This document shows positions 1-54,158 of a DNA stretch of 54,158 nucleotides, piece after piece (the stretch's first letter is position 1; the number at the start of each line of letters is the position of its first letter). Source of the DNA: Gemmataceae bacterium (GTDB taxonomy: Bacteria; Planctomycetota; Planctomycetia; Gemmatales; Gemmataceae); assembly GCA_009692005.1 (NCBI GenBank), contig SHZZ01000023.1, forward strand, positions 1 to 54,158, given 5' to 3'. The notes beneath the pieces are model-generated. The model made no database searches and was not told the DNA's origin. It saw only the letters and a list, made by a program, of their open reading frames with translations. Position numbers and translations under genes: made by a program.

Positions 1-272
1 ATTTCACCGGCGTTTTTTAATGAAGCCAGGGCGTGGGCCTCATTGCCATCCACCTGGATTTGCAATTCCACCGCGCTTTCAATAATCGACTTTTGCTCCT
101 GGGTGATCGCTTTCTGTTCCACCAGGATGTTGGCCAGGGGCTGGGTTTTATTGAGCAGCCATTCGCTGAAGGCGCGGGTGATTTTTTCCCGGGTCAGGAG
201 GCCAAGGGTCAGGCCGAGGCCGGCGAAGAGGAGGTTGCGTTCGGGCGAGGGCGGATGCGCTTGGACAGGCAT
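1..272 (-). CDS. Serine/threonine protein kinase, N-terminal part (runs off window)
   Basis: Reading leftward from ATG at 272, the frame stays open to the window edge and gives about 90 residues beginning MPVQAHPPSPERNLLFAGLG. The body (LTREKITRAFSEWLL, then LANILVEQKAITQEQ) matches the helical N-terminal segment that precedes the kinase domain in many planctomycete Ser/Thr kinases, where it reads roughly 'NLLFG..ALQ..F...L..A...W...K...LG.ILVEQGAL'. The start is supported by AAGGAGA about 11 bases upstream. A second ATG at 277 is in another frame. The kinase domain itself would lie outside the window, so the kinase assignment rests on this family resemblance only. Confidence 0.65.
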   Translation of the reverse strand, partial: MPVQAHPPSPERNLLFAGLGLTLGLLTREKITRAFSEWLLNKTQPLANILVEQKAITQEQKSIIESAVELQIQVDGNEAHALASLKNAGE

Positions 273-380
273 GGCATGGGTCTCCTTAAGAGAGATAAAG
301 GTCCAGTTAATTTAATGTCTGAAATATAGAAGTGCAAAGACAATTTCGCGAGTGGCTACGGACGGTCCGGAGGGCGCAAC

Positions 381-410
381 GGGTTTTGTTCTTCGCTGGG
401 ATCGCCGCGC
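381..410 (-). repeat. Dispersed intergenic repeat, copy A
   Basis: The reverse complement reads GCGCGGCGATCCCAGCGAAG followed by AACAAAACCC. It matches 8352-8380 on the plus strand except for one substitution and one extra A. Both copies sit between genes beside other palindromes. Confidence 0.6.
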
Positions 411-561
411 AGAGAGCGTGGCCAATCAATCTGCCAGGCCGGGGCCTGGGAAAAGCCGCGTCCGCCTTTTTCCTCCCTCTCCACGCGGCCAAGCAGTGGG
501 GGAGAGGGATTGAGGGTGAGGGGAACAAAAAAAGAAACCCGTCGCGTGGTTTGTTCTTTCC

Positions 562-602
562 AAAACCCAGGGCGGCGGCCTTTCGGCCTTGCCCCGGGTT
601 TT
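562..602. repeat. Long imperfect stem-loop
   Basis: Outer arms AAAACCC (562-568) and GGGTTTT (596-602) enclose GGGC/GCCC and GGCC-TTTC-GGCC pairings, giving one long hairpin that ends in a T run on either strand. It could act as a bidirectional terminator between the flanking genes, or be part of the repeat family in this gap. Confidence 0.45.
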
Positions 603-672
603 GAGATCGGGCCCCTTTGGGGCCCATTCATATGGTCCCCTTTTTTATGGCGTTCCCAGGAAAAGGAAAAAG

Positions 673-762
673 CCGAGCCCGGAGCACCCTCACGGGTGCA
701 AGGGTGAGCGACGGGTTTTCATGTTTTTAAAACGCAACCCGTCGGTTACCCTCCGGGCTCGG
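673..762. repeat. Nested inverted-repeat element (cruciform-like)
   Basis: Perfect 12-base outer arms CCGAGCCCGGAG (673-684) and CTCCGGGCTCGG (751-762) enclose two further hairpins: CACCCT/AGGGTG (685-690 with 701-706) and CGACGGGTT/AACCCGTCG (709-717 with 736-744). Folded, it would be a three-way junction. No open reading frame fits it. Confidence 0.6.
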
Positions 763-836
763 ATGATTTGACGGGCCCGGCTCTTCCCAAGGGAAGAGGA
801 ATAAAAGGGCTCCCGCACTGCGGGGGGAATACCAAT

Positions 837-1010
837 CTACTTTGCTACTTTGGCAGGAGCCTTCTTTTTGGAAACCAGCGGGGCTTTTTTCACCACCTTC
901 ATCTTTCTCGGGGGGACCCCCAGGTTAGTCTGATAGGGTTTCTTCAACTTCGCCTTGCGAATCTTGGTGCGCTTTTTCCAGGCGGTCGTGTGGGGTCTCA
1001 AGTGCGCCAT
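837..1010 (-). CDS. Small, very basic protein (57 aa), function unknown
   Basis: A complete 58-codon frame starts at ATG 1010 and ends at TAG 837-839. GAGGAG lies about 8 bases upstream of the start, which is strong for this window. The product begins MAHLRPHTTAWKKRTKIRKA and ends in a Lys/Ala/Pro-rich tail (KKKAPAKVAK). It has about twenty Lys/Arg residues and a single Asp/Glu-free composition, with no signal peptide or membrane segment. The composition suggests nucleic-acid or ribosome binding, similar in character to histone-like tails or small ribosomal proteins, but I recognise no family. It stands alone, divergent from the sulfatase gene at 1146. Confidence 0.72.
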   Translation of the reverse strand: MAHLRPHTTAWKKRTKIRKAKLKKPYQTNLGVPPRKMKVVKKAPLVSKKKAPAKVAK

Positions 1011-1145
1011 AGCAATACTCCTCTTGGGGACTCGGCCCCTGGATTTCTCGAACAGCCGTTGTTGAGAAGATTTTTATAGCAATTTTCACTGCAACGGTTA
1101 AGACGGGATGGGGTTTTGCCCGCAAAAAAGAAAGGTAGAAACGCC

Positions 1146-2537
1146 ATGAATCTGGCTCTCCTGGGAATTCTCGCCAGCAGCTTCGCCCCCGGGGAGGCGC
1201 CCCCCCGGCCCAATGTCCTTTTCATCATCTCCGATGATTTGAATTGCGATTTGAATTGCTACGGCGCCACCTGGGTCAAGTCGCCCAACCTCGACCGCCT
1301 GGCGGCCAGCGGCGTGCGCTTCAACCACGCCTATGTGCAATACCCCGTCTGCAACCCCAGCCGCACTTCCTTTCTCACCGGCTTGCGCCCGGAAAAGACG
1401 CGCATATTAGGCAACAACATTCACTTCCGCAAAAATCTCCCCGAAGTCAAAACCCTGCCGCAATGGTTCCGCGAGCATGGCTATTACACCGCCTCGCTGG
1501 GAAAAGTCTTTCATCGCGGCCTGTCGCCGGAGGAACTCCGCCCCGACATGGACGACCCGCCTTCCTGGGATCACCGATTTTACGGCCAAGCGACCGAGGC
1601 GGGGAAAACTGGCGAGAGAAGAAACATGTCCGGGGGGAAGCTTCCCTGGTGCAACTGGCTTGCCGCCGACTGCGATGACGAAGGGTTGCAAGACGGGCAA
1701 ACGACGAAGGAAGCGATCCGCCTGATGGAAGCCGGGAAAGACAAGCCGTGGTTCATCGCCATAGGCTTCTACCGGCCGCACGACCCGTTTCATTCCCCGA
1801 AAAAATACTTTGATCTCTACCCGGTGGAAAAGATGAAGCTGCCGCCCGGTTTTCCCGCGGGCGGGCTGCCCAATGCCTTCACTCTTCCAGGCGGGGCGTT
1901 CAAGTCCCCATTCGACAGCTTCACCGAGGATGACAAGCGGGAGTTTTTACGCGCCTACTACGCCGGCCTCACTTACATGGACGCGCAAGTGGGAAAACTG
2001 CTCGACTCCCTGCATCGGTTGCGGCTGGAGCAGAACACGGTGGTGGTGTTCTTGGGCGATCACGGCTATGAACTGGGAGTGCGCAACTGGTGGAACAAGA
2101 ACACGCTATTTGAAAAATCGTGCCGGGTTCCTTTTCTCGTGCGCTGGCCCGGAGCCAAGGGTAACGGCAAAACCACTCAGGGGATCGTGGAAGCGATCGA
2201 TATCTATCCCACCCTTTGCGAATTGGCCAAGGTGGGCGCGCCTTCAGGGCTTCAGGGGGAAAGTTTCGCCCGGCTGTTAGACGATCCGGCGAAACTGGGG
2301 AAGGAGACCGCCTTCACCACAGTGGAACGGGGCGGGGCCCGCGGGTTGTCCCTGCGCACCGTGCGCTACCGCTACACGGAGTGGAAAGGAAAAGAGACGG
2401 CGGCAGAGCTTTACGACCACAACAGCGATGCCGGGGAAGTGAAAAACCTGGCCGGCGATCCGGCCTTGAAGGAGATTCAATTGAAATTGGCCTTGAGGCT
2501 GGAACAATTCCGCCAACAGAACGAGGTGAAACCATGA
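1146..2537 (+). CDS. Sulfatase, iduronate-2-sulfatase-like
   Basis: An exported type I sulfatase of about 463 residues that should cleave sulfate esters, probably from polysaccharides. The signal peptide is [18 protein letters not shown]. Next come the metal-binding start [12 protein letters not shown] and the FGly motif C-N-P-S-R with Cys69, the residue matured to formylglycine. Later motifs [22 protein letters not shown] and an [16 protein letters not shown] tail are typical of the iduronate-2-sulfatase/choline-sulfatase branch. I chose ATG 1146 because it begins the signal peptide; the frame extends to TTG 1116, which would add ten basic residues. The stop overlaps the next sulfatase start by four bases (ATGA), so the two are translationally coupled. 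The substrate cannot be read from the sequence. Confidence 0.88.
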
Positions 2538-3922
2538 AGAACTGGGCTTGGGTAATGGTGGCACTTTTGGCCTGCGGACAGTCGGCGCTGGGGCAAAAAG
2601 AACCGCAGCCTAATATTGTTCTCTTCCTCGCTGACGACCTCGGCTGGGGCGACCTCGCCTGCTATGGCCACCCTCTCATGAAAACGCCAAACCTGGATGC
2701 CTTCGCCAAGCAGGGCGTCCGCTTCACTCAAAGTTACTCGGCCAGCGCCGTCTGCTCCCCTTCGCGCTCGGCCATCCTGACTGGCCGCACTCCCTATCGC
2801 AACGGCGTCTTCACCTGGATACCTGAAAAACAGGAGATCCACCTGAGGAAGACCGAGATGGCTCTGCCGAAACTACTGCGAGAGGCCGGGTACACCACTT
2901 GCCATGTGGGCAAATGGCACCTCAACAGCCATTTCAACCAGCCGACTCAGCCGCAGCCAAACGATCATGGCTACGACCATTGGCTGGCGACGCAGAACAA
3001 CGCCGCCCCCAGCCATGCATTTCCCACGAACTTTGTGCGCAATGGCGTCCTCGCCGGCAAAGCGGACGATTATTCCGCCCCTTTTATTGTGAAGGAAGCT
3101 GCCTCTTGGCTGGCAAACAAGCGCGACAAGAATAAACCCTTCTTCCTTGCCGTTTGGAGCCATGAGCCGCATTATCCCATCGCCGCTGCAGAGAAATTCA
3201 AAGCCCTTTATCCGGGCCTGACCGACAAGGTGCAGTTGGAGCATCACGGCTGCGTCAGCCAGATGGATTTCGCCTTCGGGCAGTTGATGAAGACGCTGGA
3301 GGATATGAAGCTGGCGGAGAACACGGTGGTGTATTTCACCTCGGACAATGGTCCGGAAGGTGACGGTGTGACCACCCCAGGTCGCGGATCAACCGGTGGG
3401 CTGCGTGGTAGGAAGCGGGCGGTGTATGAAGGTGGCATCCGCGTGCCGGGCTTGCTCCGCTGGCCGGGGAAGGTGGAAGCGGGCGGCGTTTGCCATATCC
3501 CGGTCATTGGCTCGGACCTCTTCACCACCCTGTGCCAGGTCGGCGGGGCGAAAATCCCTTCCGACCGAGTCATTGATGGCGGCAACCTTTTGCCAGCAGT
3601 GAAGGGGGAAAAGGTGGAAAGGCAGCGGCCGCTGTACTGGCGCTGCGACATCGCACCTGGGCAGATGAAAATCGCCATGCGCATCGACGATTGGAAAATC
3701 GTGGCCAACGAGGCGCTCAACCGGTTTGAGCTTTACAACCTGGCGACGGATGAAAAGGAAACCACCGACCTGGCCTTGCAGGAGACAAAGGAATTCGCCC
3801 GCATGAAGGAATCGTTGCTGCGTTTGAACCGGGAGATCGAAAGCGAGGGCCCAAATTGGTGGAAGAATTACCCGCCCAATGGCGCTAACAAGGGAAAGGC
3901 CCAGGGAAAAAAGAAGGAATAA
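2534..3922 (+). CDS. Sulfatase, arylsulfatase-like
   Basis: A second exported sulfatase (462 aa). The signal peptide is [20 protein letters not shown], followed by [20 protein letters not shown] (metal ligands) and the FGly site C-S-P-S-R with Cys74. GKWHLNSHF, a conserved Lys/His pair, and TSDNGPEGD also fit arylsulfatase A-type enzymes. The start is set by the ATGA overlap with the upstream sulfatase and by the signal peptide; the frame itself is open much further upstream. The C-terminus ends in a lysine/glycine-rich tail ([10 protein letters not shown]), as does the sulfatase at 6915. The next gene follows after three bases, so 1146-5041 is one operon. Confidence 0.9.
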
Positions 3923-3925
3923 GAA

Positions 3926-5041
3926 ATGCTCAGGCTGGCTGGTTGGATCTTGATTTACCTCCTGGGCTTGCAGTCCGTGGCAAATGCTGATGAGAAACTG
4001 TTGAAAAACCCGCAACCTTTAAAGATGACTCAGGCGCAAGGGTCGGCGTTCGCCCGACTGGCGCTGAAGGGCATTGCCACGGAGTTTCCGAACAAGCCGG
4101 GAAATGTCCTGGCCGGGCCAAAAGATGTTCTCAGCCCCAGGCAGCTTTACCCTGCGTTTTATGGCTGTTTCGATTGGCACTCCGCGGTGCATGGCCATTG
4201 GATGCTGGTGCGTTTGCTCAAGCAGTTTCCCCAACTGCCGGAGGCGGGGGAAATACGCGCCGCCCTGGCAGCTAACCTGACCGCCAAAAACCTGCTCGCC
4301 GAAGCCGCCTTCTTCAAACGCCCCGACAGCAAGTCGTTCGAACGACCCTACGGCTGGTCATGGCTGTTGAAACTTGCCATGGAGCTGGGCGATTGGGACG
4401 ATGCGCAAGGGAAACAGTGGCGGGCCAATTTGAATCCCCTGGTGGAAGTCATCACGGCCAGGTATGTGGAATTTTTCCCAAAGCAGACCTATCCGATCCG
4501 CTCCGGCGTGCACTCCAACACCGCCTTTGGACTGACTTTTGCCCTGGACTTCGCCCGCCAGGAAAAACAGCAAAAGCTGGAACAGTTGCTGGTGGAAACC
4601 GCCCGGAGATATTATTTGAAAGACCGCGACATACCCGCAAAGTGGGAACCGGATGGCGCCGATTTTTTCTCCCCAAGTTTGATGGAAGCCGACCTGATGC
4701 GCAAGGTTCTCTCCAGTAAGGAATATCCCTCGTGGCTGGAGAATTTTTATCCCAAGCTCGCCCAGGGTGAACCAGCTGCTCTTATGCAACCCGCAACGGT
4801 GACCGACCGCGGCGATCCGCAGATCGTTCACCTGGATGGATTGAACCTCAGCCGGGCCTGGTGCATGAGAAACCTGGCGAGGGCGCTGACCAAGGAACAT
4901 CCGGCGCGGCAGGGGTTGATTCAGGCAGCAGAGCGGCACCTGCAGGCGGGGGTGGCCCATGTATCCAGCGGAGATTACGCCGGGGAACACTGGCTGGCCT
5001 CTTTTGCCGTGCTGATGTACTCCACCCCCGCGCCGGAGTAG
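3926..5041 (+). CDS. DUF2891 family exported protein
   Basis: This 371-residue protein begins with a signal peptide (MLRLAGWILIYLLGLQSVANA). It contains the hallmark of the DUF2891 family, LYPAFYGCFDWHSAVHGHWM (about residues 73-92), and further family blocks (RPYGWSWLLKLAMEL, SGVHSNTAFGL). The family has no firmly assigned reaction. Its helical, Trp/His-rich character resembles alpha/alpha-toroid sugar-processing proteins, and its place three bases after two sulfatases suggests work on the same exported glycan substrate; both points are inference. It ends convergently with the gene at 5081-6799. Confidence 0.85.
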   Translation: MLRLAGWILIYLLGLQSVANADEKLLKNPQPLKMTQAQGSAFARLALKGIATEFPNKPGNVLAGPKDVLSPRQLYPAFYGCFDWHSAVHGHWMLVRLLKQFPQLPEAGEIRAALAANLTAKNLLAEAAFFKRPDSKSFERPYGWSWLLKLAMELGDWDDAQGKQWRANLNPLVEVITARYVEFFPKQTYPIRSGVHSNTAFGLTFALDFARQEKQQKLEQLLVETARRYYLKDRDIPAKWEPDGADFFSPSLMEADLMRKVLSSKEYPSWLENFYPKLAQGEPAALMQPATVTDRGDPQIVHLDGLNLSRAWCMRNLARALTKEHPARQGLIQAAERHLQAGVAHVSSGDYAGEHWLASFAVLMYSTPAPE

Positions 5042-5080
5042 AGCCCCTCCACACCCGTCGCCCACGGAAAGAGGGTTTTT

Positions 5081-6799
5081 CTAAAGTCTGGGCACAGCGG
5101 GCTTGATTGGAGCAAGGAAATTCAACGCTCCCTTGGTCTTCACCTTTCTTTGATAAAGGGAATCGCCACAGGTGACATAAAGAATGTCGAAGTCCTTGCC
5201 GCCAAAGGTCAGGTTGGAACATTTGCCATTAGGCGTTGGGATAATGCAATTAACCCTGCCGGCCTGGTCGCACACCTGAAGTCCCAAGCGGGTGGCAACA
5301 TAAAGGCGGCCATCGCAATCAACGCGCAGTCCGTCGGCGCCGGAGTCATCGGCGTTATCCGAGACATGCAGGTGAAAATACTTTTGCTTGTGGGCCAGCG
5401 ACCCGTCCTTTTTAACCTGGTAGCTGTAAACCCAATGGCTGCGGCTGTCGGCGACATAAAGCAGCGACTGATCGGGAGAAAGGCAGATGCCGTTGGAAAA
5501 CTTGAGGCCGGTATCAACCACCTTCTTTTCCCCCTTGGATATTAACCAGACCTTGCTAGGTTCCTTTCCATCCCAGCCGGGATTGGTAACATACGCGGAT
5601 CCATCGTGACGCACCACGATGTCGTTGCCGCGAAACCCTTCCGCCACCACCACGGGCACGCCCTTTTCATAGGCCAGGATCTGGCTGGCGCCTCCGGCCA
5701 CGGCGTAAAGCCTGCCATCGGGCCCAAAGGCCTGCCCATCGCCGCGCTTGGACTCAGCAATTGCCAATTCGACACCGCCATCGGCCAAGACTTTGTAAGT
5801 CTTCTCGGCCGGCACATCGTTGAAATAGACTTCCCCCTGGGCATTGACACAGGGCCCTTCCGTCGATTTGAACCCGCTTTTCACTAATTTCCAGTTCTCA
5901 CCCGGAAGGAGAATATCTTGAAGCTGGGGCGAGCCCTGGCCTTTTTTCACGGGCGCGGGGTAGTCCCGCCACAGCCATTTCATCGCCTCGGGAAAGATTT
6001 CGCTGGCGTGCTTGCCGTTGTGCCCGCCGTCGCCCCAGGAATGCGCCACCTCGTAACCCATGAAAGTCAGAGAGCGCTCCATGGCCTGGTTGGCGATCCA
6101 CCAGTCGCCTCCGTAAATGTTGAGATCGTTGGCGCCGTCCTCGAGGAAAACGCGCAGGGCTTTGGGTTCGAATTTACGAACAAGAGTGGAATAATTATGT
6201 CCCCCACGCAGGCCGACATAGGTGCCGATGGCGCTGAAAACGCGAGAGAAGGCGTCGGGTCGCTCCCAGGCGGCGGTGAAAGCGCAGATGGCGCCTGAAG
6301 AGGCCCCGCCAATGCAGCGATCGTTGCCGTCTTGAGATAATCGGATGGCCCGGCCATTGGTGGCTTTCTGTTTTTCCACCTCGGGTAGAAGTTCCTCCAG
6401 GAGGAACCGAGCGTAGGCATCGCCGAGGCCGTCGTATTCAAAACTGCGGTTGAAACGGTCGAGTGATGAGGAATCCTGGGCCTTGACCCTGCCATGCATG
6501 ACAAAGACGCCGATGGTGATCGGCATCTGTTTTTCCTGAATAAGCTTGTCGAAAACGGCCGGTGCGTTGTACTGAAGTCCATCCTGGTTGACATAGACGC
6601 AGGCGGGCTTGGCCGGGTCGTATTGCGCCGGAATATACACCCAGTAATCCCGCGTGGTGCCGGGAAAGATTTTGCTTTTTTCGAAAGTGAACTTGAGGAC
6701 TTCGCTCTTGGGCGGCGCGGTTTTTCCCGCGGGGTTTTGCGAAAAGACCAGGGTGGAAGCGAGCAACAGGCAGAAAAAACCGAAGCAGCGCGGCATCAT
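5081..6799 (-). CDS. Exported esterase / SMP-30 gluconolactonase fusion
   Basis: A 572-residue two-domain secreted protein. After a signal peptide (MMPRCFGFFCLLLASTLVFS) comes an alpha/beta-hydrolase of the esterase D/enterochelin-esterase type (about residues 30-275) with YWVYIPAQYDP and nucleophile elbow GGASSGAICA. A six-bladed SMP-30/gluconolactonase-like propeller (about 285-570) follows, with DGGVELAIAES, GPDGRLYAVA, FSNGICLSPDQSLLYVADS and GADGLRVDCDGRLYVAT. The start is the first of two tandem ATGs (6799), preceded by GGGAAAG; the frame extends to 6853 without a signal peptide in register. It is divergent from the sulfatase at 6915. It probably hydrolyses sugar esters or lactones released outside the cytoplasm. 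Confidence 0.82.
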   Translation of the reverse strand: MMPRCFGFFCLLLASTLVFSQNPAGKTAPPKSEVLKFTFEKSKIFPGTTRDYWVYIPAQYDPAKPACVYVNQDGLQYNAPAVFDKLIQEKQMPITIGVFVMHGRVKAQDSSSLDRFNRSFEYDGLGDAYARFLLEELLPEVEKQKATNGRAIRLSQDGNDRCIGGASSGAICAFTAAWERPDAFSRVFSAIGTYVGLRGGHNYSTLVRKFEPKALRVFLEDGANDLNIYGGDWWIANQAMERSLTFMGYEVAHSWGDGGHNGKHASEIFPEAMKWLWRDYPAPVKKGQGSPQLQDILLPGENWKLVKSGFKSTEGPCVNAQGEVYFNDVPAEKTYKVLADGGVELAIAESKRGDGQAFGPDGRLYAVAGGASQILAYEKGVPVVVAEGFRGNDIVVRHDGSAYVTNPGWDGKEPSKVWLISKGEKKVVDTGLKFSNGICLSPDQSLLYVADSRSHWVYSYQVKKDGSLAHKQKYFHLHVSDNADDSGADGLRVDCDGRLYVATRLGLQVCDQAGRVNCIIPTPNGKCSNLTFGGKDFDILYVTCGDSLYQRKVKTKGALNFLAPIKPAVPRL

Positions 6800-6914
6800 G
6801 ATCTTTCCCTTTAACAATAATCCAGAGTGGCAGTTCACAATCCTCATCGGCAAGGATACTATCAGGTAGTTGCACGGCTCTGGAAAAAATTATTTTCTTG
6901 AAACGAGGCCAGAC

Positions 6915-8237
6915 ATGAATCGTCAGGTTGGTTTTTTGCTGGCAACCCTGGGGTTGTTTTCAGCGAGCCCCGCGCCAGCCGAGCAGGCTCGCCCAAACAT
7001 CCTTCTCATCATGGCTGATGACCAGGGATATGAATGCCTCGGGGCCAATGGCAGCGCCTCTTATAAAACCCCGCGGTTGGATGCATTGGCCGCCCAGGGC
7101 GCCCGCTTCGAGCATTGCTACGCCCAGCCGCTATGCACGCCGACTCGCGTTCAGCTCATGACAGGGCTTTACAACAAGCGCAACTACATTGAGTTTGGCC
7201 TGCTCGACCCCAAGGCCACAACCTTTGCCCAGGTTTTTCAAAAGGCGGGTTATCAAACCTGCGTAGCGGGGAAATGGCAGTTGCAAGGCGGCTTCCAGGG
7301 ACCGAACCATTTTGGCTTCCATGAATATTGCCTGTGGCAGCTCACGCGCAGGCCGGCCCGCTACGCCAATCCGGGGTTGGAAATCAATGGCAAGGAAGTC
7401 AATTACTCCCAGGGAGAATTTGGCGAGGACCTTGTCAGCGATTATCTCTGCGCCTTTTTTGAACGGAATCAAGACAAACCCTTTCTTGCTTATTATCCCA
7501 TGATGCTCACCCATGGCCCGTTTGTTCCCACGCCGGACAGCCCCGATTACGATCGCAAGGCGCGCACGGGGGTCAGCGAGGCCGGCAACCGCAAGCACTT
7601 CGCTTCCATGGTGGCCTATGGCGACAAGACCGTGGGGAAACTGGTGGACAAACTGGAGGCGCTGGGACTGCGCAAGCGCACTTTGATTCTTTACCTGGGC
7701 GACAACGGCACCGGCAAGGGAATAGTTTCCCGGATGGGAAACAAGGAAGTGGTTGGGGACAAAGGGGCGACGACCAACGGGGGCACGCATGTCTCGCTGA
7801 TTGCCAACCTGCCGGGACTGGTCAAGGCTGGCCAGGTGCGCCAGGATCTCGTGGACACAACCGACTTTTTCCCCACCCTGGTCGATTTTGCAGGGATTAA
7901 ACCCGCGGGCCTCAGCCTTGATGGCAGGTCGTTTCTGCCCCAGTTAAAAGGGGAGAAGGGCAATCCTCGCGAATGGACTTATTGCTGGTATTCCCGGAAC
8001 GGCGGCCCGACGGGGGTGGAGTTCGCACGCAACCAGCGATTTAAACTGTATGGGGATGGCAAGATGTTTGATTTAACCAAAGATGAGCTGGAAAAAGCGC
8101 CGCTCAACCTGGCGGGGTTGCAAGGGGAAGCCGTCGGGGTAAAAGAGTTGTTGGGCAAGGCGTTGGAAAAATACGCGACAGCCCGCCCAAAGGAACTGAA
8201 GCTCAAGGAGGAAAAGAAGGGGAAGAAAAAAGAGTAG
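6915..8237 (+). CDS. Sulfatase with CTPTR active-site motif
   Basis: An exported sulfatase of 440 residues: signal peptide MNRQVGFLLATLGLFSASPAPA, metal-binding PNILLIMADDQGYECLG, and FGly motif C-T-P-T-R with Cys74. This is the C-x-P-x-R core with Thr where the other two sulfatases here have Ser. GKWQLQGGF, HGPFVPTP and YLGDNGTGKG complete the active-site blocks. ATG 6915 is chosen for the signal peptide and a CGAGG about seven bases upstream; an upstream TTG would add fifteen unlikely residues. The C-terminus is strongly lysine-rich (KEEKKGKKKE). It appears monocistronic and shares a 115-base promoter region with the divergent esterase/SMP-30 gene. Confidence 0.88.
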   Translation: MNRQVGFLLATLGLFSASPAPAEQARPNILLIMADDQGYECLGANGSASYKTPRLDALAAQGARFEHCYAQPLCTPTRVQLMTGLYNKRNYIEFGLLDPKATTFAQVFQKAGYQTCVAGKWQLQGGFQGPNHFGFHEYCLWQLTRRPARYANPGLEINGKEVNYSQGEFGEDLVSDYLCAFFERNQDKPFLAYYPMMLTHGPFVPTPDSPDYDRKARTGVSEAGNRKHFASMVAYGDKTVGKLVDKLEALGLRKRTLILYLGDNGTGKGIVSRMGNKEVVGDKGATTNGGTHVSLIANLPGLVKAGQVRQDLVDTTDFFPTLVDFAGIKPAGLSLDGRSFLPQLKGEKGNPREWTYCWYSRNGGPTGVEFARNQRFKLYGDGKMFDLTKDELEKAPLNLAGLQGEAVGVKELLGKALEKYATARPKELKLKEEKKGKKKE

Positions 8238-8507
8238 TGAACAGCTATCACTTTTGTGGAGCCAGGCCACTCGGTAAATTCGACAAGCTCCCCTTTTTTC
8301 TCTTCCCCGGGAACGCCAGGCTCCAGCCTGGCAAAAAGAAGCCGCGCTGGAGCGCGGCGATCCCGGCGAAGAACAAACCCCTCCCCGAGGCCGCCAAGGC
8401 ATCCAAGCTTGCCGCGACATCCGAGACCGAAGGCCCCAAGGGGCCAAGCGTGAGCGGCGGGTGCAAACTATCCTTATTAACCTCAATCCCGCCTACCGGC
8501 ACAAAGA
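8238..8507. repeat. Intergenic dispersed-repeat region, copy B
   Basis: This gap lies between convergent genes and has no ORF with a ribosome binding site. It contains a 23-base segment (8304-8326, TCCCCGGGAACGCCAGGCTC + CAG) identical to 43577-43599; 8352-8380 matches 381-410 in reverse; and GGCCCCAAGGGGCC near 8434 forms a palindrome. A CCAGGCT/AGCCTGG inverted repeat overlaps the first segment. Confidence 0.6.
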
Positions 8508-9788
8508 TCACCTTAGCCAGACAGCAATGGCGAGAATGAGTCCGAATAGGAGAATGAGTGAAATGGCCAGGTAAATCCACAGAGGGACTTTTTTTTTCAG
8601 GGGTTTATAAGGAGCGGTTTCGTCGAGGCTGTCGGTGATGGGCCCGGAGAATTCCCCCTGCGTTTTTGGAGGTTTAGGCTTGGGGAGTTGAAAAGCCAGG
8701 TCGCGAAACTCAGGAAAGTTTTGCAGTTCCACGAAGGGGCCTTTGTTGGAACGAGAAGCGCGGAATTTTCCCGGTTCTTCGAGAATGCCATCACGAAACG
8801 ATTTGCGAATGGATTTGGTGGAGCCTTTGACCACTTGCCGCGACCCGAGTTTATCCTGATAGGATAAATACCAGGTGTCGATGGCGACCGGCCCCGGCTT
8901 GGGCATCTCAATAGTGTTGCGCGTGGTTCTGCCGGTAATATCCTCGATGAATTCCCTGCAATTGGCCGGGCGCACAGCCGGGTCGCCGTTCATCGCCCTG
9001 CGAATGGCCCAGTCGGTGCGATGGGAGATTTTCGGATTTAAATCCTTGGGGGCAATCAACTCGTTCTGGACCTTTTGCATCCAGGCATCGAGCGGGTTGG
9101 CACACTTGTAGGGCAATTCCCCGGTGACGAGCGTGTAGAATGTGGCGCCGAGGCTGTAGATATCGCAGCGCGGGTCGGCGTTTTTGGCATCACGGAATTG
9201 TTCCGGCGCCATGAAATTGGGGGTGCCCAGACCGCGGCCGGATCGGGTCAAGTTCATGTCGCCCGACTGTTTTTCTTTGACCAGGCCCAGGTCGGTTAAT
9301 TTGGCCACCCCGGTTTTTTCCAAAAGAATGTTGTCCGGCTTGACATCCCGGTGCACCAGGTTTTCTTTGTGCACCCGGTGCAAGGCTTGCGCCACCTGGG
9401 CGATAATCTTGATCGCCGCCAATTCCTCCATGGGCCCTTCCCTTTCGACCTTGGCCCCAAGCGATTCCCCATCAATGAATTCCATAACCAGGTAGGGGCT
9501 ATCGGCGGTTTCCCCGTATTCAAGGGCGCGCACCAGGTTGGGATGGTTAATGCGGCTGGCCACCCGGAATTCCTGCTCGAAGCGTTTGACCAGCACCGGG
9601 TTGGAAACATAAATCGCGGACATGACCTTGATGGCGACAACGGTGCCATCGACCGGATTGCGACCGAGGTAAATAGACCCCATGCCTCCGTCGGCGATTT
9701 TTTTTAACAGGTCGTACTTGCCCACTTTGCCCAAGGCAGGCTGCCCGGCAACAGGGTTTACTCCAGGGGCATCCGCTGAATCTGGCAT
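8508..9788 (-). CDS. Transmembrane Hanks-type serine/threonine protein kinase
   Basis: A 426-residue kinase. The domain runs from about residue 24 to 290: glycine loop IADGGMGSIYLG, ATP-anchoring VAIK (Lys54), catalytic HRDVKPDN (Asp148), DLG instead of DFG at the Mg site (Asp166, a common bacterial variant), and APE as MAPEQF (194-198). A linker of about 100 residues leads to a single C-terminal membrane helix (VPLWIYLAISLILLFGLILA) preceded by KPLKKK, so the kinase domain should be cytoplasmic with a C-terminal tail anchor. AAGGAAA precedes ATG 9788. The gene is divergent from the coiled-coil operon at 10032; a functional link is possible but only inferred. Confidence 0.92.
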   Translation of the reverse strand: MPDSADAPGVNPVAGQPALGKVGKYDLLKKIADGGMGSIYLGRNPVDGTVVAIKVMSAIYVSNPVLVKRFEQEFRVASRINHPNLVRALEYGETADSPYLVMEFIDGESLGAKVEREGPMEELAAIKIIAQVAQALHRVHKENLVHRDVKPDNILLEKTGVAKLTDLGLVKEKQSGDMNLTRSGRGLGTPNFMAPEQFRDAKNADPRCDIYSLGATFYTLVTGELPYKCANPLDAWMQKVQNELIAPKDLNPKISHRTDWAIRRAMNGDPAVRPANCREFIEDITGRTTRNTIEMPKPGPVAIDTWYLSYQDKLGSRQVVKGSTKSIRKSFRDGILEEPGKFRASRSNKGPFVELQNFPEFRDLAFQLPKPKPPKTQGEFSGPITDSLDETAPYKPLKKKVPLWIYLAISLILLFGLILAIAVWLR

Positions 9789-10031
9789 AATTTCCTTTTC
9801 CCGGGTGTCTATTTCAATTTTAAGGATCTTGACGAAGGAAGGGAAACGATTAACTCGTGCAGTTGGGAAATCCTTGACTTGAGGCGTTACCCAGGTCGAA
9901 CCCTCCCAACCCGACCCAAATGCGGAATAATCGCTTCAATTTCACTGGCCTTGGGCCGGTTTATGAGGGAAAATATATCTTGGAGGGCGTGTTTGTCAGC
10001 GCCCCGGTCAGGAAGAGCCTCGGGTATTCTT

Positions 10032-11072
10032 ATGTCCCTTATTGGAAAAATCTTTGCTTTATTGAATGCCATGATGGCTTTTGGCCTTGGAGTCCTCCTG
10101 ATCATGGATCTGGGGGCGAGAAGAAACTGGTCCTACCTGCTATTTCGCCAGGAAGTGGCCTTGAACGGCCTGCCTCTGGATGAAAACGAGATCACCAACC
10201 AGGGCCTGCCGCGAATTCAGAACCTGGATGACAAAATTGCCGCCACGCTCTTTAAAGAAGCGGGGGGCGAACCGGTTTATACCCAGGTGGACGAAGTCAA
10301 GCGGATGTACAAAAAGCTCAATGCCGAGGAAGAGAAGCTGCCCAACAGCGCCCAAAAAGCGGTCCTCTTGGCCAAAATCCTGCGCGAGAATTCCCTGACC
10401 TATGTGGAACGGCTGAAATATCACCAGGTGATCGCGGAAGCCAAAGACGAGGACAAGGCCAAGGAATACACCAAGCTCCGAGAAAATGTTGACAGCCTGT
10501 TTCTCTCGGCGGAACCGAGGGAAAAAGGAAAAATCCCCGCCTCAGCCAGAGAAATCAGCCGTTCGGAAATGCGTCAGTCAATCGCTCACCTTCTCCTTTC
10601 CCTGTACCAGGCGGTCGATGGGGGCAGCGACCAGTCGATGCAAAGGCTATTGGTGGTGGTTGGCCCAGCGCAAGCTGTCGCCGCCTTGGACAATGCCTAT
10701 GTCATTTGGCAAAGGGGCTATGAGGACCTTCACGCATTGTTGATTCAGGAAGAACAGGATTTCGTGACGGATCACCGGGACCTGATCTTTGAGATGAAAT
10801 TCCGCGCTGAAGAGATCATGACTCTGGCCGATTACTCCATCGAATACGATGCCCGCATCACCCTCCGCATTGCTTTGGTGGCCAAGGAAAAGGAACTTGT
10901 TGACGGCCTGAAAAAAGAACTGGCAAGCGAGCAAGAAAAAACGGGCGCGTTGATGACCCGCCTGCGCCGTTTGAACGAAGGGCTGTTCCAGGTTCACAAC
11001 CGCCTTTTTGGCGTGAATGAGGGGAACTTAGACCTGGCCAAGAAGATCAAGGATATCGAGGCCAAGGAATAA
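10032..11072 (+). CDS. Membrane-anchored coiled-coil protein A
   Basis: This product of 346 residues starts MSLIGKIFALLNAMMAFGLG, an N-terminal membrane anchor. Its long charged helical body has heptad-like stretches (for example QVDEVKRMYKKLNAEEEKL and VAKEKELVDGLKKELASEQE). The N-terminus resembles those of the genes at 11086 and 12055. I chose ATG 10032 because it opens the hydrophobic anchor; the frame extends to 9879, but the extra 51 residues are unlike the rest and overlap the promoter region shared with the divergent kinase. I recognise no named family. The next gene follows after 13 bases. A scaffold or envelope-spanning role is inference. Confidence 0.78.
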   Translation: MSLIGKIFALLNAMMAFGLGVLLIMDLGARRNWSYLLFRQEVALNGLPLDENEITNQGLPRIQNLDDKIAATLFKEAGGEPVYTQVDEVKRMYKKLNAEEEKLPNSAQKAVLLAKILRENSLTYVERLKYHQVIAEAKDEDKAKEYTKLRENVDSLFLSAEPREKGKIPASAREISRSEMRQSIAHLLLSLYQAVDGGSDQSMQRLLVVVGPAQAVAALDNAYVIWQRGYEDLHALLIQEEQDFVTDHRDLIFEMKFRAEEIMTLADYSIEYDARITLRIALVAKEKELVDGLKKELASEQEKTGALMTRLRRLNEGLFQVHNRLFGVNEGNLDLAKKIKDIEAKE

Positions 11073-11085
11073 TAACGGAGTTGGC

Positions 11086-11838
11086 ATGTCCCTGCTCGGA
11101 AAATTAGCGCTGTACCTGACCGCCCTGGCGAGCTTTTCTATCGCCACCTGGGCCTTTTCCCTGTGGTCCAACCCCTTGCTAACCCCCAAAGGCAATAGTT
11201 GGGAAGAAATCGAAGAGGGAAGAACCAAGCTGGACAAATGGTACACACCAAAGGGGTTTGAAAATGAGGTGAAAGTCGCGGCAGTTTCAGTTGCCTCTAA
11301 TCGCTATGCCGACAGCCGGGGCAAAATCCTCGGCTTGGAATCGCATGTGAAGGAGATCGAGGACTATTACCAGCAGGAGCTCGATTTTCTCAAGAAAAAG
11401 GCCGATGGGAAATCCCTGGCCAAGGCCATCAAGCTGGTGAACGGCCAGCCGGTGGGACCCAAGACCAAAGAGGTGCGCATGGTGCCTTTGGAAATGGTCG
11501 ATGTTCGCGACTTGAATGACAAGGTGCTAAGCAATTTGGAAGCGCAGGAAAAGAAGATCATTGAATTAAGAAAGGCGATCGCGGAGAAACAAACGGAACT
11601 GGTGAAGATCGCCATGGAATCGCAGGAACTGGTAATACAGCAAACGGGGCCTACCGGGTTACAGCAGCATATCGAAGCGGAAAAAATCAAACGCAAAGGG
11701 GTTGGCGAGGAATTTGAGGCAATCCAGGATAAATTGATAAGCTTGGGCGTGGAGACCGATGATCTCTTCAAGCGTCGAAAAGAACTCCAAAAACGCCTCG
11801 TCGAACTTTCCTCCTCCGGCGTTATCTCTCTTCCCTAG
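11086..11838 (+). CDS. Membrane-anchored coiled-coil protein B
   Basis: This 250-residue protein starts MSLLGKLALYLTALASFSIA, giving one N-terminal membrane helix. A probably extracytoplasmic domain follows, and then heptad-rich helices (NLEAQEKKIIELRKAIAEKQ; LFKRRKELQKRLVEL). CGGAG lies 7-8 bases before the ATG. The first six residues are nearly identical to the start of protein A (MSLIGK versus MSLLGK), while the remainder differs, so these are probably diverged paralogues or proteins sharing a targeting/anchor motif. A 216-base gap with hairpins and a promoter-like sequence separates it from protein C. Function unknown. Confidence 0.78.
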   Translation: MSLLGKLALYLTALASFSIATWAFSLWSNPLLTPKGNSWEEIEEGRTKLDKWYTPKGFENEVKVAAVSVASNRYADSRGKILGLESHVKEIEDYYQQELDFLKKKADGKSLAKAIKLVNGQPVGPKTKEVRMVPLEMVDVRDLNDKVLSNLEAQEKKIIELRKAIAEKQTELVKIAMESQELVIQQTGPTGLQQHIEAEKIKRKGVGEEFEAIQDKLISLGVETDDLFKRRKELQKRLVELSSSGVISLP

Positions 11839-11842
11839 GTTA

Positions 11843-11879
11843 TTCCCTACCTTTAGGGTATAATTCCCTTAGGGGAACC
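11843..11879. repeat. Cluster of CCCT/AGGG hairpins
   Basis: Three short palindromes follow the stop of protein B: CCCTAGG, CCCTA-CCT-TTAGGG and TTCCC-TTAG-GGGAA. Placed just after the gene, they may form a weak terminator or attenuator before protein C; there is no strong T run. Confidence 0.35.
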
Positions 11880-11919
11880 GAATGATTTCCTTGGACTCCT
11901 GTTATTCCATCGGTTGCGG

Positions 11920-11948
11920 TTGACAGGAGAGATAGTTCCCGGCATAGT
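11920..11948 (+). promoter_or_regulatory. Sigma-70-like promoter upstream of protein C
   Basis: TTGACA (11920-11925) is followed by a 17-base spacer and CATAGT (11943-11948), a perfect -35 box with a -10 matching four of six consensus positions. It lies about 105 bases before the ATG at 12055, inside the only long gap of the coiled-coil cluster, and could give proteins C and D their own transcript. Confidence 0.4.
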
Positions 11949-12054
11949 CCCCCCGCTTTGAGGGATAACCCGGCAGGGGCTGCCTGTATTCCCACGAAAT
12001 CTTGAGGTTGGTTTTCCAGAACGGAAATCCTACCTCTCATACAAGGGGCCGGTC

Positions 12055-12915
12055 ATGACACCCGTAGGAAAGATCCTGGTTTTCTTTAACCTGATATTTA
12101 GTCTGGTGGTTGGCGCCATGGGTATCATGGTCTTCAAGGCCGACACGGAAAAGAACCTGGAACTTTCCAAGGCGCTTAAAGAACGAGATGTCTTGAAAGC
12201 AAGCACCAAAACCTATCAGGAAGAGAAAGAAGTCCTCCTGGCGGGCCAGGCGGCGGAATCCAACACCTTGAAGGAAACCGTCAAGGATCTCAACACCAAG
12301 GTAGGCGACCGTGACAAACGAACTGGTGAGTTGAATTCCAAGATCAAGGACATTAATAAGGCAATGGACGAAAAGGACACGGTGCTGAAAGCCACGGTGG
12401 ACGAAAACAAAAGGCGGCAGGATCAAAACGACGAGATGCGAAAAATTTTGCAGTCCGAAGTGGATCGCAATGTCAAGCTGACGAAGGATCTGGAAAAAAC
12501 GCGGTCGGCGGAAATAGCCAACGGCATCGCCGTCAACACTTTGAAATCCATCAACGAACGGATAGAGGCGCAGTTGCGGGATATGGCCCGCGACATGGAA
12601 AAAGCCAAGGCGGGAAAAACCGTGGCCCAAGGGATCAAGTCCTCCAACCCCCCACCGGATAATATTGAAGGCCTGGTGAAAGTCGCCGACCCCACTGGCC
12701 TGGTTAAAATTTCCGTTGGTTCCGATGCCGGACTGGCCCGAGGCCACACCCTGGAAATCTACCGCCTGAGCGCGGTCGCTTCGCAATCCAAGTACCTGGG
12801 CACCATTCGCATCCTGGAAGTCACGCCACACGAAGCCGTCGGCCAGCCGGTGCGGCCGCTTGCCGACAAGGCCAGGGAAGGCGATCGCGTGGCCAGCAGA
12901 ATCCTGGGCAATTAA
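12055..12915 (+). CDS. Membrane-anchored coiled-coil protein C with C-terminal beta-barrel-like domain
   Basis: The 286-residue product starts MTPVGKILVFFNLIFSLVVG, a membrane anchor with the same 'x-GK-[IL]' start as proteins A and B. A long continuous coiled coil (about residues 28-190; e.g. LKETVKDLNTKVGDRDKRTG) follows. The last 75 residues (LVKISVGSDAGLARGHTLEI, then KYLGTIRILEV and REGDRVASRIL) form a repeated beta pattern like the small C-terminal barrels seen in FlgT-type and other envelope proteins. A stalk that presents a folded head outside the membrane is the simplest reading, but it is inferred. AAGGGG precedes the ATG. Confidence 0.8.
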   Translation: MTPVGKILVFFNLIFSLVVGAMGIMVFKADTEKNLELSKALKERDVLKASTKTYQEEKEVLLAGQAAESNTLKETVKDLNTKVGDRDKRTGELNSKIKDINKAMDEKDTVLKATVDENKRRQDQNDEMRKILQSEVDRNVKLTKDLEKTRSAEIANGIAVNTLKSINERIEAQLRDMARDMEKAKAGKTVAQGIKSSNPPPDNIEGLVKVADPTGLVKISVGSDAGLARGHTLEIYRLSAVASQSKYLGTIRILEVTPHEAVGQPVRPLADKAREGDRVASRILGN

Positions 12916-12936
12916 TTCCAAAAGCAGGAGCACAGC

Positions 12937-13179
12937 ATGGCGGTTTCCCGTTCCAAATCCGCGGCCAGCCCAGGCGCCGGCAACAATGCCTACACCGGCA
13001 TCCTGGTCCTTTCACTCTTGGCCCAGATCATCGGCGCAGTTTTCCTCTTTCTCGATTACAACCGCTTGACCGCCAACCCAGTTGAGGATGTCACCAAGGT
13101 CGTTCCCTCCAGGCCCACGAACTTGGGCGCGCCCGACAAAGGCGGCGACAAGGCCGGCGACAGCGAAAAGAAGGGTTGA
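12937..13179 (+). CDS. Small single-helix membrane protein D (80 aa)
   Basis: The ATG at 12937 has CAGGAG eight bases upstream. The product has a short Ser/Ala-rich cytoplasmic start (MAVSRSKSAASPG), one membrane helix (YTGILVLSLLAQIIGAVFLF), a DYNRL boundary, and a Gly/Lys/Asp-rich tail. It begins 21 bases after protein C and shares its orientation, so the two are probably co-transcribed. No family recognised; small size and position suggest an accessory subunit of the coiled-coil assembly. Confidence 0.72.
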   Translation: MAVSRSKSAASPGAGNNAYTGILVLSLLAQIIGAVFLFLDYNRLTANPVEDVTKVVPSRPTNLGAPDKGGDKAGDSEKKG

Positions 13180-13285
13180 GCCTCCTGGTTTTCCTTTCCC
13201 CAATGTCCCTGTGAAAACTATAATTGAATCATTCTCGCGGCTGGTTTTCCCCGCCGGTTTTCCTTTGCTTTCCAGGGGTCGCAAC

Positions 13286-15421
13286 ATGGCGCGCTTTTTT
13301 CCTCTTTTTGAATCGGGTGCTGCTTTCCTCATGCTTTGCTCGCTAAACAGCCTACTGGCCGGCCCTTTGACCTATCCCAAAACCCAGCAGGGCCCCCAGG
13401 TGGACAACCACCATGGGACCATGGTGCCCGATCCCTACCGCTGGCTCGAGGACGATGTCCGCAATTCCCCCGCTGTTCGCGCCTGGGTCGAAGAGGAAAA
13501 CAAAGTCACCAATGCCTTCCTCGCGGGCATCCCTCAACGCGAAGCTATTCGCAAGCGCCTTACAGAACTTTGGGACTATGAAAAAGTGAGCGCTCCCGTG
13601 GTGCGCAACGGCCGCTATTTTTACCTGCGCAACAATGGCCTTCAAAACCAGGCGGTGCTCTATGTTCAGGACGGCTTGCAAGGGAATCCCCGGGTCCTCA
13701 TCGACCCCAACATCCTGACCAAGGATGGCACCGTGGCCCTGGCCTCCTGGGCCCCCAGTTACGACGGCAAACTTCTCGCCTACGCCCTGGCCGAGGCTGG
13801 ATCCGACTGGAACACCTGGAAGATTCTTGAGGTCGACTCGGGAAAATCCCTGCCCGATGAATTGAAATGGGTGAAATTCTCCACCCCGACCTGGCTCCCC
13901 GATGGCAAGGGCTTTTATTACAGCCGCTTTGACGAGCCGCCTCAGGGCGCCCAGTTCCAGGGCTTGAATCTCAACCAGAAAGTTTACTTCCACAAAGTGA
14001 GGACCGCGCAAACCGAGGATCCACTCGTTTACTCCCGCCCGGACCACCCTGATTGGGGCTTCCAAACTGAAGTCACCGAGGATGGTCAATACCTCGTCCT
14101 CACCGTTTGGAAAGGCACCGACGACAACTACCGCATCACCTATTTCGACCTGAAGAAGCCAGGCGGCCAGGCGGTCGACCTGATCGACCATTTTGAGGAT
14201 GAATACACCCTGGCGGGAAATCAGGGGAACATTTTTTACTTTAAAACGAATCGGGATGCGCCGCTGGGAAAACTCGTCGCCATCGATGTGAATAAACCGT
14301 CGCGGGAAAACTGGCAGTTGCTTATTCCCGAAGGGAAGGAAAACCTGCAGAGCGTGAACCTGGTGGGGGGGAAATTCGCCGCCTCGTATTTGAAAGATGC
14401 CCGGACTGAAATTCGCCTCTTCTCCCTCGATGGCAAAACTTTCCAGGATATTCAATTGCCTGGAATTGGCACGGCGGCGGGCTTCGGCGGCAAAGAAGAC
14501 GCCAAGGAAACCTTCTACTCATTTTCCAGTTTCGCCACGCCTCCAGTCATCTTCCGCCACGATTTTACCACCGGCAAGTCTGAAGTCTTCCGTGACACCA
14601 AGGTCAAATTCAATTCCGCCGATTACCAGGTCGAGCAAGTGTTTTACAAAGGAAAAGATGGCGCCCGCGTCCCCATGTTCCTCACTTATAAAAAGGGTTT
14701 GAAAAAAGATGGCAAGAACCCGATGCTGCTCTACGGCTACGGCGGGTTCAATATTTCCCTCACGCCCGCTTTCTCCGCCAGCCGCATAGGCTGGCTGGAA
14801 CTCGGCGGCGTGCTGGCTGTGGCCAATCTTCGCGGCGGCGGAGAATATGGCGAAAAGTGGCATAAGGCAGGCGTCAAACTGCAAAAACAAAATGTCTTCG
14901 ACGATTTCATTGCCGCTGCTGAATGGCTCATTGGGCAAAAATACACTCAGCCTTCTAAGCTGGCCATTCAAGGGGGAAGCAACGGCGGACTGCTGGTCGG
15001 CGCCTGCATGACTCAACGGCCCGAACTTTTCGGCGCCTGCCTGCCTGCCGTTGGCGTTATGGACATGCTGCGCTTCCATAAGTTCACCGCCGGCCGCTTC
15101 TGGGTTGATGACTACGGTTCCGCCGACAACCCGGAGGAATTCAAAGCGCTGTTCGCCTATTCCCCTTACCACAATTTGAAAAAAGGGGTGAAGTACCCGC
15201 CGACGCTGATCACCACCGCCGACACCGACGACCGGGTGGTTCCCGGCCACAGTTTCAAATTCGCGGCTCGGTTGCAGGAATACCACGAAGGGAACAACCC
15301 GGTGCTCATTCGCATTGAAACGCGAGCCGGGCATGGCGCGGGAAAACCCACCGCCAAAATCATCGAAGAAGTCGCCGACCAGTGGGGCTTCCTCGTGAAA
15401 AATTTGGGCATGACAGATTGA
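13286..15421 (+). CDS. Prolyl oligopeptidase (S9A), exported
   Basis: A serine peptidase of 711 residues that cleaves after proline in short peptides. The order is: signal peptide MARFFPLFESGAAFLMLCSLNSLLA (opening residues), the N-terminal S9 segment (DPYRWLEDD), a seven-bladed propeller, and the C-terminal alpha/beta-hydrolase. Catalytic elements are visible: nucleophile elbow GGSNGG with Ser565, the Asp region TADTDDRVVPGHS, and the His region RAGHGAGKP. Length and motifs fit the family. ATG 13286 was chosen for the signal peptide and GGGG upstream; the open frame continues back into the preceding gene. It lies next to the YdjM-like gene but shows no overlap. Confidence 0.93.
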   Translation: MARFFPLFESGAAFLMLCSLNSLLAGPLTYPKTQQGPQVDNHHGTMVPDPYRWLEDDVRNSPAVRAWVEEENKVTNAFLAGIPQREAIRKRLTELWDYEKVSAPVVRNGRYFYLRNNGLQNQAVLYVQDGLQGNPRVLIDPNILTKDGTVALASWAPSYDGKLLAYALAEAGSDWNTWKILEVDSGKSLPDELKWVKFSTPTWLPDGKGFYYSRFDEPPQGAQFQGLNLNQKVYFHKVRTAQTEDPLVYSRPDHPDWGFQTEVTEDGQYLVLTVWKGTDDNYRITYFDLKKPGGQAVDLIDHFEDEYTLAGNQGNIFYFKTNRDAPLGKLVAIDVNKPSRENWQLLIPEGKENLQSVNLVGGKFAASYLKDARTEIRLFSLDGKTFQDIQLPGIGTAAGFGGKEDAKETFYSFSSFATPPVIFRHDFTTGKSEVFRDTKVKFNSADYQVEQVFYKGKDGARVPMFLTYKKGLKKDGKNPMLLYGYGGFNISLTPAFSASRIGWLELGGVLAVANLRGGGEYGEKWHKAGVKLQKQNVFDDFIAAAEWLIGQKYTQPSKLAIQGGSNGGLLVGACMTQRPELFGACLPAVGVMDMLRFHKFTAGRFWVDDYGSADNPEEFKALFAYSPYHNLKKGVKYPPTLITTADTDDRVVPGHSFKFAARLQEYHEGNNPVLIRIETRAGHGAGKPTAKIIEEVADQWGFLVKNLGMTD

Positions 15422-15439
15422 TCCGGGCTCAACGAGCGC

Positions 15440-15446
15440 AAGGAGG
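15440..15446 (+). promoter_or_regulatory. Ribosome binding site that points to an ATC start
   Basis: AAGGAGG, a full anti-Shine-Dalgarno match, sits six bases before ATC at 15453. No ATG, GTG or TTG is suitably placed: TTG 15474 and ATG 15489 have no comparable site upstream. It therefore decides the start of the next gene. Confidence 0.6.
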
Positions 15447-15452
15447 TGCTCC

Positions 15453-16226
15453 ATCGCCAGTTATCGCGGTCATTTGACCTTTTCCTCAATGCTGGGCGCT
15501 GCCAATGGCATTGCCGCCACCATGGTCTTCAACCTCGATTGGGGTGTGGCCCTTATGGCCGCCGGCATCACCGCCGTCTGCGGCTTGCTTCCCGACCTCG
15601 ACAGCCAATCGGGCGTTCCCGTGCGCGAGATGTTCAATCTCGCCGCCGTGCTTGTCCCTTTGATGCTGTTGAAAAGGCTGTTCAAATATGGCCTGACGGA
15701 GGACCAGGCTTTTGCCGTCTTATCCATGCTTTATGTATTTATCCGCTTTGGCGTTTCGAGGTTTTTCAAGAAGCTGTGCGTGCATCGAGGCATGTTTCAC
15801 AGCATCCCCGCCATGTCCATCGTGGGGTCATTGATCTTTCTCACCTACACCCATGATTCCCTTTTGCTGCGCTTGTACATGGCTGCCAGCGGCATGCTCG
15901 GTTTCTTATCCCACCTGGTTCTCGATGAGCTTTGCTCCGTCGATTTCAACGGAATGTCGGTGAAGTTGAATCAGTTCGCGGGCAGCGCCGTCAAATGTTT
16001 CGGCCCGTCGCTGGGTCCCAATTTGTTCTGCTGGTCGATCGCCCTGACCATGGGGTATTTTTCCTGGTTGGATTACGAAAAGCAGGGTGAGGCCTTGAAA
16101 AAAGGAACTCTGCCTTCGCAGCATGGGGTGCAGGCCATGCCGCCGCCACACAATCCATTGCACAAACTTCTGCAACCAGTGCTGTACCAAGATCCGGCGC
16201 CAAAAGGATCAAAAGAAAACCCGTAG
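15453..16226 (+). CDS. YdjM/DUF457-type membrane-bound metal-dependent hydrolase, apparent ATC start
   Basis: An integral membrane protein of about 257 residues. Family motifs are LPDLDSQSG (acidic pair), CVHRGMFHSI (HRGxxHS) and LSHLVLDEL, set among about five hydrophobic segments; these His/Asp residues are thought to bind metal in the YdjM/DUF457 family. From ATC 15453 the product would begin (M)ASYRGHLTFSSMLGAANG, which looks like the family's usual N-terminus, and it has a perfect ribosome binding site. The first conventional start, TTG 15474, would remove seven conserved-looking residues and lacks such a site. It ends convergently with the NHL gene. The reaction is unknown. Confidence 0.78.
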   Translation: MASYRGHLTFSSMLGAANGIAATMVFNLDWGVALMAAGITAVCGLLPDLDSQSGVPVREMFNLAAVLVPLMLLKRLFKYGLTEDQAFAVLSMLYVFIRFGVSRFFKKLCVHRGMFHSIPAMSIVGSLIFLTYTHDSLLLRLYMAASGMLGFLSHLVLDELCSVDFNGMSVKLNQFAGSAVKCFGPSLGPNLFCWSIALTMGYFSWLDYEKQGEALKKGTLPSQHGVQAMPPPHNPLHKLLQPVLYQDPAPKGSKENP

Positions 16227-16300
16227 CGCCTTACAAGGCCCCTTGGACGCATCTCCTGGCTCGGATTAGGTTATGCTCAGCCCATCAACCAATAGTTCCC

Positions 16301-17386
16301 TTACCGGATCCGACGCAGGCGGTGGTTTTCACTGTCGCCGATATATATCCCGCCATCTTTATCCACAAAAATTCCATGCGGGCGGGCCAGTTGACACTTC
16401 AGGGGATCGCCGTCCGGACCATCGCCTTTTTTTCCCGTGCCCGCCAGCAAGTGAATTGTCCCCTTTTCTGGGTCGATGACGCGAATGGAATGGGACTCGC
16501 AGTCGGCCAGGTAGATTTTGCCATCGGGCCCAGCGGCGATGCCCTTGGGCCCTGAAAGGGCGGCCATTTTCGCGTCGCCCCCGTGGCCTGTGAAGCCGGC
16601 CTTTCCGGTGCCGGCGATGTGATAAATCTTTTTCTCAACCGGGTTGATTTTGAAAACCTGGTTCCCCTCTCGCGTGGCCAGCCAAAGATTTCCCTGGGCA
16701 TCAAAATCAATCGAACGCGGTCCCTTGAGCGGCGTGCCGGCCAAGGGGGCGCCATCGGGGGTGTTGCCCGCTTTGCCTGTCCCCGCGTAGGTGGAAATGT
16801 TCCCGGACTTCATGTCGATTTTGCGAAGGACATGGTTCCCAATGTCGCAAATGAAAAGGTCGCCCGCCTGGTTGAACTGGATGCTGTGGGGCTGCCTTAG
16901 CGTGGCCAGCCGCCCGCGGCCGCCGTCGCCCGAGTAACCGGCCTGGCCATTGCCGGCAATGGTGGAGATGACCCGCGTTTTCATGTCCACCTTGCGCACG
17001 GCGTGGTTTTGCATGTCGACGATGAAAAGATCCCCTTGTGAGTTGAAGCGGATTTCATGGGGCAGATTGAAGGTGGCGTTTTCGGCCTTTCCTCCATCTC
17101 CGGAGAAACCCTTTTTCCCCGAGCCGGCAATCGTGATTAGTTTTCCCTCTCGGGTGATTTTCCGCACCCGTTGGCCGGAATACTCGCAGAACCAGATATC
17201 GCCATCGGGTCCGCGGGTCACGCCAAAGGGGTTGTCGACTTGGGCCAGGGCCGCGGGGCCGCCCTCGCCAGAAAAGCCTGGCTTCCCATTCCCGGCCAGG
17301 GTGGAGATTTCCCCGGCCAAGGCTGGAAATGCCGAAATCGTCAACAGGGCCAAACTCCAGATGCAGGGGGGTAGAAATTTAATCAT
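16301..17386 (-). CDS. Exported NHL-repeat beta-propeller protein
   Basis: This 361-residue protein has a signal peptide (MIKFLPPCIWSLALLTISAF) and six NHL repeats. Each repeat carries a variant of 'ISTLAGNGKPGFSGEGGPA' followed by 'P.GI....DG.I...D...H.IR.ID', forming a six-bladed propeller. Such domains usually bind proteins or ligands rather than catalyse. ATG 17386 is preceded by TGAGG; the frame extends to 17530 without a better start. It is divergent from the Tat oxidoreductase at 17562 over 175 bases. Confidence 0.85.
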   Translation of the reverse strand: MIKFLPPCIWSLALLTISAFPALAGEISTLAGNGKPGFSGEGGPAALAQVDNPFGVTRGPDGDIWFCEYSGQRVRKITREGKLITIAGSGKKGFSGDGGKAENATFNLPHEIRFNSQGDLFIVDMQNHAVRKVDMKTRVISTIAGNGQAGYSGDGGRGRLATLRQPHSIQFNQAGDLFICDIGNHVLRKIDMKSGNISTYAGTGKAGNTPDGAPLAGTPLKGPRSIDFDAQGNLWLATREGNQVFKINPVEKKIYHIAGTGKAGFTGHGGDAKMAALSGPKGIAAGPDGKIYLADCESHSIRVIDPEKGTIHLLAGTGKKGDGPDGDPLKCQLARPHGIFVDKDGGIYIGDSENHRLRRIR

Positions 17387-17561
17387 GAGATCCTCAGGCC
17401 CCAGATTCACGGGAATTACACTGGTTTTAATCGACTCGGCCGGCTGCGGCCAGACTTTTCCCTTTGGCCCATGAAACTTGTTGCGGCAAGCCCCCCGCCG
17501 CCCTAAAATAAACGGTTGAAAATATCCCACCCTGGAAATTCAATTTCTCAAGGAGATCGCG

Positions 17562-18953
17562 ATGGCAAGCAAGAATTCACGAAGAAAATTTCTGAAGCAG
17601 TCGGCGCTGGCCGGGACTGGCTTTTGGCTGGCGGGAGGCGTGGCCCCGGCGGAAACGCGAAAGTCCGCGTTAGAAGGGCTTCGCTTCGCGGGGATTGGCG
17701 TGGGCGGCAAGGGCAGCAGCGATATCGACAACGCCGGGAAGCTCGGCGATGTGGTGGCCATCTGCGACATTGATGAAAACACTTTGGAAAAATCGGGTTT
17801 GAAGTTTTCCAAGGCGCGCAAGTATTTCGATTTCCGCAAAATGCTGGAAGAAATGGAAAAGGAAATCGACGCTGTCACGATTTCCACCCCGGATCACACG
17901 CACGCGGCGGCGGCTGCCATGGCCATGCGTCTGGGCAAACATGTTTATGTGCAAAAACCGCTGACGCACACGGTAAAGGAAGCGCGCGTCCTGCGTGAGC
18001 TGGCCAGGGAAAAGGGGGTCTGCACGCAGATGGGAAACCAGGGGACTGCGGAAAATGGCCTGAGGGAAGCGGTGGAAATAATTCGCGCCGGCTCGATTGG
18101 CCAAGTGAAGGAAGTCCATGTTTGGACCAACCGGCCCATTTGGCCGCAATCTCCCAAGGTGAAAACACGGCCAACGGGCGCTTTCGAAGTGCCCAAACAT
18201 GTCAAATGGGATGAATTCCTCGGGCCATCCCAAACCCGCCCTTACGCGCCCGGATACCATCCGTTTGCCTGGCGCGGCTGGTGGGATTTCGGCACGGGCG
18301 CTCTCGGCGACATGGCTTGCCATACGGCCAACATGGCCTTCATGGCCTTGAAGCTCGGCTACCCGTCCTCCCTGAGTGCTGAATGCGAGGAAATCAATCC
18401 TGAAACTTACCCGGGCTGGGCTCATGTCACTCTCAAATTCCCCGCCAGGGAAAAAATGGCCCCGGTTACTTTGAACTGGTACGAAGGGAAGAAAGACGGC
18501 GTCTTGGTTCATCCACCTGCCTTGCTGCAGGATCTCGTACTGCCCAAGAACCAGGAGGGCAAGCAGGATAAGCTGGTCTCCTCCGGGTCGATCCTGGTGG
18601 GTGATAAAGGAATTCTTTACTCCCCGAACGACTACGGCGGGGCCTACAGGCTATTTGAGCTGGATGGCAAGCCGATGGAAAAACCCAAAGTGGAACAGTC
18701 TCTGCCGCGCAATGGCAAGGGCGACCTCGGTATGAAGGCGGAATGGGTGGAAGCCATCCGCGGAAACAACCCTTCCCTGGCCATGTCGAATTTCGATTAC
18801 GCCGGCATGCTTACCGAGTCCATCCTTTTGGGCAATGTGGCCATGAAGGCGGGAAAGAATCTGGAGTGGGACGGCCCCGGCTTTAAATTCACCAACGCGC
18901 CGGAAGCCAACCAGCACTTGCACATGGAATACCGCAAGGGCTGGGCGCTGTAA
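17562..18953 (+). CDS. Gfo/Idh/MocA family oxidoreductase, Tat-exported
   Basis: A 463-residue NAD(P)-dependent sugar-oxidoreductase-like protein. It starts with a twin-arginine signal (NSRRKFLKQSALAGTG), then a Rossmann fold (FAGIGVGGKGSSDID), the family's cofactor-site motif as VQKPLTH, and ARLREL-type helices. A DFGTGALGDMACH segment belongs to the C-terminal substrate domain of the planctomycete-rich 'oxidoreductase family, NAD-binding Rossmann' group. AAGGAG lies six to seven bases before the ATG. Export folded with cofactor through Tat suits a periplasmic sugar enzyme that retains its nucleotide. A terminator-like hairpin follows the gene. Confidence 0.9.
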   Translation: MASKNSRRKFLKQSALAGTGFWLAGGVAPAETRKSALEGLRFAGIGVGGKGSSDIDNAGKLGDVVAICDIDENTLEKSGLKFSKARKYFDFRKMLEEMEKEIDAVTISTPDHTHAAAAAMAMRLGKHVYVQKPLTHTVKEARVLRELAREKGVCTQMGNQGTAENGLREAVEIIRAGSIGQVKEVHVWTNRPIWPQSPKVKTRPTGAFEVPKHVKWDEFLGPSQTRPYAPGYHPFAWRGWWDFGTGALGDMACHTANMAFMALKLGYPSSLSAECEEINPETYPGWAHVTLKFPAREKMAPVTLNWYEGKKDGVLVHPPALLQDLVLPKNQEGKQDKLVSSGSILVGDKGILYSPNDYGGAYRLFELDGKPMEKPKVEQSLPRNGKGDLGMKAEWVEAIRGNNPSLAMSNFDYAGMLTESILLGNVAMKAGKNLEWDGPGFKFTNAPEANQHLHMEYRKGWAL

Positions 18954-18970
18954 CCTTTGGTTGCCTTACC

Positions 18971-19008
18971 CCCCCTTTACCCGATGGTGAAGGGGGATCT
19001 TTTTATTT
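18971..19008 (+). terminator. Rho-independent terminator-like hairpin
   Basis: Arms CCCCCTT (18971-18977) and AAGGGGG (18990-18996) with a 12-base loop are followed by ATCTTTTTATTTT. It sits 17 bases after the upstream stop codon and 12 bases before the next ATG, so it probably limits read-through between the two. Confidence 0.65.
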
Positions 19009-19019
19009 TAGGATTCATC

Positions 19020-21026
19020 ATGAGAAGCATAGCCGCGCTGGCATTTATTGGGTTGTCCCTGGGCATTTTCGCCGACGGCCCTGGGGACAACATCCCTGCC
19101 AAGGTGCGGCCTGTGCCGCCGGACGGGATTCCGGTTCCCGATGCAGTTCGTTCAGAGTTGCAAAAAGGGATCGACGAGCTGGGCGCCCAGATCGCCAGTT
19201 TGGAAAAATCCCTGGCGGGGAAACCAGCCATTGAGCTTCTCCCCGATGTGCGGATTTTCCACAACAGCGTCCGCTATGCTTTAACCCACAACGAATTTTA
19301 CGATGCCAAGGAATTCCAGGCTGCCAACAATCAATTGAAGCTGGGGAAAGAACGGGCCAAGTTTCTGGCCGAAGGAAAAGCTCCCTGGACCACGGCCACC
19401 GGGTTGGTGGTGCGCGGGTACCATTCGGTCATCGATGGCTCCATTCAGCCTTACGGCCTGGTGGTGCCGGCGGGGTACAACCCGCAGGAAGGACGCAAGC
19501 ACCGGCTTGATCTTTGGTGCCATGGCCGCGGTGAAAAGCTGACCGAGTTAAGTTTTCTCGAAGGGCGCATGAAAAGCCCGGGTGAATTCACTCCTGCCGG
19601 GGCCTTGGTTTTGCACTTGTATGGCCGCTACTGCTGCGCCAACAAATTTGCCGGCGAGATCGACGGCATGGAGGCCCTGGCGCATGTTGAGAGAAATTAC
19701 TCCATCGACCGCAACCGCGTGGTCATCCGCGGGTTTTCCATGGGAGGCGCCGCCTGCTGGCAGTTCGCGGTTCATTATCCTGGCCGTTGGGCCGCCGCCG
19801 CCCCGGGCGCGGGCTTTTCTGAAACCCCCGATTTTCTGCGCGTCTTTCAAAACGAAATCATTCACCCCAACGATTGGGAAAAAAAGCTGTTTCACTTGTA
19901 CGATTGCACTGATTGGGCCCTCAATTTCGCCAACCTGCCCGTGGTGGCTTACAGCGGCGATATGGACAAGCAAAAGCAAGCGGCGGATATCATGGAATTG
20001 GCCATGAAAAAAGAGGGGCTGACCCTCCGTCATGTCATCGGCCCCAAAACCGGCCATTCCTACCACCCTTTGGCCAAAAGGGAAATCAACCAGCGCATCG
20101 ATGCCATCGTGGAAAAAGGGCGAGACCCAATTCCGAAATCAATTCGCTTCACGACTTACACGCTGCGCTATAACCAGTGCCTGTGGGTGAAGGTGGACTT
20201 GCTGAAAGCGCACTGGGAAAAAGCCACGGTCCACGCGGAAATTCTCGATCCGACCAGGGTCCGCGCCAAAACAGCCAATATCGAGGGCCTGACTTTCCTG
20301 ATGCCCGCGGGCTTGTGCCCGCTCGACCCCGTTTCCAAGATCCAGGTGGACATCGATGGAACGCTTCTTGCCGTCAACCCGCCCGCCTCCGACAGATCCT
20401 GGTCGGTTCATTTCCGCAAGGAGAATGGCGCCTGGGTTCAAACGACCTCGGCTCAACCCAAAGAGATGCGCAAGATTCATGGCTTGCAAGGCCCCATCGA
20501 CGATGCCTTTATGGATTCCTTCCTCATGGTGCAGCCGACGGGTAAAAGCGCCAGTTCCCAGGTCGATGCCTGGGTTCAAAAGGAAATGGATCGCGCGCTG
20601 GTCCAATGGAGGAGCCAATTCCGCGGTGAAGCCCGAGTGAAGAAGGATGTGGAGGTTACCGAAGAGGATGCCCGCAAGCACCACCTAGTGCTGTGGGGCA
20701 CGCCGGAATCCAACAAGATCATGGGCCGGGTTGCCTCCCGTCTGCCGATCAAGTGGGGCAAGGAAATTGTGGCGGGAAAGAGCTTTTCAGCCGAGAGCCA
20801 CGCGCTGGCGCTGGTCTGCCCCAATCCGGAAAATCCGGCTCGCTATGTGGTTTTTAATAGCGGTTTTACCTTTAGAGATTATGATTATTTGAACAATGCG
20901 CGGCAGATACCCCGCCTGCCCGACTACGCCGTGATTGACCTGAGCCAGCCGCCCAACGCGCAAAAACCGGGAAAGATCGCTGCCGCCGGTTTCTTCAATG
21001 AAGCCTGGCAGTTACAAGACAATTGA
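19020..21026 (+). CDS. Exported alpha/beta hydrolase (prolyl-oligopeptidase/feruloyl-esterase type)
   Basis: A secreted hydrolase of 668 residues. After a signal peptide (MRSIAALAFIGLSLGIFADG) comes a helical N-terminal region, then the hydrolase core with LDLWCHGRGEKL (oxyanion region), RNRVVIRGFSMGGAACWQFA (nucleophile elbow G-F-S-M-G-G), VVAYSGDMDKQ (acid) and KTGHSYH (His). A C-terminal beta-rich domain of about 250 residues remains unexplained. AGGA six bases before ATG 19020 and the signal peptide fix the start. The two flanking genes are Tat oxidoreductases in the same orientation, suggesting an exported carbohydrate-processing set. The substrate is not visible. Confidence 0.82.
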   Translation: MRSIAALAFIGLSLGIFADGPGDNIPAKVRPVPPDGIPVPDAVRSELQKGIDELGAQIASLEKSLAGKPAIELLPDVRIFHNSVRYALTHNEFYDAKEFQAANNQLKLGKERAKFLAEGKAPWTTATGLVVRGYHSVIDGSIQPYGLVVPAGYNPQEGRKHRLDLWCHGRGEKLTELSFLEGRMKSPGEFTPAGALVLHLYGRYCCANKFAGEIDGMEALAHVERNYSIDRNRVVIRGFSMGGAACWQFAVHYPGRWAAAAPGAGFSETPDFLRVFQNEIIHPNDWEKKLFHLYDCTDWALNFANLPVVAYSGDMDKQKQAADIMELAMKKEGLTLRHVIGPKTGHSYHPLAKREINQRIDAIVEKGRDPIPKSIRFTTYTLRYNQCLWVKVDLLKAHWEKATVHAEILDPTRVRAKTANIEGLTFLMPAGLCPLDPVSKIQVDIDGTLLAVNPPASDRSWSVHFRKENGAWVQTTSAQPKEMRKIHGLQGPIDDAFMDSFLMVQPTGKSASSQVDAWVQKEMDRALVQWRSQFRGEARVKKDVEVTEEDARKHHLVLWGTPESNKIMGRVASRLPIKWGKEIVAGKSFSAESHALALVCPNPENPARYVVFNSGFTFRDYDYLNNARQIPRLPDYAVIDLSQPPNAQKPGKIAAAGFFNEAWQLQDN

Positions 21027-21057
21027 TTTCTTCAAACCTTTTTGGAAAGGGCCTCTC

Positions 21058-22494
21058 ATGCGAAATTTGAACCGCCGCCAGTTCACCGCCAGCGCCTTGG
21101 CCACGGCAGCCACCATCACCATTGCCGGGACCAAGTCATCGGGCAAAGTCCTCGGCGCCAACGACACCGTGCGCGTCGCTGTGGCCGGGCTCAACGGCCG
21201 AGGCGGCTCCCATGTCGACGGGTTCCTCGGCGTCAAGGGGGTGGAGATCGCCTGCCTGATCGACCCCGACACCCGCACGCATGGCAAGCGACTCAAACAA
21301 ATCGAGGCCAAGTCCGGCAAGCTGCCCAAAGCCGTTCAAGATGTTCGCGAAGCGCTTCAGGATAAAAACATCGACGCCATTTCCATCGCCACGCCAAACC
21401 ACTGGCACAGTCTGATGACCATCTGGGCCTGCCAGGCCGGGAAAGATGTCTATGTCGAAAAACCGATGAGCCACAATGTGCATGAGGGGCGCATCGCCGT
21501 GGACACGGCGCGCAAGTACAACCGCATGGTGCAGCACGGCACGCAAAGCCGAGCCAGCGATAGCTGGGCCAAGCTGGCGGAAATCGTCCAGGGGGGGAAG
21601 TACGGCAAATTGCTCGTCTCCAGGGCCCTTTGCTACAAACCCCGAGGCAGCATTGGCGCCAAGGACAACTCCGCTATTCCCGCCGATCTCGACTTCAATC
21701 TCTGGCTTGGGCCAGCCAGCAACCGACCGTTCAACGGCAACTTGGTTCATTACAACTGGCACTGGTTCTGGGATTTCGGCAATGGCGACATCGGCAACCA
21801 GGGTGTCCATCAGATGGACATCGCCCGCTGGATGATCCCGGGCGCCACCTTGCCCAAGTCCGTCCTCAGCCTGGGGGGCAGGTTTGGCTACAAGGATCAG
21901 GGCGAAACTCCTAATACTCAGATCTCCTTTCTGGATTATGGCTCCACCATGCTGGTTTTCGAGGTGCGCGGGTTAAAGACCGACGCCTTGCGCGGGGAAA
22001 AGGTGGGCAACATCCTTCACTTTGAAGAAGGAACCGTGGCCGGCGGAAAATTCTATCCCAAGGGAAAGAACGAAAGCCAGCCCCTGGTTTCGGTGGAAGC
22101 TCCCAAGCGCGGCGTGGGCGGCGGTATCTTTGGCAACTTTATCTCCGCGGTGCGCTCCAGAAAACGCGAACTCCTCGATGCCGAGGTACTCGAAGGACAC
22201 TACTCCAGCGCCTGCTGCCACCTGGCCAACATTTCCTACAGGCTGGGAAAGCAAGTGCCTTTCTTGCAAAAGTCCAGGGCCCTTGGCGACGACAAGGACA
22301 GCTACGAAACCCTGGCGCGCATGGAGGAACACTTGTCTGAAGGGAATGGCGTCAAGCTGCAAGGCGAGCAATACCGGCTGGGGCCGAAGCTCCTCGTCGA
22401 TGCCGCCAAGGAATCCTTTACCAACGACAAGGAAGCCAACGCCTTGCTGACGAGAAACTACCGCGAAGGATTCATGGTGCCGGAGAAAGTTTAA
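21058..22494 (+). CDS. Gfo/Idh/MocA family oxidoreductase, Tat-exported
   Basis: This 478-residue relative of the gene at 17562 has the Tat signal NRRQFTASALATAATITIAG, a Rossmann core (RVAVAGLNGRGGSHVDGF), EKPMSHNVHEG, a DFGNGDIGNQGVHQMDIARW substrate-domain block and a C-terminal DKEANALLTRNYREGF segment. GAAAGG eight bases upstream supports ATG 21058; earlier in-frame codons lie inside the preceding hydrolase gene. It ends in a strong terminator at 22531. The two oxidoreductases share architecture but little local sequence, so they are not a recent duplication. Confidence 0.9.
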   Translation: MRNLNRRQFTASALATAATITIAGTKSSGKVLGANDTVRVAVAGLNGRGGSHVDGFLGVKGVEIACLIDPDTRTHGKRLKQIEAKSGKLPKAVQDVREALQDKNIDAISIATPNHWHSLMTIWACQAGKDVYVEKPMSHNVHEGRIAVDTARKYNRMVQHGTQSRASDSWAKLAEIVQGGKYGKLLVSRALCYKPRGSIGAKDNSAIPADLDFNLWLGPASNRPFNGNLVHYNWHWFWDFGNGDIGNQGVHQMDIARWMIPGATLPKSVLSLGGRFGYKDQGETPNTQISFLDYGSTMLVFEVRGLKTDALRGEKVGNILHFEEGTVAGGKFYPKGKNESQPLVSVEAPKRGVGGGIFGNFISAVRSRKRELLDAEVLEGHYSSACCHLANISYRLGKQVPFLQKSRALGDDKDSYETLARMEEHLSEGNGVKLQGEQYRLGPKLLVDAAKESFTNDKEANALLTRNYREGFMVPEKV

Positions 22495-22530
22495 GCGAGT
22501 CGTTGTGATCCAAGGCCGGCAAGGCCATCC

Positions 22531-22562
22531 GAACCCGAAGGCCCCATCGGGTTCTTTTTTTT
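22531..22562 (+). terminator. Rho-independent terminator
   Basis: GAACCCG (22531-22537) pairs with CGGGTTC (22548-22554) around a ten-base loop and is followed at once by eight T residues. It lies between the ends of the convergent oxidoreductase and aat genes and serves the plus-strand gene. Confidence 0.85.
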
Positions 22563-22578
22563 CCAGCCTACCACCCGC

Positions 22579-23253
22579 TTACCCTTGCGACTCAGAGGGC
22601 GCGGCGGGGTCGGGCGCCATTCTGGCCTTCACCCGCAAGGCTTTCTTTAACCTTTGCAAATACTGCGAACGGGGAATTTCCACCGCCCCCAGCGACTTCG
22701 TGTGGTCATTGAGGACTTGCAAGTCGAGGAGTTGAAATCCCCTTTCTTTCAAGTGTTCAAGCAGCCAGGCCAGCGCTACTTTGGAGGCGTTGCTGACGCG
22801 AAAAAACATCGATTCCGCAGCGAATAATCCGCCCAGGGCCACGCCGTAAAGCCCGCCAGCCAAAACCCCCTCCTGCCAAACCTCCACGCTGTGCGCGCTC
22901 CCTTGCTGGCGCAACTGGCAATAGGCCGCCTGGACTTCCTTGGTGATCCAGGTGCCTTCTTCCCGCCCCTGGGCGCAACCGGTCACCACCTCGGCGAAAG
23001 CCTGGTTCAATGTCACCTGAAATTTTCCCTGGCGAATTGTCCGGGCCAAACGCCGACTGACATGAAAGTTATCCAAGGGGAGAATGGCCCGCGGGTCGGG
23101 CGACCACCAGAGGATGGGGGAAGCATCATCAAACCACTGGAAAATGCCGAGGGAATAGGCTTTGAGAAGTGTGCTGGTAGAAAGGTCGCCGCCCTGTGCC
23201 AGAGGTTCACCTGTGGGGGCTTTTTCCGGGTTGGGAAAGGCAATGCGGGTCAT
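22579..23253 (-). CDS. aat: Leucyl/phenylalanyl-tRNA-protein transferase
   Basis: Aat transfers Leu or Phe from tRNA to N-terminal Lys or Arg, marking proteins for ClpS/ClpAP degradation (N-degron pathway). The 224-residue product carries the family blocks in order: GEPLAQGGDLS, ILWWSPDPRAILPL, GTWITKEVQAAY, HSVEVWQEGVLAGGLYGVAL, FAAESMFFRVSNASKVAL and LLDLQVLNDHTKSLGAVEIP. Length matches the family. It is a cytoplasmic enzyme. The STN-like gene lies 53 bases upstream in the same direction, so they may be co-transcribed, though the functions are unrelated. Confidence 0.95.
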   Translation of the reverse strand: MTRIAFPNPEKAPTGEPLAQGGDLSTSTLLKAYSLGIFQWFDDASPILWWSPDPRAILPLDNFHVSRRLARTIRQGKFQVTLNQAFAEVVTGCAQGREEGTWITKEVQAAYCQLRQQGSAHSVEVWQEGVLAGGLYGVALGGLFAAESMFFRVSNASKVALAWLLEHLKERGFQLLDLQVLNDHTKSLGAVEIPRSQYLQRLKKALRVKARMAPDPAAPSESQG

Positions 23254-23305
23254 ATTAAAGGGAAAACGGGCAGGGTTAGCCCCGGCCCGCGCCTTCTTGG
23301 TGTAA

Positions 23306-23710
23306 TCACCTTTTCCTGATTACGCCTCCCAACTCCCCGCCAACCTTGATGTAGACGCTGCCGTCGTAGGCGTCCTTTTCATTGGAGATGACGCCATAGC
23401 CCAACCCTTCTTTTTTCAAAAGCCCTTCCAGGATTTTGTTAATGGTGACATCTTTTCCGCTAAAGGACAGTTTCCGATTTTGCGACACGCCACCCTTGGC
23501 ATCAATTTGAATCCGCAGGCCTTTGGCATGGTCCTTTAACTCGTCAATAATTTCCTGCAGGCGGGTCTCTTTGAAATCGACCGAGGCTTTTTTATCCAAA
23601 AGCTTCAGGGTGATTTGGGCTTTCTTGGTTTCCTTGGCATCTTGAGCCTGTAGGGAGGAAACCGCAAGGATGCCAACAACGGCAAAGGGGAGCACAGCTA
23701 AACGGAACAC
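23306..23710 (-). CDS. Small periplasmic STN-like (secretin short domain) protein
   Basis: Starting at GTG 23710, with GGAG about nine bases upstream, the 134-residue product begins with a signal peptide (FRLAVLPFAVVGILAVSSLQ, then AQDAKE). The rest is a single beta-alpha domain (VDFKETRLQEIIDELKD, then LSFSGKDVTINKILEGLLKK and YIKVGGE) that resembles the secretin/TonB short N-terminal (STN) domain. Upstream ATGs at 23779 and 23872 are in frame but would precede the signal peptide with unrelated Pro-rich residues. A free-standing STN domain would need a partner in a secretion or transport complex; none is visible here. It is divergent from gyrA. Confidence 0.72.
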   Translation of the reverse strand: MFRLAVLPFAVVGILAVSSLQAQDAKETKKAQITLKLLDKKASVDFKETRLQEIIDELKDHAKGLRIQIDAKGGVSQNRKLSFSGKDVTINKILEGLLKKEGLGYGVISNEKDAYDGSVYIKVGGELGGVIRKR

Positions 23711-23914
23711 GGTATTATCTCCAGGAAAAACAGGTGCGGGTGGGAATTCGAAACAGGTCAAATCCCGGCCAGGCTTCATGGTAGCAAATTCCCGCCCCCC
23801 GGACAGAAAAAACCTCAAAAAAATGCTGTAAAACAAGCCATTTCCCGGGTGGTTGCCCGGCCTTTTTTCCATAAAATACCCCCAAGTAAATAGTCACAGG
23901 GGAAGGCCCCGGAA

Positions 23915-26656
23915 GTGCGTTTTTTGACCCTTTTTCCCCATGCGGGTGCCGTTTTGCCGGATAATTCTCTACCTCCGCTCCCTCCGGATGATCTTGTCGG
24001 CGATACCGAACCCTCCAATCAGTTGAACATTGCCGATGAGCTCAAGGACAGCTACCTGACTTACGCCATGAGCGTAATCATCAGCCGCGCCTTGCCCGAC
24101 GCACGCGACGGCTTGAAGCCCTCGCAGCGGCGCATTCTCGTGGCCATGCACGATCTCGGGCTCGGGCCGACTTCCGCCACCAGCAAGTGCGCCGGCATCG
24201 TCGGCGAAACCATGAAACGGTATCACCCGCACGGCGAAGCGGTGATCTATCCCACCCTGGTTCGCATGGCCCAGGATTGGAACATGCGCCACCGCCTGGT
24301 GCATTCACAAGGGAATTTTGGTTCGCAAGCCGGGCTGCCACCCGCCGCCATGCGCTATACCGAAGCGCGCATGACACATGTCGCCGCCGCCATGCTCGAC
24401 GATCTCGACCACGACACCGTCGATTTCATCGACAACTACGATGGCAAGTACCGCGAGCCCCTGGTTCTTCCCAGCCGGTTTCCCAATCTGATGGTGAACG
24501 GATCTGATGGCATCGCCGTAGGCATGGCCACCGACATCCCGCCGCACAACCTGGGTGAAGTCTGCGAAGCGGCCATCCGACTCATTGAGAACCCAGAGAT
24601 TTCCATCCAGGAAATCATGGAGGTTATCCCCGGCCCTGATTTTCCCACCGGAGGAATCATCTGCGGCCGACAGGGCATTCTCGATGGCTACACCACCGGC
24701 CGGGGGAAAGTCACCCTGCGCGCCCGAGCCGAAATCAACGAAGAAGGCTCCAGGCCCCAGATTATCATCAAAGAGGTTCCCTACCAGCAGACCAGAAACC
24801 GTCTGGCCGAGGCCATTGCCGACCTCGTTCGCAACGAAAAAATCCTGGGCGTGTCGGCTATACGCGATGAAAGCAGCATCCGCACGGGCGACCCCGTGCG
24901 CATCGTCATCGAGTTAAAGCGCGACGCCGACCCGCATTTGATCTTGAATCAGCTCTACCGGTTTTCCCCCTTGGAAAAGACCGCCAGCATTATCCTGCTG
25001 GCCCTGGTAGACGGCATGCCTCGGCTGCTTTCCATAAAAGCAATGCTCGAGGCTTTCTTGAGGCACCGGGTTCAAGTCATTCGCCGAAAGACCCTGTACC
25101 TTTTGCGCGAAGCGAAGAAGCGCTCGCACATCTTGGAAGGGCAATTGATTGCCATCTCTTCGCTGGACGAGATCATTCAGGTATGCCGCACTTCCCCCAG
25201 CCGGGCGGAAGCGAAGATTCGGCTGCAGGGGCATGGGGTTTCGGCGGCAGTGCTGGAGCGGGCCCTGGGAAGCGACAATTTCACCTCCTTGCAAAAAGAG
25301 CTGGGCGCCCTGGCGGAATACCGCATGACGGAAGCGCAGGCCGAGGCGGTGGTGCGCATGCAGTTAGGGCAGTTGGCGGCGCTAGAGCGAGACGAGATCC
25401 TGCGCGAATATGATCACCTGCGCGGGAAAATCAGCGAATATGACACACTGCTCGGCGACGAGAAAAATATCCTTGCCACCATACGCCGCGAATTGCAAGA
25501 GCTGAAAGACAAATTTGGCGACGACCGCAGAACCGAAATCACCGGCGAGGCCGCCGAGCTGGAGGACGAGGAATTCATCGTCAATGAAACCTGCGCTGTC
25601 ACACTCAGCCACCAGGGGTACATCAAGCGGCTGGGCGTGAATGTTTACAGGGCGCAGCACCGGGGCGGGCGCGGAGTCAGCGGCGGCGCCGCTCGCGAAG
25701 ACGACTTCATCGAACACTTTTTCATTGCCGACACCAAGGATTACCTCCTCTGCTTCACCAACCAGGGACGCCTTTACTGGCTCAAGGTTTACAAGATCCC
25801 CCAGCAGACTCGCGTGTCCCAAGGGCGCTCCATCGCCAATGTGCTATCCCTGCGGCCCGAGGAGAAAATCGCCAGCATCATTCCCGTCAAGACTTTCGCT
25901 GGCAACGAGGAAACCAGTTTGATCATGGCCACGCGCCAGGGGCTGGTTAAGAAAACCCCGCTCGACCTCTATTCCCGCCCACGCGCGGGGGGGATCATCG
26001 GCATCAATCTGGAAGAAGGCGATTCCCTGATCGAGGTCGCCCTGGTTAAAGGCGGGGATGAAATTGTCCTGGCCACGGCCAAGGGCATGTCGATCCGCTT
26101 TGGCCAGGACGATGCCCGCGACACCGGAAGAAACTCCAAGGGCGTGCGCGGCATCAAACTCTCACCCGACGACCGGGTGGTTGGCATGGTGATTGCCGAT
26201 CCGGAGGGCGCCCTGCTTACGGTTTGTGAAAAAGGGTATGGCAAACGCACTCCCTTCGGGCCCAATACCTCCGACGATGAGGAAATTCCGGAGGAAACCG
26301 AATCAGTCGCCGAACCCGCTGCTGAAGGCGAGGACAACCCCGATGCCGCGACCACGCCTTCCTCCATGCGCTTTCGCAAACAGCGGCGCGGCGGCAAAGG
26401 CGTGCGAGACATCCGCACAGGCGAAAGAAATGGTCAGGTCGTCGCCATCGCCAGCGTCCGCGACAATGACGATGTGCTTTTGATCACCGCCCAGGGGATG
26501 ATTAACCGCACCCATGTCAATGAAATCCGCCGCGTGGGAAGAAACTCCATGGGCGTGCGCGTCATGAACTTGCGCGACAACGACCAACTGGCCTCCCTGG
26601 CCAAGTTGGTGAGAGAAGCGAACGGCGACGACGACAGCCAGAACCCTCCCTCTTGA
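23915..26656 (+). CDS. gyrA: DNA gyrase subunit A
   Basis: The 913-residue product begins with a 35-residue leader, then [20 protein letters not shown], the 5Y-CAP domain with RYTE (catalytic Tyr148), coiled coil, and a beta-pinwheel C-terminal domain. The GyrA box at the usual place reads QHRGGRG; a consensus QRRGGKG lies near the C-terminus. The region matching E. coli 82-87 reads E108-A-V-I-Y-P113, so the quinolone-contact residues Ser83 and Asp87 are Ala109 and Pro113. The normally invariant GSIDGD before the active site is GSQAGL. An acidic insert (about residues 785-822) interrupts the pinwheel. The GTG start at 23915 is the best available; a later TTG (23954) is possible. It could alternatively be ParC, but the boxes favour GyrA. 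Confidence 0.92.
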
Positions 26657-26678
26657 TTTCCACGAAAGGCCCTATTGC

Positions 26679-27653
26679 ATGCGTGTCCTTATCACGGGAG
26701 GCTATGGTTTTTTTGGCTCCTGGATTGTCCGCGACTTGGCCGCGGCGAAGCACTCCACCACCATTCTCGATCTCCGTCAGGATAACGACCGACTGACTTG
26801 CATCCTACCTGCCGATTTGGTTGAAGCCGTCAAGTTTCAACAGGGGAATGTCACCGACAGCGATTCCATCATCCGGGCCATACGCGACAATGGCATTACC
26901 CATGTCATCCACCTGGCGGGGTTGCAAGTGCCCACTTGCAGGGCCAACCCGGTCCTTGGCGCTCAGGTGAATGTGCTGGGCACACTGGCGGTGTTCGAGG
27001 CCTATAAAGCTTGCCGCGACCAGGTGCAGCGGGTGGTTTACGCCAGCAGCGCCGCGGTTTTTGGCCCTCCAGGCGATTACCCCGCGGGAAAAATTCACGA
27101 TGAGGTCCGCCTTTCACCCAGCACCCACTACGGCTTCTACAAAATCTGCAACGAAGGCAACGCCAAGGTTTACTTTCTGGAGCACGGCCTGACTTCAATC
27201 GGTTTGCGCCCCTGGACCGTCTACGGCGTCGGCCGCGATGTCGGCATGACCAGTGAACCGACCAAGGCCATGAAGTGCATGGCCCTGGGGCGACCTTACC
27301 ACATTTCCTACGGCGGCAAGCAAGACCTGCAGTTCGTCGCCGATGTCGCTCGCATTTTCGTCCGCTCCTTGGAAGCCCCTTTTCAGGGCGCCAAGGCCTA
27401 CAACCTCCGTGGCGATATTGTCGACATGGCGCAACTGCATCAGGTTTTTTCCGAAGTGGAACCCCAGGCCGCCAGACTAATCACCTTCGGGGAAAAACAA
27501 ATCCCTATCGCCTTCGACCTCTCCGACGATTCCTTGCAAACGGAACTGGGGCCATTCCCCGGCACGCCGCTGGTGGAGGGCGTCCGCAGGACCATCAAGA
27601 AATTCAAAAAACTCGAGAGTGAAGGCCGTCTCGACAAGCGCGATTTGGATTAG
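26679..27653 (+). CDS. NAD-dependent epimerase/dehydratase
   Basis: A 324-residue extended short-chain dehydrogenase. The Rossmann motif is VLITGGYGFFGSW (GxxGxxG). HVIHLAGLQV and the active-site pair Ser (YASSAAVFG) with Y-G-F-Y-K (YxxxK) follow, then SIGLRPWTVYGVGRDVGMT. These features fit nucleotide-sugar epimerases such as the GalE-like group, acting in the cytoplasm. It starts 22 bases after gyrA in the same direction; 78 bases then separate it from the YeiH-type gene. The sugar substrate cannot be told. Confidence 0.9.
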   Translation: MRVLITGGYGFFGSWIVRDLAAAKHSTTILDLRQDNDRLTCILPADLVEAVKFQQGNVTDSDSIIRAIRDNGITHVIHLAGLQVPTCRANPVLGAQVNVLGTLAVFEAYKACRDQVQRVVYASSAAVFGPPGDYPAGKIHDEVRLSPSTHYGFYKICNEGNAKVYFLEHGLTSIGLRPWTVYGVGRDVGMTSEPTKAMKCMALGRPYHISYGGKQDLQFVADVARIFVRSLEAPFQGAKAYNLRGDIVDMAQLHQVFSEVEPQAARLITFGEKQIPIAFDLSDDSLQTELGPFPGTPLVEGVRRTIKKFKKLESEGRLDKRDLD

Positions 27654-27731
27654 CTTCCACGCTGACCGATCCTTTGCTGACGGCCCCGAAAGATCCTGGA
27701 ACCCCGTTAGTTTCCCCATTACACTTGTCCC

Positions 27732-29168
27732 ATGTTGGAAGCGCGAAAATTCAACGAAGACCGTTCCGCGGTCTGGCTGGCCTTTTTCCTCATCGGCCTG
27801 ACCTTGTTCCTCTTGGCAGGGCTGGGCGATTGCACCGGCTGGGTGCTGGGGGTCAAAGTCTGGACCGATCCGGGCAAGGCGCTGGCCCCCTTGGCCAAAA
27901 GCTACGCTCCCGTGCCCGGCTGGCTCAGCCTGGCCGCCACCATCGGCTTCCTCTGCCTGCTCTTGCTGTGGGAACGGTGGAAGAGTTTAGAAAAACCAGC
28001 CGAGTTTTTTCTGCCCTTGGTGATTGTTGTCACTTTGACGCTGGCCGCCTGGGTGATTGGCCACCATGGGTTTTTCGCGGCCACGCCCAATGAAAGGAAT
28101 AAGCTGGGCCTGAATTGGTCCCTCGGTTTGACTGGAGAAGCGGGTTATCTCCTGGCTTTGGGCCTGGGCCTGATCTTGGGAAACTTTTTCCCGAAGGCGG
28201 CGGGGTTTCTCGCTCCCGCGGCCCGAACCGAGTGGTTTATCAAGACCGGCATCGTCCTGGTGGGGGCGGCCATCGGCGTCAAGGCCATGGAACAATACCA
28301 GTTGGCTGGCGCCATTCTCCTGCGTGGCCTGGCGGCCATTGTAGAGGCTTACCTGATTTACTGGGCCTTGGTTTACCTGGTGGCAAGGAAGTGTTTTGGC
28401 TTCAGCCGGGAATGGGCCGCTCCCCTGGCTTCTGGAATTTCCATCTGCGGGGTGTCGGCGGCGATTGCCACAGGCGCGGCCATCCGCGCCCGCCCGGTCG
28501 TGCCCATCGTGGTTTCCTCACTCGTCGTCGTTTTCTCAGTGGTTGAATTGCTCGGCTTGCCCTTCCTGGCCAAACTCTTGATTCCCCAAGAGCCAATGGT
28601 GGCGGCGGCCTGGATGGGGCTGGCTGTAAAGACCGACGGGGCCGCCATCGCCAGCGGAGCCATTACCGAAGCGCTCTTCAATCCCGATGGCGTTTTCAAA
28701 AAAGACTGGATGTTGCTCACCACCACCACGGTGAAGATTTTCATCGACCTGTTTATTGGCGTTTGGTGCCTGGTGCTTTCGTGCGTATGGGTTTACTGGA
28801 TTGACAAGAAACCCGGCGACCGCGTGGGCTGGAAGGAAGTGGCGGACCGGTTTCCCCGTTTCGTGCTGGCATACTTCCTGGCTTTTGGCCTGTTCCTGCT
28901 GCTGACAAAGTTGCTGCCAGAGAAGTTGAGCGATTTGAAAATCGTCTCGGGGGAACTCGATGCCTGGAGGAAGATCTTTTTCGCACTGGCCTTTTTTAGC
29001 ATCGGCCTGTCGGCGGACTTCAGAAAGCTGTGGCAAGAAGGCCTGGGGAAACTGCTGGCGGTTTATGTGGTCTGCCTGTTTGGTTTTGTCATCTGGATCG
29101 GGTTGGGAATCTCGTGGCTGTTTTTCCACGGGATGCAACCGCCGCTTAATGTTGGAGGTGGCCCATGA
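27732..29168 (+). CDS. YeiH/UPF0324 family membrane protein (putative sulfate exporter)
   Basis: This 478-residue polytopic protein carries the family's central blocks: FIKTGIVLVGAAIGVKAM, SGISICGVSAAIATGAAI and a long VKIFIDLFIGVWCLVLSCV helix, with about ten or more membrane segments. YeiH proteins are usually near 350 residues; here about 110 extra N-terminal residues add two further hydrophobic segments and a loop. The 'sulfate exporter' label comes from family annotation, not direct evidence. It would suit an organism releasing sulfate with many sulfatases, but that link is inference. The stop overlaps the next small gene by four bases. Confidence 0.85.
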   Translation: MLEARKFNEDRSAVWLAFFLIGLTLFLLAGLGDCTGWVLGVKVWTDPGKALAPLAKSYAPVPGWLSLAATIGFLCLLLLWERWKSLEKPAEFFLPLVIVVTLTLAAWVIGHHGFFAATPNERNKLGLNWSLGLTGEAGYLLALGLGLILGNFFPKAAGFLAPAARTEWFIKTGIVLVGAAIGVKAMEQYQLAGAILLRGLAAIVEAYLIYWALVYLVARKCFGFSREWAAPLASGISICGVSAAIATGAAIRARPVVPIVVSSLVVVFSVVELLGLPFLAKLLIPQEPMVAAAWMGLAVKTDGAAIASGAITEALFNPDGVFKKDWMLLTTTTVKIFIDLFIGVWCLVLSCVWVYWIDKKPGDRVGWKEVADRFPRFVLAYFLAFGLFLLLTKLLPEKLSDLKIVSGELDAWRKIFFALAFFSIGLSADFRKLWQEGLGKLLAVYVVCLFGFVIWIGLGISWLFFHGMQPPLNVGGGP

Positions 29169-29305
29169 GCCAAGAAGAAAACAGTTCCAAGGGGGAAGAG
29201 ATGTCGGGGCCGGAACCCTTTCACCGGGCGGAATATTTCCTGGTGGGAGGGAGTTTGGGTTTGGGGGCGCTCTTCCTGGCGGGGATCTACTTTCTTCTTG
29301 GTTAA
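29165..29305 (+). CDS. 46-residue membrane protein coupled to the YeiH-type gene
   Basis: ATG 29165 overlaps the upstream stop as ATGA, the same coupling seen for other real gene pairs in this window. The frame gives 46 residues: a charged start (MSQEENSSKGEEMSGPEPFH), then one hydrophobic helix (YFLVGGSLGLGALFLAGIYF) and stop. With translation coupled to a transporter and a single helix, it looks like a small accessory or stabilising subunit. No family recognised. Confidence 0.68.
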   Translation: MSQEENSSKGEEMSGPEPFHRAEYFLVGGSLGLGALFLAGIYFLLG

Positions 29306-29751
29306 ACCGCCAGAGGGCCAAGGCCGGTTCATTCTTTGGGCATTTTGCCCATGAATTAGGCAATGTGTGATTCAATCGAGGGTTGGCTGATTGTCATTTT
29401 CCTTATAACTTCAAATCTTCACACTGGAACAAAGCATTTATAATTGTCATAAGTCGTTGTTGAATATTACCTTATGGATTATTAAGTAGTAAATACTGAT
29501 TCCACCACTTACTAACTCAGTGTGTATTCAACCCTGTTTAAACTTATGGCACATAGTTTGCGATTAAGGCATTTGTCCTTCGGGTTTTAATAAGGCAAGT
29601 GACTCTCGTCGGCGGCTCGCGGTTGGCCAAAAAGCCAATTACTCCTCTTCGCGAATCCCCCCCTTGTCCTGTTGAACGGTCCCCAAGAAGCGGGGAATCT
29701 TAAAGGTCTGGCGCCCAAGGCTTGGCTTATGCCCTCATGCAAGGGAGCCTC
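29306..29751. other. AT-rich control region upstream of the nitrate operon
   Basis: No gene lies here. From about 29370 to 29600 the sequence is markedly AT-rich against its GC-rich surroundings, as expected for a bendable enhancer/promoter region. It contains a sigma-54 promoter at 29547-29562, then a leader of about 180 bases with two small hairpins: TTGGC-CAAAAA-GCCAA (29623-29638) and TCCCC-AAGAAGC-GGGGA (29680-29696). I found no clear NtrC palindrome by eye. Confidence 0.6.
29547..29562 (+). promoter_or_regulatory. Sigma-54 (RpoN) promoter of the nitrate-assimilation operon
   Basis: TGGCAC-ATAGT-TTGCG matches the -24/-12 consensus (TGGCACG-N4-TTGCW), with exactly ten bases between the invariant GG (29548-29549) and GC (29560-29561). 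Transcription would begin near 29573, about 180 bases before the transporter ATG. Sigma-54 commonly serves nitrogen-assimilation genes. Confidence 0.75.
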
Positions 29752-31059
29752 ATGGAAATTCAGGGGAAAGCCGACCGGGTGGAACTGTTTCGCTTTGACA
29801 CCCCCTCCATGCGCGCCTTTCACATGACTTGGTTGGCGTTCTTCCTCTGCTTTTTTTCCTGGTTTGCCGCTGCCCCGCTCATGCCCATCATCCGCAAGGA
29901 ATTCTCCCTGACCGATGCGCAGGTGGGCAACCTCGTAATCGCCTCAGTGGCCATCACCATCCTGGCCCGGTTGCTGGTCGGTCGCCTGTGCGACCAGCAT
30001 GGCCCGCGCCTCACCTACACCTGGTTGCTGATCCTGGGGTCGATCCCGGTCATGTGCCTTGGTTTGGCCCAGGATTACTTCTCGTTTTTGGCTTTGCGTC
30101 TGGCGATCGGAGCCATCGGGGCGTCGTTTGTCATCACGCAGTTTCACACCACGCTGATGTTTTCGAAGAAGTGCGTGGGGATGGCGACAGCGACGACCGC
30201 GGGTTGGGGCAACCTAGGCGGCGGGGTCATGCAAATGGTCATGCCCCTTTTATTCACCGCCTTGATTTATTTTGGCCTGGCCGAGTCGCAAAGCTGGCGC
30301 CTGGCCATGGTGATCCCGGGCGCGTTCATGCTGGTGACGGGGATTTTATATTACCGGCTGACGCAAGACACGCCGGAAGGAAACTACTCCTCGTTGCGCG
30401 CCGCCGGGCGCCTGGCAAAGGGGCCGTTGAAGAAGGGTTTGTTTCGCGCGGCGATGGAAGACCGGCGGGTGTGGATTTTGGCCCTGGCCTACGGCGCCAG
30501 CTTTGGCCTGGAAATCACCATGCACAACCTGGCGGTTCTGTACTTCCTTGATGAATACCAGTTGGGCCTGAAAGAAGCCGGACTGATGGCGGGTTGTTTC
30601 GGCCTGATGGCGATGTTCGCTCGTCCGTTAGGCGGGTGGCTGAGCGACCGCTGCGGCCTGTCGGGCGGGCTTCGCGGGCGGGCCTTGCTCTTGGGCTTCG
30701 CCCTCTTCGCCGAGGGGCTCTTCCTCATGCTCTTTTCGCAGGTGTCGTCGCTGGGCCTGGCGGTGGTGATGCTGGCCTGTTTCGGGCTGTTCTCGGATAT
30801 CGCCAGCGGCGCCAACTTTGGCATCGTTCCCTTTATCAACACTCGGGCCGTGGGCTCGGTGGCGGGCATCGTCGGCGCGGGAGGCAACCTCGGCGCGGTC
30901 TTATCCGGGTTCCTCTTTAAAGGGTCGATGCCCTGGTCTTCAGCTATGCTGCTGCTTGGTTCCCTGGTGGCAGTTTGCTCGCTGGCGACTTTACTCATGC
31001 AGTTCGCCCCGGCGGTTGATGAAGGTTTAGTTCAAGCGCAACCAGCGGGAGTATCGTAA
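29752..31059 (+). CDS. Nitrate/nitrite MFS transporter (NarK/NasA family)
   Basis: A 435-residue major-facilitator protein with twelve predicted helices. The nitrate-porter signatures are present in both halves: GWGNLGGGVMQMVMP (helix 5) and VGAGGNLGAVLSGFLF (helix 11). The conserved Arg residues of helices 2 and 8 are represented by ARLLVGRLCDQHG and ARPLGGWLSDRCG. ATG 29752 is chosen because AAGGGAG lies five bases upstream; ATG 29737 is in frame but has no such site. It is the first gene of the operon and abuts the Fe-S/anchor gene with no gap, so it should import nitrate for the downstream reductases. Confidence 0.92.
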   Translation: MEIQGKADRVELFRFDTPSMRAFHMTWLAFFLCFFSWFAAAPLMPIIRKEFSLTDAQVGNLVIASVAITILARLLVGRLCDQHGPRLTYTWLLILGSIPVMCLGLAQDYFSFLALRLAIGAIGASFVITQFHTTLMFSKKCVGMATATTAGWGNLGGGVMQMVMPLLFTALIYFGLAESQSWRLAMVIPGAFMLVTGILYYRLTQDTPEGNYSSLRAAGRLAKGPLKKGLFRAAMEDRRVWILALAYGASFGLEITMHNLAVLYFLDEYQLGLKEAGLMAGCFGLMAMFARPLGGWLSDRCGLSGGLRGRALLLGFALFAEGLFLMLFSQVSSLGLAVVMLACFGLFSDIASGANFGIVPFINTRAVGSVAGIVGAGGNLGAVLSGFLFKGSMPWSSAMLLLGSLVAVCSLATLLMQFAPAVDEGLVQAQPAGVS

Positions 31060-32805
31060 ATGATGTCCCCCGGCAGCCGGTCTTTGGAATTGCCACTGGC
31101 AGGCAGGCAGCCAGCGGGGAATTCTCCAGCAACGCCCGGCCCGTTCGCCTGGCTGGTCGAGGACTTGCTGTGGGAACAGCGCGACCTGACAGCGGTGGAG
31201 CGCTTTGCCAGCCTGCATGACCAGGGGAAAGTTCCGTCGCAATCGCGCTACTATCAAGACTTGATCCCGCTGTCGAAACCTCAGGCGGGTCAGCAATACG
31301 CTTTTGAAGTCGATCTCGATTCCTGCACGGGCTGCAAGGCTTGCGTGACGGCCTGCCACAGCTTGAACGGGCTGGACGACCGGGAAACCTGGCGCGATGT
31401 CGGCCTGCTGGTGGGCGGTACGATGGAGCAACCGGTGGTGCAGCATGTCACCACTGCTTGCCATCACTGTTTGGAACCGGAATGCCTGCATGGGTGCCCA
31501 GTGAAGGCGTATGAAAAAGATCCTGTAACTGGGATCGTGAAGCATCTCGACGATCAGTGCATTGGCTGCCAGTACTGCGTGTTCAAATGCCCGTACGATG
31601 TGCCGAAGTACAACAAGCGCCTGGGAATCGTGAGGAAATGCGATATGTGCCATGGGCGTCTGGCGTCGGGGGAGGCGCCGGCGTGCGTGCAGGCGTGCCC
31701 GAACCGGGCGATCAAGATTCGCGTGGTGGACAAGAGGCAGGTGGTGGAGGATTGCGAGTCGAACCGTTTCGTGGCGGGGGCGCCGGAGCCGCAGTTCACC
31801 TTGCCCTCGACCAATTATGTGGGGAAGAAGGCGCTGCCGAGAAACCTATTGCCCGCCGATTTTTACCAGGTGAAGCCGCAACCGGCGCACGCGCCACTGG
31901 CGGTCATGCTGGTGTTGACGCAACTTTCCGTGGGGGCGCTGGCGACGGGAGAATTTCTTGGGTCTGCCGTCGGCCTGGCACCGGGCGGGCTGGCCTGGCT
32001 GATCAGTCATTGGCTGGCTTTCGCCGCCGCCTTGGCCGGCATCGCCACCAGCGTGCTGCACCTGGGACGGCCGCTGTACGCCTTCCGCGCTTTTTTGGGC
32101 CTGAGAAAATCGTGGATGAGTCGCGAGATCGTACTCTTCGCCGGCTTCCTGGTGTCTTTGGCCGTATTGAACGGCCTGCTGGTTCGCCTGCCAGCGGCGG
32201 AAGCAAACCCCTTCGTCCACTTCCTCATTATGGCCTCTATTTTCCTTGGTGCGGCGGGCCTCATCTGCGGCATCATGATTTATCACGACACACCACGGCC
32301 CTTTTGGGCCTTCCCCCGGAGCGGCTTCAAGTTCCTTCTCACCACGGCCATTCTCGGCCCGGCGGGGTTGCTACTGGCACAGGTCCTGGCCGCGCCCCTG
32401 ATGAGCGGCGCCGATTTTCCCACCTACCTGCAAGCCGATGGCCGAAAACTCCTGTGGCTGATCCTCGCTTTCACTTCGCTGAAAGTGGTGTACGAAGTTT
32501 CCTTCCTAAGACACCGCTGGGACCGCACCCACAACCCCTTGAGGAAATCTGCCCAGTTGATGACTGGCCCGCTGTTGAAAGTTTTTTCCGCCCGCGTGGT
32601 CTTCGGTCTTATGGGCGGCGTGGCCCTGCCTCTTTTGCTTTTGATCGATGGCTGGAACGCCCGCAGCCACGGGGCATTGCAGGCGTCGTCTCTGTTGTTC
32701 CCGTTTTCATTCTGTCTGTTGCTGGCGGGGGAGCTGCTAGAGCGGCTTTTGTTTTTCATGGCGGTGACGCCACCCAAAATGCCCGGGCTGGGAGGTGAGG
32801 CGTGA
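31060..32805 (+). CDS. DmsB-DmsC fusion: four-cluster ferredoxin subunit with membrane anchor
   Basis: This 581-residue protein joins two subunits that are usually separate. The N-terminal half has four [4Fe-4S] motifs: C89-x2-C92-x2-C95-x3-C99, [26 protein letters not shown], and KCDMC with a distal ACVQAC. The C-terminal half, from about residue 280, has around eight hydrophobic helices typical of the DmsC quinol-oxidising anchor. In DMSO reductase, DmsC takes electrons from menaquinol and DmsB passes them to the molybdoenzyme. Here the catalytic partner follows with a four-base overlap (GTGA). I infer that nitrate reduction is fed by the quinone pool at the cytoplasmic face. Confidence 0.88.
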
Positions 32806-35045
32806 ACAGCCAAATGGAAGAAGCCCCAGTGCAAGAATCGCGCCTGCTGTCGCTCATACAGGCCAAGAGCGGGCCGCTGACGCAGGAGTTGTCGCTGACC
32901 GAGGGGAATTTCGGTCTGGGCAAGGTGCCGACCAAGGCGCAGCCCGACTTCGCGACCAAGATGGTATGCGGCTTCTGCTCCACTGGCTGCAGCCTGACCG
33001 TGCACATGAAGGAGGGCCGCGCGGTGGGGCTAACGCCTTCCAGCGATTACCCGGTGAACCTGGGCATGGCCTGCCCCAAGGGGTGGGAAGCGCTGCGGGT
33101 GCTGGAAGCGCCGGACCGCGCCAGCCAGCCGTTGCTGCGCCGATCGAAAACCAGCCCGCTGCTGCCTTGTGATTTGGACACGGCCATGACCGTCATGACC
33201 AGCCGCTTCAAAGCCATTCTCCAAGAGCATGGGGACGAGGCCGTGGCCTTCCTCTCCACCGGGCAGATCACTAGTGAAGAGATGGCATTCCTGGGCGCGC
33301 TGACGAAGTTCGGCATGGGGCTGGTGCATGGAGACGGCAACACCCGCCAGTGCATGGCCACTTCCGTGGCGGCCTACAAGCAATCTTTCGGCTTCGACGC
33401 GCCCCCCTACACCTATGCCGACTTCGAGCTTTCCGATGTTTTGATCTTCGCCGGGTCGAACTTGGCCATCGCTCACCCCATTCTCTGGGAGCGTGTGCTG
33501 CGCAACCCGAACTCGCCGCGAACCATTGTCATTGATCCAAGGAAAACCGAAACCGCCATGGCCGCCACCGACCATGTGGCCCTGGCGCCCAAGTCGGATC
33601 TCCAACTCTTCTACTCCATCGCCCAGGTCCTGGTGCGCATGGGCTGGATCGATCGCGAGTTTATCGACAACCACACCGAGGGCTTCGACGACTTTGCTGC
33701 CTTCCTGGCCGACTACTCGCCCGAACAGACAGCCGGTTTCACAGGCATCAAGGCCGAAACCGTCATCGAACTGGCCAAAACCATTCACCAGGGGAAGCGC
33801 GTTTCCTTCTGGTGGACCATGGGGGTGAACCAGGGGCACGAAGCCACGCGAACAGCGCAGGCGATTATCAACCTGGCGCTGATGACGGGAAACATCGGCA
33901 AGCCCGGGACCGGCGCCAACTCCATCACCGGCCAGTGCAACGCCATGGGCTCGCGCCTTTTTTCCAACACCACCAACCTGCTCGGCGGGCACGATTTCCT
34001 CAACCCTGAACACCGCGCCAAGGTTGCCGCTGCGCTGGGTATCGAGGTTGAACGGGTCAAGGCCCGCAACAGCCTGGCCTACCACGAAATTCTCGATCGC
34101 ATTCGAGAAGGCAAGATCAAAGGCTTGTGGGTCATCGCCACCAACACAGCGCACTCCTGGATTGATCAGCGGGCCCTGCTGGAGACATTCAGCAAGCTTG
34201 ATTTCCTGGTGGTTCAGGACATGTATCACTCGACAGAGACGGCTCGCTTGGCCGACTTGGTGCTGCCGGCCGCCGCCTGGGGAGAAAAAGAGGGGACCTT
34301 CATCAATTCGGAAAGAAGGATCGGCCTGGTGAAGAAGGTGTCGCTGGCGCCGGGGCAGGCTCTCTCGGACTTCAACCTCTTCAAGCTGGTGGCGGAATAC
34401 TGGGGCTGCGGCCATCTGTTTCGCGCCTGGAAAACTCCCGAAGCCGTCTTTCAGATTCTCAAAGAGACCACGCGCAACCTGCCCTGCGACATCACCGGCA
34501 TTCGCGATTACCAGATGCTGGATCTGATGAATGGCATCCAGTGGCCCTACACGCAAAAGGACAGCCAGGCCGGGCCGCCCACGATTGAACGAAGGCTATT
34601 CGCCGACCGGCGCTTCTACCATGTCGATGGCCGCGCACGCATTCTCTTCGAGAAACCGCGGCGACCGGGTGAAGTTCCCGACAGCGAGTTCCCCTACTGG
34701 CTGCTCACCGGGCGGGGCACGGCGGCGCAATGGCACACGCAAACGCGCACCGGCAAGTCCGAGGTGCTGAACAAGCTTTCCCCACAGAGCCTTTATGTCG
34801 AGATCAACCCGGTCAACGCCCGGGAGCTGGGGATTCCCCCCGGGGCCAGGGTGCGAGTGCTGTCGCGCCGGGGCAGCGTCATCGCCCGCGCCCAGCTTTC
34901 GCACGCCATCGCCCCGGGTCAGATCTTTCTCCCAATGCACTACGCCGAAACCAACCGCCTGACTTTTTCCGAGTTCGATCCTTATTCCAAACAGCCGTCG
35001 TACAAGGCCTGCGCCGTTCGGGTTGAACCCCTGGCAGCCAGTTAG
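32802..35045 (+). CDS. Molybdopterin nitrate reductase, catalytic subunit (assimilatory type)
   Basis: A 747-residue molybdo-bis-MGD enzyme. The N-terminal [4Fe-4S] ligands are C56-x2-C59-x3-C63-x27-C91. MGD-binding blocks follow ([60 protein letters not shown]). There is no Tat signal, so the enzyme should stay in the cytoplasm, as assimilatory NasA/NarB-type reductases do. The GTG start at 32802 overlaps the preceding stop. Its neighbours (nitrate transporter, nitrite reductase) support nitrate as substrate; formate dehydrogenase-like relatives are the main alternative. Confidence 0.9.
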
Positions 35046-35057
35046 GAAGGAGAAACC

Positions 35058-36884
35058 ATGACGATGAAGGAATTCAGCGAGGAACAGAAGCAGTACTTGC
35101 AAGGATTCGCGGCGGGCGCCGGGCTGGCAAGGCAGGCCCAATCGCTGGCCTTCTTGCCGGTCCTCAACCCGCAACCTCCGGGACAAGGCCAAACCCTCAC
35201 CGTTGGTGGAGGCCGCGATTTGCTGGTGCAAGCGCAAGACCGCTTCCTATCCCAGGGGAAAAAGTTGACTCCCGAGGAAAAAGCCAAGCGCGACAAGGAT
35301 CCTCTGCAACTGTGGGATGAGCATGCTCAGCGGGCGGAAAAAAACGAGTTTCCCAAGGGCACAGATGTCTTTTTGACAAAATTCGAGGGGTTGTTTTTCG
35401 TTTCGCCCGCGCAGAACTCCTACATGTGCCGCTTGCGATTGCCGGCCGGGGTGATTAACGCGCATCAGTTGAGCAGCGTAGCTGACCTGGCGGAAAGTCA
35501 CGGCGGCGGGTACGCCCATGTCACCACCCGCGCCAACTTGCAGATCCGCGAGATCCCCGCCAGCCAGGGGATGGAAGTCCTCACCGGGCTGCGCGACCTG
35601 GGAATCATCAACCGGGGCGCCGGCGCCGACAACATCCGCAACATCACCTGCAGCCCCACCGCCGGCATCGACCCAGGGGAATGGATCGACACCCGCCCGC
35701 TGGCCAAGCGCATCCACCACTACATTCTCAACCACCCGGAGATGTACTGCCTGCCGAGGAAGTTTAACATCGCCATTGATGGCGGGGGCGAAGTCAGCAC
35801 CGTCGCCGACACCAACGACATCGGCTTTTTCGCCGTGCGCGTCAACGAGACCGATGCCACGCCCGAGTTTCCTCACGGCGTGTACTTCCGCATGGAACTG
35901 GGAGGCATCACCGGGCACAAGGATTTCTCCCGCGACACCGGGGTCCTGTTGCAAGAAGACCAGTGCCTGGCCGCCGCCGCAGCCGTCTTGCGCGTCTTCA
36001 TCGACTTTGGCGACCGCACCGACCGCAAGAAAGCCAGATTGAAGTACCTGCTCGACGAGTGGGGCTTCGAGAAATACCTGGCCGAGGGGCAAAAGCACCT
36101 GCTCTTCCCCTGGCCCAAGTTCCCTGAGGAGAAGTGTCAGCGGCCCAGGCAGGCCAACCCGCTGGGGCATGTCGATTTCCATCCGCAAAAACAGCCGGGG
36201 CTTGCCTATGTGGGCGTCGTTTTGCCCGTGGGAAAACTCACCTGCGAGCAAATGCGCCAACTGGCCCGCATCGCGCAAACGCATGGGACCGGCGACATTC
36301 GCCTGACCGTTTGGCAGAACCTCCTTCTCACCGGCATTCCCCTCGGCAAGGTAAACATCGTGAAGGAGGAGATTGAGAAAACGGGGCTGCACTGGTCAGC
36401 GACGCGGATTCGCGCCGGCCTGGTGGCCTGCACCGGCAGCCAGGGATGCAAGTTCGCCGCCTCCGACACCAAGGGACATGCCGAACTCATTGCCAATCAT
36501 CTGGAAGCGGCGCTCGAGATGGACCAGCCGGTGAACATTCACCTGACCGGCTGCCATCACTCCTGCGCGCAGCACTACATTGGCGACATCGGTCTGCTGG
36601 GGACCAAGGTGGCCGAGGGCGACGATCAGGTCGAGGGGTATCACATTTACATCGGGGGCGGGCACGGGGAGAACCGCGCCATTGGTAAAGAACTGCTGCA
36701 CGATGTCACCGTCCGTGAAACCCCGGCGGCTCTGGAGGCGCTCTTGCGCGTCTACCTGGAACAGCGCCTTTCCCCTGAACAAAAATTCCATCAGTTCGTG
36801 GCTTCCCTGCCGATTGAAGAATTGCGCCAACGGGTGCAAAAACACCGGGCCGAACTGGCGCACTCTCTAGAAGTGGCGCCATGA
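35058..36884 (+). CDS. nirA: Siroheme nitrite reductase (NirA type)
   Basis: A 608-residue nitrite/sulfite reductase hemoprotein that would reduce nitrite to ammonium in six electrons. The two half-domains are visible: THVTTRANLQIRE-type block (here AHVTTRANLQIREI) and GTGDIRLTVWQNLLLTGIP. The siroheme/[4Fe-4S] ligands are C458-x5-C464 and C499-x3-C503 (ACTGSQGCKFA; LTGCHHSCAQH). An N-terminal extension begins FSEEQKQYLQGFAAGAGL, a motif shared with the next gene. AAGGAG precedes the ATG. Sulfite reductase is the alternative, but the operon favours nitrite. It overlaps the reductase gene by four bases. Confidence 0.92.
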   Translation: MTMKEFSEEQKQYLQGFAAGAGLARQAQSLAFLPVLNPQPPGQGQTLTVGGGRDLLVQAQDRFLSQGKKLTPEEKAKRDKDPLQLWDEHAQRAEKNEFPKGTDVFLTKFEGLFFVSPAQNSYMCRLRLPAGVINAHQLSSVADLAESHGGGYAHVTTRANLQIREIPASQGMEVLTGLRDLGIINRGAGADNIRNITCSPTAGIDPGEWIDTRPLAKRIHHYILNHPEMYCLPRKFNIAIDGGGEVSTVADTNDIGFFAVRVNETDATPEFPHGVYFRMELGGITGHKDFSRDTGVLLQEDQCLAAAAAVLRVFIDFGDRTDRKKARLKYLLDEWGFEKYLAEGQKHLLFPWPKFPEEKCQRPRQANPLGHVDFHPQKQPGLAYVGVVLPVGKLTCEQMRQLARIAQTHGTGDIRLTVWQNLLLTGIPLGKVNIVKEEIEKTGLHWSATRIRAGLVACTGSQGCKFAASDTKGHAELIANHLEAALEMDQPVNIHLTGCHHSCAQHYIGDIGLLGTKVAEGDDQVEGYHIYIGGGHGENRAIGKELLHDVTVRETPAALEALLRVYLEQRLSPEQKFHQFVASLPIEELRQRVQKHRAELAHSLEVAP

Positions 36885-38455
36885 TGGTTCCCTTGATTCC
36901 TGAAAATGCTCCCTTTAGCCTGGAACAGCGTTCGTGGTTGAATGGCTTCTTTGCGGGTCTATTCAGCGCGGCCAACGGCCAGGCAGCGCCTGCCGCCTTG
37001 TCGCCCGAGGAAGAGGACCACCCCTGGCACGACTCCGCCCTTTCTCTCGACGAGCGAATTAAACTTGCCGAGGGAAAATCACTGAAGAACCGCATGATGG
37101 CTGCCATGGCGCAACTGGATTGCGGCACCTGCGGCTATTTGTGCCAGACTTATTCCGAAGCTTTGGCCAGCGGCAAAGAAAAAGACCATACTCTGTGCCA
37201 GCCAGGGGGAAAGCCAACTGCATCCAAGTTGAAAGAGCTTTGCCTTCTGCGTACGGAAGAAATCAGCCCCACTCCCGCAGCCGCGATCCACGGCGCCAAT
37301 GGACACATGGCCAACGGCCAAGTCAACGGTTTCAACCGAGACAACCCATTCCCCGCGCCGCTACTTCTCAACCGTCCGCTCAACTTGGCCGGCTCGGCCA
37401 AGGACACCAGGCTCATCAGCGTCGATATCTCTGGCAGCGGCATGCAATACCGGGCCGGCGACAGCCTCGGCATCTACCCGCGAAATTGCCATGAACTTGT
37501 CACCTGCCTGCTCAAGGAACTTGGGTTTCACGGGGGTGAACCGGTCCGTGCGCCCGATGGCAGGGCTGTGCCGCTGCGCGAGGCCCTCACCCGGTTCCTC
37601 GATATCGAATCCTTTGGCGATGAGCTTTTGGAACTGTTGATACGCTCGGCCACGGTCACCTCGCAGATCGAGGACTTGCAACGGCTGCTTAAAGAAGAAA
37701 CCGTGGCTGGCGTGCCAGAGAACCCGGGCGTGGTGGAACTGGTGCGGCATTTTTCCTCCGCACGCCCTTCCCCCGACGACCTTGCCTTGGCCCTCAAGCG
37801 CCTTAAGCCCAGGCTTTATTCCATCGCCTCTTCACCCGTGGTCTTCCCCGCCGAGGTCCACCTCACCGTGGGCATGGTCCGCTACGAACACAACGGCCGC
37901 TTGCGAAAAGGGGTCGCTTCCACTTACCTGGGCGACCGCGTCCGCGGGCACGAGCCGGTCGATGTCTATATTCAGAAGTCGCATGGCTTTGCTCTGCCGC
38001 GCCAACACGAGGCCCCCATGATCATGGTCGGCCCGGGCACCGGCATCGCTCCTTTCCGCGCCTTTCTTCAGGAGAGGCATCACTTGGGGGCCAAGGGAAA
38101 GAACTGGCTGTTCTTCGGCGACCAGCGGCGGGATTTCGATTTTCTTTACCAGCAAGAGCTGCAGGCTTTGCTTGAGGCCGGCACGCTGCATCGGCTCGAC
38201 ACTGCTTTTTCCCGCGATGGCCAGAATAAGGTTTATGTTCAGGACCGCATGCGCGAAAACGCCAAAGAACTCTTTGCCTGGATGGAGGAGGGCGGACATT
38301 TTTATGTCTGTGGCGACGCCAGTCGCATGGCCAAAGATGTCGATGCCGCGCTAAGGGAGATCATTTCCAATCAAGGGGGAAAAGACACCGAGGCCACGGC
38401 CAAATATATGGCAGAGCTAAGCCGCTCGGGCCGGTATCAAAGGGATGTTTATTGA
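36881..38455 (+). CDS. CysJ-like FAD/NAD(P)H reductase with an Fe-S motif in place of flavodoxin
   Basis: The 524-residue product starts with the motif FSLEQRSWLNGFFAGLF, then has a cysteine motif C81-x2-C84-x3-C88-x17-C106 ending CQPGG, like the small FeS domain (RnfB/CO-dehydrogenase type). A CysJ-type module follows: FAD-binding RLYSIASSP, the connecting domain, and NAD(P)-binding GPGTGIAPFRAFLQER, FFGDQRRDFDFLY and YVCGDASRMAKDVDAAL, ending YQRDVY. The FMN-binding flavodoxin domain of CysJ is absent. I infer electron flow NAD(P)H to FAD to [4Fe-4S] to the nitrite reductase encoded just upstream. ATGA overlap fixes the start. Confidence 0.88.
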   Translation: MMVPLIPENAPFSLEQRSWLNGFFAGLFSAANGQAAPAALSPEEEDHPWHDSALSLDERIKLAEGKSLKNRMMAAMAQLDCGTCGYLCQTYSEALASGKEKDHTLCQPGGKPTASKLKELCLLRTEEISPTPAAAIHGANGHMANGQVNGFNRDNPFPAPLLLNRPLNLAGSAKDTRLISVDISGSGMQYRAGDSLGIYPRNCHELVTCLLKELGFHGGEPVRAPDGRAVPLREALTRFLDIESFGDELLELLIRSATVTSQIEDLQRLLKEETVAGVPENPGVVELVRHFSSARPSPDDLALALKRLKPRLYSIASSPVVFPAEVHLTVGMVRYEHNGRLRKGVASTYLGDRVRGHEPVDVYIQKSHGFALPRQHEAPMIMVGPGTGIAPFRAFLQERHHLGAKGKNWLFFGDQRRDFDFLYQQELQALLEAGTLHRLDTAFSRDGQNKVYVQDRMRENAKELFAWMEEGGHFYVCGDASRMAKDVDAALREIISNQGGKDTEATAKYMAELSRSGRYQRDVY

Positions 38456-38504
38456 AGTTGAAGAATAACCCCGGTCATTCGTCCGGGTCGGAAAGTAAAC
38501 CTGG

Positions 38505-39611
38505 TTACGCCGCCGATTCTTTGCTAATCGTAAGCGCCTGAAACATTTTCCCCTGCAATGCGGGGATGTCCCAGGGGCCGGTTTCTGGCCCCTGCTCGCC
38601 CTGCCATTTGTGCCCGCAAATGCTGTCCAGCACACGCGAGGCGACTTCAACGGCGTGAGCGCCCGCTTCCCCGTTCACTCGCGGGGCCTCCCCCGTGGTG
38701 ATGGCTTTTACGAAATCCTCCAGTTCCCAGGTGAGCTGGTCGCCCGGGCGCTTGGAGCAATCAAGTTTTTTCGACTCTACCTGTGTGGAGAAGAGGTTGG
38801 ATTTGAAAGAACTCACCAGTTGCGGGTCGAGCCGGGCGGGAGCGCTCTCAGCCAAGTCGCGCAAGATCTGCCCCGGTTGCATCAGGGTGGCCTGCTTGGC
38901 AATGAAATCGATGCCCGCGTAACCTTCCGCGGCCCACAGGTCCATGCGCCGACGAGGCTCGGGGTGAACCCGACTGGCCGCCAGGTCGCAGATCGTGCCG
39001 TTGGCGAACACCAGACGCGCCTGAGCCATGTCTTCGTGACCGCCCAGAACCGCCACGCCAAGAGCTTGCGTTGAAACCAGCTTCGATTTCGTTAGCGAAC
39101 AAACCAGGTCGATGTCGTGAATCATGAGGTCGAGGACCACCCCAGTATCGGACGAGCGACCGCTGAATACGCCAAGGCGTTCACAGCGGATGTAGCGGGG
39201 TTTCATGGGAAGCGCGGCGACAGCTTCAAAGGCCGGATTAAAGCGTTCAATGTGCCCGACTTGCAAGGTGGCCTTGCGCTGGCGGGAAAGTTTTGCCAGT
39301 TCCCAGGCTTTTTCCGGGTCCATGCATATCGGCTTCTCCACCAGGACGGATAGGCCGCGGTTGAGGAAGTCGAGGGCTATTTCATGGTGCAGGCGGGTGG
39401 GTGCGGCAATGACGACAGCGTCCACTTTGTCCATTAGTTCCAGGTGGCTGGCGTAAGATTTGGTATTGCAGCGAAGGGCCACGGCTTCAGCTTGGGCTTT
39501 GAAAGGGTCGGCAATTCCCGCCAGTTCCACACCCGGCAGGGTAGATAATATCCGGGCATGTTCCTTGCCCAGGTGACCGACTCCCACAACGCCAATTTTC
39601 ACTCCAGCCAT
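38505..39611 (-). CDS. Gfo/Idh/MocA oxidoreductase linked to lipid A genes
   Basis: This 368-residue cytoplasmic dehydrogenase has no signal peptide. It shows the Rossmann start KIGVVGVGHLGKEHARIL, the EKPICMD catalytic-lysine motif, and DLMIHDIDLV in the substrate domain. It starts 24 bases after lpxC and runs in the same direction, so it belongs to the skp-lpxC operon rather than to the nitrate genes it meets end to end. GnnA, which oxidises UDP-GlcNAc at C3 for amide-linked lipid A, is a Gfo/Idh/MocA enzyme; this gene is a candidate for that role, but no GnnB aminotransferase is visible here. Confidence 0.85.
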   Translation of the reverse strand: MAGVKIGVVGVGHLGKEHARILSTLPGVELAGIADPFKAQAEAVALRCNTKSYASHLELMDKVDAVVIAAPTRLHHEIALDFLNRGLSVLVEKPICMDPEKAWELAKLSRQRKATLQVGHIERFNPAFEAVAALPMKPRYIRCERLGVFSGRSSDTGVVLDLMIHDIDLVCSLTKSKLVSTQALGVAVLGGHEDMAQARLVFANGTICDLAASRVHPEPRRRMDLWAAEGYAGIDFIAKQATLMQPGQILRDLAESAPARLDPQLVSSFKSNLFSTQVESKKLDCSKRPGDQLTWELEDFVKAITTGEAPRVNGEAGAHAVEVASRVLDSICGHKWQGEQGPETGPWDIPALQGKMFQALTISKESAA

Positions 39612-39635
39612 GCCATCCCTTTCCCTGATCTAGGA

Positions 39636-40523
39636 TCAAGCAGCCAAAAGGTAACGAGCGGCGGCGGCGGATCCCAGGCGGGCCGCCAAGGTGCGGGCCA
39701 TTTCCACATTCAACGGGTGACCGGAGCGGAAGGCCACGACATGGCCGCGCAAATCGGCGCCCAGGAGAGCCAGGTCGCCCACCATATCAAGGATTTTGTG
39801 CCGCGCTGGTTCGTTGGCAAAACGCAATTCATTGTCAATCGGCCCGTGTTTGCCAAAGACCAGCAAGTCTTGGGTTGTGGTGCGGCAACCGAGGCCCAGA
39901 AGGCGCAATTGGCTGGCTTCCTCCTCAAGAAGGAAAGTCCTGCAGTTGGCCACTTCGCGAATGAAATTGCCGAGTTCGAATTTCAGCGTGTGCACCTGGC
40001 GGTGGATGGGCGAGTGGTTGCCGTAATCCAGAAAGTAAGTTAGCTTGAGCCCCTCGCCTTCGCAAGGGTGCAGGGCCAGGGTGGCGCCGTTGGACTCGAG
40101 GATAACAGGGCTTTCAACACTGTAGATAGTTCTTCGCGAGCTTTGCGTTTCCGATCCGGCTGATTTCAGCGCTTCAATGAAACCCAGGCACGAACCATCC
40201 AGGCCAGGGGGTTCCACCGCGTTCAATTCCACCAGGCAGTTGTCGACGCGCAAGGCGGCCAAAGCGGCCAGAACATGTTCCACCAGCGTGACCTGAAACG
40301 GTTTTTCCCCAAGGGTGGTGCGGCGTTGCGTGCCGGTGACATTCCCCACATGGGCGCGGATCGGGACGCTTTGAGCAATATCGGTGCGCAGGAACTGAAT
40401 GCCAGTGCCTGGGGCGGCGGGGCAAAAGCGCAAGTGGACGAAGGCGCCGGTTATGAATCCGATTCCTTCAACTTCCGCGGGCTTGGCTATGGTCCTTTCG
40501 AAGCGCGTTGAAACGGGAATCAC
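39636..40523 (-). CDS. lpxC: UDP-3-O-acyl-N-acetylglucosamine deacetylase
   Basis: LpxC catalyses the committed step of lipid A synthesis, using zinc. The 295-residue product has the zinc/catalytic motifs VEHVLAALAALRVDN (E-H), HKILDMVGDLALLG (His and Asp ligands) and SGHPLN near the C-terminus. GTG 40523 is chosen: AAGGAT lies about six bases upstream and the protein then begins VIPVSTRFERTIAKPAEVEG, a normal LpxC start and length. The frame is open 37 codons further with unrelated basic residues. It lies 70 bases after the skp-like gene. Confidence 0.93.
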   Translation of the reverse strand: MIPVSTRFERTIAKPAEVEGIGFITGAFVHLRFCPAAPGTGIQFLRTDIAQSVPIRAHVGNVTGTQRRTTLGEKPFQVTLVEHVLAALAALRVDNCLVELNAVEPPGLDGSCLGFIEALKSAGSETQSSRRTIYSVESPVILESNGATLALHPCEGEGLKLTYFLDYGNHSPIHRQVHTLKFELGNFIREVANCRTFLLEEEASQLRLLGLGCRTTTQDLLVFGKHGPIDNELRFANEPARHKILDMVGDLALLGADLRGHVVAFRSGHPLNVEMARTLAARLGSAAAARYLLAA

Positions 40524-40593
40524 TTTAGATCCTTGGCCAGGGTGGAATAAGGCAGCCGGCGGGCTTCCTGCCCGCCGGGGAAATGAGCCTTCC

Positions 40594-41277
40594 TTATTTC
40601 TTCGGCGCAGTTCCGCCTGTGGGAATGAGTCCACCCGCTGGTGTTGTAGGTGGCGCCAGCCGACTGTAAGCCTGGTTCAAGGAGTTGACCACATCGGCGC
40701 TTATGTCGATGCCCGGGGCAAAGTAAATCGGCATGCAGGCGCCGGCTTGCATTTTCCGCACAATATTCGCAGGGCTCCAGTATTCCGCCGAGGTCGTCGG
40801 GTCGTTGTAGTGCAGCACCATGTCGTAGCCGTGCGAGATGGCAGTGCGCTGGGCGGCGTCCTGGATTTCACGGTAGATCAGCACCACCATGTCGTCTTGC
40901 TTTTTGGTGATGATGTTTTGCGCTTCGTTGGAAATATCTTCCAGTTCGCGTTTGAGAATGCGAGCTTGCTTTTCCAAATTATCGCGTTGATCAGGCTTTA
41001 GTTGCACTTCCTTGGCCAGCGCTTCCAACTGCGCGTTCTTGGCCTTGGTCTTGGCTTGCAAAGGCGTGAACAACTCTTTCATTTCGCTGTTCAAGGCCAC
41101 GGCCTTTTGATAATTCTTGATGACATGGCTAATGTTGAGCAGGGCGACGCGACTGCGGCCCTCGGCGGCCACGGCCGCCTTTGGCGCCCCATTTTGAGCC
41201 CTGATCCAGGAATTCCCCAGGTAGGTTACCGCTAACATGGCCGCGGCCATGGCCGCCAGCTTCAGTTTCTTATTCAC
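40594..41277 (-). CDS. OmpH/Skp-family periplasmic chaperone
   Basis: This 227-residue protein starts with a signal sequence (NKKLKLAAMAAAMLAVTYLG). A Skp-like core follows: VALLNISHVIKNYQKAVALN, then a long helical hairpin (residues about 85-150, Lys/Glu-rich) and the closing VLHYNDP strand of the OmpH fold. The Pro/Gly-rich C-terminal tail is extra. GTG 41277 is preceded by GGAGACGG, and it opens the signal peptide. Skp holds unfolded outer-membrane proteins; in many Gram-negatives it lies next to bamA and lpx genes, as here with lpxC. Confidence 0.85.
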   Translation of the reverse strand: MNKKLKLAAMAAAMLAVTYLGNSWIRAQNGAPKAAVAAEGRSRVALLNISHVIKNYQKAVALNSEMKELFTPLQAKTKAKNAQLEALAKEVQLKPDQRDNLEKQARILKRELEDISNEAQNIITKKQDDMVVLIYREIQDAAQRTAISHGYDMVLHYNDPTTSAEYWSPANIVRKMQAGACMPIYFAPGIDISADVVNSLNQAYSRLAPPTTPAGGLIPTGGTAPKK

Positions 41278-41538
41278 TTGCCGTCTCCTCTTCCGGGTCT
41301 TTCCCACCCCGCCAGCGCCGCGTCCTTGCGGCACTTTCACCGGAGTTCAAGCCCCAATGGGCCCGGGAATTTCACTTGATGGATGGCTTCTACCCCAGTG
41401 CAAAAACAGGGTCAAGGCGAACCGGCCGTAGTAGCGTGGCCCCCGCGCCACTCCCTCTTGCCTGTTTTTCCCCGTTTGAGCTAAATTATCCCGGGGCCGG
41501 TTGTCTTGTCAGCCCCCGCGCCACTCCAGGGAGGGAGA

Positions 41539-41913
41539 ATGCGCCTTTTCGCGGTTTTTTCTCTGTTGCTGGTTTTTTTCCTGGGATGTTCCTCCCAGCC
41601 GGACTCCCCCACCGCCATTCAAGGCCGAATCTTTTTCCTCAAACAGCCGCTGGCCGGTGGCACAATCGTTTTCATTCCCGACCCCACGCGAGGCTCCTCG
41701 GGACCGATGGCCTCAGCGGAAATTCTCGCCGATGGCTCTTTCGCCATTCAACCGCAGCCGGGAAAGGAACCGCCCCGCCCTGGCTGGTACCGCGTGACCA
41801 TGGCGCCGTCCACCGCCAACCTGCCGGCTCGCTTCAGCGACCCAGGGCTTTCCGGCCTGGTGCGCGAGATCAAGGGCGGCATCGTCAACAACTTCGACTT
41901 CTATCTCGAATAA
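41539..41913 (+). CDS. Small lipoprotein with carboxypeptidase-regulatory-like domain
   Basis: The 124-residue product begins MRLFAVFSLLLVFFLGCSSQ, a lipoprotein signal with lipobox LGC. One beta-sandwich domain follows (IQGRIFFLKQPLAGGTIVFI; ADGSFAIQPQPG; GWYRVTMAP), like the small carboxypeptidase-regulatory/transthyretin-like domains common in planctomycete lipoproteins. GGAGGGAG lies immediately upstream of ATG 41539. Seventeen bases downstream comes the methyltransferase gene. Function unknown. Confidence 0.8.
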   Translation: MRLFAVFSLLLVFFLGCSSQPDSPTAIQGRIFFLKQPLAGGTIVFIPDPTRGSSGPMASAEILADGSFAIQPQPGKEPPRPGWYRVTMAPSTANLPARFSDPGLSGLVREIKGGIVNNFDFYLE

Positions 41914-41929
41914 GGACTGCGACTTAACT

Positions 41930-42718
41930 ATGAACAGCTTCCTTCATGGCGTGGCCCGCGCGGCCAGCGAAACTTTTTCTTTTCCTGAACCCCTGGTGGA
42001 GATCGGGGCGCGGCAGGCCTTGGGACAGGAAAATTTCCCCAGCTTGCGCTCGCTCTTTCCCGGCAAGGAATACCTGGGCATCGATCTGCAACCCGGGCAG
42101 GGGATCGATCTCGTGGGTAATGTCGAGGACCTGCCTTTGGAAAACGAAACGGTCGGCAGCGTTATCGCCCTGAATCTTTTTGAGCATGTGCGCCAGTTCT
42201 GGAAAGGGTTCGAGGAAATCCACCGCGTGCTGCGCCCGGGGGGAATGCTCTTTGTCTCCTGCCCTTTCTTTCTCCACCGCCACGCCTACCCCAACGACTA
42301 TTGGCGCTTCACCCCGGATGCCTTCTCTTTTCTTTTGGAGCCCTACCCGCACAAGCTGATCGGCATGCAGGGGCCGAGAAATAAACCGTTGCAAGTTTGG
42401 GCCGTGGCGGTGAAAGGCCCGGCGCAGTCGATCAGCGCCGACACGCATGTCCGTTTTAAACGCGCCATGAAACAATACGCCCATGAACCGGTCAACTGGG
42501 TGAGAAAACTCCGCTACCTGCTGGCGCGCATGGTTTGCGGCCGCAGGCCCCTGGCGCCTTTTCTCGATGTCAACCGCTTTGAAACCGTGGTTTTGGGAAA
42601 TACTCGGGAAGCACAGCGCGACTCGCTCTTATTCAACCCTGGCGCTGCTGGAGATATTTATTCAGAATCGGAAACTCGGCAACTCGTTCCTGCAACCACG
42701 CCACCGCCCGCGCCGTGA
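41930..42718 (+). CDS. Class I SAM-dependent methyltransferase
   Basis: This 262-residue protein has the methyltransferase type 11 pattern: a modified SAM motif I (EIGARQALG), acidic strand YLGIDLQPG, DLPLENETVGSVIALNLFEHV and the RVLRPGGMLFVSCPF post-motif. The substrate is not evident; similar proteins often lie near glycan genes. The C-terminal tail (SESETRQLVPATTPPPAP) looks unstructured. It overlaps the 3' end of the opposite-strand exonuclease gene by 86 bases. Confidence 0.85.
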   Translation: MNSFLHGVARAASETFSFPEPLVEIGARQALGQENFPSLRSLFPGKEYLGIDLQPGQGIDLVGNVEDLPLENETVGSVIALNLFEHVRQFWKGFEEIHRVLRPGGMLFVSCPFFLHRHAYPNDYWRFTPDAFSFLLEPYPHKLIGMQGPRNKPLQVWAVAVKGPAQSISADTHVRFKRAMKQYAHEPVNWVRKLRYLLARMVCGRRPLAPFLDVNRFETVVLGNTREAQRDSLLFNPGAAGDIYSESETRQLVPATTPPPAP

Positions 42719-43466
42719 TTTCTTTTTCCTGCTCCAATTGAATTGAACCGATCAACACCCGCGAGCGCAAAAAGACGAAATAAGTGTCGAGGGTGTCGCA
42801 AAGGCAATAATCGTTGATCTCTTGCAATTGGCCGGCCTTGTACATGGGGTAGACATCGTTGCCGGTTGTGCCCATTTTTCCAGGCAGGCCGATTTTTTTC
42901 GCCAACAGATTTAACCCCCCTACCATCTTGCACGCCCCCTGATTGGTCATCAGGTCGAACAAGTCAATATTTGTCGAGCGGTAGCGGTTGCGCTTGTCGG
43001 AGGCGAAATATTTTTCGCACGAGATGCCATGCTCGAAAGCAGCCAGCTCCAGCAAAGGCAAGTCGAATCCCCGGCCGTTGAAAGTGACCAGGCTGGCCCG
43101 GTTGAATTTTTCAATCCCCAGCCAGAAGAGTTTCACCATTTCCACGGTGCGAAAAGAGGGTGCATCGAGACAGTGCAGAGCCATGGGCAACAAGTCTTTG
43201 GAGACCCTTAGGACGGAGATGGCCACCGGTTTTTGAAAAGTGATCGGGAGAAAATCGGAGCCGGTGAAACTGTGCGCCTTCTCTTCCTTTTGCGCCCTTT
43301 CAATGGCTTCCTCGGGTGTCAGGTTTTCCTCAGGGTATTTCACCCGCGCCACCAGCAACCCGTCGGGAATGCTTTCGGTGTCGAAGACAATGTAGCGGGT
43401 GTCCTCGATGTCCTTGATGGAAGGAGTCGTTTTCACCTCCGCCGCGATCCGGGTGGAAGCATCCAT
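42633..43466 (-). CDS. Predicted 3'-5' exonuclease related to PolB proofreading domain
   Basis: The 277-residue product matches the stand-alone PolB-like exonuclease family (DEDD superfamily): YIVFDTESIPDG (DxE), VTFNGRGFDLPLLEL (second Asp), NIDLFDLM and NDYCLCDTLDTYFVFLR (final Asp). It should trim DNA or RNA ends with two metal ions; the cellular role of the family is not settled. ATG 43466 is the natural start. The last 28 codons lie antisense to the methyltransferase gene's last codons. Confidence 0.85.
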   Translation of the reverse strand: MDASTRIAAEVKTTPSIKDIEDTRYIVFDTESIPDGLLVARVKYPEENLTPEEAIERAQKEEKAHSFTGSDFLPITFQKPVAISVLRVSKDLLPMALHCLDAPSFRTVEMVKLFWLGIEKFNRASLVTFNGRGFDLPLLELAAFEHGISCEKYFASDKRNRYRSTNIDLFDLMTNQGACKMVGGLNLLAKKIGLPGKMGTTGNDVYPMYKAGQLQEINDYCLCDTLDTYFVFLRSRVLIGSIQLEQEKEITARAVAWLQERVAEFPILNKYLQQRQG

Positions 43467-43576
43467 GGATGGGTTTTCCTCAACGGGCTAAAGGAAATCA
43501 TGGCAAGGGAATAGGGCCGAGTCAAGTAAGTGCTTTGACCCATTGGGCCTTGGTGCGCCGGGCTTGGCTTTTTCCC

Positions 43577-43599
43577 TCCCCGGGAACGCCAGGCTCCAG
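43577..43599. repeat. Dispersed intergenic repeat, copy C
   Basis: These 23 bases are identical to 8304-8326 and are followed by a CGCTCC/GGCCGGCC-rich palindromic stretch to about 43640. They lie in the gene-free gap between the exonuclease and transglutaminase genes. Confidence 0.6.
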
Positions 43600-43714
43600 A
43601 CGGATCGTGCTTGGGCGCTCCAGCGGCCGGCCGCGGAAGGCGGAGCAGTTATAAATGAACTGACACCATTTATTTTCCAGGTTCGACGCTCAGGGGCTGT
43701 GTCTCCGCGCCAAT

Positions 43715-45244
43715 TCATTTTGCCGACAGGACTTCCATTTTCACCTGGCCCATGACGCGGATGACCGGCAGGAGCGGGGCCAAGGTCTGCTGATTATGCC
43801 AGTTGTGGTGGGCGATTTTCACATGGCCTGGGCCGACCACGCCTTCGCCCAAGGTAGCGTCGAGACCGATCCAGGCTCCGTCCGCGAAGACTTCCGTCCA
43901 CATATGAAAACCCATGAGCGGCTTGCGGCTCTGGCGGTCCTCGACATAAACGAGGCCGATGGCGGTGCGGGCGGGCACGCCGGCGGCGCGGCACATGGCC
44001 GCCATCAGCATGGCGTGTTGACGGCAATCGCCGCGCAACGACTTCGCCACCTGCGCCGCCGTGGCAAAGCCGATGTCGCTGGCGCCGGTCATCTTGTCGG
44101 AAACAAACTTCTCGATCTTGCGGGCCTTCTCCAGCGGATTGGTGGATGCGCCGACTGCCATGGCCGCCAGTTTCTTCACCTCGGCATCTTCACTGTCGAG
44201 AAAGAAGCTGGCCTCCAGGTTTTCCTTGGGTGCGTCGTCGTCCTTCACGCCGGTGTTTCCCGCCACGGTCAGTTCAAACCAGCCGTCCTCTTGTTTCTTG
44301 ATCTTTTGCCTGCCGTCATTGACAAAGGCGGCCGCCCCGTCCTCGCCCTTCACTTGAAAGCGGTAGACCACTTCCTCCCGCTTGTGGATGTTTGCCACGC
44401 GCCTATCCAGGGCGATCATGGTATTGATGCCGATGTCGGGCAGGAGGGCCAGGTCGCCATCCATCTTTTTCGCGAACTCTTCAGAAGTTTTGTAAAGCGT
44501 GATGGCGCCCATGCCGGGCATTTCCGTTCGCGTGCGCTTGACGGTAAAGGAATCATCGACCCAGCTAACCATCTTGGGCAGTTGCAAGGGATTGCCAAAG
44601 ATCACCACCTTTTCAGATTCCACTTCCATCCTTTTCAGATTGCCCTTCGCTTGCACCGGTTTCAACGGGTTCTTGGGATTGCTGGTCAGGATATCGACCT
44701 CCTCTTCAGGAAAGAGCTGGACTTTTAATTGAATCACCTGCAGCAGATTGGGCTCGAAACTAGAAACCTGATAAGTTCCGCCCGCCTTAAGGTTCAAGAG
44801 CCTGGGCATCTGTTCTTGCTGGTAGGGGCCGACAGCCTTGTCGTTCCAGGGCAGGGGCCGGGGTTCGGCAACACCGGGAATCTTCAGCCACAGTTTGCCG
44901 TCCTTGACCTCGCCCGACGATTCCGCCTTGCCCTGGTCGAGGTGTTGAATCACGCGGAAACTGTCGATCTTTCCCTCGGCGTTTTCCACGGTAACTGAAT
45001 CCATTCGCATGGTGACGACCGATTTGTACCTGCGCAAGGAGAGGTGCATTTCCACGGTGGAGGAGAAAAAGGTCTTGCCGTCCCTGGTGAACTCTCTCAC
45101 TTGCGTGTGGAAGTGGCCGCAACGGGCGCCCTCCAAATAGGCGGCATCCCAACTATCCTGGATCACCTTTCCCACGGGCGCTTGCGCCGACAGGGAAGTG
45201 ATCACCATCAAGGCGCAAAACAGCGTGAAAAAAAGTTTTCTCAT
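43715..45244 (-). CDS. Exported transglutaminase-like protein
   Basis: A 509-residue secreted protein with signal peptide MRKLFFTLFCALMVITSLSA. The long beta-rich N-terminal region gives way to a transglutaminase-like core with the Cys-His-Asp triad: SLRGDCRQHAMLMAAMCRAA (Cys), MGFHMWTEVF (His) and AWIGLDATLG (Asp). Bacterial members are mostly proteases or amidases rather than cross-linkers. ATG 45244 is the start of the signal peptide; seven more in-frame codons lie upstream. It follows the dehydrogenase gene by 24 bases in the same direction, so they may share a transcript. Confidence 0.85.
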   Translation of the reverse strand: MRKLFFTLFCALMVITSLSAQAPVGKVIQDSWDAAYLEGARCGHFHTQVREFTRDGKTFFSSTVEMHLSLRRYKSVVTMRMDSVTVENAEGKIDSFRVIQHLDQGKAESSGEVKDGKLWLKIPGVAEPRPLPWNDKAVGPYQQEQMPRLLNLKAGGTYQVSSFEPNLLQVIQLKVQLFPEEEVDILTSNPKNPLKPVQAKGNLKRMEVESEKVVIFGNPLQLPKMVSWVDDSFTVKRTRTEMPGMGAITLYKTSEEFAKKMDGDLALLPDIGINTMIALDRRVANIHKREEVVYRFQVKGEDGAAAFVNDGRQKIKKQEDGWFELTVAGNTGVKDDDAPKENLEASFFLDSEDAEVKKLAAMAVGASTNPLEKARKIEKFVSDKMTGASDIGFATAAQVAKSLRGDCRQHAMLMAAMCRAAGVPARTAIGLVYVEDRQSRKPLMGFHMWTEVFADGAWIGLDATLGEGVVGPGHVKIAHHNWHNQQTLAPLLPVIRVMGQVKMEVLSAK

Positions 45245-45268
45245 GAAGGCACCATGTTGTAACAAAGG

Positions 45269-46729
45269 TTAGTCTCGCAGCTTGATGGAAACATACTTGG
45301 TTTCGAGGTAGGCTTCCAGCCCTTCGTGGCCAAGTTCGCGCCCGAGCCCGCTTTCCTTCATGCCCCCGAAGGGGCATTGTGGCGTGGCCGGCACGGGGTC
45401 GTTCACGCCGATGATTCCCGCCTCCAGCCCCTCGGCCATCTTCATCGTAGTCGTCAAGTCGTTGGTGAAGACATAGGCGGCCAGTCCGTAAGGGGTGTTG
45501 TTGGCGGCGGCGATGACTTCGTCGATTTTGTTGAAATCGAGAATGGGCATGACGGGGGCGAACGGTTCCTCGTTGAGAATCCTGCAGGAACTGTTCAGAG
45601 ATGAAATCACGGTGGGCTCGAAGAAGTAGCCGCGCTCGAAGCGCTCGGAGCGTTTTCCCCCGGTGAGAAGTTTGGCCCCGCGGGCGCAGGCGTCGCTGAC
45701 CAAATCTTGCGTGTGGATCAGGGCTTTTTTCTCGAACATGGGGCCGACATCCACGCCGGCATCGAGCCCGTTGCCCAGTTTCAACCCCTTGGCGAACTCC
45801 ACCGCCGCCTCGGTAAATTTCTTTGCCACATCCTGGTGCACGAAAAACCGGCTGGGCGAGATGCAGACCTGGCCGTTGTTGCGAAACTTCCCGGTCACCG
45901 CCAGCTTGGCGCCCACTTCCGGGTCGGCGTCGGGGAAGACGATGAACGGCGCGTGCCCGCCCAGTTCCAAACTCAAACGCTTCACCTGGTCGGCGCTGGC
46001 CCGCAGCAATTGCTTTCCCACCGCAGTCGAGCCGGTGAAGCTGACTTTTCTGCAAATGCGGTTTTCCATGAACTCGGCAGCCATTTCCTCGCCTGGCCCG
46101 ATCACCAAGTTGGCCACCCCCGGTGGGAGACCGGCATCGATCAGGCATTCAAAAATGTGGATGAGTGAACGCGGCGTCTGGCTGGCAGGTCGGCTGACCA
46201 CGGTGCAGCCGGCAGCGAGAGCGGGCGCCAGTTTCCTGACCCCTAAAGTAATGGGGAAATTCCACGGACTGATCGCCGCCACCACCCCCACGGGATGCTT
46301 CAAGGTCAGGTGGCGCTTGCCGGCCACCGCCGGGGGAATCACCTGCCCGTAGGCGCGTTTGCCTTCCTCGGCAAACCATTCAAAGGTGTCGGCGGAATGC
46401 ATGACCTCGGCGCGGGCCTCGACCACCGTCTTGCCCTGTTCCATGGTCATGGTGCGTGCGATGGCGTCAGCGCGTTCGCGCATGAGGTCGGCAGTTTTCT
46501 TCAGGATCTTGGCGCGGTCCCAGGCCGTCAGTTTTTGCCAGGCGGGCATGGCCTTGGCCGCTGCTTCCAAGGCCCGCCGAGTTTCCAAGCGCGAACCATA
46601 GGCCACCGACCAAAGCGCTTCCTCTGTCGCCGGATTGATCACCTCGATGGTTTTGCCGGAATCGGCGTTACACCATTGGCCATCGATATACAACTTTCCT
46701 TGAAATGCCGCGCTGGTTGCAATGGTCAT
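45269..46729 (-). CDS. Succinate-semialdehyde dehydrogenase-like aldehyde dehydrogenase
   Basis: The 486-residue cytoplasmic enzyme would oxidise an aldehyde with NAD(P). It shows PWNFPITLGVRKLAPALAAG, FTGSTAVGKQLL, general-base Glu in LELGGHAPFIVF and nucleophile Cys in NNGQVCISPSRFFV, plus the C-terminal PFGGMKESGLGRELGHEGL typical of the GabD subgroup. The cofactor-site Lys usual in 'KPAE' is Arg here (SRPASQTP), a conservative change. Substrate choice (succinate semialdehyde) rests on overall resemblance. Confidence 0.87.
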   Translation of the reverse strand: MTIATSAAFQGKLYIDGQWCNADSGKTIEVINPATEEALWSVAYGSRLETRRALEAAAKAMPAWQKLTAWDRAKILKKTADLMRERADAIARTMTMEQGKTVVEARAEVMHSADTFEWFAEEGKRAYGQVIPPAVAGKRHLTLKHPVGVVAAISPWNFPITLGVRKLAPALAAGCTVVSRPASQTPRSLIHIFECLIDAGLPPGVANLVIGPGEEMAAEFMENRICRKVSFTGSTAVGKQLLRASADQVKRLSLELGGHAPFIVFPDADPEVGAKLAVTGKFRNNGQVCISPSRFFVHQDVAKKFTEAAVEFAKGLKLGNGLDAGVDVGPMFEKKALIHTQDLVSDACARGAKLLTGGKRSERFERGYFFEPTVISSLNSSCRILNEEPFAPVMPILDFNKIDEVIAAANNTPYGLAAYVFTNDLTTTMKMAEGLEAGIIGVNDPVPATPQCPFGGMKESGLGRELGHEGLEAYLETKYVSIKLRD

Positions 46730-46961
46730 GGCTGTTCCTCGTGAAGGTTCTTCGGAATGATTGTCATTCTATTGGGGCATGGGCAGGAAGTCCGGGTTGG
46801 GCAAGGGTAACCAGTAGTTTGCAAGGCCAGGCCGGGCGCCTGCCCCGACTTTTTCACCCTCTCCCCGCTGCCAAGCAGTGGGGGAGACTGAGAAGCAGGT
46901 TGGCTCGACGGACGGGTCTTTTTCCTCTTTCCTTGGAACCTTGCGCCCCGGGCTCGTAGAC
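46730..46961. repeat. Intergenic region with dispersed repeat, copy D
   Basis: No gene is supported. CTCTCCCCGCTGCCAAGCAG + TGGGGGAGACT at 46859-46889 closely matches the CTCTCC...GGAGAG hairpin at 477-507, and GGCCAGGCCGGGCGCCTG near 46826 is another GC-rich inverted repeat. Confidence 0.55.
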
Positions 46962-49900
46962 CTAATCCGGAAACTTTTGCAAGCGCAGGGTATCCCAGTC
47001 GGTGAAGATCTCCTCGGCCAGGATGGATGGCGGTGCGGTGGGGTCTGCTTCCACCTGAATAAGCTGGGAAAATTCCACTCCCTCGACGAAGAGAACGACG
47101 CGGTATTGTCCGGGGGAAACGGGTCTTCCGGGTGTGAACCCGCCGAGTCCAAAACCGCCGCCGCCCATTGGTCTGCCGCCTTGCCTTGCGCCACCCCCCT
47201 GCCCAGGGGCGGAATTGCGCATGGTGTCCCAAGTAATGGGGTGTAGGCCAGCCTCTTTATTAGCGGGCAGGGTGCGAATAACATCGCCCTCAATATCGAA
47301 GACTTTGAGTTCCACCTTGGCGGCTTCTTTAGGGAGATAATAGAAGAGGGGAGCGCCGCGGGCGGGATTGGCGGCGACAAACTTGCGGTTGGTGCCTCCG
47401 CGGTTCGGCTGCGGTCTCCAGCGAATGGAAGCGGCGGGCTTAAACAGCACCGGTTGTCCGACAAAGGTTTCACCCTTTACCTGCCTTAAGGCGGTGACAT
47501 CGAGCGCCCACAAACTGCGGCCGTGGGTGGCCAATACGATGTCGCCAATCACGGGGTGCTGCGCCACTTCATGGACGGCAACGGTGGGAAGGATCATCTT
47601 GGTCCATTGCCCGCCGCGGTCGAGGGAAAGGAAGAAGGAAAACTCGGTGCCGCAGTAGAGCAGGTTTTCATTTTTCTGATCCTCGCGCAGACAGCGGGTA
47701 GAGCCCACGGGAAGGTTGTTGCGCAGCGGCTTGAAGGTTTTACCGAAATCTTCGGTAATGAAAATGTAGGGGTTGTCGTCGTCGGAGCGGTGTGCGTCAA
47801 TGGCGACATAAGCCCGCCCCTCGGCAAAGCGTGAAGCCTCGATGGTGGCGATCCACAGAGGATTTTTTAGGCCCAGGTTTTTGGTGACATTAGTCCAATC
47901 CTTGCCACCGTTGGTCGTGACCCAGAGTGCGCCGTCGTCGGTGCCGGCCCAAAGGACATCGGGGTTTCGCGGTGATTCCGCCAGGGCGCTCATGCTGCCG
48001 CGCTTGGTCAGTGTCAGGTCGGGCGAGATGGGCCTGAGGTCATCGCCATGGTTGAGTGAGCGCATGACAAACTGCGATCCGCAGTAAAAGATTTTGGAAT
48101 TGTGCTTGGAAAGGAAATAAGGGGTGTTCCAGTTGTAGCGGAAGGAAGGCTGCCCTGGTTTTCGCTGGGCGCGAATGGAGGAGATCTGCCCGGTCTTGAG
48201 ATTCCGTCGGCCCATGTTGCCGTTCTGGCTGGTGAAGAAAATGAGGTCGGCGTCGTTGGGGTCGAATCTGCAAGTGTAGCCATCGCCTCCTGCGACGGAG
48301 ATCCAATCTTCATTGATGGCGCCGCCCTGGAGGGAAATCCCCGGTCCGGACCACGAACCGTTATCCTGCAATCCCCCCGCGACCATGTAAGGCAGCTTGG
48401 GTGAAATATCGACATGGTAGAACTGGCCAATGGCCGAGGTGTTGAAATGATCCCAGTTGGCGCCAGTATCGTAGGTCTGATAGGCTCCGCCGTCGGTGCC
48501 GATGATCATGTGCCTGCCGTCGGTGGGAGAAATCCACATGGCGTGCCCGTCGGCGTGCACCTGGCGGCCGAAAGAGGAGTTAAAGCTGGCGCCGCCATCG
48601 GAAGAACCGTGCTGGGAAACGCCAAGGACATAGATCTTCTTGTCGTCGGAGGGATCGACGCGTACGACGGAAAAGTACATGGGCCTGGGATTGATGCTGT
48701 TGATGCGCACCCAGGACTCGCCGGCATCATCGGAGCGGTAGACGCCGCCGAATTCGTGCCCGTTGCCGCCCTGGCTATCCTGGATGTTCATGTTTTGTCC
48801 GCCGAGGTCTACGGCGTTGGGCCTGATCCTGTTGGCGCCGCCCGGACGCGCCTCCAGAGAAACCGTAACGACCTTGGTTTCCTTGCCGCGCTGGATGGCC
48901 AGCTTCATCTTGTCGTCGGGTTTCTTGGGTTGCAGGATGTCGATGAATTCCTGGTAGGAGGAAATCTTCTTGCCGTCGATCTCGGTGATGACATCGTCAT
49001 TTAGCAAACCGGCCTTTTCGCCCGGACCTTCATCGGTGACGCGGGTAATCTTGGCGCCGTTGCTGGCGTCTTCGCCAAAGACGCCCATGTAAGCATCGGA
49101 AGGAGCGCGTCCGCCACCCTTGGTAAAGCCGCCTCCTCCCCCGCCCTTGGTTCCGGCGCCACCCTTGCCTTGTCCCTTGCGTTCGGGCCGGTCGGAAAGG
49201 TTCACTTCCATCGTCTTGGTTTGGCCATTGCGGTTGACTTGCAAGGAAATCTTGTCGCCCGCTTTCTTGTTTCGAATGGCCTCGACCACTTCCTTAAATT
49301 CCTTCACGGGCTTATCGCCGACGGCGGTTACGACATCCCCAGGCTGAATTCCGGCCTTGGCCGCCGGGCTGTTGGGTGAAACCTGGAAGATCTTGGCCAG
49401 GCCGTTGGCCTGGTCCTTGGCCGCCGCCCCGAGATAGGTGGTGATGGGGGGCAGGCCCTTGCCAAAATTCTCGGCATCGATGATGGCGAAAACGATGTTG
49501 GGGTTCTTGCGATACCAGTCGAGGCCAATGCGGCCGACATTGCCTGAGGGGAGCCCGTTAGTAAGTTTCTTCCAATTGGCGCCGCCATTGATGGTTTTCC
49601 AGATGCCGCTTCCCGGCCCCCAGCGCACGATCGGGTCATAGCCGTCGATGCCCTCGGGCTTCTTGACTTCCCCTGGCCAACTGTCGAACTGATCGCGCAT
49701 GTGTTCCCATGTGGCCACGAGAAGCGTATCGGCTTCGGTGGGATGCATGGCCATGTCGATGACACCGGTGCGGTCATTGACAAAGTGAACTTTGTTCCAG
49801 GTGGCGCCGCCATCGGTGGTTTTAAAAACCCCGCGTTCGTTGCTAGCGCCGTACAGGCGGCCCATGGCGCCTGCGTAAACGATGTTCGGGTTGGTGGGGT

Positions 49901-50507
49901 GAATGAGAATCTTGCCGAACTGGAAAGCGCCCTTAAGCCCCATGTTCTTCCAAGAGGCGCCGCCATCCGTCGACTTGTAAATCCCGTCGCCATAAGAGAC
50001 CGAGTTGCGCGGGTTGGCTTCACCTGTGCCAATCCAGACGACGTTCTTGTCGGAGGGCGCCACGCAGACATCGCCAATGGAAACGGTGGCGGATTTGTCA
50101 AATTGATGCTCGAAAGTAATGCCGTTGTTGTTGGTCTTGAGCAACCCACCGGAAGCGGTGGCGATCCAGAAAGTGCTGGGGTCTTTTTCAAAAACAGAAA
50201 TGGCGGTGATGCGCCCGCCCATGTTGGCCGGACCAAGCGGGCGGAAAGGGAAAACTTTGGCCCAGGCATCAGGCAGCTTGGCAGGCGCCAGCACTTTAGC
50301 CTTTTCTTGACCCTTCTCTTTCCCTGGTTGAGTGTTTTTTTTTGTCTCTTGCTTCTTGGCCTCTTCCTTGACCGGAGGTTGCTCCGCCTGAGAAGTCTTT
50401 CCTTTCTTGCGGATGATCTGAGCATCGGCGTCGAGGCTGGGCAAGGTCAGCAAGGCCAGCAGGAGAAAAAGTGGAAGAAATGCCCATCTGGAAAAATGCC
50501 TGTTCAT
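46962..50507 (-). CDS. Exported sortilin/VPS10-like beta-propeller protein with two inserted PDZ domains
   Basis: A 1181-residue secreted protein: signal peptide (MNRHFSRWAFLPLFLLLALL), a Lys/Glu-rich linker, then BNR/sortilin-type propeller repeats (SGGLLKTNNNGITF, GIYKSTDGGASWKN, GVFKTTDGGATWNK, GIWKTINGGANWKK). At about residue 355 the propeller is interrupted by PDZ1 (SPAAKAGIQPGDVVTAV), a Gly-rich linker (about 440-466) and PDZ2 (GPGEKAGLLNDDVITEI). Propeller repeats then resume (GVYRSDDAGESW onward). The last ~150 residues have a FlgD-like beta sandwich (KVFDIEGDVIRTLP; SPGQYRVVLFV). No catalytic residues are evident; protein binding is likely. ATG 50507 opens the signal peptide. Confidence 0.85.
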   Translation of the reverse strand: MNRHFSRWAFLPLFLLLALLTLPSLDADAQIIRKKGKTSQAEQPPVKEEAKKQETKKNTQPGKEKGQEKAKVLAPAKLPDAWAKVFPFRPLGPANMGGRITAISVFEKDPSTFWIATASGGLLKTNNNGITFEHQFDKSATVSIGDVCVAPSDKNVVWIGTGEANPRNSVSYGDGIYKSTDGGASWKNMGLKGAFQFGKILIHPTNPNIVYAGAMGRLYGASNERGVFKTTDGGATWNKVHFVNDRTGVIDMAMHPTEADTLLVATWEHMRDQFDSWPGEVKKPEGIDGYDPIVRWGPGSGIWKTINGGANWKKLTNGLPSGNVGRIGLDWYRKNPNIVFAIIDAENFGKGLPPITTYLGAAAKDQANGLAKIFQVSPNSPAAKAGIQPGDVVTAVGDKPVKEFKEVVEAIRNKKAGDKISLQVNRNGQTKTMEVNLSDRPERKGQGKGGAGTKGGGGGGFTKGGGRAPSDAYMGVFGEDASNGAKITRVTDEGPGEKAGLLNDDVITEIDGKKISSYQEFIDILQPKKPDDKMKLAIQRGKETKVVTVSLEARPGGANRIRPNAVDLGGQNMNIQDSQGGNGHEFGGVYRSDDAGESWVRINSINPRPMYFSVVRVDPSDDKKIYVLGVSQHGSSDGGASFNSSFGRQVHADGHAMWISPTDGRHMIIGTDGGAYQTYDTGANWDHFNTSAIGQFYHVDISPKLPYMVAGGLQDNGSWSGPGISLQGGAINEDWISVAGGDGYTCRFDPNDADLIFFTSQNGNMGRRNLKTGQISSIRAQRKPGQPSFRYNWNTPYFLSKHNSKIFYCGSQFVMRSLNHGDDLRPISPDLTLTKRGSMSALAESPRNPDVLWAGTDDGALWVTTNGGKDWTNVTKNLGLKNPLWIATIEASRFAEGRAYVAIDAHRSDDDNPYIFITEDFGKTFKPLRNNLPVGSTRCLREDQKNENLLYCGTEFSFFLSLDRGGQWTKMILPTVAVHEVAQHPVIGDIVLATHGRSLWALDVTALRQVKGETFVGQPVLFKPAASIRWRPQPNRGGTNRKFVAANPARGAPLFYYLPKEAAKVELKVFDIEGDVIRTLPANKEAGLHPITWDTMRNSAPGQGGGARQGGRPMGGGGFGLGGFTPGRPVSPGQYRVVLFVEGVEFSQLIQVEADPTAPPSILAEEIFTDWDTLRLQKFPD

Positions 50508-50672
50508 GTTAAATTCCCGTTTCAGTTCCCAATTGAACCATTCCAAGTGTGCGTGGTGGCTTGGCACCAAGTATTTTGCCCCGGACAGAAATGGATTGCA
50601 AATGGATTAGGGACGCCTTTTTCAGGTATTCTGCCAGGCCGGACCATGGCCTCTCCTGGGAAGACTTGAGAA

Positions 50673-52259
50673 TCACCGCATGGCGGTGATTACTTCGCCC
50701 GATTCTGGATTCCGGTGAACTGCGCTGATGGTGGCGGCGGCGCCGAACTTGGCCTGCAACCCGGTCACTTGCAAATTCTTGAGTGCAGTCTCGCCATAAC
50801 TTTTTTCCAGATCGACTTCCAGCCCGCCCTCGGTGTGAACCCGCCCCGCGGCCACCGCCTTGGCTAAACTCTCCCCCTGGCCAATTTGGAACAGCACCTC
50901 GAAAAGAGAGTTGGGAATGCGCCTGCCCCCCCGGCCGCCAAGCGCCGCCACCGCTTTTCCTTCTTGCACCACAACCGTTGGGCACATGTTGTTCAACGGT
51001 CGCTTTCTCGGCCCGGGAGAATTGGCATGCCCCGGGCGGATTTCAAAACGAGACATGCCATGGCCCAAGGTCAAACCAAGTTCCGGGACAGTAACCTGCG
51101 CTCCAAAGGCTCCTCCATGGGTCAAAGTCAGGGCGGCAAGGTTGCCATGGCGGTCGGCGGCGCTCAGGTTGATGGTGCCGGTTTGCGAAGGAGCGCTCCG
51201 TGCCGCTGGCAAACATTCCCCCAGCTTGACCGCCTGCAGCACCTTCTCGCGGCATTGGCCCAGATATTCAGGCGACAGCAGCCGTTCCGCCGGGCCTTTT
51301 TCCAGCCCCGTGTCCCCCAGGTGTTCCAGCCGGTCGCGCCAGGCCAGACGCATCGCTTCCACCCTGGCAAAGAGGTGCGCGCCCCAGGCGACTTTTCCCC
51401 ATTCGATCCCTTTAAGTATCCCCAAAACCTGCAATGCGGAGATCCCGCCAGCGGTGACCGGCGCGGTGTAAAACTCTTTCCCGCGAAAGTTCATCCTTAG
51501 CGGCGCAACCTCCAGAGCTTGATAATTCTTGAGGTCGTCCTCGGTGAGAATGCCGCCGTTTTCCTTCATGGCCCTGGCCAGTAATCGCGCCGGTCCTCCC
51601 TGGTAAAAAGGGTGCGAGGAGTTTTCCTTTGCCATCAGTGCGAGAAGTTTTCCCAGGGCTGGGTTCTTGAAGAGGGAATTGGGGGCAAGGGCATTTCCTT
51701 GAGGATAATAAAGGCTGGCGGAGCCCGGGTCCTTTGCCATTCTGCCCTGGGCTGTTTTGATGGCCGCCGCCACTCCCGGGCCAAGGGAGAATCCTTCTTC
51801 ACACAAAGTAATGGCCGGCTGCAAAACCTTTTTGAAAGTGAAGGTGCCGAACTTGTTGACGGCCCGGTCGAGACCGGCGGGAATGCCCGGCACCCCCACC
51901 GCCAACCAGCCGTACATATGCCTGGCCAGTTGCGCTTCATTGTTCTGCAGGAACATGGCGGGGTGGGCGGCCTTTGGCGCGGCGGAATTGAAATCGAGGC
52001 AGGTGATTTTTTTGCCGCCGTCCACCGCCAAGATCAGGTGCCCGCCGTAACCGCCAAACCCGCACATATGAGGAGTCGCCACTGCGGAGGCCGCTGCCGC
52101 GCTGACGATGGCGTCGACGACATTGCCCCCGTCGGCGAACATTTGCTTCCCCGCCTTGACGCCGTGCGGCTCGCCCACGATCCCTTCTTGAACGACTTGG
52201 GTCGGCAAGGCCGCCAGGGAAACAGCCAGGAATTGGCGGCGGTTGAGTTCTGCGTGCAT
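50673..52259 (-). CDS. ggt: Gamma-glutamyltransferase, Tat-exported
   Basis: The 528-residue precursor starts with a Tat signal (LNRRQFLAVSLAALPTQ). Family blocks follow: GGNVVDAIVSAAAASAVATP, MCGFGGYGGHL, PGIPAGLDRAV, and the self-cleavage site before Thr362 in GTINLSAADRHGNLAALT. The family's usual T-T-H reads T-I-N here, keeping the catalytic Thr while changing its neighbours. PLNNMCPTVVVQEGKAVAALGGRGGRRI is the small-subunit substrate loop. GGAGG six bases upstream supports ATG 52259. It would cleave gamma-glutamyl bonds outside the cytoplasm, though a cephalosporin-acylase-like relative is possible. Confidence 0.87.
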   Translation of the reverse strand: MHAELNRRQFLAVSLAALPTQVVQEGIVGEPHGVKAGKQMFADGGNVVDAIVSAAAASAVATPHMCGFGGYGGHLILAVDGGKKITCLDFNSAAPKAAHPAMFLQNNEAQLARHMYGWLAVGVPGIPAGLDRAVNKFGTFTFKKVLQPAITLCEEGFSLGPGVAAAIKTAQGRMAKDPGSASLYYPQGNALAPNSLFKNPALGKLLALMAKENSSHPFYQGGPARLLARAMKENGGILTEDDLKNYQALEVAPLRMNFRGKEFYTAPVTAGGISALQVLGILKGIEWGKVAWGAHLFARVEAMRLAWRDRLEHLGDTGLEKGPAERLLSPEYLGQCREKVLQAVKLGECLPAARSAPSQTGTINLSAADRHGNLAALTLTHGGAFGAQVTVPELGLTLGHGMSRFEIRPGHANSPGPRKRPLNNMCPTVVVQEGKAVAALGGRGGRRIPNSLFEVLFQIGQGESLAKAVAAGRVHTEGGLEVDLEKSYGETALKNLQVTGLQAKFGAAATISAVHRNPESGEVITAMR

Positions 52260-52563
52260 AGTGGCCTCCGCCACCATGTTCCGGCATCGTGATGGAAATT
52301 GCAAGAATGTGCCGGGAGACAACTTGAGCAAAACTACCCTTTGCGCGGTTTTTTAATCCAACGGAAACGGGAGTACCGTCAAGGAACCAACAAAGTTCCT
52401 CACCGGAAAACAGGCAAGGAGAGGAAGAATCGGCAAAGCAGGACTTACTGGAAGGAAACCCGGAAGAGTGGAAAGGTGAAGGCAGTCTGGCCATGCAGGC
52501 GCAAAAGGCTTTCTTCCGAATGAAATAGCCGAAGGCATCACGGCTTGCGTTAAGGAACCTGGA
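52260..52563. other. Divergent promoter region, no gene seen
   Basis: This 304-base gap separates divergent starts. Two open stretches (around 52299-52523 and 52345-52527) were examined; neither has a start codon with a ribosome binding site. No repeat of the dispersed family was found. Confidence 0.4.
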
Positions 52564-53985
52564 ATGCAACCAGGGGAAGGCAAGGTCGCCATGGCTTCCT
52601 CGAGGCAACCCATGGGATTTTCCCGCGCGCTGGCGTTGGCGGCACTTTTTCAGGGCGCTCTGGCCTTTGGCCAAGAAGCCAAACCGGTGGCCACCACTGC
52701 TGGAAACCTGCCTTCCTCCCTGACGCCCAACCGCTACTGGAACCTGCGCCTGACCCCGATCACGGAAGTGGTGAAAAAAACGCGGGGCGCGGTGGTTAAC
52801 ATCCACAGCGAACGGCCGCCGTCCACCGAGGATTTTTCGGTTCTCGGTGGTGCCAAAAACAACATCAACGGCATGGGCACCGGCATCGTCATTGATTCGC
52901 GCGGGTACATCATCACCAACAATCATGTGGTCGAGGATGTGACGCTGTTAAAAACCCGGCTGAGCGACGGCACCACTTATGCCGCGCAAGTGCTGGCCCG
53001 CGATCCGGAACACGATCTGGCCTTGTTGAAAATCGAAACCAGGAAGCCGCTGCAGGTCATCCATCTGGGAACGGCTTCCGACCTGATGACGGGTGAAACC
53101 GTGGTCGCCATGGGCAACGCCTTCGGCTACGAACACACGGTAACGGTGGGAGTGGTCAGCGCCACGCGCCGGGATGTCAGTTTGAACAAAGAGATGGCTT
53201 ACAAGGGGCTGATTCAAACGGATGCCAGCATCAACCCAGGAAATTCCGGCGGGCCGCTCTTGAACATTCACGGAGAACTGGTGGGGGTCAATGTGGCGAT
53301 CCGCGCCGGGGCCCAGGGGATCGGCTTCGCCATCCCTGTCGATACCATGGTGCGCGTGGCGGCGGACCTTTTGGGTTCTAAACGCGGCGGCGTGCGTCAT
53401 GGAATTGGCATTCGCAATGAAGTGCGGACAGAAGGTGTTGAGGGAGTTCGTCGGGCGGCCTGGGTGGATGTGGTTGAGGGCGCCGCCGCCAAGTGTGGAA
53501 TTCAGCGCGGCGATGAGATTCTTGCCGTGGGCAATTTTCCCGTGGCTTCCAGCCTGGATCTGGAAAGGGCTCTGCTCGACCGCGCCCCCGGGGACAAGCT
53601 TGAAGTTCGCCTGCGCCGCGATGGCCTCGAGCAGAAAAAGGAAATCACGCTCGACCCGGGTCGTCCGGAGCCGTCGTTGGCGGAACTCGTTTGGCGCCGC
53701 TTCGGGTTAAAGGCCCAGGGCGTGGGCGCCGACCTGGTCAGCAAGGCCAATTCGCAGTTGCATGGAGGAATGCTGATCCTGGAGGTCCGGCCGGAAAGCA
53801 TCGCCTCTCGCGCAGGCTTTCAAAAAGGAGACATTCTCGTCGGCCTGCACCAGTGGGAAATGATCTCGCTGGACAACATCGCTTTTGTGCTGAACCACCC
53901 GGAACTGCCCAGTTTTCAGCCGGTGCGTTTCTTTCTCATCCGCGCTGGCACGGTGCAACGCGGCTCCCTGGCGCACATTGATTAG
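52564..53985 (+). CDS. HtrA/DegP-like serine protease with two PDZ domains
   Basis: This 473-residue envelope protease would degrade or refold damaged proteins. The signal region is GFSRALALAALFQGALAFGQ. The trypsin-like domain has His121 (TNNHVVED), Asp151 (DPEHDLALLK) and Ser228 (INPGNSGGPLLN). PDZ1 lies at about 285-370 (GAAAKCGIQRGDEILAV) and a more diverged PDZ2 at about 385-465 (SIASRAGFQKGDILVGL). ATG 52564 follows AAGGA by seven bases; ATG 52591, with its own purine-rich site, is an equally usable start closer to the signal peptide. A hairpin lies just after the stop. Confidence 0.9.
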   Translation: MQPGEGKVAMASSRQPMGFSRALALAALFQGALAFGQEAKPVATTAGNLPSSLTPNRYWNLRLTPITEVVKKTRGAVVNIHSERPPSTEDFSVLGGAKNNINGMGTGIVIDSRGYIITNNHVVEDVTLLKTRLSDGTTYAAQVLARDPEHDLALLKIETRKPLQVIHLGTASDLMTGETVVAMGNAFGYEHTVTVGVVSATRRDVSLNKEMAYKGLIQTDASINPGNSGGPLLNIHGELVGVNVAIRAGAQGIGFAIPVDTMVRVAADLLGSKRGGVRHGIGIRNEVRTEGVEGVRRAAWVDVVEGAAAKCGIQRGDEILAVGNFPVASSLDLERALLDRAPGDKLEVRLRRDGLEQKKEITLDPGRPEPSLAELVWRRFGLKAQGVGADLVSKANSQLHGGMLILEVRPESIASRAGFQKGDILVGLHQWEMISLDNIAFVLNHPELPSFQPVRFFLIRAGTVQRGSLAHID

Positions 53986-53995
53986 CCCTTCACCC

Positions 53996-54011
53996 AGCAA
54001 ATTTTTTTGCT
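53996..54011. terminator. Small bidirectional terminator-like hairpin
   Basis: AGCAAA-TTTT-TTTGCT is a perfect six-base stem with T-rich loop between two convergent genes. It is short and AU-rich, so termination efficiency is uncertain. Confidence 0.4.
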
Positions 54012-54045
54012 CAAGCACAAACCGCCCTCTTTTACTACAACTCCT

Positions 54046-54158
54046 TCAGTTCCAATCGCCGGAGAGGATCCAGGCGGCCCAGTAGCGCGGAGGCAGGCGG
54101 GTGGCCGAGACGGGATTGTCCGCATCCTTAACTACCACCGGTTCATCTTCGACACCGC
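54046..54158 (-). CDS. C-terminus of a probable CHAT-domain protein (runs off window)
   Basis: The minus-strand frame entering from the right edge stays open for 37 codons to TGA at 54046-54048. It ends RLPPRYWAAWILSGDWN, which matches the very common ending of CHAT (caspase HetF-associated) domain proteins, typically 'hPyYWAaFvLsGd'. CHAT proteases often carry N-terminal TPR repeats, which would lie outside the window. With so little sequence the assignment is tentative. Confidence 0.55.
   Translation of the reverse strand, partial: GVEDEPVVVKDADNPVSATRLPPRYWAAWILSGDWN

Follow-up and report, generated by a model that had tools for sequence, protein, structure and literature searches.

The question raised by this locus is how nitrate assimilation is switched on in a planctomycete. 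In the window, i.e., the whole stretch of 54,158 nucleotides analysed here from a Gemmataceae bacterium (contig SHZZ01000023.1), the initial annotation proposed that a sigma-54 promoter within an AT-rich island drives a complete nitrate-assimilation operon. Such a specific promoter would be of note because nitrogen control has hardly been documented in this phylum. A literature search on sigma-54 and nitrate assimilation in planctomycetes returned nothing specific; a sigma-54 regulon prediction for Pirellula sp. strain 1, reportedly made by Studholme and Dixon in 2004, lay outside its coverage and could hold a prior prediction. Our analysis indicates that the element at 29547-29562 is very probably a sigma-54 promoter from which narK and the four closely packed genes that follow are transcribed. 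Judged from sequence comparison, the whole nitrate-to-ammonium gene set appears to be switched on from this one promoter.

The probable sigma-54 element and nitrate operon

Direct reading of the forward strand at 29547-29562 gave TGGCAC-ATAGT-TTGCG, with TGGCAC at 29547-29552 and TTGCG at 29558-29562. The GG (29548-29549) and the GC (29560-29561) are separated by ten bases, which confirmed the exact GG-N10-GC spacing that had been claimed, and the sequence matches the TGGCAC/TTGC consensus. This site is the only exact copy of TGGCACN5TTGC in the window and has the top weighted sigma-54-like score on either strand. It lies 205 bases ahead of the start codon of narK, where the window's most AT-rich stretch ends on its 3' side. 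The features of the locus are listed in Table 1.

Table 1. Features of the nitrate-assimilation locus, in window coordinates
Feature	Position	Strand	Remarks
AT-rich island, presumed activator-binding region	29370..29546	.	32% GC; no known enhancer motif found
TTCAACCCTGTTT, 13-base word, candidate shared regulatory element (speculative)	29527..29539	+	shared with the region upstream of amt
-24/-12 element of the predicted sigma-54 promoter	29547..29562	+	sequence, window scoring, comparison with relatives
Predicted untranslated leader, no significant fold	29573..29751	+	start (~29573) placed by the usual distance from the -12 element
narK, NarK-family nitrate/nitrite MFS transporter	29752..31059	+	start codon backed by homologues beginning MEIQ
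Fusion of a 4Fe-4S protein with a DmsC-type membrane anchor, likely partner of nitrate reductase in electron transfer	31060..32805	+	
NasA/NasC-like molybdopterin nitrate reductase, catalytic subunit	32802..35045	+	
NirA-family siroheme nitrite reductase	35058..36884	+	score above family cut-off
CysJ-like NADPH flavoprotein, likely electron donor to NirA	36881..38455	+	above PRK06214 cut-off

The five genes had been described as packed with gaps of 0-12 bases or four-base overlaps, and this was found at all four junctions: the last base of narK (31059) directly precedes the ATG at 31060 (gap of 0), the second and third genes overlap by 4 bases (32802-32805), 12 bases separate the third from the fourth (35045 to 35058), and the last two again overlap by 4 bases (36881-36884). 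Transporter, nitrate reductase and nitrite reductase are encoded contiguously, the arrangement by which a nas operon is recognised. The NasA-like subunit matched several molybdoenzyme models and passed no equivalog cut-off, so that its substrate is deduced from the company of its neighbouring genes. With this content, a route from nitrate uptake through to ammonium is plausible. The description of a complete nitrate-assimilation operon holds for packing and gene families, and is plausible as to the substrate. We infer that transcription starts from the 29547-29562 site and that all five genes are co-transcribed from it.

The 4Fe-4S/DmsC fusion was also found in a Phycisphaeraceae contig (L057), in L059-L062, L070 and L137, and at most narK loci of the relatives. 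Conserved in this way across Planctomycetota, the membrane-anchored fusion suggests a quinol-linked, rather than soluble, electron supply to the nitrate reductase. The gene preceding the island (27732-29168) encodes a YeiH/Cons_hypoth698-type transporter that is probably unrelated to nitrate.

Sigma-54 machinery and candidate activators in the genome

A sigma-54 promoter calls for an rpoN gene, the presence of which was to be confirmed; the genome carrying the window (G000) has one, together with six strong sigma-54 (AAA+) activator genes. Its single amt gene is followed by a P-II gene, and one of the 11 exact genomic copies of the motif precedes the amt domain by 253 bases, within DNA of 34% GC; this placement is consistent with a nitrogen regulon. 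When 30 regions upstream of amt were scored in relatives, 8 reached at least 0.88, against 3 and 1 in controls. The amt gene of the closest relative found (G019) had no sigma-54-like site upstream, which indicates that the control of amt is less conserved than that of narK. Separately, an exact sigma-54-like site was observed directly before clpB (G000:C90:3247-3261, L201; 34% GC).

Neither in the window nor in G019 does an activator gene adjoin the operon. Contigs of the Rhodopirellula type have an NtrC-type activator gene directly after the nitrate operon, and they contained no site scoring at least 0.9. Three activator types (L203, L206 and L207) were common to G000, G019 and G024, the three genomes of the family with this narK. 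The L207 type, which has a REC domain and an adjoining HAMP-HisKA kinase, was the most conserved (80% to G019 and 73% to G024). The attempt to single out one activator by presence and absence stopped at these three types, as the L207 type was also found in G014 and G022, both of which are without narK. Its link to narK is, therefore, circumstantial. The leading activator candidate would be the REC-AAA-Fis (AtoC/NtrC-like) regulator G000:C93:12095-13525, one of the three shared activators, with its HAMP-HisKA kinase.

The AT-rich island and possible NtrC control

The roughly 180 bases upstream of 29547 had been called unusually AT-rich and interpreted as an enhancer with bending. The composition was borne out: GC content is 32.2% over 29370-29546, whereas the window as a whole has 57.8%, and its lowest-GC stretch of 177 bases begins at 29390. 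AT-rich surroundings were likewise seen at the amt and clpB sites of the genome. At the narK sites of the relatives the trend is weak (mean of 5 points of GC), so that bending or an enhancer function of the island would be conjectural. The enhancer interpretation was not supported, as neither an NtrC-type (TGCACC-type) palindrome in 29300-29580, such as the initial annotation had suggested looking for, nor a NifA-type palindrome in the island was found. When dyads were sought de novo in the DNA preceding the sites, no enhancer emerged for promoters of the window type; the search yielded only a TTCGG-N4-CCGAA palindrome that belongs to another group of relatives.

The 4.19 Mb genome contains exactly two copies of the word TTCAACCCTGTTT: one at 29527-29539, the other preceding the sigma-54-like site of amt by 165 bases. 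A shared word of 14 bases arose in 3 of 3000 simulated pairs. We regard it as a lead only, because it was found by looking and because it lies near -40 at narK, which is unusual for an enhancer.

The best-surviving alternative is that a classical NtrB/NtrC pair binds enhancers in the island. The P-II and amt genes would suit such control, and the candidate activator belongs to the NtrC/AtoC group and has a kinase alongside. However, the three of the six activators that were scanned with the NCBIfam NtrC model scored 381-436 bits, below its cut-off of 558.6 (383 against 559 for the candidate), the HAMP-HisKA kinase gave no PAS hit, and the island is without an NtrC-type palindrome. Classical NtrC control of the window operon is therefore disfavoured, and we consider it unlikely.

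Conservation of the element upstream of narK

Alternatively, the element may be a chance match in AT-rich intergenic DNA, and the operon may be driven by a housekeeping-type (sigma-70) promoter located there. AT-rich DNA is favourable to sigma-70 promoters, the housekeeping promoters of planctomycetes may deviate from the E. coli consensus, and the exact motif showed no genome-wide enrichment (11 copies against 12 for a backward control pattern, i.e., chance level). The significance of the motif derives from its position and its conservation.

Conservation of the GG/GC pair in relatives had been named as a check. The NarK protein was searched against 397 genomes of the class, and upstream DNA was taken from 87 strong matches. 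The named relatives agree with a planctomycete identity of the organism. In the 500 bp preceding narK, the coding strand carried the exact motif TGGCACN5TTGC in 21 of the 87 relatives. These represent 13 of 46 genera, and because relatives within one genus are not independent, it is fairer to count by genus. At the same 87 regions, the minus-strand, reversed and complement controls each gave 0, and Markov shuffles gave a mean of 0.02 exact motifs with a maximum of 1. A weighted score of at least 0.88 was reached in 34 of the 87 regions, as opposed to 4 on the minus strand, 1 reversed and 1 distal. About half of the 87 regions had no strong site.

In G019, whose narK is 62% identical, the five genes are in the same order as in the window and a perfect TGGCACGGTTTTTGCA lies 67 bases before the narK match. 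The Phycisphaeraceae contig L057 has a perfect site directly before an FeS-NasA-NirA-CysJ operon, the only strong site in its 21.8 kb. Retention of the motif at narK in 13 genera with none in the controls, as well as the perfect site in the nearest relative, makes a chance match very unlikely, and no sigma-70 consensus promoter was found in 26600-39700. In one relative (L226), a pair of strong sigma-54-like sites (7696 minus, 7970 plus) stands back to back between divergent narK and FeS-NasA genes.

The original reading stands in part: the presence of rpoN, the six activators and the conservation in relatives support a sigma-54 promoter driving narK and the operon, whereas the enhancer part, with neither an NtrC- nor a NifA-type palindrome found, is not supported.

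The leader and the proposed mechanism

The nas operons of Klebsiella and Azotobacter combine sigma-54 and leader antitermination as two layers of control. That sigma-54 initiates here while the decisive nitrate control is leader antitermination of the NasR or NasT type, for which the leader of about 180 nt would leave room, is very unlikely, as the leader folds no better than its shuffles and has no Rfam match above the gathering score. A search for ANTAR domains gave 0 matches in three genomes, with controls likewise at 0, so that this result carries no weight against antitermination.

Under the preferred reading of a sigma-54 promoter, RpoN-RNA polymerase would bind 29547-29562 as a closed complex. 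Opening would be the work of an enhancer-binding protein of the AAA+ class, which probably acts from the upstream AT-rich stretch. The signal for opening may be nitrogen limitation, nitrate or both. The amt and P-II genes of the genome would probably be controlled by the same sigma-54 mechanism.

A phased palindrome in other relatives

Of the 87 regions, 18 contained a perfect copy of TTCGG-N4-CCGAA no more than 400 bases from narK (L054, L141, L142, L146, L147, L152, L154, L155, L157, L167, L171, L175, L179, L182, L184, L186, L187 and L189), and every match to a control palindrome had at least two mismatches. All but one of the 18 (17) have a GG-N10-GC element whose first base is exactly 38/39 or 49/50 bases away from the palindrome start, against a mean of 0.15 per offset. 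The two offsets differ by one helical turn, which indicates a fixed helical phase. This phasing adds weight to a sigma-54 interpretation for the group as a whole.

The longer form of the palindrome is CTTCGG-N4-CCGAAG, and its gene context was examined in L214-L217, L227 and L229. At the palindrome loci examined, the divergent neighbours include genes for a REC-LuxR response regulator and, in the two that were scanned, a PilJ-domain histidine kinase. From this adjacency, we infer that the LuxR-type regulator binds CTTCGG-N4-CCGAAG. The window has neither the TTCGG-N4-CCGAA palindrome nor LuxR/PilJ-kinase neighbours. Regulators of the LuxR type are not known to carry the AAA+ domain by which sigma-54 complexes are opened, which makes the phased palindrome beside a -24/-12-like element puzzling. 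This arrangement is stranger than that of the window itself.

As a tentative and somewhat doubtful generalisation, planctomycete nitrate assimilation might be controlled through sigma-54 without classical NtrC. Loci of the window type might use another regulator of the AtoC/NtrC group. Elsewhere, a PilJ-domain (nitrate-sensor-like) kinase might act with a LuxR-type, non-AAA+ regulator bound to CTTCGG-N4-CCGAAG at a fixed helical phase from the -24/-12-like element, which would be an unusual co-regulator of the sigma-54 polymerase. The questions raised are which activator takes the place of NtrC and, for part of the lineage, what phase-locks the palindrome next to a LuxR-type regulator gene to -24/-12-like elements.

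Comparison with known systems

The available part of a 2025 sigma-54 survey (PMC12316311) assigns the enrichment of nitrogen uptake to Pseudomonadota, describes a limited presence of NtrB/NtrC in Planctomycetota, and reports chaperone/protease enrichment in the sigma-54 regulon of Planctomycetia; an Azotobacter NasT reference is among its citations. Our results agree with the Planctomycetia regulon predicted there in that sigma-54 promoters occur in the same phylum, and the clpB site is in line with the enrichment of COG0542. They differ in that nitrate assimilation is not among the Planctomycetia functions given in that part of the survey.

The window operon resembles the sigma-54/NtrC-controlled nas operons of Klebsiella, Azotobacter and Paracoccus in having a predicted sigma-54 promoter before a transporter, a nitrate reductase and a nitrite reductase, and P-II and amt are likewise present in the genome. 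In contrast to the proteobacterial systems, there is no NtrC equivalog among the three activators scanned and no NtrC palindrome, and leader antitermination is without support here. The partner of NasA is an FeS-DmsC fusion, and NirA is the nitrite reductase, accompanied by a CysJ-like flavoprotein. The scheme of sigma-54 control over nitrate assimilation, for which Proteobacteria offer the best documentation, would thus extend beyond that group and is apparently also at work in this planctomycete lineage, with a different activator.
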